A program made the position numbers and the translations under genes. This document shows positions 1 to 64,000 of a DNA stretch of 64,000 nt, piece by piece (positions within the stretch are counted from its first letter, which is position 1; the number at the start of each line of letters is the position of its first letter). The notes under the pieces are model-generated. The model did not search any database. It worked only from the letters and a program-made list of their open reading frames with translations, and had not been told where the DNA came from. Where the stretch lies: contig NZ_AQXG01000004.1 in the NCBI RefSeq assembly GCF_000375425.1, forward strand, positions 216,642-280,641, read 5' to 3'. This stretch comes from Gracilimonas tropica DSM 19535 (lineage in GTDB: Bacteria; Bacteroidota; Rhodothermia; Balneolales; Balneolaceae).

Positions 1-611
1 GGTTCCTCAAAACCCAATGCACTTTTTATATCTTTTTGAACCTCAGGAGTTGCAGTGGCAGTCAGCGCAATCCACCTTACCTCATCTGCTATTCTCTCCA
101 GCGAGGGCCGGATATCCCTGTAGCTGGGGCGAAAATCATGTCCCCATTCGCTTATACAATGAGCTTCATCAATGGCTACCAGATCAATATTTAGGTTTGG
201 AAGTTCAGCCTCCCAAAGCGTGGTCTTAAGTCTTTCGGGAGCACAATAGAGCAATTTATACATGCCATTCCGGGCATTAACCAACCGTTGCTCTACCTCA
301 AAAGGCGGAATGGTAGAATTAATGAAAGTAGCTGAAATTCCTTTAGCTTTCAGAGCTTGAACCTGATCTTGCATCAGCGCAACAAGCGGGGAGATCACCA
401 GCGTCAATCCCTCAAAAACCGTAGCAGGCACCTGGTAGCAAAGCGATTTACCACCACCGGTTGGAAACAAAACAAGGGTATCATTGCCTTCAAACACAGA
501 ACGGACTACTTCATCCTGCCCCGGCCTGAACGACTCAAATCCCCAAAATTTCTGTAAATTAGATTCTGCTTTTTGAAATAAATCCTGCAATTTATACCTG
601 CTGATTTTCAA
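1..611 (-). CDS. recQ: ATP-dependent DNA helicase RecQ, N-terminal part (runs off the left edge)
   Basis: Translating the minus strand gives a superfamily 2 helicase start: an FRPGQ-type Q motif (WGFESFRPGQDEVV), the Walker A segment FPTGGGKSLCYQVPA, the motif ISPLVALMQDQV, and the RecQ box DEAHCISEWGHDFRP followed by ALTATAT. RecQ unwinds DNA 3' to 5' in recombination and fork repair. About 203 residues are present; the second RecA domain, zinc-binding and HRDC regions lie beyond position 1. No ATG precedes the helicase motifs in this frame. A stop lies just upstream of a TTG at 611, and a second TTG is at 590, so the start is a TTG. The gene is divergent from the lipoprotein gene at 638, with only 26 bp between. 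Confidence 0.93.
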   Translation of the reverse strand, partial: MKISRYKLQDLFQKAESNLQKFWGFESFRPGQDEVVRSVFEGNDTLVLFPTGGGKSLCYQVPATVFEGLTLVISPLVALMQDQVQALKAKGISATFINSTIPPFEVEQRLVNARNGMYKLLYCAPERLKTTLWEAELPNLNIDLVAIDEAHCISEWGHDFRPSYRDIRPSLERIADEVRWIALTATATPEVQKDIKSALGFEE

Positions 612-637
612 TCCGGTTCACCCCAAAATACAAACCT

Positions 638-1600
638 ATGCGAACAAAATTCTTATTGCTCTCATTATTATTCATCACCCTTTTCTCTTGTGGAAACATC
701 ATCACTACCGATGATATAGATTATCGCGAGGAAATGAGAATGTTTGTTCAGGAGATCTCGGAATATGCCAAATCCCAACGCCCGAATTTTTTTGTGATTC
801 CTCAAAACGGCCATTCCTTATTAGTACGAAATAGCCGTCCCGCCTCCGATTACCTGAATGCGATAAATGGACTTGCGCAGGAAAGCTTGTTTTATGGTTC
901 GCCGTATGATGATCAGCCTACATCTTCAAGCGAAACAAACCGATTGCTCGAATTACTGAACATCGGTAAAGAAGCCGGGAAAACGATCCTGGTTACAGAT
1001 TACGTGTCGACTTCCTTTAAAGTGAATAACTCGTATTCACAAAATCAGACCCTCGGTTATATCTCTTTTGCAGCACCCGATCGTGATTTGCGCGTGATTC
1101 CCGATTATCCCCGGCCGTTACCCGGATTGAATGATAAAAATATCACCCAACTTTCCGAGGCAAAAAATTTCCTGTATCTGTTGAATAAATCTGAATTTGA
1201 TTCTCGCAATGATTTTATCTCTGCCATCCAAAACACCAATTATGACCTTTTGATCACCGATGCTTTTTTCCGGGATGAAATGTTTACCCCTCAGGAAGTC
1301 CAACAATTGAAGCAAAAGGAAAATGGTGGCACAAGGTTAGTTATCAGCTACCTGAGTATCGGTGAAGCCGAAGATTATCGTTATTACTGGCAAGATAGCT
1401 GGAGGCCCGGAAATCCTGAGTGGATTGTGCGTGAAAACCCCAATTGGGAAGGAAATTATAAAGTGAAATATTGGTCGCCGGAATGGAAAGAAATCATTTA
1501 CGACTCAGAGGATTCGTACCTCCAGCAGATTTTAGATGCTGGTTTTGATGGTGTTTATCTGGATATTATTGACGGGTTTCGGTTTTTTGAGAATCTTTGA
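638..1600 (+). CDS. GH114/TM1410-family putative glycoside hydrolase, lipoprotein, circularly permuted
   Basis: 320 residues with a lipoprotein signal ending at Cys18 (LFSC), so it is probably anchored in the envelope. It belongs to the TM1410/MJ1477 family (GH114, endo-alpha-1,4-polygalactosaminidase-like TIM barrels). Family motifs are clear but in swapped order. The usual C-terminal half comes first: EISEYAKSQRPNFFVIPQNG at 39-58, LFYG at 84-87, ILVTDYV at 117-123 and ISFAAPDRDL at 142-151. The usual N-terminal half follows: NYDLLITD at 201-208, SYLSIGEAEDYRYYW at 237-251, ENPNWEGNYKVKYW at 266-279 and GFDGVYLDIID at 302-312. The protein ends eight residues after this last motif. Acidic residues in GEAED and YLDIID are the likely active-site groups. 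Substrate unknown; hydrolase activity is inferred from family only. Confidence 0.82.
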   Translation: MRTKFLLLSLLFITLFSCGNIITTDDIDYREEMRMFVQEISEYAKSQRPNFFVIPQNGHSLLVRNSRPASDYLNAINGLAQESLFYGSPYDDQPTSSSETNRLLELLNIGKEAGKTILVTDYVSTSFKVNNSYSQNQTLGYISFAAPDRDLRVIPDYPRPLPGLNDKNITQLSEAKNFLYLLNKSEFDSRNDFISAIQNTNYDLLITDAFFRDEMFTPQEVQQLKQKENGGTRLVISYLSIGEAEDYRYYWQDSWRPGNPEWIVRENPNWEGNYKVKYWSPEWKEIIYDSEDSYLQQILDAGFDGVYLDIIDGFRFFENL

Positions 1601-1765
1601 TATTCGTCCCGAGGTCTGGACAACTTTCTGTTGATCCAAACAGAGAGGCCTTGGCACTATCATCTATGTAGAAACCTGCGAGCGTCCGAAGGTCCTCGCA
1701 GCGTTCGGCCCAACGATCACATCCGCATTAAGCCTGTCGAATCCCACAAAAAGACCCGCTCTGGA
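1601..1765. other. Short gap between convergent genes, with a GC-rich inverted repeat
   Basis: There is no gene here. A 7-bp perfect inverted repeat, CTGCGAG (1676-1682) and CTCGCAG (1695-1701), sits in the middle. It resembles the degenerate CCTGCGAGG-type palindromes common between genes in Bacteroidota. No U-run follows on either strand, so I do not call it a terminator. Confidence 0.4.
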
Positions 1766-2878
1766 CTAAATTACCGGCAATTTCCCCTCAAACATATTTT
1801 CGAACCGAACTTCTGCGATGGTTTGGTCGAGCAGTAAACTAAGTGCGTCTCCCACTTTGGAGCAGGTTACGAAATTGTGGGAATCTAAATCCTGGGTAAC
1901 CAATCCTTTTTTCACCATAAAGTCTATATTGGAATTGATGAGATCGGCTTCTTCCTTTAGCCCGAAGTGATCCAACATCATAGCAGCCGATAAAATAGCC
2001 GCAATGGGATTAGCGATATCCTTGCCCGCTGCCTGCGGAAAGCTTCCATGGATCGGTTCAAACAGCGACGTTTTCTCTCCGATGGAAGCCGATGGCAACA
2101 ACCCGATGGAACCGGTGATCACACTGCTCTCATCGGAAATGATATCCCCAAACATGTTCTCAGTCAGGATCACATCAAACTGATTGGGGCGCAAAATGAT
2201 CTGCATAGCCGCATTATCCACGAATAAATATTCCACTTCTACATCCGGATAATTTGCTGCTTTGGCTTGAACCGTTTGTCGCCACAGACGTGAGGTTTCA
2301 AGCACATTAGCTTTATCTACCAGCGTCAATTTTTTGCGCCGGTTTTGTGCAGCCTCAAAAGCCAGCTCTGCCACACGTTCAATTTCTTCCACAGAATAGG
2401 TGCAATGATCATAAGCCGTTTCGCCATCTTCACTCCGGCCTTTTTCACCAAAATAAATTCCGCCCGTAAGTTCTCGATAAACCACCAGATCCGTTCCTTC
2501 GATTCGTTCTTTTTTTAGCGGAGAACGATCGATCAGTGACTGATAGGTTTTAACCGGGCGAATGTTTGCAAACAATCCCAGTGACTTCCGAAGCCGAAGC
2601 AATCCTTCCTCAGGACGAACCTTTGCGCTCGGGTCGTTATCATATTTAGGATCACCTATTGCGCCGAACAAAATGGCATCTGATTTTTCACAAAGATCAA
2701 GCGTTTCTTCAGGAAGTGGATCACCGGTTTCTTCGATAGCTACGGCCCCCACTAATCCTTTTTTGTATTCAAATTCGTGCCCAAAACGATGAGCAATGGC
2801 ATCCAAAACCTTAACGGCTTGTTTGGTTACTTCCGGACCAATACCGTCTCCCGGTAATACTGCGATCTTCTTTTTCAT
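1766..2878 (-). CDS. leuB: 3-isopropylmalate dehydrogenase
   Basis: 370 residues, the normal length. It oxidises and decarboxylates 3-isopropylmalate to 2-oxoisocaproate with NAD in leucine synthesis. The start IAVLPGDGIGPEV is the family N-terminus, followed by ELTGGIYFGEKGR (about residue 136), the metal and substrate segment ENMFGDIISDESS (about 240) and the NAD-binding EPIHGSFPQAAGKDIANP stretch. It is the last gene of leuA-leuC-leuD-leuB; its start is 2 bp after the leuD stop, so it is surely co-transcribed. The 3' end converges with the GH114 gene. Confidence 0.97.
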   Translation of the reverse strand: MKKKIAVLPGDGIGPEVTKQAVKVLDAIAHRFGHEFEYKKGLVGAVAIEETGDPLPEETLDLCEKSDAILFGAIGDPKYDNDPSAKVRPEEGLLRLRKSLGLFANIRPVKTYQSLIDRSPLKKERIEGTDLVVYRELTGGIYFGEKGRSEDGETAYDHCTYSVEEIERVAELAFEAAQNRRKKLTLVDKANVLETSRLWRQTVQAKAANYPDVEVEYLFVDNAAMQIILRPNQFDVILTENMFGDIISDESSVITGSIGLLPSASIGEKTSLFEPIHGSFPQAAGKDIANPIAAILSAAMMLDHFGLKEEADLINSNIDFMVKKGLVTQDLDSHNFVTCSKVGDALSLLLDQTIAEVRFENMFEGKLPVI

Positions 2879-2880
2879 TC

Positions 2881-3471
2881 CTAAAACTCCACGTGTTGTT
2901 GTTCAAATGCTTTAATCTTGTCTTTTTGGCTGAGCAGAAAGTCGATGTCATCATACCCGTTCAGCATGCACATTTTTTTGTAATCGTTGATCTCAAAACT
3001 TTCGCTGCTTCCATCTTCGAGCGAAACTGTTTGCTCAGGCAGATCTATGATGATCGGGGTTGAAGGTTTCTTCTGTACTTCAGCCAGAATTTTCTTCAAA
3101 AACTCGTCACTTACCTGAACCGGAAGCAGTCCGTTGTTCAGGGCATTTCCTTTAAAGATATCGGCAAAATAGCTTGAAATAACGGCACGGAAACCATAGT
3201 CGGCCAGCGCCCAGGCCGCATGTTCACGGCTTGAGCCGCAACCAAAATTCCGTCCGGCTACCAATATTTGTCCCGAGTATTTCTCATTATTCAGTACAAA
3301 ATTCGCATTGGGATTTCCTTCTGAATCATACCGCCAGTCGCGAAATAGATTTTCTCCAAAACCTTCTTTGGTCGTAGCCTTTAGGAAACGCGCTGGGATG
3401 ATCTGATCGGTATCCACATCTTCTTCAGGAAGTGGTATGGCAGTTGATTTCAATACTTTGAACTTCTCCAT
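2881..3471 (-). CDS. leuD: 3-isopropylmalate dehydratase small subunit
   Basis: 196 residues. Partner of LeuC in the isomerisation of 2-isopropylmalate to 3-isopropylmalate; it forms the swivelling domain next to the Fe-S cluster. Typical motifs are [14 protein letters not shown] near residue 20, [17 protein letters not shown] near 75 and the [13 protein letters not shown] segment. I start it at the ATG at 3471, which gives the usual MEKF start 2 bp after the leuC stop. A GTG at 3477 would add two residues and overlap the leuC stop as GTGA; both are compatible with translational coupling. Confidence 0.96.
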
Positions 3472-3473
3472 GA

Positions 3474-4883
3474 TCACACCGCTACTTTTTTGAGTTCAAA
3501 TTTCCGGGGATCTACGATTTTGCCTTCAATGGCAATAGCAGCAGCCGTAAGCGGACTCACCAGCATAGTTCGCGCACCGGGACCTTGTCGCCCTTCAAAA
3601 TTTCGATTAGAGGTCGAAACGCAATATTCACCCTTTGGAATTTTATCTTCATTCATCCCTAAACAAGCCGAACAACCAGATTGTCGTAATTCGAATCCTG
3701 CATCAGCCAAGATCTTATCGATGCCTTCTTTTTGAGCTTGCTGTTGAACCTGTTTTGAACCTGGTACGATCATCGCGTTTACATGACCGGCTTTCTTCTT
3801 TCCTTTCACATAATTCGCTACGATTCGGAGATCTTCGATCCGGCTGTTGGTACAGCTCCCGATAAAAACATGATCGATCTTTTTGCCTTCCAGTTTTTCG
3901 CCTTCCTGAAGTCCCATGTATTCCAGGGATTTTTTGAGCCCTTCGGGGTTTTCGACTTCCTCTGAGGTTGGAACATTCCCGGTAACTTTGATTCCGGCTC
4001 CCGGATTAGTTCCGTAGGTGATCATCGGCTCGATATCTTCTGCCCGAAAATTATATTCCGTATCAAAAATGGCTTCGTCATCTGTATAGAGGGTTTTCCA
4101 ATATCCTACGGCTTCTTCAAATTCCTTGCCTTGCGGAGCAAACTCTCTGCCTTTCACGTATTCAAAAGTCGTTTCATCCGGAGCGATCATTCCCCCACGC
4201 GCTCCCATCTCGATGCTCATGTTGCAGATGGTCATCCGGGCTTCCATCGATAATCCCCAGATCGCAGTTCCGGCATATTCTACGAAATGCCCTGTTCCTC
4301 CTCCGGTTCCTAATTTGGAGATGATGTAGAGAATGATGTCTTTGGCGTAAATACCTTCGCCCAGCTCTCCGTCAATGGTAATTCGCATGGTTTTAGGTCG
4401 CTCCAACAGCAGACATTGCGTGGCCATCACTTGCTCCACCTGCGAAGTCCCGATCCCAAATGCAATCGCTCCAAATGCTCCATGGGTTGAAGTGTGACTG
4501 TCTCCACAAACAATGGTCATTCCGGGTTTGGTAACGCCCAATTCGGGGCCGATTACGTGCACAATTCCCTGATATGGATGTCCCAATCCGTACAACTCAA
4601 TCCCAAAATCTTCGCAATTTTGTTTGAGCGCATCTACCTGCAATTTCGACAGTGCATCTTTAATAGGAAGGTGCTGGTTCTTGGTGGGTACATTATGATC
4701 GGCTGTGGCTACGATCTTCTCTTTCCGGAAAATATCAATTCCACGATCTCGGATTCCGCTAAAAGCCTGTGGGCTGGTTACTTCATGAATAAAATGCCGA
4801 TCGATGTACAGGATCTCTTGTCCTCCCTCGACCTCATCTACCACATGTTGATCCCAAATTTTCTCAAATAACGTTTTTGGCAT
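3474..4883 (-). CDS. leuC: 3-isopropylmalate dehydratase large subunit
   Basis: 469 residues, full length for the two-subunit bacterial enzyme of the aconitase family. The three [4Fe-4S] ligands are in IGSCTNSR (about residue 350) and [10 protein letters not shown] (about 410). The substrate region [21 protein letters not shown] lies near 130 and the C-terminal [20 protein letters not shown] is intact. It follows leuA on the same strand, separated by 116 bp that contain a 42-bp perfect palindrome. Confidence 0.97.
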
Positions 4884-4938
4884 GAATAAACTTCAATTCA
4901 ATAATATTAGTAACTCCAATTTGTAATTGTATCAAATG

Positions 4939-4980
4939 AAACACCGTAGGGGCAATTCATGAATTGCCCCTACGGTGTTT
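4939..4980. repeat. 42-bp perfect palindrome between leuA and leuC
   Basis: Positions 4939-4959 and 4960-4980 are exact reverse complements (21 bp each, no loop). The centre reads GGGGCAATTCATGAATTGCC and the ends AAACACCG and CGGTGTTT. In the leu mRNA it would form a very stable hairpin within the operon. There is no U-run in transcript orientation, so it is not a standard terminator. It could be a REP/MITE-like repeat or an RNA-processing or attenuation site that sets the LeuA to LeuCDB ratio. Confidence 0.85.
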
Positions 4981-4999
4981 GAAAAATGGGCAAGACGCA

Positions 5000-6157
5000 T
5001 CACCCAGTGGCAGCTACAGCAAATAATTGCTTCAAGTCCTGATCCTGAATGATCTTTTTCTCATCGGCCAGGTTTAGGAACTGCTGGTAATAGTGATCCA
5101 GTTCTTCTTTGCAGAAATCATATCCCAGTTTCTGTGCACGGTAATTCAAGGCAGCACGTCCACTTCTGGCTGTAAGTACGATGGAAGATTCCAGCGCTCC
5201 CACTTCTTCCGGATCTATGATCTCATAGGTTTCTCGGGATTTGATCACTCCATCCTGATGAATACCGGAGGAATGCGCAAATGCATTCGACCCAACAATC
5301 GCTTTGTTGGCTTGAACCGGCATATTCATTTTCGCCGAAACCAATGCACTGATCTCGCACAGAAACTTTGTGTTGATGTTCGTATCAAAATTCAGATCAT
5401 GGTGTTTACGCATGATCATCACTACTTCTTCCAGCGATGCATTTCCGGCCCGCTCACCAATTCCATTGATGGTACATTCAATTTGTCGGGCTCCGTTCTG
5501 CACACCTGAAATGGAATTCGCTGTTGCCAGTCCCAAATCATTATGGCAATGCGTAGATATGATTGCCTTGTGAATTCCTTTCACATTTTCCTGCAGGAAT
5601 TTGATCTTCTCGCCGTATTCAGATGGAAGGCAGTAACCGGTGGTGTCCGGAATATTGACGACCGTTGCTCCTGCTTTGATCACTTCTTCAATGACCTGAG
5701 CAAGATACTCGTTGTCAGTTCGGCCGGCGTCTTCAGCATAAAATTCTACATCTTCTACATACTTTTTCGCCATTTTTACAGCGGCTACTCCACGCTCTAT
5801 CACTTTTTCACGTGTCGTTTGCAACTTGTTGAAAACATGGCTGTCAGACGTTCCGATTCCGGTATGGATTCGGGGCCTTTTTGCTTTGGCAACTGCGTCA
5901 GCTGCTACTTCGATGTCGTTAGGCACGGCGCGAGTGAGGGCGCAAACCGTGGATTCGGTAATAATTTCTGAAATTTGTTTTACAGACTTGAAGTCTCCCG
6001 GACTGGAAACGGGAAATCCCACTTCCATTACGTCCACACCGAGTCGTTCTAATTCCTTCGCGATCTCAATTTTTTCTTCTGTATTCAGCCGGCAACCCGG
6101 CACTTGTTCGCCATCACGAAGCGTTGTATCGAAAATCTGGATTTGTGTATTTGGCAT
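5000..6157 (-). CDS. leuA: 2-isopropylmalate synthase, short form
   Basis: 385 residues. It condenses acetyl-CoA with 2-oxoisovalerate, the first committed step to leucine. The HMGL-like TIM barrel is clear: [13 protein letters not shown] at 9-21, TGIGTSDSH, the metal motif [15 protein letters not shown], and [17 protein letters not shown]. The LSAKMNMP and SGIHQDGV segments of the linker domain are present. The protein then ends near the linker; the roughly 120-residue C-terminal domain that senses leucine in full-length LeuA is missing. Feedback by leucine may therefore be weak or absent. First gene of the leu operon, divergent from the gene at 6357. Confidence 0.94.
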
Positions 6158-6261
6158 TAGTCTGAGGTTTTCTAACTTAACTGCCGTGTCAATTACTTTG
6201 TCTGGTCAAAATTCAGTAATTGCTCCGAATGTAGGCTCGTGACCTCAGACCATAAAACCAT
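6158..6261 (-). promoter_or_regulatory. leuA leader with possible start-site-masking structure and a small Leu-containing reading frame
   Basis: In mRNA sense, GTCTGAGGT (from 6250-6242) is an exact complement of ACCTCAGAC (from 6168-6160). The second arm ends 2 nt before the leuA ATG, so pairing would hide the translation start. The first arm lies inside a 22-codon reading frame (ATG at 6261, stop at 6193-6195) with Leu codons at positions 3, 10, 15 and 16. A second hairpin, CAATTACT/AGTAATTG, lies in 6190-6222. Leader-peptide control by leucine supply is an inference; the peptide is only mildly leucine-rich. Confidence 0.35.
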
Positions 6262-6356
6262 ATTATGAGGGTTTTACGATATCCAAACTTTCGGTCAATT
6301 TGATTATCTGATTAAAATCAGTCATTTAGCACACTCATACTCACTCATACTTTACA

Positions 6357-7898
6357 ATGGCCAACCAACCAAACGATCACGTTTATCAGTTGATAAAATC
6401 GTTGACGAAGGCTGAAAAACGTGCTTTTAAAATTTACGCGACCCGAAACAGCAGTCCCGATGCCAAGTTCATCAAGCTTTTCGATGCAATGGATAAAGTT
6501 TCTGATTACGATGAAGAGCAGATCATCAGCAGCATCAAAGGGGTGAAAAAGCGGCAATTTTCGAACCTGAAAGCTCACCTGTATAAGCAGGTTCTCACCA
6601 GCCTCCGGCTCACCAATATCAATCACAATGTGGATATTTATTTGCGGGAGCAGATCGACCATGCCCGAATTTTGTACAACAAGGGATTGTACAAACAAAG
6701 CCTGCGGCTACTCGATAAGGCAAAGACGCTGGCTCACCAAAATCACCGGCATTCGCTGGAATATGAGATCCTGACTTTTGAACGGATCATTGAGTCACAA
6801 TACATCACCCGAAGTCTTAAAAATCGTGCAGATGAACTGATAGCCCAAGCTGAAGAAAAGGTCCAAACACTTAGTAATTACAATAAGCTGTCCAATCTCT
6901 CACTGCGATTGTATGGAATTTATATTAAAGCAGGTCACGTGCGGGATGAGCAAGATTACGAGAACATCAGCCGGTATTTTAAGAAGGAATTAAAAGACAT
7001 CGATCAGGAAGGACTCGGATTTTTTGAGCAGCTCTATCTCTATGTTTCTTATGCGTGGTACAGCCTCATCGTTCAGGACTTCTTGCTGCAGTATCGTTAC
7101 GCGCAAAAATGGGTGGACCTGTTTCATGAGAATCCCGATATGCTGGAACTCGAACCAATTTGGTATCTGAAGGGACAGCATGTGCTACTGGAGGCTTTGT
7201 TTATTCTCGGGCATCACTCAAAGCATGAAGAGGTGAAGAAAAACCTGGCTAAATTCCTTCAAAGTCCACCTACCCGAAGTAATGAGAACATGGAAACGCT
7301 GGGCTTTATGTATTTGTACACCTCTAAGATAAACAGTCATTTCATTGCCGGGACTTTTTCGGAAGGAATCAAGATGGTTCCTGAGCTGAATGACAAGTTG
7401 GACAAGTACTCCCAGCAGGTTGATCCACATCGCATTCTGGTCTTCTATTATAAGATCGCCTGTCTCTATTTTGGCGCCGGGGATAACGAGAAAGCCATCG
7501 AATACCTGAATAAGATCATCAACTATCATGATCAAAAATTACGGGAAGACCTGCACTGTTTTGCGCGTATTTTGAATTTGATTGCCCATTATGAACTGGG
7601 AAATCAGGTGTTGGTGGAGTATCAGATTCGATCGGTCTATCGGTTTTTGAGTAAGATGAATGATCTGAATTTGGTTCAGCAGGAAATCCTCAAATTCCTG
7701 CAAGATCTTGGGAAAGCTAACGGCTCAACCCTGAAAGAAAAGTTCAAAAAACTGAGGGAACGTCTGCTGAAGATCAATGAAATGCCCTACCAAAAACGGC
7801 CGTTTTTATATTTGGACATCGTATCATGGCTGGAAGCAAAAATCCACGATAAACCCGTTCAGCAGGTGATTCAGGAAAAATTTACCCCAAGAAACTGA
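6357..7898 (+). CDS. Uncharacterised helical-repeat (TPR-like) protein
   Basis: 513 residues, no signal peptide or membrane segment. It is almost entirely predicted helix with paired-helix spacing that suggests TPR-like repeats, for example DHARILYNKGLYKQSLRLLD near 100 and KIACLYFGAGDNEKAIEYLN near 370. The N-terminus (VYQLIKSLTKAEKRAFKIYA) is typical of a Bacteroidota protein group without an assigned role. I do not recognise a catalytic motif. It sits alone between the divergent leu and ilv loci. The ATG at 6357 is preceded by a CACTCA-rich stretch and lacks a Shine-Dalgarno site. Confidence 0.85.
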   Translation: MANQPNDHVYQLIKSLTKAEKRAFKIYATRNSSPDAKFIKLFDAMDKVSDYDEEQIISSIKGVKKRQFSNLKAHLYKQVLTSLRLTNINHNVDIYLREQIDHARILYNKGLYKQSLRLLDKAKTLAHQNHRHSLEYEILTFERIIESQYITRSLKNRADELIAQAEEKVQTLSNYNKLSNLSLRLYGIYIKAGHVRDEQDYENISRYFKKELKDIDQEGLGFFEQLYLYVSYAWYSLIVQDFLLQYRYAQKWVDLFHENPDMLELEPIWYLKGQHVLLEALFILGHHSKHEEVKKNLAKFLQSPPTRSNENMETLGFMYLYTSKINSHFIAGTFSEGIKMVPELNDKLDKYSQQVDPHRILVFYYKIACLYFGAGDNEKAIEYLNKIINYHDQKLREDLHCFARILNLIAHYELGNQVLVEYQIRSVYRFLSKMNDLNLVQQEILKFLQDLGKANGSTLKEKFKKLRERLLKINEMPYQKRPFLYLDIVSWLEAKIHDKPVQQVIQEKFTPRN

Positions 7899-8004
7899 GC
7901 TTAAGATCTTTTTGGATATCCCATCAATGCAAAAGAACGAACGGCTGAGAAGTTGCTATTAAAAGCTGTGCCGCTTTTCTTTGAAGCGAATTAAACGTTC
8001 AATT

Positions 8005-8082
8005 ATGCTGTCTGTCATTATTATTTCTCTGGTCATTATTCCCATTATCGGTACTCCATACCGGCCGGGGAAAGCTTTGTGA
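8005..8082 (+). CDS. ilv operon leader peptide (branched-chain-rich, 25 residues)
   Basis: The 25-codon frame begins MLSVIIISLVIIPIIG and ends in KAL before the TGA at 8080. It holds 7 Ile, 2 Val and 3 Leu, with Ile codons grouped as three, two and two between 8017 and 8049. This is the composition of ilv leader peptides, where stalled ribosomes report low charged tRNA. It lies about 25 nt before a terminator and 140 nt before ilvD. There is no clear Shine-Dalgarno site, as is common in this group. The match of composition, position and downstream structure makes a chance frame unlikely. Confidence 0.82.
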   Translation: MLSVIIISLVIIPIIGTPYRPGKAL

Positions 8083-8140
8083 CGACATCACAATTATGAT
8101 TACCGAAAAAGCCTTCCCCATCCCGGAAGGCTTTTTTTTT
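8048..8140 (+). promoter_or_regulatory. ilv transcription attenuator: pause hairpin, antiterminator and terminator
   Basis: Terminator: AAAAAGCCTTCC (8106-8117) pairs with GGAAGGCTTTTT (8125-8136), followed by T's to 8140. Antiterminator: GGGGAAAGCTTT (8067-8078) can pair with AAAGCCTTCCCC (8108-8119) with one A-C mismatch, which takes away the terminator's left arm. An upstream hairpin CGGTA/TACCG (8049-8063) could mask the antiterminator arm. A ribosome stalled on the Ile codons would leave 8067-8078 free and favour read-through; one reaching the stop at 8080 would cover it and allow termination. The mechanism is inferred from the classic ilv model. Confidence 0.8.
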
Positions 8141-8222
8141 GAATAAGACTTTGCGAAATCGGGCTTTTTCAAAGCTTCTTGAGGTAAGGTTTTTTGAACA
8201 AAATATCACACTCACTCACTAC

Positions 8223-9902
8223 ATGGCGGAATTAAATAAATACAGTAAACAAGTAACCCAAGATGACTCCCAACCGGCAGCCCAGGCTATGCTTCACGCT
8301 ATTGGGTTGGATGATAACGATCTGCAAAAGCCATTCATAGGCGTTGCAAGTACAGGATATGAAGGAAACCCTTGCAATATGCACCTCAACGATCTGGCGG
8401 TTCATGTAAAGAAAGGAATTGAACATGCCGGGATGAATGGGCTAATCTTCAACACCATCGGTATTAGTGATGGTATTTCGATGGGGACGCCGGGCATGCG
8501 ATATTCCCTGCCCTCCCGGGATATCATTGCGGATTCCATGGAATCGGTGGTAAAAGGCATGGCGTATGATGGGTTTGCTGCCATTGTAGGATGCGATAAA
8601 AATATGCCGGGCGCTCTCATGGCAATGATACGCGTGAACCGGCCTGCAATTTTGGTGTATGGAGGAACCATCGCGCCGGGACGTCACAATGGAAAGAAAT
8701 TAGATGTGGTTTCCGCCTTTGAAGCCTGGGGTGAAAAGGTGAGCGGGAAGATCTCCGAAGAGGAATTTAAAGATGTAATTCATAATGCCTGTCCCGGCCC
8801 CGGAGCCTGTGGTGGAATGTATACTGCTAACACCATGTCCTCTTCTATTGAAGCTTTGGGATTAGCTCTTCCCTACAATTCTTCCAATCCTGCCAATGAC
8901 AGTTCCAAGGTATTGGAATGTGAGGAGGTTGGAAAACACCTCCGGTATTTGCTTGAGAACGACATCAAGCCGATGGATATCCTCACCAAAAAATCGTTTG
9001 AAAATGCTATCCGCTTGGTGATGGTTTTGGGTGGATCGACCAATGCGGTTCTTCATCTAATCGCTATTGCCAAAACTGCGGAAATTGACATTGGGCTGGA
9101 TGATTTTCAGCGGCTTAGTGACTCCACTCCTTTTCTGGCTGACTTGAAACCCAGTGGCAAGTACGTGATGGAAGATCTTCACAAAGCTGGTGGCGTTCCG
9201 GCCGTACTCAAATTCATGCTGGAAAACGACATGCTGCATGGCGATTGCATGACCGTAACCGGAAAGACACTGGCTGAAAATTTAGCGGAAGTAAAAGCAT
9301 TGGATGAAACCCAGGATATCGTGTTCCCCGTTGAAAAGCCCATCAAGAAAAACGGACACATTCAGATACTCTATGGAAATTTAGCCGAAGAAGGTTCAGT
9401 GGCTAAGATCACAGGCAAGGAAGGCGAAGTTTTTGAAGGAACCGCGCGCGTTTTCGACAGCGAAGTGGAAGCCAATGAAGGCATCAAAAATGGAGAAGTA
9501 AAGTCCGGCGATGTCGTGGTCATTCGCTACTGTGGCCCTAAAGGCGGTCCCGGAATGCCGGAAATGCTGAAGCCGACTTCAGCCATCATGGGGGCGGGAT
9601 TAGGAAAAGAAGTTGCCCTAATTACGGATGGAAGATTTTCCGGTGGAACACATGGATTTGTAGTCGGACACATCACTCCGGAAGCACAAAATGGCGGCGC
9701 GATCGGGCTGGTCCAAAATGGAGATACCATCAAAATAGATGCGGTGGAACGAACCATCGATGTTTTGATCTCTGATGAAAAATTAGCGGAACGGAGAAAA
9801 TCCTGGAAACAACCGCCACTCAAAGAATCTCGCGGAACTCTTTATAAATATGCCAAAACGGTCTCATCGGCCTCCGAAGGTTGCGTTACGGATCAGTTTT
9901 AA
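8223..9902 (+). CDS. ilvD: Dihydroxy-acid dehydratase
   Basis: 559 residues from the ATG at 8223, the usual length. A longer frame begins with a TTG inside the attenuator T-run, which I reject. It dehydrates 2,3-dihydroxy acids to the keto acids of valine and isoleucine. Three cluster cysteines are visible: Cys51 in [10 protein letters not shown], Cys124 in VGCDKNMPG and a third in [15 protein letters not shown] near 190, the pattern of [2Fe-2S] dehydratases. The C-terminal segments [12 protein letters not shown] and [11 protein letters not shown] are intact. First structural gene of the ilv operon; ilvB follows 24 bp later. Confidence 0.97.
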
Positions 9903-9926
9903 TATTCAATCTCACTCACACTCACT

Positions 9927-11666
9927 ATGGCAACTGCAGAAGCAATTCAACAATCAACCAAAACAAAACCGAAACCCACTAAACGCATGACCGGTGCGGA
10001 AGCCCTGGTCCAGATTCTGCTCGAAGAAAATGTGGACATGGCTTTTGGATATCCGGGCGGAGCTATCATGCCGGTGTATGATGCGCTGTATGATCATCAG
10101 GATAGCATCAATCACGTGCTTGCCAGACACGAACAGGGCGCAATCCACATGGCTCAGGGTTATGCGCGGGCGAATGGAAAAGTGGGCGTTTGCCTGGCTA
10201 CATCGGGCCCGGGTGCTACCAATTTGATTACCGGAATTGCCGATGCGCAAATTGATTCTACGCCCCTTGTTTGCATCACCGGACAGGTTCCATCGGCTCT
10301 TTTGGGGAGTGATGCCTTTCAGGAATGTGATGTGCTCGGGGTTTCCATGCCGGTGACCAAATGGAATTTTCAGATCACCAAAGCGGAAGAAATTCCAGTA
10401 GCACTAGCCAAGGCTTTTTATTTGGCTCGATCCGGTCGTCCCGGTCCTGTTGTGATCGATATCACTAAGGATGCACAGTTTGAAGAATTCGATTTCAGTT
10501 ACGAAAAATGTACTTCTCTCCGAAGTTATACACCCAAACCAAAATTGGATCATTCCAAAGTGGCCGAGGCGGCTGAGTTGATCAACAATGCGGAGCGACC
10601 TTACGTGCTTTTTGGCCAGGGTGTGATTTTGGGGAACGCTGAAAAAGAGTTTAAGCAATTCATCGAGAAGACCGGCATTCCGGCTGCGTGGACCATCATG
10701 GGACTTTCGGCTTTGGACACGGATCACCCCTTAAATGTGGGAATGCTAGGGATGCACGGTAACTACGGACCAAATTTACTCACCAACGAGTGCGATGTAT
10801 TGATCGCCGTAGGCATGCGGTTTGATGATCGCGTGACCGGAAATCTGGATAAATATGCCAAGCAGGCTAAGGTCATTCATCTTGAAATTGATCCTGCTGA
10901 AATTGACAAAAATGTACCTGCGGATGTTCCTGTTTTAGGAGATGCCAAAGAATCACTCACCGAACTGAATAAACTGGTAAAACCCAACAGTCACGAAGAA
11001 TGGCTGCAGCGTTTCCGGGAATGCGACAAGCAGGAATGGGACAAAGTGATCGAAGAAGAACTTCACCCAAAATCGGATGTATTAAGTATGGGCGAAGTGA
11101 TTCGCATCATCAACGACGTTACCGGCGGCGATCATATTTTGGTGACCGATGTGGGTCAACATCAAATGGTAGCCTGCCGATACACCAAATTTACAAGATC
11201 GAAAAGCAATATTACTTCAGGCGGACTTGGAACCATGGGTTTTGGCCTTCCCGCAGGAATCGGAGCCGCTCTTGGTGCTCCAGACCGAACCGTTATTGCC
11301 GTTGTTGGGGATGGCGGATTTCAAATGACCCTGCAGGAATTGGCCACCATCTATCAAACCAAAGCCAAAGTAAAAGTGCTGCTCCTTAATAATGAATTTT
11401 TGGGGATGGTCCGCCAGTGGCAGCAGCTGTTTTTTGAAAAAAGATATTCATCAACCGAACTCATCAACCCGGATTTCCAACAGGTAGCTAAAGGATTCTA
11501 TATCCCCACCGCCAAAGTTACGGAGCGGGATAATCTGGAAAGTGCAATTGAGGAATTCATCAATTATGACGGATCTTACTTTCTGGAAGTGATGGTTGGA
11601 AAAGAAAATAACGTATTCCCGATGGTGCCTAGTGGCTCGGGAGTCGCAGAAATAAGATTGGAGTAA
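9927..11666 (+). CDS. ilvB: Acetolactate synthase large (catalytic) subunit
   Basis: 579 residues. ThDP enzyme that makes acetolactate or acetohydroxybutyrate from pyruvate. The catalytic glutamate is in VLARHEQGAIHMAQGYARA (about 65), followed by TSGPGATN. The FAD-like middle domain runs from about 200 to 340. The ThDP/Mg motif GDGGFQMTLQELATI continues to LLNNEFLGMVRQWQ near 470-490, typical of true biosynthetic synthases. It is 24 bp after ilvD and 4 bp before ilvN, so the three genes form one unit. A CACTCA-rich stretch precedes the ATG. Confidence 0.97.
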   Translation: MATAEAIQQSTKTKPKPTKRMTGAEALVQILLEENVDMAFGYPGGAIMPVYDALYDHQDSINHVLARHEQGAIHMAQGYARANGKVGVCLATSGPGATNLITGIADAQIDSTPLVCITGQVPSALLGSDAFQECDVLGVSMPVTKWNFQITKAEEIPVALAKAFYLARSGRPGPVVIDITKDAQFEEFDFSYEKCTSLRSYTPKPKLDHSKVAEAAELINNAERPYVLFGQGVILGNAEKEFKQFIEKTGIPAAWTIMGLSALDTDHPLNVGMLGMHGNYGPNLLTNECDVLIAVGMRFDDRVTGNLDKYAKQAKVIHLEIDPAEIDKNVPADVPVLGDAKESLTELNKLVKPNSHEEWLQRFRECDKQEWDKVIEEELHPKSDVLSMGEVIRIINDVTGGDHILVTDVGQHQMVACRYTKFTRSKSNITSGGLGTMGFGLPAGIGAALGAPDRTVIAVVGDGGFQMTLQELATIYQTKAKVKVLLLNNEFLGMVRQWQQLFFEKRYSSTELINPDFQQVAKGFYIPTAKVTERDNLESAIEEFINYDGSYFLEVMVGKENNVFPMVPSGSGVAEIRLE

Positions 11667-11670
11667 TCAA

Positions 11671-12213
11671 ATGGAATCAGAAAAACAAGAATATACGATA
11701 ACGGCTTACACTGAAAATCATGTCGGACTTTTGCACCGAATTACCATCATTTTCACCAAGCGGAAGATCAACATTGAAAGCCTGACGACTTCCGAAAGCG
11801 AAGTAGAAGGCATTCACCGGTTCACCATTGCTGTCACGGAAACGGAAGAGCAGGTGATCAAAGTAGTGAAGCAAATCGAGAAGCAGGTGGAAGTGCTGAA
11901 AGCGGATTATTACAAAAAGAAAGAAGTGGTGCAGCAAGAACTGGCGCTGTACAAAATTTCGACCGAATCGTTGACTCGGGGTTTGGATGTGGAGCGGATT
12001 GTCCGAGAACATAATGCTCGTTTCCTGACCATCGAAGAACATTTTGTGGTCATCGAAAAATCCGGATTCAGAAGAGAAACCGTAGCACTTTTTGAAGAAC
12101 TCAAACCCTACGGAATCAGCGAATTCGTCCGATCCGGACGCATTGCCGTCTCCAGAGAACGAGATGGCATCGGAAAAGACGTAGAAAAGATACTAGCTGA
12201 AGCAGCTGTTTAA
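11671..12213 (+). CDS. ilvN: Acetolactate synthase small (regulatory) subunit
   Basis: 180 residues, starting 4 bp after ilvB. The N-terminal ACT domain (TITAYTENHVGLLHRITIIF, then SLTTSESEVEGIHRFTI) binds branched-chain amino acids and controls IlvB. The C-terminal half (FLTIEEHFVVIEKSG, LKPYGISEFVRSGRIAVSR) is the conserved activation domain. Feedback inhibition by valine is expected from the family. Confidence 0.95.
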   Translation: MESEKQEYTITAYTENHVGLLHRITIIFTKRKINIESLTTSESEVEGIHRFTIAVTETEEQVIKVVKQIEKQVEVLKADYYKKKEVVQQELALYKISTESLTRGLDVERIVREHNARFLTIEEHFVVIEKSGFRRETVALFEELKPYGISEFVRSGRIAVSRERDGIGKDVEKILAEAAV

Positions 12214-12306
12214 GTAAACAGATCAACAAAATAGCACCTCGCTCCTGACGCTCTGCGTCCGAGCGAACGAAGAATATAAATCACTCATAAAACACAGATA
12301 CAAATC
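12214..12306. repeat. Intergenic gap in the ilv operon with a REP-like palindrome (family A)
   Basis: A 24-bp element at 12241-12264 has GCTC/GAGC ends around the core GACGCTCTGCGTC (stem GACGC/GCGTC, loop TCT). The same core recurs at 13399, 20282, 20330, 23352, 32808 and 32866, always between genes. In the mRNA it would be a hairpin between ilvN and ilvC and could affect stability or relative expression. Confidence 0.75.
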
Positions 12307-13377
12307 ATGGCAACATTAAATTTTGGCGGAGTCGAAGAAGAAGTAGTAACGCGGGAAGAATTCCCACTCGATAAAGCACGAGAAACATTAAAAGACGAAA
12401 CGATCGCTGTTCTTGGATATGGCGTTCAGGGACCCGGGCAGGCATTGAACCTGAAAGACAATGGATTCAATGTGATCGTTGGTCAGCGTAAAAATTCCAG
12501 CACCTGGGACAAAGCCGTGGAAGATGGCTGGGTACCCGGCGAAACCCTTTTTGAAATTGAAGAAGCCGCTCAGCGTGGAACTATCGTACAGTATCTGCTT
12601 TCAGATGCCGGACAGATCGCGGTTTGGCCAACGGTTAAAGCGGCCCTCAATCCCGGTGATGCCCTTTACTTTTCTCACGGATTTGGAATTACATACAAAG
12701 ATCGTACAGGCATCATCCCTCCTGAAAATGTGGATGTAATCTTAGTAGCTCCTAAAGGTTCAGGCACTTCCCTCCGACGTATGTTCCTGGAGGGAAGAGG
12801 TCTGAATTCTAGTTATGCAATTTTCCAGGATGCGACCGGAAATGCTAAAGATCGAGTCACCGCTTTAGGTATCGGAGTCGGTTCCGGATATCTTTTTGAA
12901 ACCACCTTCAAGGATGAAGTATATAGTGATCTGACTGGCGAGCGTGGAACCCTGATGGGCGCGATTCAGGGAATTTTTGCAGCGCAGTATGAAGTCCTGC
13001 GAGCCAATGGACACTCTCCTTCCGAAGCATTCAACGAAACGGTGGAAGAACTCACCCAATCGCTGATGCCCCTCGTAGCCGAAAACGGTATGGATTGGAT
13101 GTATGCCAACTGTTCTACTACCGCTCAACGTGGTGCGCTGGACTGGTGGAAGAAATTCCGCGATGCCACTAAGCCGGTTTTTGAAAACCTGTATGAGGAA
13201 GTAGCGGCTGGCAACGAAGCCCAACGCTCTATCGACTCGAATTCCAAAGACGATTACCGGGAAAAACTGGAAGGTGAACTGGCTGAACTCCGCGAATCCG
13301 AAATGTGGAAAGCAGGCAAAACCGTACGTCAGCTTCGCCCCGAGAATACGCCGGTTGAGGAAGAAGTAGCTGAGTAA
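12307..13377 (+). CDS. ilvC: Ketol-acid reductoisomerase
   Basis: 356 residues. It isomerises and reduces acetohydroxy acids to 2,3-dihydroxy acids with Mg and a nicotinamide cofactor. The Rossmann motif LGYGVQGPGQALNLKDNG (about 37-54) is followed by the cofactor loop VGQRKNSSTW and FSHGFGI near 125. The catalytic region has GERGTLMGAIQG and a C-terminal acidic and helical segment. The length and GPGQA fingerprint fit the class I-like form in Bacteroidota. It follows ilvN by 93 bp, with a palindromic repeat in between. Confidence 0.96.
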   Translation: MATLNFGGVEEEVVTREEFPLDKARETLKDETIAVLGYGVQGPGQALNLKDNGFNVIVGQRKNSSTWDKAVEDGWVPGETLFEIEEAAQRGTIVQYLLSDAGQIAVWPTVKAALNPGDALYFSHGFGITYKDRTGIIPPENVDVILVAPKGSGTSLRRMFLEGRGLNSSYAIFQDATGNAKDRVTALGIGVGSGYLFETTFKDEVYSDLTGERGTLMGAIQGIFAAQYEVLRANGHSPSEAFNETVEELTQSLMPLVAENGMDWMYANCSTTAQRGALDWWKKFRDATKPVFENLYEEVAAGNEAQRSIDSNSKDDYREKLEGELAELRESEMWKAGKTVRQLRPENTPVEEEVAE

Positions 13378-13798
13378 CAAAATCCGTGCGATTATTCCGC
13401 TCCAACGCAGAGCGTAAGAGCGAGATAAATATTTGAACAGTTAAAACCCGTCCAAGCGGACGCTTGAACTAGTTCTTTTAAAATATTAAGCGTAGATCGG
13501 ACAGCTTGTCCGACTATTTAGCCAAAGGCTCTAACTTCATTCCATGAGAACGAATTTAAAGAAAGTCCTCCCTTGAGGGAGGTGCCGACCAAATGGGATG
13601 CGGAGGGTGCAAGCTATGGGCAATACTGTCTGATATTAGCAACATCAGCGCCTTAGCACCAACACCCCTCCCGGCTAAAGCCGTACTCCCCTCAAGGGGA
13701 GAATTTCTTTGTTATACAAACTATTTCAAATCGATACTACGCTCTGCTTTAAAACGAGAGTAATTTTTCATTCATAATTTTTCATTTTTAATTCCTTT
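13378..13798. repeat. 421-bp gap between ilvC and ilvA made of several palindromic repeats
   Basis: No gene is seen. From left to right: a family A palindrome (13399-13421); CAAGCG-GA-CGCTTG (13453-13466, family B); CGGACA-GCT-TGTCCG (13498-13512); and a segment of about 135 bp bounded by the hairpins CCTCCCTTGAGGGAGG (13567-13582) and CTCCCCTCAAGGGGAG (13686-13701). The last segment has matching inverted ends and looks like the non-coding CCCCTTGAGGGG element seen in many Bacteroidota genomes, a MITE-like insertion. An ilvA promoter may lie in the AT-rich stretch 13740-13798, but I cannot define it. Confidence 0.65.
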
Positions 13799-15064
13799 AT
13801 GCCTGAAGCTCAAATTTCATCTACCGTCTCGGTTCAAAACATACAGGAAGCTGCGCACGTGCTTAAAGACATTGCCGTGCGAACGCCCCTGATGTTCAAT
13901 CATCAACTCTCGGAACAGACGGGAGCGAAGATCTGGCTAAAGCGGGAAGACCTGCAAGTGGTTCGCTCGTATAAGATTCGCGGAGCATATCACAAGATTG
14001 AAAGTCTTTCGGATGAGGAACTGGAAAATGGAATTGTGTGTGCGAGTGCCGGAAATCATGCGCAAGGTGTGGCTTTTGCTTGCGCCAAGAAGCAGATCAA
14101 AGGCACTATTTTTATGCCGGTTCCAACACCCGAGCAGAAAGTGAAACAGGTGAAGATGTTTGGTAAGAAATTTGTGGATGTCCGTTTAGTGGGCGACACT
14201 TTCGACGACTCCTTTGCTGAAGCCATGACTTTTTGTAATGAACAACATGCCGCCTTTATCCCTCCTTTTGACGATCCAAAGATCATTGAAGGACAAGGAA
14301 CCGTGGGCAAAGAGATCCTGGAAGACTCCGATGAACCGATCGATTATGTGATCGTACCGGTGGGCGGGGGGGGACTTTCATCCGGCATTGGTTCGTATTT
14401 CAGCGTACTATCTCCTGATACCAAGATCATTGGTGTGGAACCTGCGGGTGCGCCAGCTATGCAAAAATCATTAGAAAAAGGAGAAGTGGTAACCCTGGAA
14501 AAAATTGACAAGTTTGTGGATGGAGCTTCTGTGAAGCGTGTTGGCGATCTCAACTTTGAGATTGCCCGGGAAGTCCTCGAAAAAGTGATCACCGTACCCG
14601 AAGGAAAAGTCTGCAGCACCATCCTAAAGCTTTATAACGAACAGGCTATTGTGGCCGAGCCTGCAGGAGCGCTTTCCGTAGCCGCGCTGGATTCTCTGAA
14701 GGATGAGATCAAAGGCAAAAATGTGGTTTGTGTGGTAAGTGGCAGCAATAACGACATCACCCGAACGGCAGAGATCAAAGAACGCTCGATGTTGTACGAA
14801 GGTTTGAAACACTATTTTATCGTGGATTTCCCTCAGCGAGCGGGAGCATTACGGGAGTTTCTGAATGAAGTACTTGGACCTGATGATGACATCGCTCACT
14901 TCGAATACTCCAAGAAAACCAGTCGTGAACAAGGTCCGGCCTTAATCGGAATCGAAATCAAACAGCGTGCAGATTTTGAGCCTTTGGTTGAGCGAATGGA
15001 AGCAGCGAACATCAATTACGAATACGTGAATGATCAGCCCCATTTGTTTCGGTTTTTGATTTGA
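13799..15064 (+). CDS. ilvA: Threonine ammonia-lyase (threonine deaminase)
   Basis: 421 residues. PLP enzyme converting threonine to 2-oxobutanoate, the entry to isoleucine. The PLP lysine is in VVRSYKIRGAYHKI (about 58). The phosphate-binding glycine loop is VPVGGGGLSSGIG near 187, and ASAGNHAQGVAFAC is intact. The C-terminal 90 residues (FIVDFPQRAGALREFLNEVLGP) form a single ACT-like regulatory domain, the shorter architecture compared with the two-ACT enterobacterial enzyme. It lies downstream of ilvC on the same strand but separated by 421 bp of repeats, so it may have its own promoter. Confidence 0.95.
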   Translation: MPEAQISSTVSVQNIQEAAHVLKDIAVRTPLMFNHQLSEQTGAKIWLKREDLQVVRSYKIRGAYHKIESLSDEELENGIVCASAGNHAQGVAFACAKKQIKGTIFMPVPTPEQKVKQVKMFGKKFVDVRLVGDTFDDSFAEAMTFCNEQHAAFIPPFDDPKIIEGQGTVGKEILEDSDEPIDYVIVPVGGGGLSSGIGSYFSVLSPDTKIIGVEPAGAPAMQKSLEKGEVVTLEKIDKFVDGASVKRVGDLNFEIAREVLEKVITVPEGKVCSTILKLYNEQAIVAEPAGALSVAALDSLKDEIKGKNVVCVVSGSNNDITRTAEIKERSMLYEGLKHYFIVDFPQRAGALREFLNEVLGPDDDIAHFEYSKKTSREQGPALIGIEIKQRADFEPLVERMEAANINYEYVNDQPHLFRFLI

Positions 15065-15079
15065 TTAATCAGGTAATAA

Positions 15080-15433
15080 TCAACGAACCCGCTTAACCCT
15101 ATTAGCAACCTTATCTGCATCACTCAGCTCTTCGGTATCTTCTTCCGAATCAAACTGGATGTTTGGGCTTTCTGTCTCTCCCCACTCTTCGCTGGTTACA
15201 ATGGCTTCCAGGTTTTGAATTCGCTGCAGCATTTGCTCCTTTTCGGCTTCACTTTCTTGCAGAGCTTTCCGCAGACTTTCGGTATCTGAATTCAGGAGCT
15301 TTGTCTTTTCTGCAAGCATCTTTTCTAATGCTTTCATCTCAGAAGATTTCTTAGTTCCAAAAATAATGACCGTCATCAGTGCTACCAGACTGATCATCCC
15401 CATTCCCAAAAATATGACCGTTGACCATTCCAT
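15080..15433 (-). CDS. Small membrane-anchored coiled-coil protein, unknown function
   Basis: 117 residues. One N-terminal membrane helix (about 4-27, VIFLGMGMISLVALMTVIIF) is followed by a charged heptad-like helix (KALEKMLAEKTKLLN to MLQRIQNLEAIV, about 34-78) and an acidic tail ending in KVANRVKRVR. The layout resembles PspB-like or other small envelope-stress proteins, but I see no diagnostic match. It converges with ilvA, with 15 bp between their ends. Confidence 0.7.
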   Translation of the reverse strand: MEWSTVIFLGMGMISLVALMTVIIFGTKKSSEMKALEKMLAEKTKLLNSDTESLRKALQESEAEKEQMLQRIQNLEAIVTSEEWGETESPNIQFDSEEDTEELSDADKVANRVKRVR

Positions 15434-15930
15434 AATCTTTCCTTTTTAAACAATGTACGATTTTTTCATAATTCCACCCCAGCTACGATGAATTCTTAGA
15501 AAGGTTACTTGTTCATCTTTGAAGTTAGTTCTTTGAAGCTGTTATCCTGAGCGCTTGGAAGTTTACATAATGAAACTGTGCTAAACGCGATCCCGAATTC
15601 TCGGGACAAACGATAAGACAATTCGGTACTTCAAACTTTGAAACCCTTCGCGGAATACAATATCAACCTAACTATATGTTGTTCCGCTTAGGGTGACAAT
15701 AAAGGCTAATGTGATCTCGCTTTCGCCCACTACTAACAACCAGTCATTCCCGTGCAGACGGGAATCATATAATTGCCCTTAGTTAAATTTAGCAGGTCTT
15801 GGATACCATAAGATTTCGAGCATACGCTGCGAAATGACCTGATCTAAGTGTCCGTTCAAAGAAATCCTTTCCATAAAAAAAGCCGATGTCTTGCGACACC
15901 GGCTTGCAATGGTCCTGTCTGGTATATGAC
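15434..15930. repeat. 497-bp gene-free gap with decayed mobile-type repeats
   Basis: A stretch of about 160 bp (15539-15700) has imperfect inverted ends, TGTTATCCTGAGCG at left and CGCTTAGGGTGACAAT at right, and contains TCCCGAATTCTCGGGA (15591-15606). It looks like a degraded MITE. A separate perfect hairpin, ATTCCCGT-GCAG-ACGGGAAT, sits at 15746-15765 and belongs to a palindrome type found dispersed in many genomes. The right end holds the terminator of the fasciclin gene. Confidence 0.55.
15874..15904 (-). terminator. Rho-independent terminator of the fasciclin-domain gene
   Basis: On the minus strand, AGCCGGTGTC and GACATCGGCT form a 10-bp stem with one G-U pair and the loop GCAA. A run of seven T's follows. 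It lies just after the stop of the gene at 15931. Confidence 0.88.
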
Positions 15931-16488
15931 TTACCAGTCTTTTTTCTTCTTCTTATCTTTATCGCCGTAGCTTTTGTTTGAAGCTAATGCTTTTTCAATG
16001 CTTGGCGGCAAAATTACTTTATCGATCACATGTACCACTCCGTTAGAAGCATCAATGTCAGCCATCGCTACTTTGGCGCCATCTACCCAAGCCATTCCGT
16101 CTTTGAGCTTGATCTTGGCTTTACTGCCTTCCACAGTTTCGGCCATCATACCATTTTTCAGATCAGAAGACATCACCTCAGCTGGTACCACATGATAAGT
16201 AAGTACAGCCGTAAGCTTGTCTTTGTTTTCGGGCTTAAGGAGCATATCCAGTGTTCCTTCCGGAAGGGCTTCAAAAGCTTCATTGGTTGGGGCAAAAACG
16301 GTAAATGGGCCGTCGCTCTGTAGCGTCTCCACTAACCCGGCTGCCTTTACAGCAGTTACCAGGGTTGAAAGATCATCTGTTTGCACAGCTAGTTCTACTA
16401 TATCGCTGTCTTGTGCTTGTGTATTGGTCGAAAAGAGCAGGCCTATGATCAAGGCAAATACTCCCGTTATATTATTAAGCGTTCTCAT
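15931..16488 (-). CDS. Exported fasciclin (FAS1) domain protein
   Basis: 185 residues with a Sec signal peptide (about 1-25, ending TQAQ). One FAS1 domain follows: DLSTLVTAVKAAGLVETL, then GPFTVFAPTNEAFEALPEG (H1 motif) near 60-78, TYHVVPAEVMSSDL near 107 and GVVHVIDKVILPP (H2 motif) near 145-157. FAS1 proteins usually mediate adhesion or polymer binding outside the cell. The lysine-rich tail KDKKKKKDW is unusual and may bind acidic partners; that is a guess. It is monocistronic, with its own terminator. Confidence 0.92.
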   Translation of the reverse strand: MRTLNNITGVFALIIGLLFSTNTQAQDSDIVELAVQTDDLSTLVTAVKAAGLVETLQSDGPFTVFAPTNEAFEALPEGTLDMLLKPENKDKLTAVLTYHVVPAEVMSSDLKNGMMAETVEGSKAKIKLKDGMAWVDGAKVAMADIDASNGVVHVIDKVILPPSIEKALASNKSYGDKDKKKKKDW

Positions 16489-16586
16489 GATGAATTTGAT
16501 TTATTATAATTTTTGATTGAATAGTCACCTAATTAAGGCGCGAACGCTTACTTTCATTCCAAATTGAAAGAATTTGTTTCTTTCTT

Positions 16587-17063
16587 TTACATCATTTTAA
16601 CCAACATCGCTACTCTCTTCTTTCCCTTTTCAGTGATCTGTTCTGCTATTTTTCTGAACCCCAGCTGTTTATGGAATTTCATAGAATCCGGATTTGGAGG
16701 AGCAACATTTACCTCACAGGTAATCACCTTCTTTTTGGAATGCTTGATAAGATGCGCATACAATGCCGAACCTAATTTCTTTCTCCGAAACTTCTCCCCG
16801 ATCACAATCCGGTCTACGTAATCAAAATCTTTAAAATTTCCGCAGAAAAAACGGTAGTTCAGGCTTTGATAATCCAGTCCCGGCTGCAGTACGATCATAA
16901 AGCCTGCGATCTCACCGTCTTCCTCAACTACAAACAGAGGCTTTGCTTTTTTCAAAAACCACTCCATTTCCTTCATCCCGATCTTGCTTACATGCGGAAC
17001 GGCAGCCTGATTAAGCTTTAAGAGTACCGGCAGATCATCCTTGCGTGCAGACCTAATTTTCAT
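16587..17063 (-). CDS. GNAT-family N-acetyltransferase
   Basis: 158 residues, one GNAT fold. It starts with IRSARKDDLPVLLKLN. The acetyl-CoA-binding motif A is VDRIVIGEKFRRKKLGSALY (about 92-111), followed by CEVNVAPPNPDSMKFHKQLGF, typical of motif B. The substrate cannot be predicted. It is divergent from the aminotransferase gene at 17141. Confidence 0.88.
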   Translation of the reverse strand: MKIRSARKDDLPVLLKLNQAAVPHVSKIGMKEMEWFLKKAKPLFVVEEDGEIAGFMIVLQPGLDYQSLNYRFFCGNFKDFDYVDRIVIGEKFRRKKLGSALYAHLIKHSKKKVITCEVNVAPPNPDSMKFHKQLGFRKIAEQITEKGKKRVAMLVKMM

Positions 17064-17140
17064 AAATAGGACGTTGGTTTTTTGAGTTAAAATTTGGAGG
17101 TTCCCTAACCTTAATCAAACATTTTATTAAACACCACCTT

Positions 17141-18283
17141 ATGGATTGTAAAAAATCACATTTTCAGCTCGATAATTCCGTCACATACCTGAATTGTGCC
17201 TATATGTCGCCACAGCTTAAGGTGGTTGAAGAAGCAGGCACAGAAGGACTAAAGCGCAAACGAAATCCTTTTCAAATTTCTCCTGAAGAGTTCTTCGGTG
17301 AAACAGATCAACTTCGGGAAGAATATGCTAAGTTGATACACGCCGCTGATGCCAAGCGAATTGTAGTTATTCCTTCAGTCTCTTACGGGATGGCAAACGT
17401 AGCCCGTAACCTTCCGCTTTCAAAAGGCGATAACATCATCGTGGTGGGCGAGCAGTTTCCGAGCAATGTATATCCTTGGAGATCGGTGGCTTCGGAGAAA
17501 GGTGCGGAAATCATCACCATCACCCCGCCAAATTCTAAAGACCGCGGTAAAGAGTGGAACGAGAAGATCATGAATGCCATCACTAAAAAAACGAAGTTGG
17601 TGGCACTCGGAAATGTGCATTGGGCGGATGGAACCCGATTCAACCTGCAAGCCATTCGTCAACTCACTAAAGATGTTGGAGCATGGCTGGCTATCGACGG
17701 AACTCAATCTGTGGGAGCACTGCCTTTTGATGTCGCTGAAATTCAACCCGACGCGCTGATTTGTGCCGGCTACAAATGGCTGATGGGACCTTACAGTCTT
17801 GGATTGGCTTACTACGGCCCCGCTTTGGATGAAGGTTCCCCGATAGAAGAAAATTGGATTAACCGTTTTGAGAGTGAGGATTTCTCTAACCTCGTAAACT
17901 ACAATGACAAATATCAACCCGGAGCTCTCCGGTATGAGGTTGGCGAGCACAGTAACTTTATTTTAATCCCGATGATGTTAGCGGCCATCAAACAGCTCAA
18001 TGAATGGAGGCCGGATCACATCCAAGAATACTGTAAAGCTTTGATCTCTGAACCGATCTCGCAACTTCGAAATGCCGGCTATCGAATTGAGGATGAAAGC
18101 TTCCGGTCATCACATTTATTTGGAATTCGACTGGCGAAACATCACAATATGGATAAGATCAAAGTGGCCCTTGATGACAAAAATATTTTAGTTTCTTTTC
18201 GGGGTGATTCCATTCGTGTCTCGCCAAATGTGTATAATACGCATGACGAACTCACTCAACTTACCGAAGCTCTCTTGACATGA
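17141..18283 (+). CDS. Class V PLP-dependent aminotransferase (cysteine desulfurase-like fold)
   Basis: 380 residues. The PLP lysine is in CAGYKWLMGPYSLG (about 210). The aspartate of LAIDGTQSVGALPFDV near 185 contacts the cofactor ring. The N-terminus YLNCAYMSPQ and the C-terminal ILVSFRGDSIRVSPNVYNT are typical of the NifS/kynureninase-like branch. There is no clear persulfide loop cysteine, so I do not call it a cysteine desulfurase. Substrate unknown. Its stop overlaps the purU start by 4 bp (ATGA), which suggests coupled translation. Confidence 0.88.
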   Translation: MDCKKSHFQLDNSVTYLNCAYMSPQLKVVEEAGTEGLKRKRNPFQISPEEFFGETDQLREEYAKLIHAADAKRIVVIPSVSYGMANVARNLPLSKGDNIIVVGEQFPSNVYPWRSVASEKGAEIITITPPNSKDRGKEWNEKIMNAITKKTKLVALGNVHWADGTRFNLQAIRQLTKDVGAWLAIDGTQSVGALPFDVAEIQPDALICAGYKWLMGPYSLGLAYYGPALDEGSPIEENWINRFESEDFSNLVNYNDKYQPGALRYEVGEHSNFILIPMMLAAIKQLNEWRPDHIQEYCKALISEPISQLRNAGYRIEDESFRSSHLFGIRLAKHHNMDKIKVALDDKNILVSFRGDSIRVSPNVYNTHDELTQLTEALLT

Positions 18284-19122
18284 ATCCTCCCCAAAACACC
18301 CTTTTGATCGATTGTGCTGATGCCAAAGGACTGATCCACAAAATCACAGATATCATTTATCAGCATAATCTGAATATTGTACTGAACCGGGAGTTTGTTG
18401 AACACAACAGTAAGCACTTTTTCATGCGAACGGTTTTGGAAGGGGATTTTGAAAAGGAACAGTTAATTGAAAAACTGACGTCTTCTTTACCGGACAAGGC
18501 CAATATTCGCCTGAGCAGTGATCAGAATAAAAATGTGGTGATCATGGCCACCAAAGAGCATCATGTGCTTGGCGACCTGCTGATCCGCAATGAGTTCGAT
18601 GAAAATCGTGCTAATATTCAATGTGTGATCAGCAACCACGAACATCTTAGAAATTTAGTGGAGCGTTTTGACATCCCTTTTTATGTGATTCCACATGAAG
18701 GAAAAGAGCGCACTGAACATGAAAAAGAGATTCTGGCTTTACTTGCCAATTTCAATCCGGATTTTATTATTCTTGCGAAATATATGCGCATTTTTTCGCC
18801 GGAATTTATTGAGGTATACAAAAATCAGGTTATCAACATCCATCACTCTTTCTTACCGGCTTTTGTGGGAGCGCGGCCCTATCATCAGGCGTACCAGCGC
18901 GGGGTGAAAGTGATTGGGGCCACGGCCCATTATGTAACCGATGACCTGGATCAAGGGCCCATCATTTACCAAAGCACAACTCCGGTCGACCATCGTTTTG
19001 ATGCCGACCAAATGGCCCGCGCAGGCCGCGAAATTGAAAGCAAAGTGATGGCGGAGGCCATCAAGTTAGTACTTGATGACAAGGTGTTTATTTATGGAAA
19101 TAAGACAGTGATTTTGGATTAA
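18280..19122 (+). CDS. purU: Formyltetrahydrofolate deformylase
   Basis: 280 residues. It hydrolyses 10-formyl-THF to formate and THF, balancing one-carbon pools. The N-terminal ACT domain is LLIDCADAKGLIHKITDIIY (about 6-25). The formyltransferase-like domain has NIHHSFLPAFVGARPYHQAY (about 187-206) and GATAHYVTDDLDQGPII with the catalytic Asn/His/Asp set. The start overlaps the upstream aminotransferase stop. Confidence 0.95.
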   Translation: MNPPQNTLLIDCADAKGLIHKITDIIYQHNLNIVLNREFVEHNSKHFFMRTVLEGDFEKEQLIEKLTSSLPDKANIRLSSDQNKNVVIMATKEHHVLGDLLIRNEFDENRANIQCVISNHEHLRNLVERFDIPFYVIPHEGKERTEHEKEILALLANFNPDFIILAKYMRIFSPEFIEVYKNQVINIHHSFLPAFVGARPYHQAYQRGVKVIGATAHYVTDDLDQGPIIYQSTTPVDHRFDADQMARAGREIESKVMAEAIKLVLDDKVFIYGNKTVILD

Positions 19123-19486
19123 TCGTATTCAAGGCTTCTGAGTTGTCATCCCGAGTCGCCGAAATTCAGCCACAGATTGATCATTCCTTACGCGAGGGAT
19201 CTCAACGTTCAATACCACTCGCTGATGCAGATCTTTAGATACATCGCGTTCACCTTACCAATACTATTACAACCTAACGGACACTCTGGAGATTAGAGTC
19301 TATTCCAAAAAACCAATCCTTAGCAAGGTCGTACCATTTTGGAGATATTACTTAGCATGTAAACATAAAATTTCTTCTTCATACTTTTTCAGAGTGATGA
19401 CAATCCGACTGGGAATAATGATATCAACAAAAAAAGGGACGAATGCGAAAGCAAATGTCCCTTTCTAAATAAAATTGAATGATTAA
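19123..19486. repeat. 364-bp gap between purU and sdhB with a decayed MITE-like repeat
   Basis: No gene is present. The segment at about 19143-19404 begins TTGTCATCCCGAGT and ends AGAGTGATGACAAT, imperfect inverted ends, and includes GCGAGGGATCTCAACGTTC. This fits the dispersed TGTCATCC...GGATGACA repeat type found in Bacteroidota. It is similar in ends to the repeat at 15539-15700. The right part contains the sdh terminator. Confidence 0.5.
19429..19464 (-). terminator. Terminator of the sdhCAB operon
   Basis: On the minus strand AAAGGGACATTTGC pairs with GCATTCGTCCCTTT around the loop TTTC, with a seven-T run after it. It is about 22 bp past the sdhB stop. Confidence 0.85.
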
Positions 19487-20245
19487 TTAATCACCTCTCA
19501 ACGCCGCCTTCATATAATCTCTTCTCATTTCAGCGATGGCAGAAATCGAAATTCCTACCGGGCAAACGGCTTCACATTCTGCGAAGTTGGAGCAATCGCC
19601 AAAGCCTTCTTCCTTCATTTGGTCTACCATGGCAACCACGCGATTCTTACGCTCAACTTCTCCCTGTGGAAGTTTGTTGAGATGAGCAATTTTCGCACCG
19701 GTAAATAAGGAAGCCGAAGCATTCGGGCAAGCGGCCACACACGCTCCACAACCAATACAAGTGGCATAATCAAAGGCTGCATCCGCTTTTTCTTTTTCGA
19801 CCAGAATAGCATTCGCTTCACCGGCAGATCCTGTTTTCACAGACACATAACCACCGGCTTCAATAATGCGGTCGAAAGCAGAACGATCTACTACCAAGTC
19901 TTTGATCACCGGAAAGGCAGCAGCTCTTGGTGGCTCAATGGTGATGTGATCGCCATCTTTGTAATTTCGCATGTGCAACTGACAAGCAGCAACGCGAGCT
20001 TTAGGGCCGTGCGCCTGTCCGTTGATCACCAGGTTACAAGATCCACAGATCCCTTCCCGGCAGTCATAGTCAAACTCAACCGGCTCTTTATCAGCCAGCA
20101 TGAGCTCTTCGTTGAGTACATCCAGCATTTCAAGGAACGACATGTGTTCATTCACATTATCGAGCGTGTACTCCTCAAAATGGCCGGCATCATTAGGCCC
20201 ATTTTGTTTCCAGTATTTCAGATGAATGGTCATTTCTTTGCTCAT
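19487..20245 (-). CDS. sdhB: Succinate dehydrogenase/fumarate reductase iron-sulfur subunit
   Basis: 252 residues. It carries electrons from SdhA to the membrane subunit. The [2Fe-2S] site is YDCREGICGSCNL (about 60-72). The [4Fe-4S] site is CIGCGACVAACPN (about 168), and the last cluster uses CSNFAECEAVCPVGIS (about 215-230). The insert between the clusters fits the type B enzymes of Bacteroidota. It is the last gene of sdhC-sdhA-sdhB; a paired palindromic repeat separates it from sdhA. Confidence 0.96.
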   Translation of the reverse strand: MSKEMTIHLKYWKQNGPNDAGHFEEYTLDNVNEHMSFLEMLDVLNEELMLADKEPVEFDYDCREGICGSCNLVINGQAHGPKARVAACQLHMRNYKDGDHITIEPPRAAAFPVIKDLVVDRSAFDRIIEAGGYVSVKTGSAGEANAILVEKEKADAAFDYATCIGCGACVAACPNASASLFTGAKIAHLNKLPQGEVERKNRVVAMVDQMKEEGFGDCSNFAECEAVCPVGISISAIAEMRRDYMKAALRGD

Positions 20246-20270
20246 AATACTTTTCCTTTTTTTACGATCA

Positions 20271-20363
20271 GCCTAAGCTACGCTTTGACGCAGAGCGTCA
20301 GGAGCGAGTCTGCGGAGAAAAATCTCCTTGCTCCGCACGCTCTGCGTCGGAGCAATCAGGCTA
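20271..20363. repeat. Two inverted family A palindromes between sdhA and sdhB (BIME-like)
   Basis: Element 1 (20282-20305) has core GACGCAGAGCGTC with a GGAGC right end. Element 2 (20330-20353) is the opposite orientation, core ACGCTCTGCGT with GCTCC and GGAGC ends. The pair is bounded by AGCCT at 20271 and AGGCT near 20360, so the full 93 bp is itself an inverted arrangement. Such pairs are typical bacterial interspersed mosaic elements. In the sdh transcript it would make two hairpins between cistrons. Confidence 0.75.
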
Positions 20364-20365
20364 CA

Positions 20366-22288
20366 TCATTTATAACTGCGTTGTTTTAGCTCAACGAATT
20401 CAAATTCAAGATTTTCTTTGTGAAGTTGTTCTTCAAGTTTGCCGTTCAGGCCTTTGTATTCCCAAGCGGCTACATAAGAGTACTCTTCGTCATTTCGGAG
20501 AGCTTCCCCTTCTTCCGTTTGATATTCCTCGCGCAGGTGACATCCGGCTGACTCTTCTCTATCAAGGGCATCCTGAGCCATGAGTTCTGCTAACTCAAAG
20601 AAGTCGGCTACACGTCCGGCAAACTCCAGGTACTTGTTATAGTTATTTTTCTCACCGGGCACTTTCACATTCTGCCAGAATTCTTCACGCAGTTCGCGAA
20701 TTTCTTCGATAGCAGATTTGAGTCCTTCTGCGTTGCGTGCAATTCCGATCTTGTCCCAAACGATCTTACCTAAAGTTCGGTGGAAATCGATAATGGTTCG
20801 GTTACCGTTTACATTCAGCAGTTTATCGATCTTGGACTGAGCCGCATTTTCGGCTTCAGCGAAAGCTTCATGATCGGTTCCATATCGTTTACCGGGTTCT
20901 TGCTTAGCCAGGTAATCGCCAATGGTGTAAGGTAACACAAAGTACCCATCGGAAAGCCCCTGCATCAAAGCACTTGCTCCAAGTCGGTTTGCACCGTGAT
21001 CCGAGAAGTTGGCCTCCCCTGCAGCGTATAATCCGGGAATCGTAGTTTGGAGATTGTAATCAACCCAAAGTCCGCCCATGGTATAGTGAACCGCAGGATA
21101 GATCTTCATGGGTTGTTTGTAGGGATTTTCTCCGGCAATGTTTTCGTACATCTCGAACAAGTTCCCGTATTTGGCTTCGATCGTATCCCGACCGTCGCGC
21201 TTGATGGCATCACGGAAATCGAGATAAACCGCTAATCCGGTTTCGCCTACACCCAGTCCGTCATCACAAACCATTTTGGCATTCCGGGAAGCCACATCAC
21301 GCGGTACCAGGTTCCCAAATGCAGGATACCGTTCTTCCAGATAATAATACCGCTCTTCTTCAGGAATATCATTTGGATGGCGGTCATCTCCTTTTTTACG
21401 AGGAACCCAAACACGTCCATCATTTCTCAAACTCTCTGACATCAAGGTCAGCTTGGATTGATAATCTCCGGATACCGGAATACATGTGGGGTGAACCTGA
21501 ACGTAACAAGGATTTGCAAAAGCAGCTCCCTTTTTATGCGCTCGCCATGCCGCGGTAACATTTGAGTTTTTTGCATTGGTAGAAAGATAGAATACGTTTC
21601 CATACCCACCGGTTGCAAGTACGACAGCATCCGCTTCATATCGATTCAATTCACCGGAAACAAGATCTCTGGTAATAATACCACGAGCTTGTCCATCGAT
21701 CACAACCACATCCAGCATCTCATGACGTGGATGATATTTGATCTTACCGGTGTGAACCTGACGCATCATTGCCTGATAAGCACCAAGCAGCAACTGCTGT
21801 CCGGTTTGACCACGAGCATAAAATGTCCTCGACACCTGAGCTCCACCAAAAGATCGGTTTGCTAAGGTTCCGCCATATTCTCTTGCAAAAGGAACGCCCT
21901 GTGCTACGGCTTGGTCAATAATTTCGTTTGAAACCTGGGCCAGTCGGTATACATTTGATTCTCGAGAGCGATAATCGCCTCCTTTGATCGTGTCATAAAA
22001 GAGACGCCAGATACTATCCCCATCATTAGGATAATTTTTAGCAGCGTTGATACCACCCTGCGCGGCAATACTGTGGGCTCGTCGAGCTGAATCCTGAATA
22101 CAGAAGCTTCTCACATTATAACCGAGCTCCGCAAAACTGGCTGCGGCTGCACCACCGGCCAATCCGGTTCCCACCACTATAATTTCATATTTACGCTTGT
22201 TATTGGGAGCCACCAAATTGATGTCTTTAAGATGCTTATCCCATTTCTGCTCTAATGGTCCGCCGGGTACTTTTGAATCTAATTTCAT
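20366..22288 (-). CDS. sdhA: Succinate dehydrogenase/fumarate reductase flavoprotein subunit
   Basis: 640 residues. Oxidises succinate using covalent FAD. The FAD motif is [20 protein letters not shown] (about 37-56). The FAD-binding region is [16 protein letters not shown] (about 66-81), with the histidine to which FAD is normally attached. The substrate region includes VHPTCIP and [12 protein letters not shown]; the capping end has [20 protein letters not shown]. The C-terminal extension ([10 protein letters not shown]-type region) fits type B enzymes with one cytochrome b. It is 38 bp after sdhC. Confidence 0.96.
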
Positions 22289-22326
22289 AATCCTAAATCT
22301 ATAATCTTAAATCTTTAATCTCTTAT

Positions 22327-23034
22327 TTAATAAGCGATGAGTGAACCTTCTCCGCCGGTAAGAAAGATGTAAAGCGGAATGAAGATGAAACCTAACATTA
22401 ATACAATCGCAAATATGTAGGCTCCGATCTGTACTTTCTTTGAGGTTTGATTATGCTTCATTCCCAAAGAGGTGAAAGCACTCCATGCCCCATGAGCAAG
22501 GTGCAGTATAGCAAGTGCTAAAACGGCGATATATCCAAAGGCAACTAAAGGCTTCTGAAATTCTGCAATCACCAAAGCTCTCAAATCCCTGGCCTCAGTT
22601 GTACCTACAGATTCAAGAGCGATCGTTTCTGTCGGGCCGAATTTAAAGTGCCAAATATGGAATACAAGAAATAAAAGAATAACTGATCCTGAAATAATCA
22701 TGCTACGAGAAGCAAGCGATTGATGGCTGGGGCCTCCTTTGGTTTGATATTTTTTATATCCCTCCGGGCGCGCTTTCTTGCGTTGCCTCCAGATTGAAAT
22801 ACCTAAAATTGCATGGTATAGAAAGAAAAAAGCTAATCCGGCCTCAATTACATAAAGCAGTGGTCCGAGACTTTCAAGTGTGTAGGTATAGATATTAAAA
22901 GCGTCACTTTCTCCAAAAATGGTTAGGTTTCCTGCAAGGTGACCAATTAGAAATAGCATGAGACCAATCCCTGTGATCCCGGTCATTATTTTCCGGCCAA
23001 CCTGAGAATTCAGAGCTTTTATAAATGAAGGCAT
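22327..23034 (-). CDS. sdhC: Succinate dehydrogenase cytochrome b subunit
   Basis: About 235 residues from the ATG at 23034 (MPSFIKALNSQVG). An in-frame ATG at 23064 would add ten residues; the shorter start matches the usual N-terminus. Five membrane helices are visible. Histidines that could bind two b hemes lie in FLIGHLAGN, FLYHAILG, LVFHIWHF and ILHLAHGAW. This is the single-subunit di-heme anchor of type B quinone reductases, which work with menaquinone; a menG/ubiE gene lies at 44249. First gene of sdhCAB. Confidence 0.92.
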   Translation of the reverse strand: MPSFIKALNSQVGRKIMTGITGIGLMLFLIGHLAGNLTIFGESDAFNIYTYTLESLGPLLYVIEAGLAFFFLYHAILGISIWRQRKKARPEGYKKYQTKGGPSHQSLASRSMIISGSVILLFLVFHIWHFKFGPTETIALESVGTTEARDLRALVIAEFQKPLVAFGYIAVLALAILHLAHGAWSAFTSLGMKHNQTSKKVQIGAYIFAIVLMLGFIFIPLYIFLTGGEGSLIAY

Positions 23035-23431
23035 GATGTACGTCTTAGAAAATTCCGATTTCAATCTGTTAACAGCAGGCAGTGATACTTAGTTTCAAAA
23101 AAAGTTGAAAATTCAAACCACTTTTCTTTTAGTCCGCTGCGTCGAGAAAATCGCTTTTTCCTCCTTGAATAACAAGGCAGAATAGGTCTAAATATGAACA
23201 CGGATTTATTTGATTTCGCAGATCATGCTAACTGGTACTTCCCCTATTTTTGAAACTACATCTCTTCTTCCTCTCACACCATACGTTCTTGATTTAATTT
23301 AATCCGCCCATTCATTCACTTCCAACTGACGAGGAGCGACTCACTCACAACATGCGCTCTGCGTTGTAGCGGATAAGAGATGACTTTGCGGATCTTGTAC
23401 ACTACCTTCCACATCTATCAAAAGCAGATTA
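23035..23431. other. 397-bp region upstream of sdhC and of the YigZ gene, with a family A repeat
   Basis: This divergent region must hold the sdh promoter and probably that of 23432. I see no confident promoter boxes. A family A copy with core ATGCGCTCTGCGT lies at about 23350-23370, next to ACTCACTCAC (23339-23348). No small gene is supported. Confidence 0.4.
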
Positions 23432-24040
23432 TTGAAAACAATTACAAAAACATACGAAACCTCTTTCCGGGAGCGCGGATCCAAATTCATTGGGTTTCTT
23501 TTTCCGGTCGAAACAGAAGACGATTTCCAGGATCAACTTGATCAGCTTAAATCCCGATACCCCGATGCCACTCACCATTGCTGGGCATGGCGCTTAAATC
23601 CGGCTCAGCCCAAAGAATTTAGTTCCGATGACGGAGAACCTTCAGGCACAGCCGGGCTGCCGATTTTGAATCAACTCAAATCATTTGAAGCGGTAAATGC
23701 AGGAATGGTGGTAGTCAGATATTATGGAGGTACAAAATTAGGGAAGCCTGGTTTGATTGAAGCTTATGGAAGGAGCACTCAGCTTTGTCTGGAATCAGCA
23801 CGTTTGATTGATATTCGTCCCGTAAAGATCTTTGAGATTAGATATTCATATTCTGAGGAAAATACCATCCAAAAATTGATCAATGATTTTGATTTAAAAG
23901 TTACTGAATCAGAATATCTTGAAACGGTTCGATTGAAAGTTGCCTGTCCGCTGGAAACCGCTGATGCCTGTCAAAAAAATTTAGCCGGACTAGAGCACCT
24001 TAAAATTGAATTCAGTGAGATTGGGAAATCTTACATTTAG
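23432..24040 (+). CDS. YigZ/IMPACT family (UPF0029) protein
   Basis: 202 residues. The N-terminal domain has the family signature from DATHHCWAWRLNP through SSDDGEPSGTAGLPILNQL to VVVRYYGGTKLGKPGLIEAY (about 46-115). The C-terminal 65 residues form the ferredoxin-like DUF1949 part. The family is linked to translation control in eukaryotes (IMPACT), but its bacterial role is unsettled. The start is a TTG at 23432: an in-frame stop lies at 23381-23383 and no ATG occurs before the conserved domain. Confidence 0.9.
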   Translation: MKTITKTYETSFRERGSKFIGFLFPVETEDDFQDQLDQLKSRYPDATHHCWAWRLNPAQPKEFSSDDGEPSGTAGLPILNQLKSFEAVNAGMVVVRYYGGTKLGKPGLIEAYGRSTQLCLESARLIDIRPVKIFEIRYSYSEENTIQKLINDFDLKVTESEYLETVRLKVACPLETADACQKNLAGLEHLKIEFSEIGKSYI

Positions 24041-24077
24041 AATACATGTTGTTTATATTCAAAATGAGGTGATAACA

Positions 24078-24227
24078 ATGAGCAACGAAAATTCAACAAC
24101 AGCAAAAAAAAGTAAAGACAAAAAAATACACCCTGCAGTCGGGATGTGGAAGGACAAATGGCCCAATTCAAAATCCAGCAAGGAAGTGGCTAAAGAACTA
24201 AGGCGTAAACAATGGCAAAGATCTTAG
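24078..24227 (+). CDS. Small antitoxin-like protein paired with a PIN toxin
   Basis: 49 residues, very basic (HPAVGMWKDKWPNSKSSKEV then KELRRKQWQ). The ATG at 24078 follows TGAGGTGATAAC, one of the few strong Shine-Dalgarno-like sites in the window. A longer frame from 24006 is less likely because it runs through the end of the previous gene. Its last 16 bases overlap the start of the PIN gene, the normal order of antitoxin then toxin. It has no obvious DNA-binding fold. The antitoxin role is inferred from position and size. Confidence 0.72.
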   Translation: MSNENSTTAKKSKDKKIHPAVGMWKDKWPNSKSSKEVAKELRRKQWQRS

Positions 24228-24580
24228 TAGATACAGATATTCTGATTGAAATTTTTCGGGGAAATGAAGAATTACATGAAATTCTTCAAAATCATGACTG
24301 TTCGATATCTGCGATAACCTATATAGAGTTAATTCAGGGCGAGAATACGAGCCGCAAAGAAATCGAATTAATTGAAAGCTACATCTCAAAGTTTCGTTTT
24401 TGGCATATCTCAAAAAACATAAGTGAATTATCAATTGGTTTAGTTAAAGAATACAGTCCAAGTCATAACCTTAAGTTAGCCGATGCTATTATTGCTGCAA
24501 CGGGAATTATACATGAACTGTCACTATTTACTAACAATAGAAAAGACTTCCTCTACCTACCAAAACTCACCCTTTTTTAA
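24212..24580 (+). CDS. vapC: PIN-domain ribonuclease toxin, VapC type
   Basis: 122 residues. PIN-domain acidic residues are visible: Asp7 in ILVDTDILIE, Glu39 in ITYIELIQG, Asp91 in KLADAIIAAT and Asp112 in TNNRKDF. VapC toxins cut RNA, often tRNA or rRNA, using Mg bound by these residues. It overlaps the small upstream gene by 16 bp. Base composition is more AT-rich than its neighbours, which suggests recent arrival. Confidence 0.88.
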   Translation: MAKILVDTDILIEIFRGNEELHEILQNHDCSISAITYIELIQGENTSRKEIELIESYISKFRFWHISKNISELSIGLVKEYSPSHNLKLADAIIAATGIIHELSLFTNNRKDFLYLPKLTLF

Positions 24581-24641
24581 TTCAGTGATTCATTAACTCA
24601 ATGTACCTTATCCCTCAAACCCCTATTTTCTAAATAAATTT

Positions 24642-25193
24642 ATGGCTATGAAAATTTACACCAAGAAAGGCGACAGCGGTAATACTTCCCTCTTCGGGGG
24701 ACAGCGTGTTTCAAAAAGTTCCAAACGCATTGATGCATACGGCACTGTTGATGAGTTGAACTCCATTTTAGGAATGGCAACTTCCTTTGGTCTTTCAAAA
24801 AAAGGATCGGAATTATTGGAAACCGTTCAGCAACAATTATTCGTTTTGGGAGCCGACCTTGCGACTCCCGCCTCTAAAGAAGTCAGAATTGAGCGGATCG
24901 GCCATAAGGAAGTGGAATTTCTGGAACAGGCCATAGATGAAATGGAAGAAGAACTGGAGCCACTCAAGAATTTTATTTTGCCCGGTGGAGCACAAACAGG
25001 AGCCACACTTCATTTTGCCCGCACGGTTTGCCGTAGGGCTGAACGTATTACTGTTGAGTGCCGGCATGAAGAAGAGATCTCCGAAGTAGCCATTATGTAT
25101 ATCAATCGACTTTCTGACTTCCTTTTTGTACTTGCCCGATTTGAAAACAAACAGGCCGGAACAAAAGAAACAACCTGGATTCCGGAACGATAA
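24642..25193 (+). CDS. ATP:cob(I)alamin adenosyltransferase, PduO type
   Basis: 183 residues. Makes adenosylcobalamin from cob(I)alamin and ATP. The N-terminal ATP loop is IYTKKGDSGNTSLFGGQRVSK, with the DAYGTVDELNSILG segment (about 28-41). The C-terminal VCRRAERITVE and YINRLSDFLFVLAR (about 128-165) complete the trimer-forming helical bundle. ATG at 24642, with an alternative ATG two codons later. It ends 2 bp before the next gene. Confidence 0.94.
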   Translation: MAMKIYTKKGDSGNTSLFGGQRVSKSSKRIDAYGTVDELNSILGMATSFGLSKKGSELLETVQQQLFVLGADLATPASKEVRIERIGHKEVEFLEQAIDEMEEELEPLKNFILPGGAQTGATLHFARTVCRRAERITVECRHEEEISEVAIMYINRLSDFLFVLARFENKQAGTKETTWIPER

Positions 25194-25195
25194 AG

Positions 25196-27190
25196 ATGTC
25201 GCTGAGCAACAAAACTAAAAATTATATACGTAAGCATTACTCCAAAAAGAGTGCGGCAAAAATTGCCTCCGATCTCAATGTAGAGGAATCCGAAGTACAG
25301 GAATTTATTGAAGAGATCAGCGAACCCCTTCCCTTCAAAAAGAAAGTCGCTTTTTATGCTATCACGGTTTCTATTCCCATTCTATTCTTTGTGATCCTGG
25401 AAGTGACCTTGCGTGGAATTGATTATATGGGAAACACTGAGCTCTTCATTGATCCCAATATCCCCTCTGAAGAATATTTAATGCCTAACCCTAATTTTGC
25501 TTCGCGTTATTTCTTCTACACAAAGACCATTCCCAATCCGTCCGTAGATGTATTTTTGAAGGATAAACCGGAAAACAGCTATCGCGTGTTTGCCATGGGT
25601 GGCTCAAGTGCGGCGGGATATCCTTATGGATACAATGGTACATTTTCTCGCTTAGTGGATGATGTGCTTGCAGATGCCATGCCTTCCCGTGAAGTGGAAA
25701 TAGTAAACGTAGCCACTTCGGCCATCAGCACATACACGCTGTTTGATCAGGTGGATGAGATCCTGGAGCAAAAGCCCGATGCCATTATGATCTATGCCGG
25801 GCATAACGAATTTTATGGCGCACTTGGTGTTGGATCCAACGAAAACCTGGGTGCTTTTCCCGGCTTTGTGCGCACTTACCTGAAACTGCAGCGCTTCAAA
25901 ACTTTTTTGTTTTTACGGGAGCTGATCGTGGATGCAGGGCAATGGATCTTCGGATCAAACGGGTCGGCCGGAGGAACCCTGATGGAGCGTATTATCAGCG
26001 ATCAATCGATTGAGTTGGATGGGCCGGAATATCAACTTGCGATGAAGCAATTTCAAAGCAATATGGAAGCCATAATTTCTGCTTTTCATGATCAGGATAT
26101 ACCGGTTTATTTATCTACCATTGCAAGTAATGTAAAAGATCAGCCCCCTTTTGTGACGGTTGAACAAGAGGATCACCCCGCGGCCAGTGTGGTGTATAAT
26201 AAAGCACTTGAAAGTTATGCCGAAGGAGATACAGCATCTGCCAAATCGCAGTTTGAATATGCCAAAGACCTGGATGGCTTGAAATTCAGGGCTCCTTCTG
26301 GTATCAACAAGATCATTAAGCAGTTGGCACAGGATTTTGATAATGTCCGTTTGGTAGACACCCATCAAACAATGGAAATGGAATCTCCTGATGGTATTAT
26401 CGGGGAAAACCTGATGCTGGAACACCTTCATCCCAACCAAACCGGATATTACCTGATGGGAAGATCTTTTTCCAAGAAAATGCTTGAAGAACTTTCGGGT
26501 TCAGGCTTGGTGGAAGATCAACCCTCAGAATTTGAGTCCTACTTCGATGAAATGTTCATCACAGAATTTGATGACCGGATCGTTCATCATCGCCTTCGAA
26601 CCTTAAAACAAGGCTTTCCTTTTGTTATCAACCAGCAAGTGAATCCTTACCAATTCAATTACCAACCCTCAGGAATTATGGACTCTCTGGCATTTGGTGT
26701 TGTTCATAAAGATATACGCTGGGATGCCGCAAAGGTGGAATTAGCACAATATTATCAGCGTGAAGGCGAATCGGAAAAAGCACTTCAGGAATATTTCAGC
26801 CTGATAAGAAATCAACCCTGGAATGATTCGCCCTACGTATTTGCAGCCCGAATTTACCTGAACCAAAATGATTTTAAGAATGCTGAACCATTGCTGGAAA
26901 AAGCCTACGAATTAGCTCCTAAAGAAGCATTTACCACCAAGATGCTGGGAGCAATTAAACTCAATAAAGGGCAAACTCAACAAGCGATAAAATACCTCGA
27001 AGAATCACGAGCGCTCAATCCAAACGATCCACAAATGCTTTATAATCTATCGGGTGCTTATGGTACTAATCAGGAATTTCAAAAAGCACTGGAAATTGCT
27101 GATCAGGTTATCGAGCTCAACCCTAATTTTCCGGGTATTCAACAGTGGAGAGCACAACTCATTCAAATTTTAAACCGACAAAACAACTAA
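25196..27190 (+). CDS. Membrane-anchored SGNH hydrolase-like protein with N-terminal HTH-like segment and C-terminal TPRs
   Basis: 664 residues. Residues 1-45 are cytosolic and read like a small helix-turn-helix (YSKKSAAKIASDLNVEESEV). One membrane helix spans about 50-72. The periplasmic part has SGNH motifs: GGSSAAGYPYG (135-145, nucleophile serine) and YAGHNEFYGA (about 200), then HLHPNQTGY near 415 as the likely catalytic histidine block. Two to four TPR repeats follow from about 530 (YQREGESEKALQEYFSLI, LNKGQTQQAIKYLEESRALN, NQEFQKALEIADQVIELN). Possible roles are deacylation or acyl transfer on an envelope polymer. The substrate is unknown. Confidence 0.8.
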   Translation: MSLSNKTKNYIRKHYSKKSAAKIASDLNVEESEVQEFIEEISEPLPFKKKVAFYAITVSIPILFFVILEVTLRGIDYMGNTELFIDPNIPSEEYLMPNPNFASRYFFYTKTIPNPSVDVFLKDKPENSYRVFAMGGSSAAGYPYGYNGTFSRLVDDVLADAMPSREVEIVNVATSAISTYTLFDQVDEILEQKPDAIMIYAGHNEFYGALGVGSNENLGAFPGFVRTYLKLQRFKTFLFLRELIVDAGQWIFGSNGSAGGTLMERIISDQSIELDGPEYQLAMKQFQSNMEAIISAFHDQDIPVYLSTIASNVKDQPPFVTVEQEDHPAASVVYNKALESYAEGDTASAKSQFEYAKDLDGLKFRAPSGINKIIKQLAQDFDNVRLVDTHQTMEMESPDGIIGENLMLEHLHPNQTGYYLMGRSFSKKMLEELSGSGLVEDQPSEFESYFDEMFITEFDDRIVHHRLRTLKQGFPFVINQQVNPYQFNYQPSGIMDSLAFGVVHKDIRWDAAKVELAQYYQREGESEKALQEYFSLIRNQPWNDSPYVFAARIYLNQNDFKNAEPLLEKAYELAPKEAFTTKMLGAIKLNKGQTQQAIKYLEESRALNPNDPQMLYNLSGAYGTNQEFQKALEIADQVIELNPNFPGIQQWRAQLIQILNRQNN

Positions 27191-27195
27191 TACAC

Positions 27196-28548
27196 ATGGC
27201 TTTAATGATTTCCGTCTCGGGTATCCGGGGAATTTTCGGTACCGACCTCACTCCTCAAAATCTTTCTAAATTCACGGCCGCTTACGGAACCTGGCTTAAA
27301 GGGGGAACCGTAGTTGTTGGCAGGGATTCCCGAGTAACAGGACAACTTTGTGAAGATATTGTTTCAGCAACGCTTGCAAGTGTTGGTTGCGATGTAGTAA
27401 AAGTGGGCATCGTCCCAACCCCAACTGTAGCCATGGGTGTTTTGAAACATAAAGCAGCAGGGGGAATCATCATTTCTGCAAGCCACAATCCTGCTGAATG
27501 GAATGCTTTGAAATTACTAAACGAGAAAAGTGAGTTTCTGGATGCGGATCAGGGCAAGAAAGTGATCGAAATCTCAGAATCCGGGGAATTTGCATACCAA
27601 CCTTATGATAAGATCGGTACTATTTCGGAGGATCATGATTTACTGGATGATCACATCAATGAAATTCTGAATTTGCCATACATCAATGCTGATGAGATTG
27701 CTGCCAAAAATTTCTCAGTTGCAGTGGATGCCGTAAATGGAGCCGGCTCTAAAGCTGTTCCCCGTTTGCTGGAGAAATTGGGAGTAAAAGCGGTCCATAA
27801 ACTGCATTGTACTCCAAATGGAATCTTCCCTCATAATCCAGAACCTCTTCCTGCACATCTTACCGAAATATGTGAGTTGGTGAAAGAGAAAAAAGTAGAC
27901 TTAGGCGTTGTCACCGATCCTGATGCCGACCGACTTGCCTTAGTGGACGATACCGGAAAATTATTTGGCGAGGAATACACCCAAGCCACCGCCTTCGATT
28001 TCATTCTTTCAAAAAAACCGGGAGCTTGTGCTACCAATCTATCTTCATCGCGCGTATCGGATGATGTGGCTCGCGAGCATGGCCAAAAATGCTATCGCTC
28101 TGCGGTTGGAGAGATCAACGTAGTAAAAGTGATGCAGGCACAAAATGCCGTAATTGGCGGAGAAGGAAATGGCGGAGTGATCTGTCCAGACCTGCATTAT
28201 GGTCGTGATGCCTTGGTTGGCATTGCCTTTGTTTTGCAGCATTTGGCCGAAAAAGGCATGAGCTCTTCTGACTACCGGGCTTCACTCCCTGATTACTTCA
28301 TGAGTAAAAATAAGATCCAGCTGGATGAACTTGGTAAAGATGCCGATGAAGTACTTGAAATGGTAAAGGAACACTTTTCAAGTTTAGAACCCAACACCGT
28401 AGATGGTGTTAAAATTGACTTTGCCGAAGGCTGGGTCCACCTAAGAAAATCGAATACAGAACCTATTATACGCTTATATTCAGAAGGAAGATCTCCGGAT
28501 GCCGCCGAGGCTTTTGCCAATAAGATCTTTGACCTTCTAAAGCAATGA
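27196..28548 (+). CDS. glmM: Phosphoglucosamine mutase
   Basis: 450 residues from the ATG at 27196 (MALMISVSGIRGIFG); an earlier in-frame start would overlap the previous gene. It interconverts glucosamine-6-P and glucosamine-1-P for cell wall precursors. The phosphoserine loop is IIISASHNPAEWNALK (about 93-108). The Mg loop is TDPDADRLALVD (about 238) and the sugar loop is GGEGNGGVI. The C-terminal phosphate-binding segment is RKSNTEPIIRLYSEG. A phosphomannomutase role is possible, but the family fit is better for GlmM. Confidence 0.9.
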   Translation: MALMISVSGIRGIFGTDLTPQNLSKFTAAYGTWLKGGTVVVGRDSRVTGQLCEDIVSATLASVGCDVVKVGIVPTPTVAMGVLKHKAAGGIIISASHNPAEWNALKLLNEKSEFLDADQGKKVIEISESGEFAYQPYDKIGTISEDHDLLDDHINEILNLPYINADEIAAKNFSVAVDAVNGAGSKAVPRLLEKLGVKAVHKLHCTPNGIFPHNPEPLPAHLTEICELVKEKKVDLGVVTDPDADRLALVDDTGKLFGEEYTQATAFDFILSKKPGACATNLSSSRVSDDVAREHGQKCYRSAVGEINVVKVMQAQNAVIGGEGNGGVICPDLHYGRDALVGIAFVLQHLAEKGMSSSDYRASLPDYFMSKNKIQLDELGKDADEVLEMVKEHFSSLEPNTVDGVKIDFAEGWVHLRKSNTEPIIRLYSEGRSPDAAEAFANKIFDLLKQ

Positions 28549-28597
28549 TATTTCGTTGATCACGTTTTTAACTTCCACAAAATCAGTCCATAGATCC

Positions 28598-29473
28598 ATG
28601 AAAACTGCCCACACTTTTACAACTGCTTTATTACTCGCACTGATGATTTCAATGCCGGTACATGCCCAGAATTCTCCGGATGATATCGTTTATACTGAAC
28701 AGGACGTAGCCATTTTCTCTGATATTGTTCAGCAGTTTGAAGGCAAACGAGACCAACCGATATCCACGCTGATTCCAGAGATCGGAAAGTACTTTATCGG
28801 AAATGAATATGTAGCACATGCACTGGAAGTAACGGACGAGGAAAAACTGGTGGTAAATCTTCGGGATCTTGATTGCACGACCTATGCTGAAAATCTTTTA
28901 GCCATTGCCCGAACGTTAAAATCAGATGAAGTCAATTTTGAACGTTATGTAAAGGAACTGGAAAAAATCAGATACCGGGATGGAAAACAAGGAGATTATC
29001 CAACAAGGCTTCATTATTTCAGCGACTGGATCTATGATAACGCAGAGGAGCGTTTAGTTACAACACCGGCCGACAGTTTTGGGGAACCCCTTTCAAAAGA
29101 CATCAACTTTATGTCAACACATCCCGAGAGCTACAAGCATTTACGACAGAACCCTGCGTTTATTTCTGTTGTTAAAGAACAGGAGCACAAAATTTCGAAC
29201 CGATCTTATTTCTATGTGCCCAAAGAATCTTTGCCTCAAAAAATGCATTTATTGAAAGAAGGAGATATCATAGGTCTTACTACAAGTATTGACGGACTTG
29301 ATGTTGCTCATGTTGGTATTTTGGTTAAGGTGGGAGAAGAATTCCATCTTATGCATGCCTCACAATCGAATCTCAAAGTAGAAGTATCAGAGGAACCGCT
29401 GATGTCTTTTCTGAAACCAAATTCAAGTAATACCGGAATTATGGTAGCTCGGCCTGTAGAATTAAACCAATAA
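28598..29473 (+). CDS. DUF1460 family protein, amidase-like, exported
   Basis: 291 residues from the ATG at 28598 with a Sec signal peptide (to about residue 26, VHAQ); the frame is open upstream but the signal peptide fixes the start. DUF1460 signatures are NLRDLDCTTYAENLLAIAR, with the proposed catalytic cysteine, then FERYVKELEKIRYRDGK and RLHYFSDWIYDN. The C-terminal part has LDVAHVGILVKVGEEFHLMHAS, an NlpC/P60-like histidine region. Family members are proposed to cleave peptidoglycan amide bonds. The gene follows glmM by 49 bp. Confidence 0.88.
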   Translation: MKTAHTFTTALLLALMISMPVHAQNSPDDIVYTEQDVAIFSDIVQQFEGKRDQPISTLIPEIGKYFIGNEYVAHALEVTDEEKLVVNLRDLDCTTYAENLLAIARTLKSDEVNFERYVKELEKIRYRDGKQGDYPTRLHYFSDWIYDNAEERLVTTPADSFGEPLSKDINFMSTHPESYKHLRQNPAFISVVKEQEHKISNRSYFYVPKESLPQKMHLLKEGDIIGLTTSIDGLDVAHVGILVKVGEEFHLMHASQSNLKVEVSEEPLMSFLKPNSSNTGIMVARPVELNQ

Positions 29474-29494
29474 TTACTTTTATACCTATTCATC

Positions 29495-29953
29495 ATGCTT
29501 ACCTGGAATGATCTTAAGAATTTTGCCAAAAATGGAAATCCCGAACCGAAGAAAAAGATTGAGAAATCGGATGAAGAATGGAAAAAGGAATTAACTGATG
29601 AGCAGTTTTCCATCACCCGGCTGAAAGGAACCGAACGACCGGGCTCCAGTGACATGTGTTACAAATTTGATCCCGGTTTATACGAATGTGTTTGTTGCGG
29701 TACCAATTTATTTGATGCAACAACCAAATTTGAAAGCAACTCGGGATGGCCTTCTTTCACCCAGCCTGTTCAAGAAAATGCCGTCAAATACTCCATGGAT
29801 TATACCCATGGCATGGTACGCATCGAAGCCTTATGTAATACCTGTGATGCCCACCTTGGCCACGTATTTCCGGACGGACCAAAACCGAGCGGACTTCGAT
29901 ATTGCATTAATGCCGTGAGCCTTAAAAAAGTAGAAACTCAGGCAGCATCTTAA
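29495..29953 (+). CDS. msrB: Peptide-methionine (R)-S-oxide reductase
   Basis: 152 residues, single MsrB domain. It repairs oxidised methionine in proteins. Zinc cysteines are Cys65 and Cys68 in YECVCCG and Cys114 and Cys117 in CNTCDAHLGH. The catalytic Cys137 is in LRYCINAVSL. SNSGWPSF and the GHVFPDGP loop are intact. No signal peptide, so it is cytosolic. It starts 21 bp after the DUF1460 gene. Confidence 0.96.
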   Translation: MLTWNDLKNFAKNGNPEPKKKIEKSDEEWKKELTDEQFSITRLKGTERPGSSDMCYKFDPGLYECVCCGTNLFDATTKFESNSGWPSFTQPVQENAVKYSMDYTHGMVRIEALCNTCDAHLGHVFPDGPKPSGLRYCINAVSLKKVETQAAS

Positions 29954-30156
29954 TTATGTGAGTTCGACATAATAAGTATCAAGCTTAACAGACTACATAG
30001 CGATTGTGGTCATTCGTGCAAAGGCAGAAATCTGTATATAGCTATAAAATCAGAGGTGGATATCCTGGGGAACTATTAGGTTTCGGGTATACGCCGCCAA
30101 ATGACTCTCGACGTGTGAAATATTGAACCGAACTGACGTAAATATCATGTCAGCTA

Positions 30157-31368
30157 TCAGCTGTTATCTTTGTTTATTTTTGGAAGGTAGTCTTCCGGAA
30201 GCATTTTACAAACCGGCACGTACCGCCAATATCCTTTTAGCTCAATAGAATTTTTATCTTTTAGAAGGCCGTTCCTGGTAAACTCAGCCGACCAGCCATT
30301 CAACGATATCCAGGAAGTTTGATACCGGTAATTTTGAAGCCCCATAATTCTATCCGGATCATCCACACCTTGTTCAATATATTCTATCCTGATCTCCTCA
30401 TCAGAACGCAATAAGTAATTTTCATTTTCGAAACTTGGCATAACGATCTCACTCTTCTCCTTTTCAATGTCACTCACAGAAGATGAAGAATAAGCCATCG
30501 CTGTAGTGTTTGTCACAGCCTGCCCCGAAAATATTCTATAACCAAAATAAAGTGGACTTTTTTCACTAGCCATGGCAATTAAAAAGTGGCGAAACGAACC
30601 CTCAAAGAAATCCTTTCTTCGTTGCTCCCACTCTTCTTCTTGTTGCTTATTTATGGGTTCAAGTTCTTCAAAGAAATAGGATGCGTCTACATTTTGACCT
30701 ATGATCTGGCTGTATTCTTTGGCTACATATTCTTCAAGAAACACGTGAATGCGATAACCCAACTCGTAATTCATTACTACCAACTCTGTAGGTTCGTTTA
30801 CCCATGTTACCCCTTCTTCCTCATTGTCCGCAAAACGCACATCTTCCGGATTCTCCAATCCGCATTTCAAGTCATCATCTGTAATGTAATAGTTGACAAA
30901 AGTATTTAGTGTTTCTTGCTGGGGGTGAGCCACGTTTTTGGCTTTGCGTTTTGTATTAGCATCATCAACTTCACGATCCCGCAAAAAAGAAGGGATCTTT
31001 TCAGCATTAATGGTAACAGATTGTCGAACTCCTTTACTTCTTATCAGATTCACCTTCTTCTCTGATTCCTTAAAATCCGGGTGATCTACATAAACTTCAT
31101 AGTAACCGGCAGGAAGCTGAATCGAAAAAGCACCCATATCATCTGTAGTAGTGTATTTTGTTGTTCCACCAATCAAAATATCGGCTTCCGCAATAGGTTC
31201 ATTTGATTCTATGTCAACAGCCTTTCCGGTTAATGTTACCAGCGGAACAGAAGCTGTCTCATTGATGACAACATTAGAATTCGAACATGCTGCAAAAAAA
31301 ATAACAATGGACAGTACAGCAAGTTTAGTACTTAAAAAACGAAATAAGCTCAACGTATTTATTCTCAA
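30157..31368 (-). CDS. Lipoprotein with carboxypeptidase-like regulatory (beta-sandwich) domain
   Basis: 403 residues. A lipoprotein signal ends at Cys28 (FAACSNS). Residues about 42-110 form a CarboxypepD_reg-like sandwich (LTGKAVDIESNEPIAEADILI, then AGYYEVYVDHPDF). The remaining 290 residues are not recognised. They contain aromatic-rich and charged stretches (YELGYRIHVFLEEYV, QQEEEWEQRRKDFF) and a tail with RYVPVCKMLP. Similar layouts occur in Bacteroidota envelope proteins of unknown role. No clear operon partner. Confidence 0.75.
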   Translation of the reverse strand: MRINTLSLFRFLSTKLAVLSIVIFFAACSNSNVVINETASVPLVTLTGKAVDIESNEPIAEADILIGGTTKYTTTDDMGAFSIQLPAGYYEVYVDHPDFKESEKKVNLIRSKGVRQSVTINAEKIPSFLRDREVDDANTKRKAKNVAHPQQETLNTFVNYYITDDDLKCGLENPEDVRFADNEEEGVTWVNEPTELVVMNYELGYRIHVFLEEYVAKEYSQIIGQNVDASYFFEELEPINKQQEEEWEQRRKDFFEGSFRHFLIAMASEKSPLYFGYRIFSGQAVTNTTAMAYSSSSVSDIEKEKSEIVMPSFENENYLLRSDEEIRIEYIEQGVDDPDRIMGLQNYRYQTSWISLNGWSAEFTRNGLLKDKNSIELKGYWRYVPVCKMLPEDYLPKINKDNS

Positions 31369-31490
31369 TTATTAGTTTTTGATAATTCTCTTATATGAAT
31401 AAGAATTTAAGATCTTAAATTAGCTTTTTATTGGCTTTAGGTTTAGGTGTTTTTCATCTTTTAAAACTTCAGATAAAAACTTCTTTCTAT

Positions 31491-32171
31491 TTAGAAAAGG
31501 GAAATTGCCAGCCCCACACTCAACTCAACCCTATGCAGTCTCCTTGTTTCATTTACTGATTCATAAAGACCTAAAACATCAAACGCGTACTGAATCCCAC
31601 CTAAAATACTTGTGTTTGCATCCAGGGCATATCTTAAGTCTATCCCCGGTTCTATAAACAGGTCAAATTCTTTAATTTCATCTGTAAGCTCAATCTCAAA
31701 CTGTATATATTTATTTTCACTTACCCTTTGAGAATACCATTCCCCTTTATATCCGGAAATAAAAGCCGGTCGAATATTCGCACCCATCCCTATCTCAATC
31801 ACATTCTTCAGAAACGTATACCTTAACCCTACCGGTAATTCTATCATTTTAAAAGAATACGAGAGCTGAATTTCATCCGGAAGATCAGCATCATATAAAT
31901 TCCCGAGATTAATACTCTTGTACCGTCTATCAAAGTTTACTTCTGAGAAAGCAGATCCAATCAGGATGTTGATATCAGGAGCCGGTTCGTACATCAAATT
32001 CACGCCAATATGTGTCCCCGCACCCATTTCGGATTTGAATCCGTCATTTTGACTGATATCAAAAGTTGAAAAATTTGGTCCGGCCAAAATTTCTAAACGT
32101 GTCTCCTGTGCATATAACGAAACAGCTGATGCAAGAATTGATATCAGCACAAACCCTAAAAATGATTTCAT
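31491..32171 (-). CDS. Outer-membrane beta-barrel protein (porin family, PorT-like)
   Basis: 226 residues with a signal peptide (about 1-21, SLYAQ). The body is alternating beta strands such as RLEILAGPNFSTFD, LPVGLRYTFLKNVIEIGMGANI and YALDANTSILGGIQYAFDV. It ends with a strand finishing in phenylalanine (LSVGLAISLF), a normal outer-membrane insertion signal. Function unknown. It lies downstream of the carbamoyltransferase cluster on the same strand, 38 bp after the SxtJ-like gene. Confidence 0.82.
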   Translation of the reverse strand: MKSFLGFVLISILASAVSLYAQETRLEILAGPNFSTFDISQNDGFKSEMGAGTHIGVNLMYEPAPDINILIGSAFSEVNFDRRYKSINLGNLYDADLPDEIQLSYSFKMIELPVGLRYTFLKNVIEIGMGANIRPAFISGYKGEWYSQRVSENKYIQFEIELTDEIKEFDLFIEPGIDLRYALDANTSILGGIQYAFDVLGLYESVNETRRLHRVELSVGLAISLF

Positions 32172-32209
32172 AAATTGTTGAATTTTTTTCTGATGAATAG
32201 CACGATCAC

Positions 32210-32596
32210 TTACCAGGGATTTTCCAAGTCTCCTTTGATATAGGTATGCTCCCTGAACTCGAACATGCTCCCTTTATTATCTTTTAAGCGCATCGGGTCG
32301 TTCCCGAACAAGCGAAATAGAAATGCAACAGGGGTAACGATCAGGTAATAAACCAGCGACAACAACACCCTTGAATTAAGCCAACCCAAAACTTCAGCAA
32401 CTTTATACCAAAGCCAAACAATTCGATTCCCGACCGGAGAAACAAACGACAGCAATCCTATGATACCGGCCGCATAAACCAAATAAACCGTATTGAAGAT
32501 CCAGCTTAGCACCAATAAACCGGTTACGATCACCAGCTGCGTTTTCGGGGTAGCCGGATCTTTCTCTATGTCTAAAAGCTTTTTAGGTTGAAACAT
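32210..32596 (-). CDS. SxtJ-like small membrane protein
   Basis: 128 residues from the ATG at 32596 (MFQPKKLLDIEKDP); a start at 32614 would add six residues. Three membrane segments are visible: LVIVTGLLVLSWIFNTVYLVYA, IGLLSFVSPVGNRIVWLWY and SLVYYLIVTPVAFLFRLFG. The DPMRLKDNKGSMF motif near the C-terminus is common in proteins that travel with NodU/TobZ-type carbamoyltransferases and DUF5989. Role unknown, presumably an envelope partner. Confidence 0.78.
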   Translation of the reverse strand: MFQPKKLLDIEKDPATPKTQLVIVTGLLVLSWIFNTVYLVYAAGIIGLLSFVSPVGNRIVWLWYKVAEVLGWLNSRVLLSLVYYLIVTPVAFLFRLFGNDPMRLKDNKGSMFEFREHTYIKGDLENPW

Positions 32597-32641
32597 ATAT
32601 ATGCATTTATGCAATGAGGTGAATAATCATCCTTACAAAGC

Positions 32642-32791
32642 TTAAAATAAAGTATATATAAATGGCGCTATGGAGGAGCCGCCGCCTATTACAATTAAAA
32701 ACCCAAGCAGAAGCAAGACGATTATAACCGGAGCCAGCCAAAACTTCTTCCGCTGCTTCATAAAATTCCAAAGGTCTTTGAGTGTTTCCAT
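32642..32791 (-). CDS. DUF5989 family small membrane protein
   Basis: 49 residues. The reading frame goes METLKDLWNFMKQRKKFWLA, then a single hydrophobic helix, then IAPFIYTLF at the end. LWxFxxxRKKxWLxP followed by one helix and SxIAPFIYTLF is the DUF5989 signature. It lies between the carbamoyltransferase and the SxtJ-like gene on the same strand, the usual arrangement. Confidence 0.9.
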   Translation of the reverse strand: METLKDLWNFMKQRKKFWLAPVIIVLLLLGFLIVIGGGSSIAPFIYTLF

Positions 32792-32795
32792 GATC

Positions 32796-32887
32796 TTCAC
32801 ATTATTCGCTACAACGCAGGACGTTTATAGCAATTTATATTCTACATATTACAATTCTGGTCCCTGTCGCTCTGCGCTAGAACCTTT
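32796..32887. repeat. Degenerate family A palindromes before the DUF5989 gene
   Basis: GCTACAACGCAGGACGTTTATAG starts at 32808, shown here in two parts: GCTACAACGCAGG and ACGTTTATAGC. A second partial copy, GTCGCTCTGCGCTAG, lies at 32866-32880. These are diverged, probably inactive, relatives of the palindrome at 12241. Confidence 0.45.
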
Positions 32888-34732
32888 TTAATCCATTTCA
32901 AAATTTATTTCTTTTTCCCATTTGGGTTGAGCCGGTTTTTCAAATACGTAATTTCCAATTACAAGATAATCCATTTCTGTATTCATAAAACAGCGGTATG
33001 CATCTTCCGGTGTGCAAACAATGGGTTCGCCCCTAACGTTAAAACTGGTATTCACCAACATCCCAACACCAGCCTGTTCTTTAAACGCATTCAAAAGTTT
33101 CCAATACCTTTCGTTTGTCTCGGGGTGAACCGTTTGAATGCGGGCCGAAAAATCAATGTGCGTAATGGCTGGAAATTCAGACCGGCTAAAAGCTAATTTT
33201 TCTCTGAGAGGCAGACGGTGATAATTTTCAGGAAGTTCTTTGCGGTATTTCTCTTTTACATTCTGAACCAAGAGCATGTACGGAGAATCAGACTTCATCT
33301 CAAAAAACTGATTAGCGTCTTCTGCCAAAACAGAAGGCGCAAAAGGCCGGAATGATTCCCGGTATTTGATCTTTAAATTCAGCTTCTTCTGCATCTCCGG
33401 ATTTCGAGGGTCTCCTAAAATACTGCGATTCCCCAAGGCACGCGGACCAAATTCCATTCTTCCCTGAAACCACCCGACTACATTACCCTCCCCCAGCCAT
33501 TTTGCCACTTTTGGATACAACTCTTCTTCAGTACACTGCTGAAAAACCGGCTTGAATTTCTTCAAGTTCTTCTTAATCTCAAATTCATGAAAATGAGGAC
33601 CTAAATAAGCCCCTTTCATACTATCAGGTTTACGGGCTTGGCGCTTCTCCCCAAAAAAGATGTGATACGCTGCCAATGCTGCTCCAACTGCCCCACCCGC
33701 ATCACCTGCGGCAGGCTGGACGAATATATTATCAAAAATACCTTCATTCTGAATTACTCCGTTGGCCACACAATTAAGGGCAACACCACCGGCCAAACAC
33801 AAATTATTTGACCCGGTCAATTTTTTTGCCTCTTGGGCCATTTTCAGCACGATCTCTTCCGTTACTTTTTGAATCGCTAACGCCAGGTCAGCCTCATGCT
33901 GTTGCAGCTCTGACTCTTCTTCCCGTTTAGGAAACCCAAATAATTCTTCCCATTTTTTCTCATGAACCATTTTAAGTCCGGTTGCATAATCAAAATAATC
34001 CTGGTTTAGGAAAATCGACCCATCTTCACGAATATCTACCAGCGTTGATTTGATCTTTTCTATGTATTCCTGAAGCAGCTTTGAATTTGGATTGCCGTAG
34101 GGAGCTAAACCCATCAATTTGTACTCCCCTGAATTCACCCTAAAACCCAGATAATAAGTAAAAGCAGAATACAACAGCCCCAATGAATGAGGAAATGTAA
34201 GTTCCCTCAGAATCGTAATTTCTTCCTTATCCGCAGAACAGACAGAAGCCGTAGCCCACTCTCCAACTCCATCAATTGTCAGTATCGCAGCCTCTTCAAA
34301 TGGAGATGGATAGAATGCACTTGCAGCGTGGCTCAAATGGTGTTCTGGGAATAAAAATTTCACTTTCCCTTTATCATATGCACCCACTTTTTGAAGTCCC
34401 GCATGCATTTCCCTTTTCATGAACATCTTTTCCTTCAGCCAAACCGGCATTGCTGTAAAAAATGATCTTACCCCACGAGGTGCAAATGAAAGATAGGTCT
34501 CCAGCAAGCGTTCAAGCTTTAGCAACGGTTTGTCATAGAACGCTATCGCATCCAGTTCATTCAGGGATGTTCCGGCCTCTTCCAAGCAATACCGAATAGC
34601 ATGCTCCGGAAACCGCTCATCATGTTTTTTTCGGGTGAACCGCTCCTCTTGAGCTGCAGCTATTATCTGTCCATCCCGCAAAATACATGCGGCCGAATCA
34701 TGATAAAAAGCTGAAATTCCAAGGATATTCAT
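32888..34732 (-). CDS. Carbamoyltransferase, NodU/TobZ/HypF-C family
   Basis: 614 residues from the ATG at 34732 (MNILGISAFYHDSAAC); the frame is open 17 codons further up but the family starts here. The N-terminal ASKHA-like domain has HHLSHAASAFYPSPFEEAAI (about 130) and TIDGVGEWATAS. GLAPYGNP and CLAGGVALNCVANG follow. The C-terminal YrdC-like half has FQGRMEFGPRALGNRSILGD (about 425) and LLNAFKEQ-GMLVNTSFNVRGEPIV. These enzymes move a carbamoyl group from carbamoyl phosphate to a hydroxyl of a sugar, antibiotic or polymer. Acceptor unknown. Upstream is the divergent yicC gene. Confidence 0.93.
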   Translation of the reverse strand: MNILGISAFYHDSAACILRDGQIIAAAQEERFTRKKHDERFPEHAIRYCLEEAGTSLNELDAIAFYDKPLLKLERLLETYLSFAPRGVRSFFTAMPVWLKEKMFMKREMHAGLQKVGAYDKGKVKFLFPEHHLSHAASAFYPSPFEEAAILTIDGVGEWATASVCSADKEEITILRELTFPHSLGLLYSAFTYYLGFRVNSGEYKLMGLAPYGNPNSKLLQEYIEKIKSTLVDIREDGSIFLNQDYFDYATGLKMVHEKKWEELFGFPKREEESELQQHEADLALAIQKVTEEIVLKMAQEAKKLTGSNNLCLAGGVALNCVANGVIQNEGIFDNIFVQPAAGDAGGAVGAALAAYHIFFGEKRQARKPDSMKGAYLGPHFHEFEIKKNLKKFKPVFQQCTEEELYPKVAKWLGEGNVVGWFQGRMEFGPRALGNRSILGDPRNPEMQKKLNLKIKYRESFRPFAPSVLAEDANQFFEMKSDSPYMLLVQNVKEKYRKELPENYHRLPLREKLAFSRSEFPAITHIDFSARIQTVHPETNERYWKLLNAFKEQAGVGMLVNTSFNVRGEPIVCTPEDAYRCFMNTEMDYLVIGNYVFEKPAQPKWEKEINFEMD

Positions 34733-34888
34733 AGCAGAACAATTTAAAGGCACTGAAGATAGTAAATCCTGACAAGCATTCACTACTCATCTAAAGCCTA
34801 TTTATTGCCAATAAATTTAAGAGTTGTAATTTCTTATAGCCCGCATACTTTTGTATTTTCTGCTTCAATTTTCATCATCAAGAAATTT

Positions 34889-35770
34889 ATGATCATATCG
34901 ATGACAGGATTTGGTCGTGGTGAAGCTTCAGAGGAAGGCATCACGGCTACAGTCGAAATCAAATCTCTTAATAGTCGCTATCTTGACCTATCGACCCGGC
35001 TTCCACAGCAATTGCAGGATAAAGAGCTTGAGGTTAAAGAGTTGGTTCAGAAGACCATCAATCGCGGTAAGCTGAATATCACGGTTTATATATCAGAGTC
35101 TGACGAAGCCGGACCTTCCATCCAAATAGATGAAAAAAAGGTTAAAGGGTACACCCGAATCCTTAACGACCTTCGAAAAATAGCCGGAATCGATGATCCG
35201 GTCACTATTTCCAATATCACACAGTTTGGTGATGTTTTTGTGAAAGAGGAAGAAGATGAAACCGTAGTTGAGAAAAAGTGGTCGGTTGCAAAAAAAGCTT
35301 TGGAAGATGCTTTAAACTCACTCCTGAAAATGAGAACCCAGGAAGGCAATCAGCTAAAAAATGATTTGGTTGATCGTATTGAATTCATTGATGAAAATAT
35401 TGAGGTCATCACAAATGAAACCAATGGAAGAGCAGGTGAAACAAGAGACAAACTGCTGGAACGTATTCAAAACCTGATCGAGGACGATAAAATTGACGAA
35501 GAACGCCTGGAGCTCGAAGTGGCCATCCTGGTAGATAAAATGGATGTAACCGAAGAGATCGTTCGACTGCGTTCTCACCTTAAATTCTTTCTGGAAGCGG
35601 TTGAACAACCCGAACCTGCCGGGCGAAGGCTTAATTTTCTCACGCAGGAGATCAATCGCGAGCTAAACACGATTGGATCCAAAGCCAACAATTCTGACAT
35701 CGCCCAATATGTGGTGAAATGTAAAGAAGCGCTTGAACAGATACGTGAGCAAGTTCAAAACGTTGAATAA
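34889..35770 (+). CDS. yicC: YicC family endoribonuclease-like protein
   Basis: 293 residues from the ATG at 34889 (MIISMTGFGRGE), the standard N-terminus; a further upstream frame is ignored. Family motifs are VEIKSLNSRYLDLSTRLP (about 22) and the C-terminal VDKMDVTEEIVRLRSHLKFF and GRRLNFLTQEINRELNTIGSKA. Recent work on YicC describes RNase activity in some bacteria. It heads the conserved yicC-gmk-rpoZ-coaBC run. Confidence 0.93.
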   Translation: MIISMTGFGRGEASEEGITATVEIKSLNSRYLDLSTRLPQQLQDKELEVKELVQKTINRGKLNITVYISESDEAGPSIQIDEKKVKGYTRILNDLRKIAGIDDPVTISNITQFGDVFVKEEEDETVVEKKWSVAKKALEDALNSLLKMRTQEGNQLKNDLVDRIEFIDENIEVITNETNGRAGETRDKLLERIQNLIEDDKIDEERLELEVAILVDKMDVTEEIVRLRSHLKFFLEAVEQPEPAGRRLNFLTQEINRELNTIGSKANNSDIAQYVVKCKEALEQIREQVQNVE

Positions 35771-35871
35771 AAATTTAATTCAAAAAATTGGTTGCAATGC
35801 AGAGCATTTGGAACCGGTAAAACTTTCCTAATCCCTTGCTCCACATTGGAGCAAAAATTGTATTCTTTTAA

Positions 35872-36447
35872 ATGGACAAAAAAGGTAAAGTCATCATACT
35901 TGTAGCACCCAGTGGCGGAGGAAAAAGCACCCTCGCGCGCCGGCTGTTCAAAGACTTTGATAATATAAAATTCTCTGTTTCGGCAACTACCCGGCCCCAA
36001 CGTGATTACGAAGTCGATGAAAAGCACTATTATTTCATCTCTGATGAGGATTTTGACCAAAAAGTAGCCGCCGGAGAATTTCTTGAATGGGAAGAATTCT
36101 ATGGCGGAAAGAAATATGGCACGCTTCGTTCTGAGGTTGATAAAAAACTAAATTCAGGCTATTTTGTTTTGCTTGATATCGAAGTAAAAGGTGCCGTTAA
36201 TATCAAAAATATTTACGGTGATGAATGCCTCAGCCTATTCATTAAACCCCCTTCGATCGAGGTATTAAAGCAGCGCTTGGTTGACCGTGGCACTGAAAAT
36301 GATGAAACACTCAATTTGCGGTTAGCACGAGCTGAAAAAGAACTTGATTATGCTGATCGGTTCGATCAGGTAATTATTAATGACGATTTAGATGCAGCTT
36401 ATGAGGAAGTAAAAAAAGCTGTGGTCAAATTCATGAATCAAAATTGA
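35872..36447 (+). CDS. gmk: Guanylate kinase
   Basis: 191 residues. Converts GMP and ATP to GDP and ADP. P-loop VAPSGGGKSTLARRL at 11-25, GMP-binding SVSATTRPQRDYEVDEKHYYF and EWEEFYGGKKYGT, and the lid region RLARAEKELDYADRFDQVI. Full length. It is 101 bp after yicC and 4 bp before the omega subunit gene. Confidence 0.97.
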   Translation: MDKKGKVIILVAPSGGGKSTLARRLFKDFDNIKFSVSATTRPQRDYEVDEKHYYFISDEDFDQKVAAGEFLEWEEFYGGKKYGTLRSEVDKKLNSGYFVLLDIEVKGAVNIKNIYGDECLSLFIKPPSIEVLKQRLVDRGTENDETLNLRLARAEKELDYADRFDQVIINDDLDAAYEEVKKAVVKFMNQN

Positions 36448-36451
36448 TATT

Positions 36452-36745
36452 ATGTCAGTTAAAACATTAGATGTCGAAAAATTAAAATTCAAAACCGGAA
36501 ACAAGTACGAACTGCTTGTGATCCTTTCCAAGAGAGCCCGACAAATTGCTGCTCAGGAGAAATTAGAACTCGACGAAAAATTACAATATTTCGAAGGTTT
36601 TGAAGAAGAGGATGAGTTTTCATTCAACGAAGAGCAGGAAAATATCTCAAAAGCTTTTGAGAAACTTCCACATCCTACCCAACGTGCTGTTACAGAAATG
36701 GAGAACGACGAGATCTACTACCGTCACCCTGAAAAAGAACTGTAA
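36452..36745 (+). CDS. rpoZ: RNA polymerase omega subunit, Bacteroidota type
   Basis: 97 residues. The segment LKFKTGNKYELLVILSKRARQIA (split here as LKFKTGNKYELLVILSK then RARQIA) is the omega core helix region, and HPTQRAVTEMENDEIYYRHP is typical of the group's C-terminus. Location between gmk and coaBC supports it. Sequence divergence from proteobacterial omega is high, as expected. Confidence 0.85.
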   Translation: MSVKTLDVEKLKFKTGNKYELLVILSKRARQIAAQEKLELDEKLQYFEGFEEEDEFSFNEEQENISKAFEKLPHPTQRAVTEMENDEIYYRHPEKEL

Positions 36746-36747
36746 TT

Positions 36748-37935
36748 ATGCTCTCCGGTAAACGCATCATTTTGGGTGTTACCGGAGGAATTGCAGCTTA
36801 TAAAGCTGCTTTCTTATTGCGAGAATTTCAAAAAGCGGGAGCTGAAGTCCGCGTCACCATGACGCCCTCGGCCACCCGCTTTGTTGGTTTAGAGACTTTT
36901 GCTTCGCTATCCGGACATGAGGTTGCCGTTGACATTTTTCCCGATCAAGGGGAATCCAGCGACTGGACCCGGCATATCAATTGGGGCGAATGGGCTGATC
37001 TTTTTGTGATCGCTCCCTGCACCGCCAATACGCTCGCCAAAATTGCTTCCGGCATTTCAGATAATATGCTAACGAGCACAGTGCTTGCCGCTCGCTCCCC
37101 TATATTGATCTGCCCCACCATGGATGGCGAGATGTATGAATCGCCGGGTGTTTCCAGGAATCTAAAAATCATCCAGGAACAGGGATATCAAGTTTTGGAA
37201 CCGGAAAGCGGATATCTGGCAAGCGGCCTGGAAGGAAAAGGCCGGCTTCCTGAGATAGAAGATATTCTGTCAAAAGCATCCGAAATCATTGGATCAATCA
37301 AAGGACCGCTGGAAGGTAAAAAAGTGGTTGTTACCGCCGGCCCTACCCGAGAACACATTGACCCGGTTCGTTTCATCTCCAATCCAAGTTCAGGAAAAAT
37401 GGGAGTTGCTATGGCTAAGGCAGCGCAAAGTTTGGGTGCGGATGTTACCCTTATACATGGCCCTCTTTCCATTCCCAAACCCGACGATATTCATTCCGTT
37501 TCCATTACCAGTACAGCGGAACTTTTTGAAGCAGTCAAGGAATATCAACATGCCGATGTGATCATTATGGCTGCAGCAGTTTCCGATTTCACCCCGGTTG
37601 ATGTACACAAAAATAAAGTGAAGAAATCGGTGGCGGATAGCGAGATCAAACTCACCAAAACACAGGATATATTAGCATGGCTGGGAGATCATAAAAGAGA
37701 AGGCCAAACGCTCATTGGCTTTGCCATGGAGACTGAGAATCTGATTGAAAATGCAACTTCAAAGCTGAAAAAGAAAAATGCCGATTTTATCATCGCCAAC
37801 TCTCTTACGGATGAAGGCGCCGGTTTTGAGTCTGATACGAATACAGTTCATTTACTCGGAAAAAATTCCAGTCAAAAATTTCAGGGCCCAAAAAAAGATA
37901 TCGCTATTGAGATCCTGAATACAATTTTTCGCTGA
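36748..37935 (+). CDS. coaBC: Bifunctional phosphopantothenoylcysteine decarboxylase/phosphopantothenate-cysteine ligase
   Basis: 395 residues. CoaC part (1-180): [40 protein letters not shown] and SGISDNML, an FMN-dependent decarboxylase. The usual PXMNXXMW motif reads PTMDGEMY, a variant also seen in relatives. CoaB part (190-395): [42 protein letters not shown] and [15 protein letters not shown]. Starts 2 bp after rpoZ, so it is the end of this transcription unit. Confidence 0.96.
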
Positions 37936-37936
37936 A

Positions 37937-38058
37937 AAGTAATGAAGTGATAAAGTTACTGTAAAATCCATTTACGGCAGATTTTAACTGACATATTTTA
38001 CAAAACACTCCCTCTCAAACACCCTACCCCACCAAACCACTATGCCACTTCATTACTT
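37937..38058. repeat. 13-bp inverted repeat in the gap between convergent genes
   Basis: AAGTAATGAAGTG (37937-37949) is the exact reverse complement of CACTTCATTACTT (38046-38058). The arms are 96 nt apart, between the ends of coaBC and the acyltransferase-like gene. It may be a decayed repeat or part of a bidirectional 3' structure. Confidence 0.5.
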
Positions 38059-38071
38059 AATCACTTCATCA

Positions 38072-39217
38072 CTAAACCATCCATTTATATACCCGGTAGG
38101 TTTTAGCAATTTTGCATCCTAATGCCTCCAAACTTCGGCGCATGATCCAGTTCTTTTCGCTGACAAAGCCTCCTTCCAGTATTTTTAAATTGGGATAGTG
38201 TTTTCGGGTCCAGCGGGCTCCTTCGATAAATGCCAACGCTTCCAATCCCCTGCCCCGATATTTCGGATCGGTTCCAAAAGCGAGTGGGCGGAATTTTTGC
38301 GCTCTTTTCTTGAAGCCTATCAGCTTGGGCAGATGCCACCATTTTAGTTTTCCGTTGGTTTGAGCTGAGATCTCATGCAGGTCGGGTACGCTCACCAAAA
38401 AAGAAGCCGGTTTTCCATCCACAAAAGCAATTGGGGAAGTTTCCGGCATCAATACCGGCTTAAGTTTGTTGACCATCTGTCGAATGGTTTCTCTGGAGAT
38501 TCCAATAAACTCCTCTTCCCGCTCCTGCACCACCTGATCGTGAAAAGCCCGGTTGTAAATTTGCCGGATCAATTCTCCGTCACGCATCAGGTTCTTTTTG
38601 TCGATAGGACGAATTTCAACATTCTTTTTAGCCTTAAGCCGCTCTGTGATCCGCAATAAACGCTCAGGCAAAGGTTGATCCATGGGCAGCTGATACATGA
38701 ACAAGTCATCGAACTTTTCAGGACCGGTTTGCTCTATGAGTTCCTCGTAATAAACCTGATGATAAAGCATCCCATACACATTAGGATCATTAAATCCGTC
38801 GATCAAAATGCCCCAAAAAGTGTCGTTTTCTCCAAAATTGATCGGGCCGCGAAACCCGCTGTTTCCTTTTTTATGATGCCACTTTTTAGCGAAATCAATG
38901 ATAGTGGAAGCTACATCAGGATCATTCTTCATTTCAATAAACCCAATTCCTCCCAGCTTTGGGTCATAGCGTTCGTCTTTTTCCGGATCTGAAAATACGG
39001 CAAAGCGGCCTGCAACTTCAGTTCCGTCAAGCACCAAATAACGTTCACATTCTCCACCTTTTTGAAAACGTTCGTTTTTTTGTCGGTCGAATACGTTCTC
39101 AATTTCAAACCGGAAAGGCGGACGGTACCAGGGATTGCCTGCGTGCAACCGGGCAGGAAGATCATGAAAGGCTTCAACCTGGTGCTTTGTCTCTACTTTC
39201 TGAAGTTGAAATGGCAT
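38072..39217 (-). CDS. Acyl-CoA N-acyltransferase (GNAT)-like protein, unknown substrate
   Basis: 381 residues. Two related halves of the N-acyltransferase fold are suggested: the N-terminal region (YLVLDGTEVAGRFAVFSDPE, FAKKWHHKKGNSGFRGPINF) and the C-terminal region (FGTDPKYRGRGLEALAFIEG, GFVSEKNWIMRRSLEALGCK). KYRGRGLEALA resembles the acetyl-CoA loop. Similar long GNAT-like proteins are common and uncharacterised in Bacteroidota. No signal peptide. Confidence 0.8.
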   Translation of the reverse strand: MPFQLQKVETKHQVEAFHDLPARLHAGNPWYRPPFRFEIENVFDRQKNERFQKGGECERYLVLDGTEVAGRFAVFSDPEKDERYDPKLGGIGFIEMKNDPDVASTIIDFAKKWHHKKGNSGFRGPINFGENDTFWGILIDGFNDPNVYGMLYHQVYYEELIEQTGPEKFDDLFMYQLPMDQPLPERLLRITERLKAKKNVEIRPIDKKNLMRDGELIRQIYNRAFHDQVVQEREEEFIGISRETIRQMVNKLKPVLMPETSPIAFVDGKPASFLVSVPDLHEISAQTNGKLKWWHLPKLIGFKKRAQKFRPLAFGTDPKYRGRGLEALAFIEGARWTRKHYPNLKILEGGFVSEKNWIMRRSLEALGCKIAKTYRVYKWMV

Positions 39218-39300
39218 ATCTTTCTTTGCGCAGAAGTTTATAGATTGCGTTGAAGGTAAATTAATGAAATTAAGGAACCAAGCTTGGGTTAAAGGCTAAG

Positions 39301-39726
39301 ATGAAGAACGGGAAAAAAATTGTAACGGCGTTACTAGCTCTTACCTGTATCATAAGTGGGATTATTTTGGCATCTACTCCGGCTCCTAAATTTTACCGGA
39401 TAGAAGATTTTGCTCAGCTTGATTCCCTGCTTCAACAACAATTTCAAGACTCCGGAATAATACCTTCCCAAATTCAATCCAGCATCATACATGTAGATTC
39501 GGTACTGACACGTAAAGAATACAGGATTGAAGTACCTTCCCGCTTTTCAAAAACAATGTTCCATATTGAACTCGATAAGCAGCTTTCTCCTTATGGCCTG
39601 GAGACTCCCGCTCGTGTTCATTTTCCTTCAAGAGACATGAATATTTACGTTTATCATGATAAATCCGTATTGCGTACCATACGGTTAACCACGGATCCTG
39701 AGCTTGACAGCTTGCAAACCCAATAG
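39301..39726 (+). CDS. Small exported or membrane-anchored protein, unknown
   Basis: 141 residues. One hydrophobic N-terminal segment (about 7-26, IVTALLALTCIISGIILAST) that may be a signal anchor. The rest is a small alpha/beta domain (RIEDFAQLDSLLQQQFQ, RIEVPSRFSKTMFHIELDK, MNIYVYHDKSVLRTIRL). No family recognised. It lies 15 bp before the lipase-like gene on the same strand, so the two are probably co-transcribed. Confidence 0.7.
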   Translation: MKNGKKIVTALLALTCIISGIILASTPAPKFYRIEDFAQLDSLLQQQFQDSGIIPSQIQSSIIHVDSVLTRKEYRIEVPSRFSKTMFHIELDKQLSPYGLETPARVHFPSRDMNIYVYHDKSVLRTIRLTTDPELDSLQTQ

Positions 39727-39741
39727 CCCACATAGCTAAAT

Positions 39742-40593
39742 ATGCCAACCCGAAAGAACATACTTAAGCGCCTTGAATTGCAGGAGTTTCCCCAACCGGA
39801 ATTGGTGAAATTAAAGCATCCGGTTTTTCTTTGTCACGGGTATGGCGCCATTGGTTCTGTGGTAAAATCAGGCCCGCTTCATGATCCTTGTATGCATATT
39901 CGCAGTCATGGTGTGGTAGCCATTGCCCCTAACACGGTTCCCTATGCCAAGATTGAAACCAGGGCAGAAAACTGGATTCGCCTTATCCAAAAGTTTTGCA
40001 CCGACCATGGTTATCGAAAAGTAAATGTGGTTACCCACAGTATGGGAGGGCTTGATATGCGTTGCGCTTTGTCTAAGATGGACGCAGGGGAGTTTGTTGA
40101 AAGCCTGACGACCATTGCTACACCCCATCACGGTTCAAGCCTTGCCGATTTGGTTCTTAAAACACCCGATGGAGTAATGGAGAAGTTGAGCGAAATGTTT
40201 GACTGGTTTGGGGATAACATGTATCCAAAAACAAAAAGTGATGCGCTTGGCTCTCTGGAACAACTCACCTGCGGTTATGCCCGGGATATCTTCAACCCCG
40301 ATCATCCTGATGTAGATGAAGTTTCTTATTACTCTTACAGTGCGGCAGTTGGTAAAGGCACAAAATTCCCCATCAACCCGGTTTTAAGATTTCAGAACAA
40401 CCAGATCTTTGATAAAGAAGGTGAAAATGATGCTTTTGTGTCGGTAAAAAGTGCAAAATGGGGCACTCACCTGGAAACCATCCCCTTGTCTCATCTTTCC
40501 CAAATGCATCTTCAAATGAATAAAGAATCTTCAAAGATCTATGATACCTTTTGGCTGAACGTGCTAAAACGGTTAGCAGAAAAAGGGCATTGA
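39742..40593 (+). CDS. Lipase-like alpha/beta hydrolase
   Basis: 283 residues. The oxyanion region is VFLCHGYGAIGSVVKSG (about 29-45). The nucleophile elbow is VTHSMGGLDMRCAL (about 95-108, serine in SMG), and IATPHHGSSLADLVL follows. Asp and His of the triad are likely in ENDAFVSVKSA and LSHLSQMHLQM. The fold matches bacterial triacylglycerol lipases with PHHGS, but there is no signal peptide. Confidence 0.87.
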   Translation: MPTRKNILKRLELQEFPQPELVKLKHPVFLCHGYGAIGSVVKSGPLHDPCMHIRSHGVVAIAPNTVPYAKIETRAENWIRLIQKFCTDHGYRKVNVVTHSMGGLDMRCALSKMDAGEFVESLTTIATPHHGSSLADLVLKTPDGVMEKLSEMFDWFGDNMYPKTKSDALGSLEQLTCGYARDIFNPDHPDVDEVSYYSYSAAVGKGTKFPINPVLRFQNNQIFDKEGENDAFVSVKSAKWGTHLETIPLSHLSQMHLQMNKESSKIYDTFWLNVLKRLAEKGH

Positions 40594-40624
40594 ATCACTA
40601 CAAAACTTTTTATCAATTTTAGCC

Positions 40625-41989
40625 TTAATTAAATACCGGCTCGCTGTTTTTATCCGACTGCTCTTCTGAATAAATCCACTGATCCATATTTCCATCTGTA
40701 GTTCTAATGAGTAATGTCAAAGAATTTGGAACAAGATTAATATCATAATCTTGCTCTAGAGATGATTCTTTCACCTTCCAGGATATTTCCTTTTCCTGAT
40801 TTGATTTATTCAGGAACCAGACAATTACGGCATTCTCATCCGTATTCTCTGTTGCATAAACAGATACATCCGTTTCAGTACCTGATACTGTTAGTACCCG
40901 GTCTCCAACATGGTTTGCCAATAACTTTAAAACTTGATAGGTTGGGCGTGGTTCTTTGGTTTCTCCATCAATAAAACCGAGCGTCCAACCCTCACTAATG
41001 CTCCAAAATGAAAGATTCCAAACCTCTTCCTCTAAAGCCACACCAACTACATCAGCTACCCAAAGTCCCGCCCAGAATGTTTGCGGGGATGCTGAGAAAT
41101 TACTATTCATCGGGTCTCCATCGTAACTTACATGAGTTTCCGTAACTGCAATCGGCACCTCGGAGTGTGAGACCTGACTCAGATAATCTTTGATCATTCG
41201 AATATCGGATCTGAATTTTTCGGCGTCCTTCATCACATTTTCCTTGGTTGCAGCATCCGGATCAAATGGATAACGATGTATGGAAACCACATCCAGCTTC
41301 TGGGCGCTTTGAGAAAGAAATGGGCTCAACCAATTGTTGTTTTCATAATATTTCCAAGCTAAATCCGGACCTAAGATCACATAATCAGGATCTATTTTTT
41401 TTATGGAATCACTAACGGCGTTGAAAAAAATGCTTAGTTCCTGTGGGGTGTACGAGGTTTTTACTCCCTGGTCGGTATAAATATCCGGTTCATTCCCTAT
41501 CGAAAAATATTTAACTCCCAGGTTATGATCCCTTACATAATTAACCATTTCCATGGCGGTTTCAGTTGTAGCCGGTTCGCCGGACATGTCATAAAGACCA
41601 GGCAACTGCAACACAGGCTCTGCACCAACTGCACGTGCATAGGCAATCGCTTCTTTCACTTTATCATAATCAAATGGGTGTGGGTAACTACGATCTGCTT
41701 CAGTGCCTCCTATTCTGAGCATATTTAGCTGAATATCTGCCACGAGCTCTTCCGTTCCCTGAACCTGAGCACCCCATTCATCTACCCAAGACCAATAATT
41801 TTGACCAAAGAAAAATGGACTTACAGGTTTACTATTCTCTCTTTCTATAGTGAAGTCTACAGTTGAAACCGGAGGATCGGTCGCAAGAGGATCATTTAGT
41901 GGATCATCTGAGGAATTATTGGTTGGAGAGGAGCTGTCACAGGAAGCAATTAATCCGGCAGCTATCAAAAACAGTAGTTTAAGCTTCAT
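40625..41989 (-). CDS. Clan GH-A glycoside hydrolase, lipoprotein
   Basis: 454 residues. Lipoprotein signal with Cys17 (LIASC), then a Ser/Asn/Asp/Pro-rich linker to about 42. A TIM barrel follows: LRIGGTEADRSYPHPFDYDK at 91-110, the acid/base YFSIGNEPD with Glu167, and VSIHRYPFDP at 235-244. The probable nucleophile is Glu284 in PIAVTETHVSY. A C-terminal beta-sandwich begins near 370 (VSVYATENTDENAVIVWFLN), the layout of GH39/GH51/GH44-like enzymes. Exact family and substrate cannot be fixed by eye. Confidence 0.8.
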   Translation of the reverse strand: MKLKLLFLIAAGLIASCDSSSPTNNSSDDPLNDPLATDPPVSTVDFTIERENSKPVSPFFFGQNYWSWVDEWGAQVQGTEELVADIQLNMLRIGGTEADRSYPHPFDYDKVKEAIAYARAVGAEPVLQLPGLYDMSGEPATTETAMEMVNYVRDHNLGVKYFSIGNEPDIYTDQGVKTSYTPQELSIFFNAVSDSIKKIDPDYVILGPDLAWKYYENNNWLSPFLSQSAQKLDVVSIHRYPFDPDAATKENVMKDAEKFRSDIRMIKDYLSQVSHSEVPIAVTETHVSYDGDPMNSNFSASPQTFWAGLWVADVVGVALEEEVWNLSFWSISEGWTLGFIDGETKEPRPTYQVLKLLANHVGDRVLTVSGTETDVSVYATENTDENAVIVWFLNKSNQEKEISWKVKESSLEQDYDINLVPNSLTLLIRTTDGNMDQWIYSEEQSDKNSEPVFN

Positions 41990-42123
41990 TAAGGCTAATG
42001 TTTAATACTATGAACAGACTAATAAGATTTTAGTCAATTAGCCCGAAAGTTCATATAGCACTCAATGTATTTTTATTTGATAGCATGATATAAATTTAGC
42101 CGGATTAAACTTCGGCTTATCAC

Positions 42124-42897
42124 TCAACCTTTATTCAGGCTTTCATCATCTACGTTTTTCAGCAAATTATACGCTGTCAGATCATATTGAATAGGTGTTA
42201 CCGAAGCTTTTCCATCATTCAATACATGAATGTCAGAATCCTTGCCTTCATCCAGTAACTCAAACTTTCCGGTAAGCCAGTAGTACGCTCTGTTAAAAGG
42301 ATCGGTGCGGCTTTCATATTCTTCCACATAACGGCTATCGGCCTGCCGGGTCCATTTAATACCGGTAAACTCTCCGGCCGGAGCATTCACGTTTAGTGTG
42401 ATTCCTCTTGGCAATCCATTTTTAAGCACAAAGCTGATCACACGCCGGGCTGCTTCTTTACAGCCGTTGAGGTTGGCATCTTCATTGAAATCCGTACAAC
42501 TGACTGCGATGGATGGATAGCCTAAAATAGTGCCTTCCGTAGCTGCACTCACGGTTCCGGAGTACATAATATTAATTCCCGCATTACTTCCGTGATTTAT
42601 GCCACTCACCACGAGATCCGGCTTGCGATCTAAAAGCTGGCCATGTGCAAGTTTCACACAATCGGCCGGAGTTCCATTTACTGCTTCCCCGTCAAACTTG
42701 TCGGCAACGGTAAATTTACTGGAACGCAATGGAACCTGAATAGTGATGGAATGTCCTACTGCACTTTGCTCTTTATCGGGCGCTACGATGTACACATCAC
42801 CGAATTCTGAAGCCACTTCAGCAAGGGCTTTAATACCCGGTGAAAAAATTCCGTCATCGTTACTTACTAATATAAAAGGTCGTTTTGGGTCACTCAT
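42124..42897 (-). CDS. surE: 5'/3'-nucleotidase SurE
   Basis: 257 residues. The metal-binding N-terminus is [16 protein letters not shown] (10-25). Further motifs are [23 protein letters not shown] and [11 protein letters not shown]. SurE removes phosphate from nucleotides under stress or in stationary phase. Its start overlaps the panB stop by 4 bp, making fabZ-panB-surE one coupled unit. Confidence 0.96.
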
Positions 42898-43724
42898 CCG
42901 CCGTACTGCTCGTCTTTATTTGGAAAATCTCTGCTTTTAACATCTTTGATATAATTTTGAACGGCATTGGTCATCTCCGTATTCAAATCGGCATATCTTC
43001 GTAAAAATCGTGGGTTGAATTCTTTATTCAAGCCCAACATATCGTGAATAACCAATACCTGTCCGTCACATTCGGGACCTGCACCAATCCCGATGGTTGG
43101 AATGGAAATCTCTTTGGTTACTTTGGCAGCCAGATCGGCGGGAATTTTCTCTAACACTAACGAAAAACATCCGGCTTCTTCCAGTAATTTGGCATCCCGG
43201 ATAAGATCCTCTGCTTCCTGATCTTCCGTTGCCCGCACTTTATAAGTGCCAAATTTATAGATGCTTTGAGGAGTAAGGCCAAGATGTCCCATTACCGGAA
43301 TACCGGCATCCACAATTCGTTTTACTGTTTCTACAATAGATTTTCCACCTTCTAATTTTACAGCGTGAGCGCCGGCTTCTTTCATCATACGCCCCGCACT
43401 AATCAGCGCTTCTTTCGTGGTCACCTGATAGCTCATAAAAGGCAAATCAGCAATCACCAAGGCACGATCCACTCCCCGAACAACACAGGAAGTGTGATAG
43501 ATCATGTGATCCAGCGTCATAGGAATAGTGGTTTCATGGCCCGCCATTACGTTACTGGCTGAATCACCTACCAAAATTACCTCGATGCCGGCCTGATCGA
43601 TGATCTGAGCCATTGTAAAATCATAAGCCGTAAGCATTGAGATCTTTTCGCCTTTGGATTTCATATCCACCACTGTTTGGGTGGTGATCTTTACCGGCTT
43701 TTCTGATGATTTTTGGGTACTCAT
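42894..43724 (-). CDS. panB: 3-methyl-2-oxobutanoate hydroxymethyltransferase
   Basis: 276 residues. It adds a hydroxymethyl group to 2-oxoisovalerate, the first step to pantothenate. Motifs are [45 protein letters not shown] and [20 protein letters not shown]. Its substrate is the keto acid made by the ilv genes of this window, and coaBC at 36748 acts later in the same coenzyme A pathway. Overlaps fabZ by 4 bp. Confidence 0.96.
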
Positions 43725-44158
43725 GCTTTCTCCTTGTCAACCAAAGCTGCAGAAGCTTCCAGTTCACAAGCTACTTTTCCGTCAACGGTTGCCTTACCGC
43801 TCATAGTCACAAAATTCCGCTTCATGCTGCCCAATTCCACTTCAAGCACTAACTGATCTCCAGGCACAACTTGCTTTCTGAATTTGCACTTATTGATCCC
43901 GGTGAACACCATGATCTTATCATCAGAGTCACTGGCGTGTTGGGTCATCAACATAATGGCGCCGGCCTGAGCAAGAGCTTCTACCTGCAACACGCCCGGC
44001 ATAATCGGCTGTCCCGGGAAATGCCCGTTAAAGAATTCTTCGTTGGCCGTTACGTTTTTGTAGGCTTTAATTCGATCTTTTTCTAGTTCCACTACGCGAT
44101 CAACCAATAAGAATGGATAGCGGTGAGGAATTACTTTTTTAATTTCTTCTATAGTCAT
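43721..44158 (-). CDS. fabZ: 3-hydroxyacyl-[acyl-carrier-protein] dehydratase FabZ
   Basis: 145 residues, hot-dog fold. Catalytic His46 is in [17 protein letters not shown] and Glu60 in VLQVEALAQ. The start [13 protein letters not shown] is typical. It dehydrates hydroxyacyl-ACP in fatty acid synthesis. First gene of fabZ-panB-surE; lpx genes that often accompany fabZ are not here. Confidence 0.96.
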
Positions 44159-44248
44159 AAGTCATTTTTTTAATAAAAATCAGTATCCCTTAAACAACAG
44201 ATTATTGCTTTAGTATAACAGGGGGTTCAATTCATGCTGAATATACAA

Positions 44249-44938
44249 TTATTGAACTACTCCAACATACACATAAGCAATTCCGCCGGTTAACTTTACG
44301 GCCCGCCGATCTCGATAAGAATTTGATTCATCCATTAAAGCGAGAAATTTATCTCCCGCAGGAAACTTGGCGCTCGTTCGGGGAAGGTACGTGTATGCTT
44401 CGCGGTTACCGCTTAAGAAACCCCCAATAGCCGGCATAATATGCTGACTGTATAATTCATAAGGAAACTTCATCAACCCCTTTGGTTGTCCGAATTCTAG
44501 CACTACAACCCGCCCACCCGGTTTTACTACACGGGCCATTTCTTTCAGAGCGGTTACCGGTTCATCTACATTCCGGATTCCAAATGCAATACTGGCGATG
44601 TCGAATTTATTTTCTTCGTAAGGAAGATTCATGGCATCGGCTACTTCGAAGTCAATTTCGAGTCCCGCTTTTTTGGCTTTTCCGGGGGCCGGTTCTATCA
44701 TTGGAGCGCAAAAATCGGTCCCCATTACATAGCCGGATTCCCCCACTGCTTTTTTGAATTCGATGGCAAGGTCGCCGGTTCCGGTTGCACAGTCCAAAAC
44801 ATGGTCGCCTTCATGGGCTCCGCTTTCAAGTACAGCCTTTTTTCTCCATGCGTGGTGTACACCAAACGACAATACACTATTGATCCGATCATAATCATCG
44901 GCAATGTCAGCGAACATGGATCTTACTTTTTCACTCAT
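44249..44938 (-). CDS. menG: Demethylmenaquinone methyltransferase
   Basis: 229 residues, also named ubiE. SAM-binding motif VLDCATGTGDLAIEFKKA (about 47-64) and the family signature FGIRNVDEPVTALKEMARVV with LEFGQPKG. The start VRSMFADIADDYDRINSVLSFG (in two parts VRSMFADIADDYDR and INSVLSFG) is the normal N-terminus. It makes menaquinone, the quinone expected for the type B SdhCAB of this window. Confidence 0.95.
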   Translation of the reverse strand: MSEKVRSMFADIADDYDRINSVLSFGVHHAWRKKAVLESGAHEGDHVLDCATGTGDLAIEFKKAVGESGYVMGTDFCAPMIEPAPGKAKKAGLEIDFEVADAMNLPYEENKFDIASIAFGIRNVDEPVTALKEMARVVKPGGRVVVLEFGQPKGLMKFPYELYSQHIMPAIGGFLSGNREAYTYLPRTSAKFPAGDKFLALMDESNSYRDRRAVKLTGGIAYVYVGVVQ

Positions 44939-45055
44939 TTTCTTGGATTGATTTTGCTTTTGGCCTCACAACACGAAGCCAACGGAAATGGTTCTTTTGA
45001 AGCATTAAAGATAAGGAAATATTGGCAGCACAAAGACTCGTTTTTTCAGGAAAAG

Positions 45056-45673
45056 CTATACCAATTCCAGTAAATGATCGGTCATATTCAATTCCACTGC
45101 TTTGAAAAATCCCTCGTGCCAGCTAAGATGATTGATGGCTCCATTTTGATGCTCGATCTTGTGCATATTCCGGAGTCCATAGCCCAGCCATTCAGAAAGC
45201 AAGATGCGTGTTAAACGTCCATGGATCACAAAAACGATGCTTTCTTCAGTTGAAGTCTCCAGCAATTCTCTCACTTTATTGTTAGCCCTGGTAAAGGTCT
45301 GCCGGGGCGATTCTCCATTCTTAGGTGCAAAATCCAAATTGCCACTTTCCCACTGCTTTTGAAGCTCCATGACCTCATCTTTTATATTGGTGAACGACCG
45401 CCCCTCCAGAACCCCAAAATTAATCTCATCCAGTTCGGAATATTTTTCGATCGATAGCTTTCGTTTTTCTGCTAAGGGTTGAGCCGTTTCATGAGTACGC
45501 CGCAAACCACTGGCTACAATTTTTTGAATATCAAAAGGTTCAAGTGCTTCAGAAATGGCACGGGCCTGCATTCTTCCCAATTCATTGATGGAGGCATCCA
45601 AACTTCTCCCTTGTATAATTCCCGCTTTATTGTTGTCCGTCTCTCCGTGACGTACGATGAATATTTGCTTCAT
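45056..45673 (-). CDS. Histidine phosphatase family protein
   Basis: 205 residues. Catalytic RHG motif at the start (FIVRHGETDNNKAGIIQGRS), then ASGLRRTHETAQPL and VIHGRLTRILLSEWLG with the second histidine. Phosphoglycerate-mutase fold; the substrate could be a phosphosugar, phosphoserine or alpha-ribazole phosphate, not decidable here. Confidence 0.9.
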   Translation of the reverse strand: MKQIFIVRHGETDNNKAGIIQGRSLDASINELGRMQARAISEALEPFDIQKIVASGLRRTHETAQPLAEKRKLSIEKYSELDEINFGVLEGRSFTNIKDEVMELQKQWESGNLDFAPKNGESPRQTFTRANNKVRELLETSTEESIVFVIHGRLTRILLSEWLGYGLRNMHKIEHQNGAINHLSWHEGFFKAVELNMTDHLLELV

Positions 45674-45687
45674 GGATATATAAAAAC

Positions 45688-46368
45688 CTACTTTCTCTTT
45701 TTCTTCTCTTTGTGATAATTGGCCAAGCGGATCAGCTCTTTTTCCATTTCTTCTACCTTTCCGGTCAGGATGCCATATTTCATTCCATAACGAATAAGCA
45801 GCATATTCAGGATTCGGTCTTCTTTTGGCACATTAGGCTTTCCGAAAAATTTAGCCCTTATATATTGAATAGCCATATTCAGCAAACCGACTTTATACAG
45901 AAAAAATAAAACAAGCCCATACCACAAAGCTGAAAATTCGATGCTGATCCCAAAGCCCGAAATCATTTCCTGCATGGTAATCCCGATTAAGCACAAAGCG
46001 GAAATAGTGTAAACAACCCCATCTTTGGTAAATATCTTTGCAATAGGTGTGGCTGTAACATTCACAAAAACACCGGTATTAAAATACCAGAAAAAGTAAA
46101 AGATGAGGGAAATAACAGTAGCTAAAAGAGGGCCAAAAGATGCATAAACAAGAATAAAATACAGCATCAGCGAAAGCCCGTCAGAACTTTTTACCCAAGC
46201 ATCGGCTTCCTCGATGATATACTCCAACGAACGCTTTTTCAGCAATCCGGGAACATATTTTTCAATTCCTTCGCGCGTGGTATGATACCAATTACCATTA
46301 CTCGTAGTGATGCCATCGGGGAGCTCCAGCATCTGCCATTCAAATCGTCCTCTTTTAAAATTTTCCAT
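45688..46368 (-). CDS. Integral membrane protein, unknown function
   Basis: 226 residues. Four hydrophobic segments: LSLMLYFILVYASFGPLLAT to LIFYFFW, VVYTISALCLIGITM and ALWYGLVLFFLYKVGLLNM. A soluble N-terminus of about 80 residues and a Lys-rich C-terminus (NYHKEKKKRK) flank them. No family recognised. It ends 14 bp before the phosphatase gene. Confidence 0.75.
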   Translation of the reverse strand: MENFKRGRFEWQMLELPDGITTSNGNWYHTTREGIEKYVPGLLKKRSLEYIIEEADAWVKSSDGLSLMLYFILVYASFGPLLATVISLIFYFFWYFNTGVFVNVTATPIAKIFTKDGVVYTISALCLIGITMQEMISGFGISIEFSALWYGLVLFFLYKVGLLNMAIQYIRAKFFGKPNVPKEDRILNMLLIRYGMKYGILTGKVEEMEKELIRLANYHKEKKKRK

Positions 46369-46443
46369 ACCTAAATATAGGCGATAAATAGCTTTTAATC
46401 AGGCTTTGCACGTTAAATGCTGTTTGGATTCTGTGAAAAGAAC

Positions 46444-47148
46444 TCACGCCTGAGCCACTGTAGCTATCAGAAGATCCAGACTCCCGGCTTTTTTAAGAAC
46501 ACGGCTAAGTTCGAATGTAGTTGCTCCTGTAGTAAATACATCATCAATAATAACACATACGGTTTCTTTGACAACCTCAGGGTCACTTACCGTGAATGCC
46601 CCTTGAATGTTTTTCCTCCGTTTTTCGAGGGAAAATCCGGTCTGTGTTTTGGTATTCCTGTTTCTGACGACTGCATCTTTCGGCAAGATCTTTAGGTTGG
46701 TCACTTCAGCCACTCCTTTTGCGATATAAAATGCCTGGTTGTAGCCGCGCATTCTTCTTTTTCGAGGATGAAGAGGAACCGGCACCAAACGAACTTTCTT
46801 ACGTTCAATAGATTTTATGAATGCGGGATTTTGCAACAAACTTTTCCCCAGCTGCCTCCCAATGTCTTCGCCAACTCCGGTTAAACGATGGTACTTAAGC
46901 TGATGGAGCAGTTCTTGCAAATACCCGCCTTTATCAAAATTCCACAGTGCGTGCTGTATCGAAATACTTTCCGGCAGAATCACATCACCGGAATTTGATT
47001 TTCCCGGTCTGTAAGCTTCCTCAAACTTATGATTTAGACATTGCATGCACACAAAATGCTCATTATCCGACAAATGCAACCCACATACGCTGCAAACCCT
47101 CGGAAACAGAACCTCTAAAATTCCCTCTTTTATATATTTGAACGCCAT
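46444..47148 (-). CDS. comF: ComF family phosphoribosyltransferase-like protein
   Basis: 234 residues. N-terminal zinc-ribbon cysteines CSVCGLHL and CMQCLNHKF (about 19-40), then LHQLKYHRLTGVGEDIGRQL and VPVPLHPRKRRMRGYNQA, and the PRPP loop VCVIIDDVFTTGATTFEL. ComF proteins take part in DNA uptake in competent bacteria, working with PriA/DprA. It is divergent from the RodZ-like gene, with about 97 bp between. Confidence 0.93.
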   Translation of the reverse strand: MAFKYIKEGILEVLFPRVCSVCGLHLSDNEHFVCMQCLNHKFEEAYRPGKSNSGDVILPESISIQHALWNFDKGGYLQELLHQLKYHRLTGVGEDIGRQLGKSLLQNPAFIKSIERKKVRLVPVPLHPRKRRMRGYNQAFYIAKGVAEVTNLKILPKDAVVRNRNTKTQTGFSLEKRRKNIQGAFTVSDPEVVKETVCVIIDDVFTTGATTFELSRVLKKAGSLDLLIATVAQA

Positions 47149-47245
47149 ATTTCCCCCGATTTAATAAAGCTAAAAGTTTGCTTTTCCTGTCACATTTATT
47201 TACTTAGCTTCTTATAATTTTGCAAGCAGATTTAAAAATGTACCT

Positions 47246-48340
47246 ATGTCTCTGGGAAAAGACCTCGCCTCCATCCGAAAAAGCAAGAACCTCACCCTTG
47301 AGGATGTCCAAAATGCTATAAAAATACCGGTTGATACGCTCAACAGTATTGAGGATGACAGTATATTTTCAGAACCGAACCGCAACAAAACCTATATACG
47401 CAGTTTTGTTCGCAGCTATGCCAAGCTTCTTAAGATTGATGATAAGGATATTGTGCGCGCCCTGGACGAAATGGAAGCAGGGACTTATTCAGGAAACTTG
47501 TTTCCCGAGTCTCAGGAATCAGAAGAAAAGCAATCCGACATAACCGCTCCTGTTGAGGAAGTATCTCCCAAAAAGCCCGATCCTGACGATCAACCATCAA
47601 AAAGCATACAGAAACCGGCTCCTAAACCGGAGACGCCCCAAAAAACCGAAAATGATACACCTGAAATCAACTCTGTAAACTGGGCAGATATGGGCCGCCG
47701 CTTCACTACGGCCGGGAAAAGCTCCAAAGTGTGGCTTATCATTGTGCTTTTTGTAATAATTGGAGCCATTGGTGGAGGAAGTTACTTTTTCTGGGATGAT
47801 ATCGGAGCCCTGTTTAGATCATCAGAACCTGAAATGACGCAAGAATCCTTGGATAATGATCAAGGCATTCCAATTCCTCCCACAACGGCCGATTCTTCCG
47901 ATACAGAAATACCTGCATTGGAAAATGAACCGGAAGAGCAAGCAGAATCAGAACCGGAAACACAGTCACAACAACAACCTATTACGTTAGGCGATACTTT
48001 GACCGTGGCCGTTTATGCAGCTTACGGTCAGCTTGAACCGGTTCGGGTGACAAGTGATCTCAATTGGCGAACCAATCCTTTTTGGATGGAAGAGGGAGAA
48101 TCTTACTATTTTGATTTCAGTGATACCTTATTGGTTCGTGGCCAGTACAGCCGCTTCCTGTTACTCTTCAACGGACATGTGATCGAAAATCCAAGGCAAA
48201 ATAATTTTAGTCCTTCCTTTAACTCCATCATGTTAACCCGGGAGGTTCTGGATCAGCCCCAATATTTGGCTCCTCCTCCCGCACAATTTCCTCTTGAAGT
48301 GGGACCTCCGGACAGTACTGTCTACCGAATCAGATTTTAG
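47246..48340 (+). CDS. RodZ-like protein with HTH and one membrane helix
   Basis: 364 residues. N-terminal helix-turn-helix of the HTH_25/RodZ type (DLASIRKSKNLTLEDVQNAI, then TYIRSFVRSYAKLLKI) at 5-70. A Pro/Glu/Lys-rich linker follows at 85-150, a membrane helix at about 166-190 (VWLIIVLFVIIGAIGGGSYF) and an acidic linker. The C-terminal beta domain (LTVAVYAAYGQLEPVRVTSD) resembles DUF4115. RodZ links MreB to the cell wall machinery; this assignment is by layout. ligA follows 12 bp later. Confidence 0.87.
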   Translation: MSLGKDLASIRKSKNLTLEDVQNAIKIPVDTLNSIEDDSIFSEPNRNKTYIRSFVRSYAKLLKIDDKDIVRALDEMEAGTYSGNLFPESQESEEKQSDITAPVEEVSPKKPDPDDQPSKSIQKPAPKPETPQKTENDTPEINSVNWADMGRRFTTAGKSSKVWLIIVLFVIIGAIGGGSYFFWDDIGALFRSSEPEMTQESLDNDQGIPIPPTTADSSDTEIPALENEPEEQAESEPETQSQQQPITLGDTLTVAVYAAYGQLEPVRVTSDLNWRTNPFWMEEGESYYFDFSDTLLVRGQYSRFLLLFNGHVIENPRQNNFSPSFNSIMLTREVLDQPQYLAPPPAQFPLEVGPPDSTVYRIRF

Positions 48341-50350
<2,010 letters not shown>

Positions 50351-50618
50351 TGATGGTAATATAATGATTGGGTGATATGGTGGTTATGGCACACTTAATT
50401 GAACAGTCTCCTCTATAGCCCAAACCTAAATTTGTTTGCTCAATTGTTTCTGCTATCAAGGTTTTTAACAGCCAAAACACTATATCATCCCACCCCATCC
50501 TCTTGCTTCGCTACCTTCTCCGTTACAATAGAATCTGAAATTATTTTGTAACAAATGGTTGGTTTGTGTATCTATTACGTAGAACTAACCTCAAAAAAAA
50601 AAAATAGTTAAGGGGTAT
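50351..50618. promoter_or_regulatory. Gap upstream of the beta-propeller lipoprotein, with a TGTAACAAA box
   Basis: TGTAACAAA occurs at 50547-50555, followed after 12 nt by GTATCTATTA. This partly matches the TGTAACAAA-N12-CACTCTTRTA boxes at 63747 and 63827. A 12-A run precedes the ATG at 50619. A role as an alternative sigma factor promoter is inferred only. Confidence 0.35.
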
Positions 50619-51632
50619 ATGAAATTTTCGATTTTTCTATTAATAGCTTTAAGTTTGATATTTGGGCTTAACTCTTGCTCTCTGTTCGACAACAACCAAA
50701 TGCCTGATTGTTTGAAAACCAAAAAAGGAGAAGATTCTCCGGGTATAGTAACATGTAGTAACCCATTATTCTTTAGCCGCCCTGACTGGCATCCCGCGGG
50801 AGAGTGGATAGCCGCCGAACACGCAGATAGTGTGGATACTAATAAAGATGGAAAAAAAGATACCTGGTTTGTTGGCATATGGCTGGTACATGCCCAAAGC
50901 GGCCAAACCCAGCCACTGCTGCCCTTTGGCGATGCCCCGGATTGGAACCCGGACGGCACGCATTTAGCGGTACACGCCGGGGGAGGAATCTATACTGTAG
51001 AGATAGCTTCTCTGCATCCTGCTCGCTATGACACATCCAGCATCAACTTAATCACCGATTTTGAAGCCCCGGCTTTTTATCCAACCTGGAGCGGCGATGG
51101 CGAGTGGATTGCTTTTGATACGAACTATGAGGATCCGAATGGTACCTATGGTATAGTAAAAAAGAAACTTAATGAAAACACGATAATTGATATTACTAAA
51201 TATCGCAGTCAAGGGGCCTGGAGACAAGGTGATTGGTCCAAGAAAAATGATATAATTGCATTCAGAAAGTACGATGTAGAAGTTGACTGGAATATTTTCA
51301 TAGCAAATAGTGAAGGTAACAGTTTAAAAAGATTAACAACTAAAGGTGAAAACTACCATCCAAAATTTTCACCCGATAGCCGGAGAATAATCTATGAACA
51401 CTGGGATGGGATTAATAAGTCGATAAGAATTATGAATTCGGATGGAGATGGCAAGAAAGTACTTGCAAAAAACTGGGCCTCCGACATGGCCTGGAGCCCG
51501 GATGGAAAGAAAATCGTGTATGTGTTTTCCAACCAATATTATGACCGGCCGGGCAATGGACAGCTTTGGATAATGAATGCCGACGGAAGCAATAAGAAAC
51601 AGCTAACGAATTTCAAGCCAACTATGCCTTAA
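50619..51632 (+). CDS. TolB-like beta-propeller lipoprotein
   Basis: 337 residues. Lipoprotein signal with Cys20 (LNSCSLF). Repeated WD40/PD40-type blades follow: SRPDWHPAGEWIAAEHADSV, FGDAPDWNPDGTHLAVHAGG, YPTWSGDGEWIAFDTNYE, YHPKFSPDSRRIIYEHWDG, MAWSPDGKKIVYVFSN. A DTNKDGKKDTW segment looks like a calcium-binding loop. Role unknown, possibly protein interaction at the cell surface or periplasm. Confidence 0.83.
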   Translation: MKFSIFLLIALSLIFGLNSCSLFDNNQMPDCLKTKKGEDSPGIVTCSNPLFFSRPDWHPAGEWIAAEHADSVDTNKDGKKDTWFVGIWLVHAQSGQTQPLLPFGDAPDWNPDGTHLAVHAGGGIYTVEIASLHPARYDTSSINLITDFEAPAFYPTWSGDGEWIAFDTNYEDPNGTYGIVKKKLNENTIIDITKYRSQGAWRQGDWSKKNDIIAFRKYDVEVDWNIFIANSEGNSLKRLTTKGENYHPKFSPDSRRIIYEHWDGINKSIRIMNSDGDGKKVLAKNWASDMAWSPDGKKIVYVFSNQYYDRPGNGQLWIMNADGSNKKQLTNFKPTMP

Positions 51633-51641
51633 GAAATTAAA

Positions 51642-51753
51642 AGCCCCGCCGGGGTCGTCCAACAGTTTGATCCGACACGATCAATAAACCACGGGAAGAC
51701 AGAGTCCGGCAGGGCTGTTGTTTTCCTGTTTTTAACTCTTAATCAAAAACAGG
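51642..51753 (+). promoter_or_regulatory. Structured RNA region before the subtilase gene
   Basis: AGCCCCGCCGG (51642-51652) pairs with CCGGCAGGGCT (51706-51716) with one mismatch. TTGATC (51667-51672) and GATCAA (51679-51684) form an inner stem. A second hairpin, CCTGTTTTT (51725-51733) with AAAAACAGG (51745-51753), lies 7 nt before the TTG start at 51760 and encloses the AGGA that could act as ribosome site. The first part may be the terminator of the propeller gene (a T-rich run follows) or a leader element of the subtilase gene. Confidence 0.5.
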
Positions 51754-51759
51754 AACGTT

Positions 51760-54174
51760 TTGAAACCAAATATACTCATTTCAACACTTCTTTTAAGTCT
51801 GCTTTTCGTACAGATTAGCTATGCTCAAAAATCCTTTTCCACAAATCCGGAACGGGAAATTATTGTTCAATTTAATGATAATGTTTTGACCCACCAACAG
51901 CAGGCAGCTTCGGGCGCCTTGGCTGACTATGCCATATCATCGGGCGTACTCCGGCGCAGCCTGGATTCGGCCAGTGTAGAAGCTATTGGAAAACTTATTC
52001 CAAGCTTTAAAAAGGAAGACCGCATCGTTCAAACAAGGCAGGGAAAACAGATTACACTCTCTGATTGGTCCAATACGTTTCTCATGAGAATACCTGAAAA
52101 TGGTTCGAGGGAACAACTTATTAAACGGCTCGAAAAATTACCAGGTGTAGCTTATGCGGAAGTAAATGATCCTTCAGAAGACCACGCATTAAAAAACTTC
52201 ACCCAATATTATCAGGGAAACACACCGTTTATACACATGCTGGTTATGCCAAATGATCAGTATTTTAACAAACAATGGGCGCTAAAAAATACCGGCTCAT
52301 CCGCACAAGGCAGCGGAACACCGGATGCAGATATTGATGCCGATCAGGCATGGGATATTAACACAGGCAGCAGTTCTGTAAAGGTAGCTGTGCTTGATTA
52401 CGGCATTGATACAGATCATGAAGACCTAAGTGGAAAAGTAACCGGAGATACGGGAGAGAGCGGCCATGGCACCGCTATTGCCGGAATTATTGCTGCTAAA
52501 GGCAATAATAGCAATGGAATAGCTGGTGTGGCATATGGCGCTAACCTTATAAATGAAAGCTTCAGCTCAGCAACCCCTTCCAATGTTGCAAGTGCACTTA
52601 TAAGTGCAAATAACAGGGGCGCCAGGGTAATGAATTATAGTTTTGGAGGAAGTTACAGCCCAACGAGAAGGAGAGCCATCAGAGATACTTATATGCTTAA
52701 TCATACTTTTATTACATCCTCTGGAAATGATGGGAATTCAAGTAAAAAATATCCTGCAGCAATCAAAGATGGTATGATTACAGTAGGTGCTACAACCAAT
52801 ACGGATGCCAAAGCCTCTTATTCGAATACAGGAAATTGGATTGATGTGGTAGTGCCCGGAGGTAGTGAAAGTCCGGGTACCGGTGATGCAATATTTACTA
52901 CCATCTATGGATCATCTTCCGTTAACGGTGGCGGTTATGGAGATCAATACGAAGAGTTGTTTAGCTATGAAACTATTGCAGGCACTTCTTTTGCTGCCCC
53001 ACACGTATCAGGGATTGCCGCTTTATTACTATCAGAAAACCAAAACCTATACAATGATGACATCGAAAACTTAATTGAAATTTCAGCAGAAGATGTAAAT
53101 GGTGGTGGTTTTGATAATGGTATGGGCCACGGCCGTGTAAACGCCTATGAAGCTTTAAAATTGCTACAGACTCCATATGTAATGAATTATAATGAGACGA
53201 CTGGAGGGTCTGTATACTCTACCAGCTCTGAACACAATATGTGGATTTATGATGTAAGCGGACTCGCTACTACCTATTACCGGGTTAAAAGAAAAGAAGT
53301 AAGAAAAAATATCAGTTTTTCCTATCTGGACGAACCGAATGTATGGTGCAGAGGTGTGGAATCAACAGGCTGGAACAAAGAAGAGGATAATACAGGCTCT
53401 GCCCGAAATTACGGTCAAGGTTTTTGTGAACCGGTTCTTGGTACCGTCACAAATACCAGTGCTACCCTTAGGACCTATATTTATGATGTATGGGAAACAA
53501 ATTATTTAGGTCAAAAAGGAAATTTTCGTGGCACCTACCCCACTTCAGCATCCAATGTAGAATTCGCATATACCGTACATGGGATTCCTGGGACACCTCC
53601 TCTATCTGTAACTATTAACGGCCCTACAATTATTCAAGACACCCAAGGCGGGCAATGGACGGCTAATGTTTCTGGAGGAGTGCCTCCCTATAGTTATCAG
53701 TGGTCCCGTTCCTTTAATGGAGGTGCTACCTGGAATCCCGCAGGAAGCTCGCAAAGTTACAGCGGTACATACATCGATGACTTTATGTTGCGGGTACAGG
53801 TAACCGACGACAACTCCAATACGGCCCAAAGCCTCAGGAATATCATTGTGTCCTCTGGAGATGGATGTATTGGGTGTAAAATTGCAAGTTTGCCGCAGGA
53901 GTTCTCTTTAAGTAATAATTACCCAAATCCTTTTAACCCATCCACAAAAATTAGTTATGCTTTGCCCGAAGCCTCGGAAGTCTCCTTGAAGATCTATAAT
54001 GTCATGGGACAGCAGGTACGTACCCTGCTGAACAGCTCTGTGAATGCTGGTTTCCATGAGTTAACATTTGATGCAGAACAGTTACCCAGTGGCTTTTACA
54101 TAGCACGTATGGAAGCCATAGGGCAATCCGGTGAAGTATTTACAAAAGAACTGAAAATGCAGTTGGTAAAGTAA
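51760..54174 (+). CDS. Exported S8 subtilisin-like protease with C-terminal type A sorting domain
   Basis: 804 residues from a TTG start at 51760; the signal peptide (LISTLLLSLLFVQISYAQ) begins directly after. An I9-like propeptide region spans about 40-140. The catalytic triad is Asp in VAVLDYGIDTDHEDL (about 213), His in GESGHGTAIAGIIAA (about 234) and Ser in AGTSFAAPHVSGIAAL (about 410). A beta-rich region and an Ig-like segment follow. The C-terminal sorting tail has NYPNPFNPSTKISYALPE and VKIYN-type strands (here VSLKIYNVMGQQV), typical of Balneolota/Bacteroidota secreted proteins. Confidence 0.93.
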   Translation: MKPNILISTLLLSLLFVQISYAQKSFSTNPEREIIVQFNDNVLTHQQQAASGALADYAISSGVLRRSLDSASVEAIGKLIPSFKKEDRIVQTRQGKQITLSDWSNTFLMRIPENGSREQLIKRLEKLPGVAYAEVNDPSEDHALKNFTQYYQGNTPFIHMLVMPNDQYFNKQWALKNTGSSAQGSGTPDADIDADQAWDINTGSSSVKVAVLDYGIDTDHEDLSGKVTGDTGESGHGTAIAGIIAAKGNNSNGIAGVAYGANLINESFSSATPSNVASALISANNRGARVMNYSFGGSYSPTRRRAIRDTYMLNHTFITSSGNDGNSSKKYPAAIKDGMITVGATTNTDAKASYSNTGNWIDVVVPGGSESPGTGDAIFTTIYGSSSVNGGGYGDQYEELFSYETIAGTSFAAPHVSGIAALLLSENQNLYNDDIENLIEISAEDVNGGGFDNGMGHGRVNAYEALKLLQTPYVMNYNETTGGSVYSTSSEHNMWIYDVSGLATTYYRVKRKEVRKNISFSYLDEPNVWCRGVESTGWNKEEDNTGSARNYGQGFCEPVLGTVTNTSATLRTYIYDVWETNYLGQKGNFRGTYPTSASNVEFAYTVHGIPGTPPLSVTINGPTIIQDTQGGQWTANVSGGVPPYSYQWSRSFNGGATWNPAGSSQSYSGTYIDDFMLRVQVTDDNSNTAQSLRNIIVSSGDGCIGCKIASLPQEFSLSNNYPNPFNPSTKISYALPEASEVSLKIYNVMGQQVRTLLNSSVNAGFHELTFDAEQLPSGFYIARMEAIGQSGEVFTKELKMQLVK

Positions 54175-54205
54175 ACCTTATCTGAGAGTACTTTCTCAAC
54201 CTATG

Positions 54206-54240
54206 AAAGACTCATATTCAGATGAATATGAGTCTTTTGT
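54206..54240 (+). terminator. Terminator after the subtilase gene
   Basis: AAAGACTCATATTCA (54206-54220) and TGAATATGAGTCTTT (54223-54237) form a perfect 15-bp inverted repeat, followed by a short T run. It lies 31 bp past the stop. Confidence 0.8.
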
Positions 54241-54329
54241 ATTAAATCAACTTTCGATTCCCTGCTTCACTCCTCCCTAAATTTCCCTATCTTCGGAAAA
54301 ACCACTCTAAGCCCACACGGTAACACGGC

Positions 54330-55544
54330 ATGGATATCAAACCCCTGGACACAGAACAAATTGGATTGAAGACGCTGGAGAAGCACCTCATGCGTTCTAA
54401 GAGTGAGGTATCGCTGAAGATCGGGCTGCCCAAGGAGATATCCAATGATGAACGACGTGTTTCCCTGACTCCCGGTGGAGTTTCTATCCTGAAGGCCAAC
54501 GGCCACGAAATCTTTATCGAAAAAGGAGCCGGTGAAGCCGCTAATTTCAGCGATCGGGAATATGCCGATTCAGGAGCTGAAATTGCTTACAGTGCCGGAG
54601 ATATATTTAAAAAATCAGACCTCATCCTGAAGATCGCACCGCTTGCAGAAGAAGAATTCAAGTTTCTGGAAGACGATCAATCGCTGATATCTGCACTCCA
54701 CATAGGCAGTCAAACCAAGAAATACCTGGAAACACTGACCAAAAAATCCATTACCGGAATTGGGTATGAATTTATTCGGGGTGAAGACAAGGAATTTCCC
54801 ATCGTACGCATGATGCATGAGATCACCGGGTCAATGTCGGTGCAGATCGCGGCTCATTACCTGGAAAGCATGAGTGGCGGACAGGGTATTATGTTGGGTG
54901 GAATTTCGGGGGTTCCTCCTGCAACGGTTGTTATTTTGGGAGCCGGCATTACCGGCGAATATGCCGCTCGCACTGCCCTTGGTTATGGTGCACAAGTTTT
55001 TGTAATGGATACCGATCTGACCGCTCTTCGCAGACTTGAAAATGCCTTAGACCGACGCATTATTACCGCGGTTGCTAATCATCAATATTTGAATTCGGCA
55101 CTTAAGTTTGCTGATATCATCATTGGCGCAGCCATGGCGGAAGGCGAACGTTCCCCCTGCTGGGTAACGGAAGAAATGATCATGAATATGAAGTCGGGCA
55201 GTGTGGTGGTAGATACGGTGATCGATCAGGGCGGATGTGTAGCTACGAGCAAACCTACCACCCATTCCAACCCGGTTTATACCGAACATGATGTCATTCA
55301 CTATTGCGTGCCTAACATTCCTGCTAATGTACCAAGAACGGCTACTTATGCACTAAATAACGTATTGGTTCCCTATATTCTGGCCATTGGGGATGCCGGT
55401 GGCGTAAAGGAATGCCTTTGGGAGAATGTAGCCCTCAGAAACGGAACCTATTCCTACAAAAAACACATCACCAAGAAGTCGCTGGCTAAAATGTTTGACA
55501 TGAATTTCCGTGAAATTGAAATGCTCATCGCCTCTCAAATTTAG
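54330..55544 (+). CDS. ald: Alanine dehydrogenase
   Basis: 404 residues. NAD-dependent conversion of alanine to pyruvate and ammonia. A 29-residue N-terminal extension (DIKPLDTEQIGLKTLEKHL) precedes the normal start IGLPKEISNDERRVSLTPGG. The NAD motif is VVILGAGITGEYAARTAL (about 203-220). EKGAGEAANFSDREYADSG and DQGGCVATSKPTTHSNPVY (about 302-320) are conserved. The extension is intact in frame and also seen in relatives. Confidence 0.93.
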   Translation: MDIKPLDTEQIGLKTLEKHLMRSKSEVSLKIGLPKEISNDERRVSLTPGGVSILKANGHEIFIEKGAGEAANFSDREYADSGAEIAYSAGDIFKKSDLILKIAPLAEEEFKFLEDDQSLISALHIGSQTKKYLETLTKKSITGIGYEFIRGEDKEFPIVRMMHEITGSMSVQIAAHYLESMSGGQGIMLGGISGVPPATVVILGAGITGEYAARTALGYGAQVFVMDTDLTALRRLENALDRRIITAVANHQYLNSALKFADIIIGAAMAEGERSPCWVTEEMIMNMKSGSVVVDTVIDQGGCVATSKPTTHSNPVYTEHDVIHYCVPNIPANVPRTATYALNNVLVPYILAIGDAGGVKECLWENVALRNGTYSYKKHITKKSLAKMFDMNFREIEMLIASQI

Positions 55545-55610
55545 AATTTTTGATTTATAATGGATGATTTCGAAATTCATTCAAAAATCATCATTCATCT
55601 ACCTTATCCT

Positions 55611-55979
55611 ATGAATGAATTATCAGAATCCAATTACAAACGCATTTCCATCATCAACTGGCTGCTAACGGTGCCTATGATGGTGCTTTTTGCCTGGCCC
55701 TATTTTTATGGAGCAGGTTTGATCGGCCTGGATATCGTTATAAGGTACATCGGGGCCTTCATTTTTGCCATTCCTTTTATGCTCACCATTTTACACGGTC
55801 ATGTAACGATGGCGCTGGGTTCGGTTCACCGGCATCACTATTACGATTGGATGAATAACGAAAAACCTCTTACCTACGGATTATTTTTTCATCCCAGCTT
55901 CGTAAAAACCCGCTTCCGACTGATATTGTTGATGGTAAGTTTGTTGATCTTGCCGGTCGGCTATTTGCTTGGACTTTAA
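55611..55979 (+). CDS. Small integral membrane protein, unknown function
   Basis: 122 residues from the ATG at 55611 (MNELSESNYKRISIINW); an ATG at 55560 would add 17 residues. Hydrophobic segments lie at about 13-30, 38-60 (IVIRYIGAFIFAIPFMLTIL) and 100-120 (LILLMVSLLILPVGYLLGL). A His-rich loop (HRHHYYDW) follows the second. No family recognised. It is close behind ald. Confidence 0.65.
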   Translation: MNELSESNYKRISIINWLLTVPMMVLFAWPYFYGAGLIGLDIVIRYIGAFIFAIPFMLTILHGHVTMALGSVHRHHYYDWMNNEKPLTYGLFFHPSFVKTRFRLILLMVSLLILPVGYLLGL

Positions 55980-55980
55980 A

Positions 55981-56019
55981 ACAAAAAATCCTGTCAGATT
56001 TTTAAAACCTGACAGGATT
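55981..56019 (-). terminator. Terminator of acs, palindromic
   Basis: AATCCTGTCAG (55987-55997) and CTGACAGGATT (56009-56019) form a perfect 11-bp stem. On the minus strand the stem is followed by a T run, so it fits the end of acs, about 105 bp downstream. The CCTGTCAGG palindrome type also occurs widely in Bacteroidota intergenic regions. Confidence 0.65.
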
Positions 56020-56041
56020 GTAGCTTATTTCACTTATTGAA

Positions 56042-56094
56042 TTGGCCTAAGCAGGCCAACATATTTGCCAAACACTGTACAAGCGAGACGCTTG
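56042..56094. repeat. Two small hairpin repeats between genes (family B and another)
   Basis: TTGGCCT-AAGC-AGGCCAA (56042-56059) is a perfect 7-bp hairpin. CAAGCG-AGA-CGCTTG (56080-56094) has the same arms as the copy at 13453-13466. Confidence 0.55.
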
Positions 56095-56123
56095 CTTTAG
56101 TGCCTTTTGAGCATCATTTGACC

Positions 56124-58022
56124 TTATATCGCCTTCCCATTCTTGATATCATCCACCACGCTTGGATCAAGTAGTGTAGAAGTATCACCAAGATTATCGA
56201 GATCATCGGCCGCAATCTTTCTCAAAATTCGGCGCATAATCTTACCGGAACGTGTTTTCGGAAGTCCTTTCACCACCTGAATTTTATCCGGTTTGGCAAT
56301 AGGACTAATGATCTTCGTCACCAGGTCAAGCAGTTCTTTCTTGAATTCTTCCGGATTCTTGATATCCTCTTCACAGATCATAAAAGCATACACACCCTGC
56401 CCTTTTATATCGTGCGGATAACCAACCACCGCCGTTTCCACCACTTTTGGATGCTCATCAAGTGCATTTTCGATCTCGGCCGTTCCCAAGCGGTGGCCAG
56501 ACACATTCAGCACATCATCAACACGGCCTGTGATTCGATAATAGCCGTCTTCATCGCGTTTACAGCCATCACCTGTGAAGTAATAGCCTTTATATGCACT
56601 AAGATACGTCTGTTTGTAACGCTCGTGATCACCGTAAACCGTTCGGGCAATTCCCGGCCATGGGTGCTTGATACACAGATTTCCTTCTACGGCATTCCCT
56701 TCAATTTCATTGCCATTCTCATCCATCAGCGTCGGGAAAACTCCCGGAAGTGGAAGCGTTGCAAACCCAGGTTTGGTTGGGGTGATTCCGGCCAGCGGCG
56801 AGATCATAATTCCACCGGTTTCCGTTTGCCACCATGTATCCACAATTGGGCATTTTCCACCACCGATTTGATCATGATACCAATGCCAGGCTTCTTCATT
56901 GATCGGCTCGCCCACTGTACCCAGTACTTTCAAAGAACTCAGGTCATACTTTTTCACATAATCCAGATCATAGGACATCAATGCGCGTATTGCAGTTGGC
57001 GCTGTATAGAAATGCGTGACTTTATATTTCTCAACCACTTCCCATAAGCGGCCGGCATCAGGATATGTAGGCGTTCCTTCAAAAATAATTCCTGTTGCTC
57101 CATTGAAAAGTGGACCGTAAATGATATAACTATGTCCGGTGATCCAGCCTGCATCAGCGGTACACCAATAGATGTCATCGGCACCTACCTGGAATACCTG
57201 TCGGAATGAATAACTCGTATACACCATATATCCACCACACGTGTGAACCACTCCTTTGGGCTTTCCGGTAGAGCCGGAGGTATAAAGTATAAATAGTGGA
57301 TCTTCGGCATCCATTTCCACAGCTTCGTGTTCTTTGGAAGCATTTCGGATGAGCATATGCCACCATTCGTCCCGCCCTTTTTTCCAATCAATATCTCGGT
57401 TAGTACGCTGACAAACGATCACACTTTCTACGGATGGAGAGTCTTCCAGCGCTTCATCAGAAATATCTTTAAGGGGAACGTGCTTATCACCACGACGAAG
57501 TCCATCATTCGTGATCAGCATCTTGGCCTGACAATCATTGATTCGCTCCGAAAGCGACTGTGCAGAAAATCCTGCAAATACAATGGAATGAACCGCCCCA
57601 ATTCGGGCACAAGCCAAAGCAGAAATAACCAACTCAGGTGTCATCGCCATATAAATGACTACGCGATCACCTTTCTTGATTCCTTTATCCTCCAGCACAT
57701 TAGCAAATCGACATACATCTTCATGCAACTGTTTGTAGGTAAGCGTTCGACGGAATGAATCGGGGTGATTCGGTTCAAAAATAAAAGCTGTCTTATTCCC
57801 GATGGTATTCAAATGCCTATCGAGCGCATTTTCAGTTACATTCAGCTTACCGCCTTCAAACCATTTGATATTTGCATCTTCAAAACTGCCCGATTGAGTC
57901 TTATCCCATCGCTTTCTCCAATAAAAAGTTCCAGCCTCGTGTTCCCAAAATTTAAGCCGATCCCTTTCACTTTCTTTAAAGGTCTGCTGATAATCCTCAA
58001 ATGATTTGATATTTAGCCACAT
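56124..58022 (-). CDS. acs: Acetyl-CoA synthetase
   Basis: 632 residues. Makes acetyl-CoA from acetate, ATP and CoA. P-loop-like motif LFILYTSGSTGKPKGVVH (about 248-265), WWQTETGGIM near 398, YYFTGDGCKRDEDGYYRITGR near 487 and the acetylation site SGKIMRRILRK near 590. Length and start (MWLNIKSFEDYQ) are normal for the group. Single gene with its own terminator on the minus strand. Confidence 0.96.
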   Translation of the reverse strand: MWLNIKSFEDYQQTFKESERDRLKFWEHEAGTFYWRKRWDKTQSGSFEDANIKWFEGGKLNVTENALDRHLNTIGNKTAFIFEPNHPDSFRRTLTYKQLHEDVCRFANVLEDKGIKKGDRVVIYMAMTPELVISALACARIGAVHSIVFAGFSAQSLSERINDCQAKMLITNDGLRRGDKHVPLKDISDEALEDSPSVESVIVCQRTNRDIDWKKGRDEWWHMLIRNASKEHEAVEMDAEDPLFILYTSGSTGKPKGVVHTCGGYMVYTSYSFRQVFQVGADDIYWCTADAGWITGHSYIIYGPLFNGATGIIFEGTPTYPDAGRLWEVVEKYKVTHFYTAPTAIRALMSYDLDYVKKYDLSSLKVLGTVGEPINEEAWHWYHDQIGGGKCPIVDTWWQTETGGIMISPLAGITPTKPGFATLPLPGVFPTLMDENGNEIEGNAVEGNLCIKHPWPGIARTVYGDHERYKQTYLSAYKGYYFTGDGCKRDEDGYYRITGRVDDVLNVSGHRLGTAEIENALDEHPKVVETAVVGYPHDIKGQGVYAFMICEEDIKNPEEFKKELLDLVTKIISPIAKPDKIQVVKGLPKTRSGKIMRRILRKIAADDLDNLGDTSTLLDPSVVDDIKNGKAI

Positions 58023-58321
58023 AGTAAATTTTTATTGATTAATAATTTTGCTTGATGTTGGGATTTTTTAGGCGGAGAATCAAGTGCAAACGCTTTTTTG
58101 ATGGATTTTATCATTTTTGGGAATTGAGTGTACGCAAGAACTGTGATTCGTGGCTCAGCCACTCAGTTTTAGTATGATTCTTTACTTCCCTTAGGCTCTC
58201 GACTGGGGTTACTATGTTAGTCGTGGCAACCTCCACTGGTTAACGAATCGTATTTCTATTGAGCAATTAAAAAATCATTAGAAGCTATAAAAGCATCAAT
58301 AGTGTTTCGTACAAGAAAAAA
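58023..58321. other. Gap beside acs with hairpins outside the transposase element
   Basis: No gene is seen. It contains GTGGCTCAGCCAC (58150-58162) and the weaker GTGGCAACCTCCAC (58223-58236), two more copies of the GTGGC hairpin found at the ends of the neighbouring element. The acs promoter should lie near 58023-58060. Confidence 0.45.
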
Positions 58322-58984
58322 GTGGCAATAGCCACGACCAACATCATAGCATCGGGTGATAACCCGATGTCTGAAATCAGAAAAAATGTTAAGTGCCGTA
58401 GGTACGCCCCATATTAAACAGGTTCATTAAAGACATAAGCCTCATCAAAATTGACATCAAATTTTTTCAACAGCATCAGATATTCTTCTCGAAAAGTATA
58501 CTTCTTATGATGCTCTTTCTGATTTTTGACATACTGATACACCTGATTCTTTTGCGAATGTCCGTAAGAAAAGCAGCCAAATCCCTTTTGCCATTCAAAA
58601 CGATGCGATGCCAGTTTATTCTCAGTTATCCATTTTGACGAATTGGACTTCACCTTTTGCATGATATCAGAAATATTCACCGATGGTTTCAAATGGAAGA
58701 AACAGTGAATATGGTCTGATGTACCATTCACAAGAATGGCTTTTCCTCCTGCTTGATTTATCAAATTTCCAATTATGGAGTGGAGCTTAGGTTCCCAATC
58801 TGACTGAATTAAAGCTGCTCTGAATTTTACCCCGAATATGGCTTGTATATAAAGTTGGTGATATGTGTTAGCCATCCTTTTTACCCCTTTTTTGTGGATC
58901 GTGGCGTTGCCACTTGGATTTTATTCATGCGTTTTCCATCGGGTTCGCACCCGATGTTACGATGCGAAACGTGGCTACTGCCAC
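58322..58984. mobile_element. Compact REP-associated Y1 transposase element with mirrored hairpin ends
   Basis: Left end: GTGGCAATAGCCAC (58322-58335), 14 nt, then the CATCGGGT/ACCCGATG hairpin (58350-58369), and further in GTGCC-GTA-GGTAC (58393-58405). Right end, in mirror order: GTGGCGTTGCCAC (58901-58913), a CATCGGGT/ACCCGATG hairpin (58937-58956), 14 nt, then GTGGCTACTGCCAC (58971-58984). The outer 48-bp blocks are inverted copies (about 38 of 48 matches by eye). The 153-residue transposase lies inside. Size 663 bp. This fits a RAYT with flanking REP sequences. Insertion target not determined. Confidence 0.78.
58414..58875 (-). CDS. IS200-like/REP-associated tyrosine transposase
   Basis: 153 residues, a full Y1 domain. 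The HuH motif is DHIHCFF (His55 and His57). The catalytic tyrosine is likely Tyr115 in VYQYVKNQKEHHKK. WQKGFGCFSYG and the start TYHQLYIQAIFGVKFR match the PF01797 family. It cuts and rejoins single-stranded DNA at hairpins. Start ATG at 58875. No frameshift is visible, so it looks intact. Confidence 0.92.
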   Translation of the reverse strand: MANTYHQLYIQAIFGVKFRAALIQSDWEPKLHSIIGNLINQAGGKAILVNGTSDHIHCFFHLKPSVNISDIMQKVKSNSSKWITENKLASHRFEWQKGFGCFSYGHSQKNQVYQYVKNQKEHHKKYTFREEYLMLLKKFDVNFDEAYVFNEPV

Positions 58985-59247
58985 TCACTTCGTATTGCAC
59001 TCATGAATCTATAAATATGAATGAATCATCTTCAAAGTCAAAATCTCTCTGTTAGTTCAATAAATTCGCCCACCTTTAAAAAGTTGCCAATGTCCATGCA
59101 AAAGAGTCTTGATACATCGCGGTATCACAATCAAAAAGCAGCGGCGATAGCCATGCCTCACAGTCCAAATATTCAATCAAAAATTGAACTATTTTTCCGG
59201 CAACAGTTTTACTATTGCTGAATATTTTCTCATCAAATTAGAACGCA
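58985..59247. other. Gap between the transposase element and the helicase gene
   Basis: AT-rich and gene-free. Short frames here lack support. It should contain the promoter of the helicase/PdeM pair, which I cannot point to. Confidence 0.4.
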
Positions 59248-61710
59248 TTGTCCACGAAAGGTCGGAAAGTTATACGTGAATGGTTCGATTCCAGAGGCTG
59301 GGAAATTTTTCCCTTTCAACAGGAGGTTTGGGATGCTTTTCTAAAGGACAAAAATGGTTTATTGAACGCTCCAACCGGCAGCGGAAAAACCTTTGCTCTT
59401 TGGATGCCGAACCTAATCAAGTGGATCGATGAGCATCCGAAAGATTACCAGGAAAAAACGAATAACGGACTGAAGGTTCTGTGGATCACTCCACTGCGCG
59501 CATTGGCTAAAGACATTCAAAAAGCCCTGCAAAATTCCGTGAACGAGTTGGGCATCCAATGGGAAATTGGCCGCCGAACCGGGGATGTTTCTCAATCCGT
59601 TAAACAAAAACAAAACCGCAGAATGCCGGAGGTTCTCATTACGACTCCGGAAAGTGTGCACATTTTGCTGGCACAAAAAAAGTACGAACGACACTTCAAA
59701 AACCTGGATGCAGTTATTGTGGATGAATGGCATGAACTCCTCGGTTCAAAACGTGGTATTCAAACTGAACTGGGCTTATCCCGACTTCGCGGACTCCGTC
59801 CCAACCTCTCTATCTGGGGAATATCCGCAACCATTGGAAATTTGGATGAAGCTTTGGATGTGCTTCTCGGCCCTGATCAGGAAGACCAACCGGTCATCAT
59901 CAAAGCCAATATCCAGAAAAATATTCAGGCCGAATCCATCCTTCCTGATGAAATGGAAAACTTTCCGTGGCACGGTCACTTAGGACTGAAATTGCTTCCC
60001 AAAATTTTGCCCATTATTGATGAAAGCCGTTCTACACTGATTTTCACTAACACGCGGGCACAATCTGAAATTTGGTTTCAAAACTTGCTGGAAACTCGAC
60101 CCGATCTTGCCGGAGCTATAGCGATTCATCATGGATCTCTCGACCGAAAAGTCCGGGATTGGGTGGAATCATCACTGCATGAAGGCATATTGAAAGCCGT
60201 TGTTTGCACTTCAAGTTTGGATTTAGGAGTTGATTTCAGTCCGGTGGAAACGGTGATTCAAATCGGAAGTCCCAAAGGCGTTGCGCGATTTATGCAGCGT
60301 GCCGGGCGCAGCGGACATCAACCCGGCTCAACCAGTAAAATATATTTTGTACCGACTCACGCACTGGAATTAGTGGAAGCTGCGGCTCTAAAGTCAGCTA
60401 TCAATTCCGAAGAGATGGAAAGTCGCGAACCAATTCTCAAGCCTTATGATGTTTTGGTCCAGTATTTGGTCACATTGGCCGTTTCTGATGGATTTCATCC
60501 CGATGAGATCTTCCCGGAGATCAAGAAGACCTTCGCTTATCAAACGCTCTCGGAAAAGGAATGGAATTCGATTTTGCAATTCATCACTCAAGGAGGAAAA
60601 TCGCTGAGCCGATATAATGAATATTCGAAAGTGGACATTGAAGGAGATGGACTCTACAAAGTGAACAGCCGGAAGATCGCCCGGCGGCACCGAATGAGTA
60701 TAGGCACTATTGCCAGCGATGCCATGCTTCGGGTTAAATATATGAGCGGGAAGTCGCTTGGGGCAGTTGAGGAGTGGTTCATTGCGCAGCTGAATACCGG
60801 TGACACTTTTTGGTTTGCGGGGCGAAACCTGGAGTTGGTGAAGATCAAAGATATGACGGTGTATGTAAAAAGAGCCAAGGGAAAATCATCTAAAGTTCCG
60901 GCTTATATGGGCGGACGCATGTCTCTTTCTTCCAACATGACGCACATTCTCCGCAAGAAAATGCACCAGGCCGTTGCCGGTGATTTTGATGATATCGAGC
61001 TCAAAACGCTGGAGCCGCTATTTGAGATTCAGCGTGATTGGTCAATATTACCGGATGAAGATCAGTTTCTTATTGAGAAATCTTTTTCACGTGAAGGTTG
61101 CCACGTGTTTTTCTTTCCGTTTGAAGGCCGTTATGTGCATGAGGGTATGTCGGCATTGATCGCTCACCGGCTGTCCAAAATGATGCCCATCACCTTTTCC
61201 ATTGCCATGAATGATTATGGGTTTGAGTTACTTTCGGATCAGGATATTCCCATCGAGAAAGCGCTGGTAGAGGATCTGTTTTCACCAGATCATTTGGTGG
61301 AAGATATTATGGCGAGTATCAACAGCGCCGAATTAGCGAAGCGGCGGTTCCGAGAAATCTGTCAGATCGCCGGATTGGTTTTCCAGGGATTTCCCGGGCA
61401 AGTCAAGTCGAATAAGCATCTTCAAATGTCGAGCAGTTTATTCTTTGATGTGTTTATGGAATACGAACCGGATCATTTGCTTATCCAACAAGCCTTCGAT
61501 GAGGTAATGAGCATTCAATTGGATGAAATACGTCTGCGAAAAGCTTTGAAAAAGATCTCTGAGCAAGAGGTTGTCTTCAATCTTACCGAACGCTTCACAC
61601 CGTATGCCTTCCCGATAATGGTTGATCGATTGCGAGAAAAGCTAAGTTCGGAAAAACTCATTGATCGCATTCAGAAAATGCAAAGTCAATTAGAAAAACA
61701 CGTTAAATGA
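59248..61710 (+). CDS. Ligase-associated DEXH-box DNA helicase (Lhr-like)
   Basis: 820 residues. Walker A APTGSGKT (41-48), PLRALAKDI, TTPESVHILLA, Walker B VDEWHELLG (158-166), SATIGNL, and in the second RecA domain TSSLDLGVDF and QRAGRSGHQPG. The C-terminal DUF4145/Lhr-like part ends at LIDRIQKMQSQLEKHVK. The start is a TTG at 59248: a stop is 9 bp upstream and no ATG occurs before the Walker A motif. In other bacteria it works with an ATP-dependent ligase, an MBL-fold exonuclease and PdeM in DNA repair. Only PdeM is next to it. Confidence 0.92.
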   Translation: MSTKGRKVIREWFDSRGWEIFPFQQEVWDAFLKDKNGLLNAPTGSGKTFALWMPNLIKWIDEHPKDYQEKTNNGLKVLWITPLRALAKDIQKALQNSVNELGIQWEIGRRTGDVSQSVKQKQNRRMPEVLITTPESVHILLAQKKYERHFKNLDAVIVDEWHELLGSKRGIQTELGLSRLRGLRPNLSIWGISATIGNLDEALDVLLGPDQEDQPVIIKANIQKNIQAESILPDEMENFPWHGHLGLKLLPKILPIIDESRSTLIFTNTRAQSEIWFQNLLETRPDLAGAIAIHHGSLDRKVRDWVESSLHEGILKAVVCTSSLDLGVDFSPVETVIQIGSPKGVARFMQRAGRSGHQPGSTSKIYFVPTHALELVEAAALKSAINSEEMESREPILKPYDVLVQYLVTLAVSDGFHPDEIFPEIKKTFAYQTLSEKEWNSILQFITQGGKSLSRYNEYSKVDIEGDGLYKVNSRKIARRHRMSIGTIASDAMLRVKYMSGKSLGAVEEWFIAQLNTGDTFWFAGRNLELVKIKDMTVYVKRAKGKSSKVPAYMGGRMSLSSNMTHILRKKMHQAVAGDFDDIELKTLEPLFEIQRDWSILPDEDQFLIEKSFSREGCHVFFFPFEGRYVHEGMSALIAHRLSKMMPITFSIAMNDYGFELLSDQDIPIEKALVEDLFSPDHLVEDIMASINSAELAKRRFREICQIAGLVFQGFPGQVKSNKHLQMSSSLFFDVFMEYEPDHLLIQQAFDEVMSIQLDEIRLRKALKKISEQEVVFNLTERFTPYAFPIMVDRLREKLSSEKLIDRIQKMQSQLEKHVK

Positions 61711-62369
61711 TGAAGGAGCGGCTACAAATCATTATAAAAGATCAATCCCTTATACTGTTTCCTCAAAAAGCTCTGTTTTGGGAAGAACAAAAAATCTTAG
61801 TGGTTTCGGATGTTCATTTTGGGAAAGCAGGTCATTTTAGAAAACATGGAATTGCCGTTCCTGATACCGTGAATGCTAACAATATTCAGAGACTTGATCA
61901 TCTCATCAAGCATCTTTCACCCCAAAAAATCTTATTCTTAGGTGATCTTTTCCACAGTGAAATGAATGCCGAAGTTGAACAATTCAAGGAATGGAGAAAA
62001 TCACACGCTAATATTGAGATGATACTGACCATCGGAAACCATGATATACTAACCCGTTTTCAATACGAAAAAATGGGTTTACAATGTGTGAACCAATATG
62101 AAATGAAACCGTTTGTATTTATGCATGATGAATATGATTCAACCAGTTCTGAATATTATCCCATAGCGGGACATATACATCCAGCTGTAAAGCTTTCCAC
62201 AAAAGGTCGGCAACGAATGTATATCCCCTGTTTCTATTTTGGGAAAACTCACTGCATGTTACCTGCTTTTGGGAGTTTCACCGGAAATTATCGCATTCAG
62301 CCCGCACAGAATGATTTGGTATATGGTGTGGTTGAGGAAAGAGTGATCGATATTTCCCCATTAATTTAG
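61707..62369 (+). CDS. pdeM: Ligase-associated DNA damage response endonuclease PdeM
   Basis: 220 residues, calcineurin-like phosphoesterase. Metal motifs: VVSDVHFGKAGHFRKHG (about 31-47), FLGDLFHSEMN, TIGNHDIL and AGHIHPAVKL. The ATG at 61707 overlaps the helicase stop (ATGA), so the two are translationally coupled. It is the nuclease partner in the helicase system. Confidence 0.92.
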   Translation: MMKERLQIIIKDQSLILFPQKALFWEEQKILVVSDVHFGKAGHFRKHGIAVPDTVNANNIQRLDHLIKHLSPQKILFLGDLFHSEMNAEVEQFKEWRKSHANIEMILTIGNHDILTRFQYEKMGLQCVNQYEMKPFVFMHDEYDSTSSEYYPIAGHIHPAVKLSTKGRQRMYIPCFYFGKTHCMLPAFGSFTGNYRIQPAQNDLVYGVVEERVIDISPLI

Positions 62370-62381
62370 TCCCGACTAAAA

Positions 62382-62990
62382 ATGCGTTACAACCAATTTC
62401 TGCTTTCTGCAGGTTTACTTTTTATCCTCATTTTCCTGCTCTCTACTGAATTGTTACATGCTCAAAATGGTACTTTTGACCCCCAATTTTACGCACAAAA
62501 ATCACAAAATCTCCAAAAAAAGGGAATGATTTTGCTCGGAAGTTGGGCCACCTTAAATATTTTATCTGGTTCAGCCGGGTACTTCTTGAGCGAGAATGAC
62601 TCAAAATATTTCCATCAAATGAATGCGGGCTGGAACCTTGTAAACCTTGGAATTTCAGGTTTTGCCCTTTACAGTATTAGTCAAATGGATATCTCCACTC
62701 TAAGTTATTCTAAATCTGTTACAGAGCTTAAAAATCTTGATAAAATTTTGCTTTTTAATGCCGGGCTCGATATTGGCTATATGGCAACGGGAGCATGGCT
62801 TTGGGATCGGGGCATCAGGAAGGATTCTCAAAGGCTAAAAGGATATGGAAAATCATTGATTCTGCAGGGAGGATTCCTATTCGCTTTCGATTTGGTGCTG
62901 TACCTAATTCACTCTCCCCTTACCAACAACCTGATTCAACTATCCGATCAGTTTGAGCTTACCGCTTCAGGTTTTAGAATTAACTTCTGA
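62382..62990 (+). CDS. Exported/membrane protein, possibly DUF6992-like
   Basis: 202 residues. N-terminal signal or membrane segment (FLLSAGLLFILIFLLSTELL) ending LHAQ. Hydrophobic stretches then alternate (MILLGSWATLNILSGSAGYF, LVNLGISGFALYSI, GFLFAFDLVLYLIHSPL). Exact function unknown. It lies 12 bp after pdeM. Its stop codon directly abuts the stop of the convergent sigma gene at 62991. Confidence 0.75.
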   Translation: MRYNQFLLSAGLLFILIFLLSTELLHAQNGTFDPQFYAQKSQNLQKKGMILLGSWATLNILSGSAGYFLSENDSKYFHQMNAGWNLVNLGISGFALYSISQMDISTLSYSKSVTELKNLDKILLFNAGLDIGYMATGAWLWDRGIRKDSQRLKGYGKSLILQGGFLFAFDLVLYLIHSPLTNNLIQLSDQFELTASGFRINF

Positions 62991-63563
62991 TCATTGGTTG
63001 GATTTCCGCTTATAACAATGATGCAGTCGGCTTAAAATACGGTGCTTCTTCGTTCTAACATTGGCGCTGGAAAGATCAAATTCTCCTACAGCGTCTTCTG
63101 TGGTAGCTTCGGGTTTATTCATGAAATACTCGATAAACTCGCGTGATTTCTTTCTCAGTTCAGATAAGCATTCTTCCAGTATTCGCTGTCGCTCCTTATC
63201 CAATAGTTGTGACAATTGCTCTTCAGGTTCATACACTTCATTGAACGCCCCTTCATCATAGTCAAACTTGTGTTGTCGTTTCACATATCGAATATACTCA
63301 TGCCGGGCCGCTTTGATCAAATAACTGAAAATATATTGGCTATTTCTGATGTTATCCTTTCGGACCTGCTCAAAGACATCCAAAAAGGCCTGTTGTACAC
63401 ATTCTCGTGCAGCATTTGCTTCAGCTCGCATAACAACACGTAAATAGTCTTCCAGCCTTGGAATAACTTCTTCTAAAAGCTCACCGGCTTTTATATCATC
63501 CCCTTTGTGGAGTGCATCTACCAATTCCGAATAATCTACTCTTAGTTGTGCCAAACTAACCAA
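62991..63563 (-). CDS. ECF-type RNA polymerase sigma factor
   Basis: 190 residues. Region 2 spans about 25-95 (ARECVQQAFLDVFEQVRKDN, then YIFSYLIKAARHEYIRYVKR) and region 4 about 125-185 (ILEECLSELRKKSREFIEYF, FDLSSANVRTKKHRILSRL). There is no region 3. An anti-sigma gene is not next to it on the same strand. The divergent neighbour at 63894 is a lipoprotein with paired promoter-like boxes upstream, a possible target. Confidence 0.85.
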   Translation of the reverse strand: MVSLAQLRVDYSELVDALHKGDDIKAGELLEEVIPRLEDYLRVVMRAEANAARECVQQAFLDVFEQVRKDNIRNSQYIFSYLIKAARHEYIRYVKRQHKFDYDEGAFNEVYEPEEQLSQLLDKERQRILEECLSELRKKSREFIEYFMNKPEATTEDAVGEFDLSSANVRTKKHRILSRLHHCYKRKSNQ

Positions 63564-63893
63564 CCACTAATTAAAAATTATCATCAAAATAAAGTCCTTC
63601 CTGAAATACAAAAGAATAAATTTTGCAACTGCCTTATTGAATTCAGCAATATGACAACAGCCTCAATAATAAGCGATTTTTTTCGAATTATTAATCTCTT
63701 TTAATCTTTTAGTGGCAGCTATAAATATTAAAATTTAGATTAGATGTGTAACAAATACCTTTTAAATCACTCTTATAGTCGAGCTTTGTTATGCTCAAAA
63801 AATAAAATTTGCTGGTAAAAAAAGTTTGTAACAAAAAGAGTTACACACACTCTTGTACTTAACCTAAAATATAACTTAAAAACTCTATCTATC
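63564..63893 (+). promoter_or_regulatory. Divergent regulatory region with two equal-layout sigma-factor-like boxes
   Basis: TGTAACAAA-N12-CACTCTTRTA occurs twice: 63747-63777 (TTATA end) and 63827-63857 (TTGTA end), exactly 80 bp apart and both facing the lipoprotein gene. The second also forms TGTAAC-N7-GTTACA (63827-63845). Such spacing fits a -35/-10 pair of an ECF promoter. The region is 330 bp, AT-rich, with no gene. Confidence 0.55.
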
Positions 63894-64000
63894 ATGAAAT
63901 CACTAAAATCTGTCTTCGCCCTTTTTGCCATCGTTACCCTTTCCTTTGGATGTGCTTCCGTTACCGACGCTTCTCTTTCCGAAGAACTTAACGACCAGCC
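63894..64000 (+). CDS. Lipoprotein, N-terminal part (cut by the right edge)
   Basis: The first 35 codons are visible. A lipoprotein signal ends at Cys20 (LSFGCASVTD). The mature protein start reads ASVTDASLSEELNDQ. Nothing more can be said. It is divergent from the sigma factor gene. Confidence 0.7.
   Translation, partial: MKSLKSVFALFAIVTLSFGCASVTDASLSEELNDQ

Follow-up and report, generated by a model that had tools for sequence, protein, structure and literature searches.

What controls the ilvDBNC operon of Gracilimonas tropica, and what part does the short isoleucine-rich reading frame ahead of it play? We analysed a 64-kb stretch of DNA carrying this operon (the window) from a genome of 3.83 Mb (48 contigs, 98.8% complete), together with the DNA upstream of ilvD in related bacteria. 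We conclude, with a probability of roughly 0.92, that the leader before ilvDBNC is a classical four-segment ribosome-mediated transcription attenuator; very probably it is a real and conserved attenuator, ordinary in kind and useful in reach.

Organization of the ilvDBNC leader

The four ilv genes were named by NCBIfam models (Table 1); ilvD starts 82 nt past the T run of the terminator (T9, 8132-8140). Upstream of the leader there is a gene of unassigned role on the same strand (6357-7898, +). ilvA begins at 13799, after ilvC; in the 421-nt gap between these two genes (13378-13798) no ILV-leader unit was found by the automatic test described below.

Table 1. Positions of the leader elements and of the ilv genes in the window
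Feature	Position	Strand	Remarks
Predicted Bacteroidota-type promoter	7953-7983	+	TTG 7953-7955, 20 nt, TTTCTTTG 7976-7983 (cf. TAnnTTTG)
Leader ORF	8005-8082	+	encodes MLSVIIISLVIIPIIGTPYRPGKAL*; ATG 8005, TGA 8080-8082, 25 codons
Segment 1, UUUCUCUGGU	8024-8033	+	within Ile-Ser-Leu-Val codons; partner 8064-8073
Second Ile codon block, ATT ATT CCC ATT ATC	8035-8049	+	bulge of the 1:2 stem
Inner hairpin, CGGUA-CUCCA-UACCG	8049-8063	+	inside the 1:2 stem
Segment 2, GCCGGGGAAAGCUUU	8064-8078	+	partners segment 1 or segment 3; would lie under a ribosome at the stop codon
Segment 3, AAAAAGCCUUCCCC	8106-8119	+	common to antiterminator and terminator
Intrinsic terminator, segments 3:4	8106-8140	+	arms AAAAAGCCTTCC 8106-8117 and GGAAGGCTTTTT 8125-8136
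ilvD, dihydroxy-acid dehydratase	8223-9902	+	TIGR00110 and NF002068 above cut-off; first gene controlled in the model
ilvB, acetolactate synthase large subunit	9927-11666	+	TIGR00118 above cut-off
ilvN/ilvH, acetolactate synthase small subunit	11671-12213	+	TIGR00119 above cut-off
ilvC, ketol-acid reductoisomerase	12307-13377	+	TIGR00465 above cut-off

The elements that had been predicted at this locus, namely a 25-codon frame with 7 Ile, 2 Val and 3 Leu, a terminator with a T run at 8106-8140, and an antiterminator competing for the left arm of this terminator, are all present in the sequence at those positions. The antiterminator pairs GGGGAAAGCTTT (8067-8078) with AAAGCCTTCCCC (8108-8119), with one A.C mismatch; it shares segment 3 with the terminator, and the two structures are mutually exclusive. 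A third hairpin, predicted as a separate element at 8049-8063, is also present, but it is the inner part of a larger stem: when the whole untranslated leader was folded, segment 1 paired with segment 2 (P = 1.00 in the window), enclosing this hairpin and leaving the second Ile codon block in the bulge. Since the hairpin lies inside a larger 1:2 stem, the leader has the full four-segment design; the original prediction had overlooked this classical 1:2 "protector" stem, and also the promoter. The hairpin itself is possibly a pause hairpin. A UCCC:GGGG pairing (8040-8043 with 8067-8070), seen in a short fold, was discarded: most leaders lack it by eye, and the longer 1:2 stem replaces it once the whole leader is folded. 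Also by eye, a small hairpin at about 8078-8092 occurs in own-genus leaders only.

The region 8040-8142 folds better than all of 200 dinucleotide shuffles (z = -3.89); 8040-8120, in which segments 1 and 4 are missing, adopts the antiterminator fold, and 2 of 200 shuffles fold equally well. A simple consensus scanner reported no terminators and no sigma-70 promoters in 7800-8300; the likely reasons are that the stem extends into the T run and that the promoter belongs to a different type. The TTG columns of the predicted promoter are invariant in 29 aligned upstream regions (see below); the pattern TTG-N19-21-T[AT]NNTT[TA][GA] was found in 22 of the 29 (in 21 of these 22, TTG lies 49-54 nt before the start codon), and the exact TTTCTTTG in 16. 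Transcription is predicted to start at about 7988; the -7 box of the Bacteroidota-type promoter is reported at -12 to -5 (PMC9723704).

From the anatomy of the leader, its conservation and covariation, and the outcomes of folding in silico, we infer how translation, stalling, pausing and termination would proceed in the cell. RNA polymerase would start near 7988 and transcribe the leader, and a ribosome would begin at the AUG at 8005. As long as charged tRNA-Ile and tRNA-Val are in sufficient supply, the ribosome would reach the stop codon (8080-8082) and cover segment 2; the 3:4 terminator would then form and transcription would end before ilvD. With isoleucine (or valine) in short supply, the ribosome would stall on the Ile/Val block (codons 4-15) and keep segment 1 unpaired, so that 2:3 would pair, no terminator would form, and ilvDBNC would be transcribed. 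On an untranslated leader, 1:2 would form, making termination the default.

Conservation among ilvD loci of the class

We searched for IlvD in 245 genomes of the class, obtaining 164 matches at 1e-100, and for 130 of the 164 loci we inspected the DNA ahead of ilvD (three of these stretches are truncated at contig ends). The comparison with relatives that had been proposed for this region bore out the prediction: the Ile-rich frame, the antiterminator and the terminator are kept at 29 of 29 close ilvD loci, which are all the loci with an IlvD identity of at least 68% (seven genera of the same family account for 28, and a different family of the order for the remaining one). This conservation supports the proposal that ribosome stalling on Ile codons would control the operon in the cell. 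The closest IlvD in a separate contig scan, in which records very near the window's own may have been left out, is that of Gracilimonas mengyeensis (91%).

An automatic test for the unit (ILV-rich ORF, antiterminator and terminator) scores 27 of the 29 loci; the remaining two (L017 and L020, with 7 ILV of 22 residues) are below its cut-off. It scored none of the remaining 101 upstream regions, including 35 of the same family as well as locus L293 of G111, and none of the 130 upstream regions when these were reverse-complemented; in shuffled upstream regions of other loci, the unit was found in 2 of 240. On both strands of the window, with 24 terminator-like sites, the sole automatic match is this leader (with two nested starts). 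A covariance model made from the 29 leaders found the same 29 sites in the 245 genomes (E up to 1.7e-4), as it should because it was built from those sequences, and nothing else below 0.005; all 29 strong sites stand before ilvD. There are 19 further weak matches (E 0.005-0.09), one of which was inspected by eye (L162, in G027, a genome without an IlvD match at 1e-100).

These counts bear on whether the hairpin could be the ordinary terminator of the upstream gene, next to a chance ORF. It does lie downstream of 6357-7898 on the same strand, but it starts 207 nt past the stop codon of that gene, with a conserved promoter-like stretch in between, and ORF, antiterminator and terminator occur together at all 29 loci as against 2 of the 240 shuffles and none of the 130 reverse complements; we consider this explanation extremely improbable.

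Several other sites were noted. A second DNA match in the window's own genome (L002) has a similar terminator but no leader by eye, and was rejected; so was a 38-aa ORF before ilvD in family f8, which probably represents the end of a longer gene for a GntP-like permease (Pfam matches with E 0.011 and 0.0076, below cut-off). In L004, the spacer between terminator and ilvD is 176 nt (about 1325-1500), as compared with 23-82 nt in the other own-genus loci; it has inverted-repeat character (CCTCGAAGCGT ... ACGCTTCGAGG) and may be an interspersed repeat. Six loci from families f9, f11 and f19 (L126-L130 and L132) contain short ORFs rich in Leu, Ile and Val in the interval from -268 to -92 relative to the start of the IlvD match, for which no T-run terminator was found. 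Downstream of the ORF in L128 there is a perfect inverted repeat of 10 nt (GGUCAACCCC, at -126 and -76), so that this may be a translational attenuator; the repeats in L130 and L126 measure 8 nt, and the other three have none of at least 8 nt. Three IlvD matches contain one in-frame stop: TAG in G144 and G145 (both members of genus g45), where it may sit at the very start of the match, and TAA in G364.

The leader peptide

The reading frame is conserved in the 29 aligned leaders. In the first 48 aligned columns, stops occur in none of the 29 rows in frame 0, and in 16 and 13 rows in the other frames; the mean BLOSUM score is 1.95 in frame 0 vs 0.61 and 0.95, synonymous differences are commonest in frame 0, and gaps within the first 66 columns span one or two complete codons (3 or 6 nt). 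Some rows of genus g2 have a 1-nt gap near the leader stop codon. The start codon is ATG in 22 of the 29 leaders and TTG in 7; the latter, with TTG as the sole leader start, are the 7 relatives of genus g19, which counts against the model. Bacteroidota start translation largely without Shine-Dalgarno sites, and by eye we saw no Shine-Dalgarno-like stretch ahead of the leader ORF; adenine is dominant at -3 (18/22) and -4 (20/22) before the ATG starts.

The ORF is enriched in codons of the amino acid that the operon makes: Ile accounts for 27.8% of the residues in the 29 leaders, Val for 11.7% and Leu for 7.6%, compared with 6.8%, 7.4% and 8.8% in six comparison proteins from the window. Every leader has at least three Ile codons, and Val-Ile-Ile is present in 24 of the 29 peptides. 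Leu is absent from 13 leaders and its codons are at background level overall, with one exception (L031, 7 Leu vs 3 Ile); thus, of a leader described as rich in Ile, Val and Leu, the conserved Ile and some Val stand and the Leu does not. Leaders of genus g2 have one to five Thr codons in addition to Ile (two to five in L016-L018, L020, L022, and L025); isoleucine is synthesized from threonine.

A short, hydrophobic peptide with a conserved frame might instead be a functional small membrane protein, with the terminator merely ending its message. We think this very improbable: the length varies from 19 to 26 aa and g19 and G108 have a different C-terminal half, while the pairings and their location close to the stop codon are retained; g2 peptides, MITRTTITVIINVIGTKYRPGK for example, have little hydrophobicity; in most leaders the choice among synonymous codons promotes the 1:2 pairing (see below); and all 29 strong model sites in the class precede ilvD.

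Conserved and competing RNA structures

An intrinsic terminator stands between the ORF and the first gene at all 29 loci, its core (GCCUUCC with GGAAGGC) being paired in every one, with one G-U counted. The core of the antiterminator (segment 2 with segment 3) also pairs in 29 of 29. Outside this invariant core the antiterminator varies in a compensatory manner: one position has GC in 8 leaders, AU in 7, CG in 2 and GU in 4 (unpaired in 8), and its neighbour has GC in 21, AU in 7, and GU in 1. The pairing energy of segments 2 and 3 is -13.4 kcal/mol vs an average of -6.8 for shuffled regions, although in four loci 9-22 of 200 shuffles match the real pairing; segment 2 pairs nearly as well with segment 3 of other species (-11.7 vs -13.4 kcal/mol), as expected since the core is almost invariant. 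In all 29 leaders, the start of segment 2 falls in the range from 21 nt ahead of the stop codon to 1 nt past it, the segment as a whole lies within -21 to +14 of that codon, and the last branched-chain amino acid codon is 9-20 nt upstream of segment 2; this spacing is partly built in, because segment 2 was sought near the stop codon.

The terminator core hardly varies in the 29 sequences, and covariation of the terminator plus inner hairpin is 0.102 vs 0.072 in shuffled alignments, with a control slid by +3 as high (0.111). The inner hairpin (columns 50-55 with 61-66) has 93.5% of its cells paired. For the 1:2 stem together with the inner stem, 84.1% of cells are paired vs 76.5% shuffled and 34-54% slid, and covariation is 0.375 vs 0.240 shuffled (0 of 500 as high) and 0.078-0.199 slid; in a set of 21 more alike sequences, the 1:2 values are 89.6% vs 87.6% paired, and 0.236 vs 0.199 for covariation (0 of 500). 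Pairs of the 1:2 stem changed on both sides are not in excess of the shuffles (42 of 500 for the 29 sequences, 72 of 500 for the 21). When leaders were recoded synonymously (applying the codon usage of the window to all species), the probability of 1:2 exceeded the mean of the recodings in 26 of 29 leaders, and in 17 of 29 at most 5% of the recodings reached the real probability. The 1:2 stem, which blocks the antiterminator in the folded untranslated leader, is strong in the window's own genus; it is weak in the leaders of g19 (P 0.10-0.83) and in six of the seven from g2 (0.42-0.73).

Ribosome position and the amino acid signal

We masked the leaders in silico with ribosome-sized footprints of assumed size. 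Masking at the last Ile codon leads to the antiterminator in 28 of the 29 leaders (L030 fails), and masking at the stop codon leads to the terminator in all 29; with these assumed footprints, a stalled ribosome frees segment 2 and a ribosome at the stop codon masks it. Without a ribosome, 9 of the 29 leaders form the antiterminator, and the window's does not.

In a stall scan, the mask, again of assumed size, was slid over 632 leader codons: occupancy of 425 favours the antiterminator, leaving 207 others. The 425 codons comprise 38.6% Ile, 16.0% Val, 6.8% Leu, and 7.8% Thr, as compared with 5.8%, 2.9%, 9.2%, and 1.9% among the 207. Ile codons thus appear to sit where stalling should matter, and the scan argues that the usual signal is Ile with Val, not Leu; given this enrichment, the most likely identity of the leader is a ribosome-mediated attenuator of trp/his type that responds to Ile (and Val). 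In the window, the likely stalling site is the second Ile block plus 8014-8025.

A variant of this reading keeps the attenuator but has its read-through set mainly by valine, by several amino acids, or by general translation speed. Val codons are enriched in the stall scan as well and Val-Ile-Ile is frequent, the g2 leaders carry their Thr codons, and L031 is Leu-rich; against this, the enrichment of Ile is the strongest and no leader has fewer than three Ile codons. We regard the variant as unlikely, and predict isoleucine as the ilv signal in these bacteria.

Relation to known regulatory elements

No Rfam family reached its gathering score within the window. Between 7900 and 8240 the best sub-threshold matches are Phe_leader (RF01859; 28.9 bits, E 0.0054) and Thr_leader (RF00506; 20.5 bits, E 0.13), both under the gathering score of 55; T-box is absent among the 14 Rfam matches up to E 10 in this interval, in which the sole riboswitch family is Magnesium-II (E 5.7, other strand). 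A metabolite- or tRNA-sensing aptamer (riboswitch or T-box), with the ORF incidental, is scarcely credible to us as an explanation: a terminator with an alternative fold fits such designs too, and a ppGpp riboswitch has been reported for ilv genes elsewhere (PMC10272879), but these searches gave no aptamer family at gathering score and amino acid leaders as best matches, and what is conserved is a block of codons, with the stop codon located at segment 2.

The attenuator of ilvDBNC resembles classical trp/his/ilv attenuators in its ORF rich in the product amino acid, its 1:2, 2:3, and 3:4 stems, its intrinsic terminator and the biosynthetic operon downstream; it differs in lacking an Rfam gathering match and a visible Shine-Dalgarno site, and in having a Bacteroidota-type promoter and ilvD as first gene. 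The Corynebacterium ilvB-II motif (ilvBNC attenuator) likewise precedes an ilv operon and combines a uORF rich in branched-chain amino acids with an antiterminator and a terminator, but is described as standing before ilvB with a uORF usually of 15-17 aa (PMC10272879). The "leucine-rich attenuator peptide" of Staphylococcus aureus ilv also represents leader-peptide attenuation of branched-chain amino acid synthesis, in Firmicutes, however, leucine-rich and, by the title of the report, combined with CodY (PMC5794164). The Veillonella ilvD (WRC-18-2) motif is another conserved element before ilvD, in some cases with a possible terminator, but is found in Veillonella only and presented as a weak riboswitch candidate, its description mentioning no ORF (PMC8632094).

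Within the phylum, transcript mapping in Flavobacterium psychrophilum gave "strong clues" for leader-peptide attenuation before amino-acid operons, the same kind of mechanism, in a report whose main text has no word beginning with "ilv" (PMC9723704), and for Bacteroides thetaiotaomicron short ORFs located within long 5′ UTRs are described as reminiscent of attenuation leaders (PMC7366714). Leader-peptide attenuation is therefore, going by these reports, not unheard of in Bacteroidota at large. Bacteroid-trp (RF01692) is likewise a cis-regulatory candidate in Bacteroidetes (PMC2864571), linked to trp by its name alone; its covariance model has no matches in the G. tropica genome and matches 1 of 14 control genomes (Bacteroides ihuae). 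For Balneolota, our searches of open-licence PMC papers turned up no case of leader-peptide attenuation, in keeping with the remark in the original prediction that such control is little documented there; the PMC papers with both "Balneol" and "leader peptide" are, by title, on other subjects. Given the earlier reports, the mechanism is known and the Balneolaceae member appears to be new, although Lopatovskaya et al. (2010) may list Bacteroidota attenuators.

With this leader, Balneolota would gain a clean and testable example of ribosome-mediated attenuation, from an RNA family without an Rfam gathering match and a 25-codon gene that is easily overlooked. Together with its flavobacterial relatives, it suggests that translation closely trails RNA polymerase on leader RNAs despite the scarcity of Shine-Dalgarno-led initiation in this phylum.

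Similar leaders elsewhere in Bacteroidota

The contig scan kept 80 IlvD loci, and the unit was found in 44 of them (7 of 8 in Balneolaceae and 37 of 72 others, vs 2 of 240 shuffles); most of the 37 we take to belong to genera of Flavobacteriaceae. A phylum sample of 50 loci outside the class has 19 with a unit, some of which look doubtful, and 1 of 50 among reverse complements; the class, contig-scan and phylum sets partly overlap and are not independent. Many flavobacterial units differ in sequence, for example in having UGAUACAG at the stop codon vs CCUGUAUC.

We lean towards the view that attenuators with Ile/Val codons are standard for operons headed by ilvD or ilvE-ilvD across much of Bacteroidota, rebuilt repeatedly from unlike segments (with arms GCCUUCC in Balneolaceae and CCUGUAUC in Flavobacteriaceae), and in tandem in some Flavobacteriaceae. 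If so, the response to these amino acids would be steeper or stricter where two attenuators stand in tandem.

Two units in tandem were found at 11 of the 80 loci, in records of Sinomicrobium, Zhouia, Tenacibaculum, and Robertkochia: both units are complete and lie within 1500 nt upstream of ilvD in L171, L176, L181, L185, L186, L188, L190, L193, L198, L206, and L239. Two loci of the phylum sample (L247 and L252) have tandem units too.
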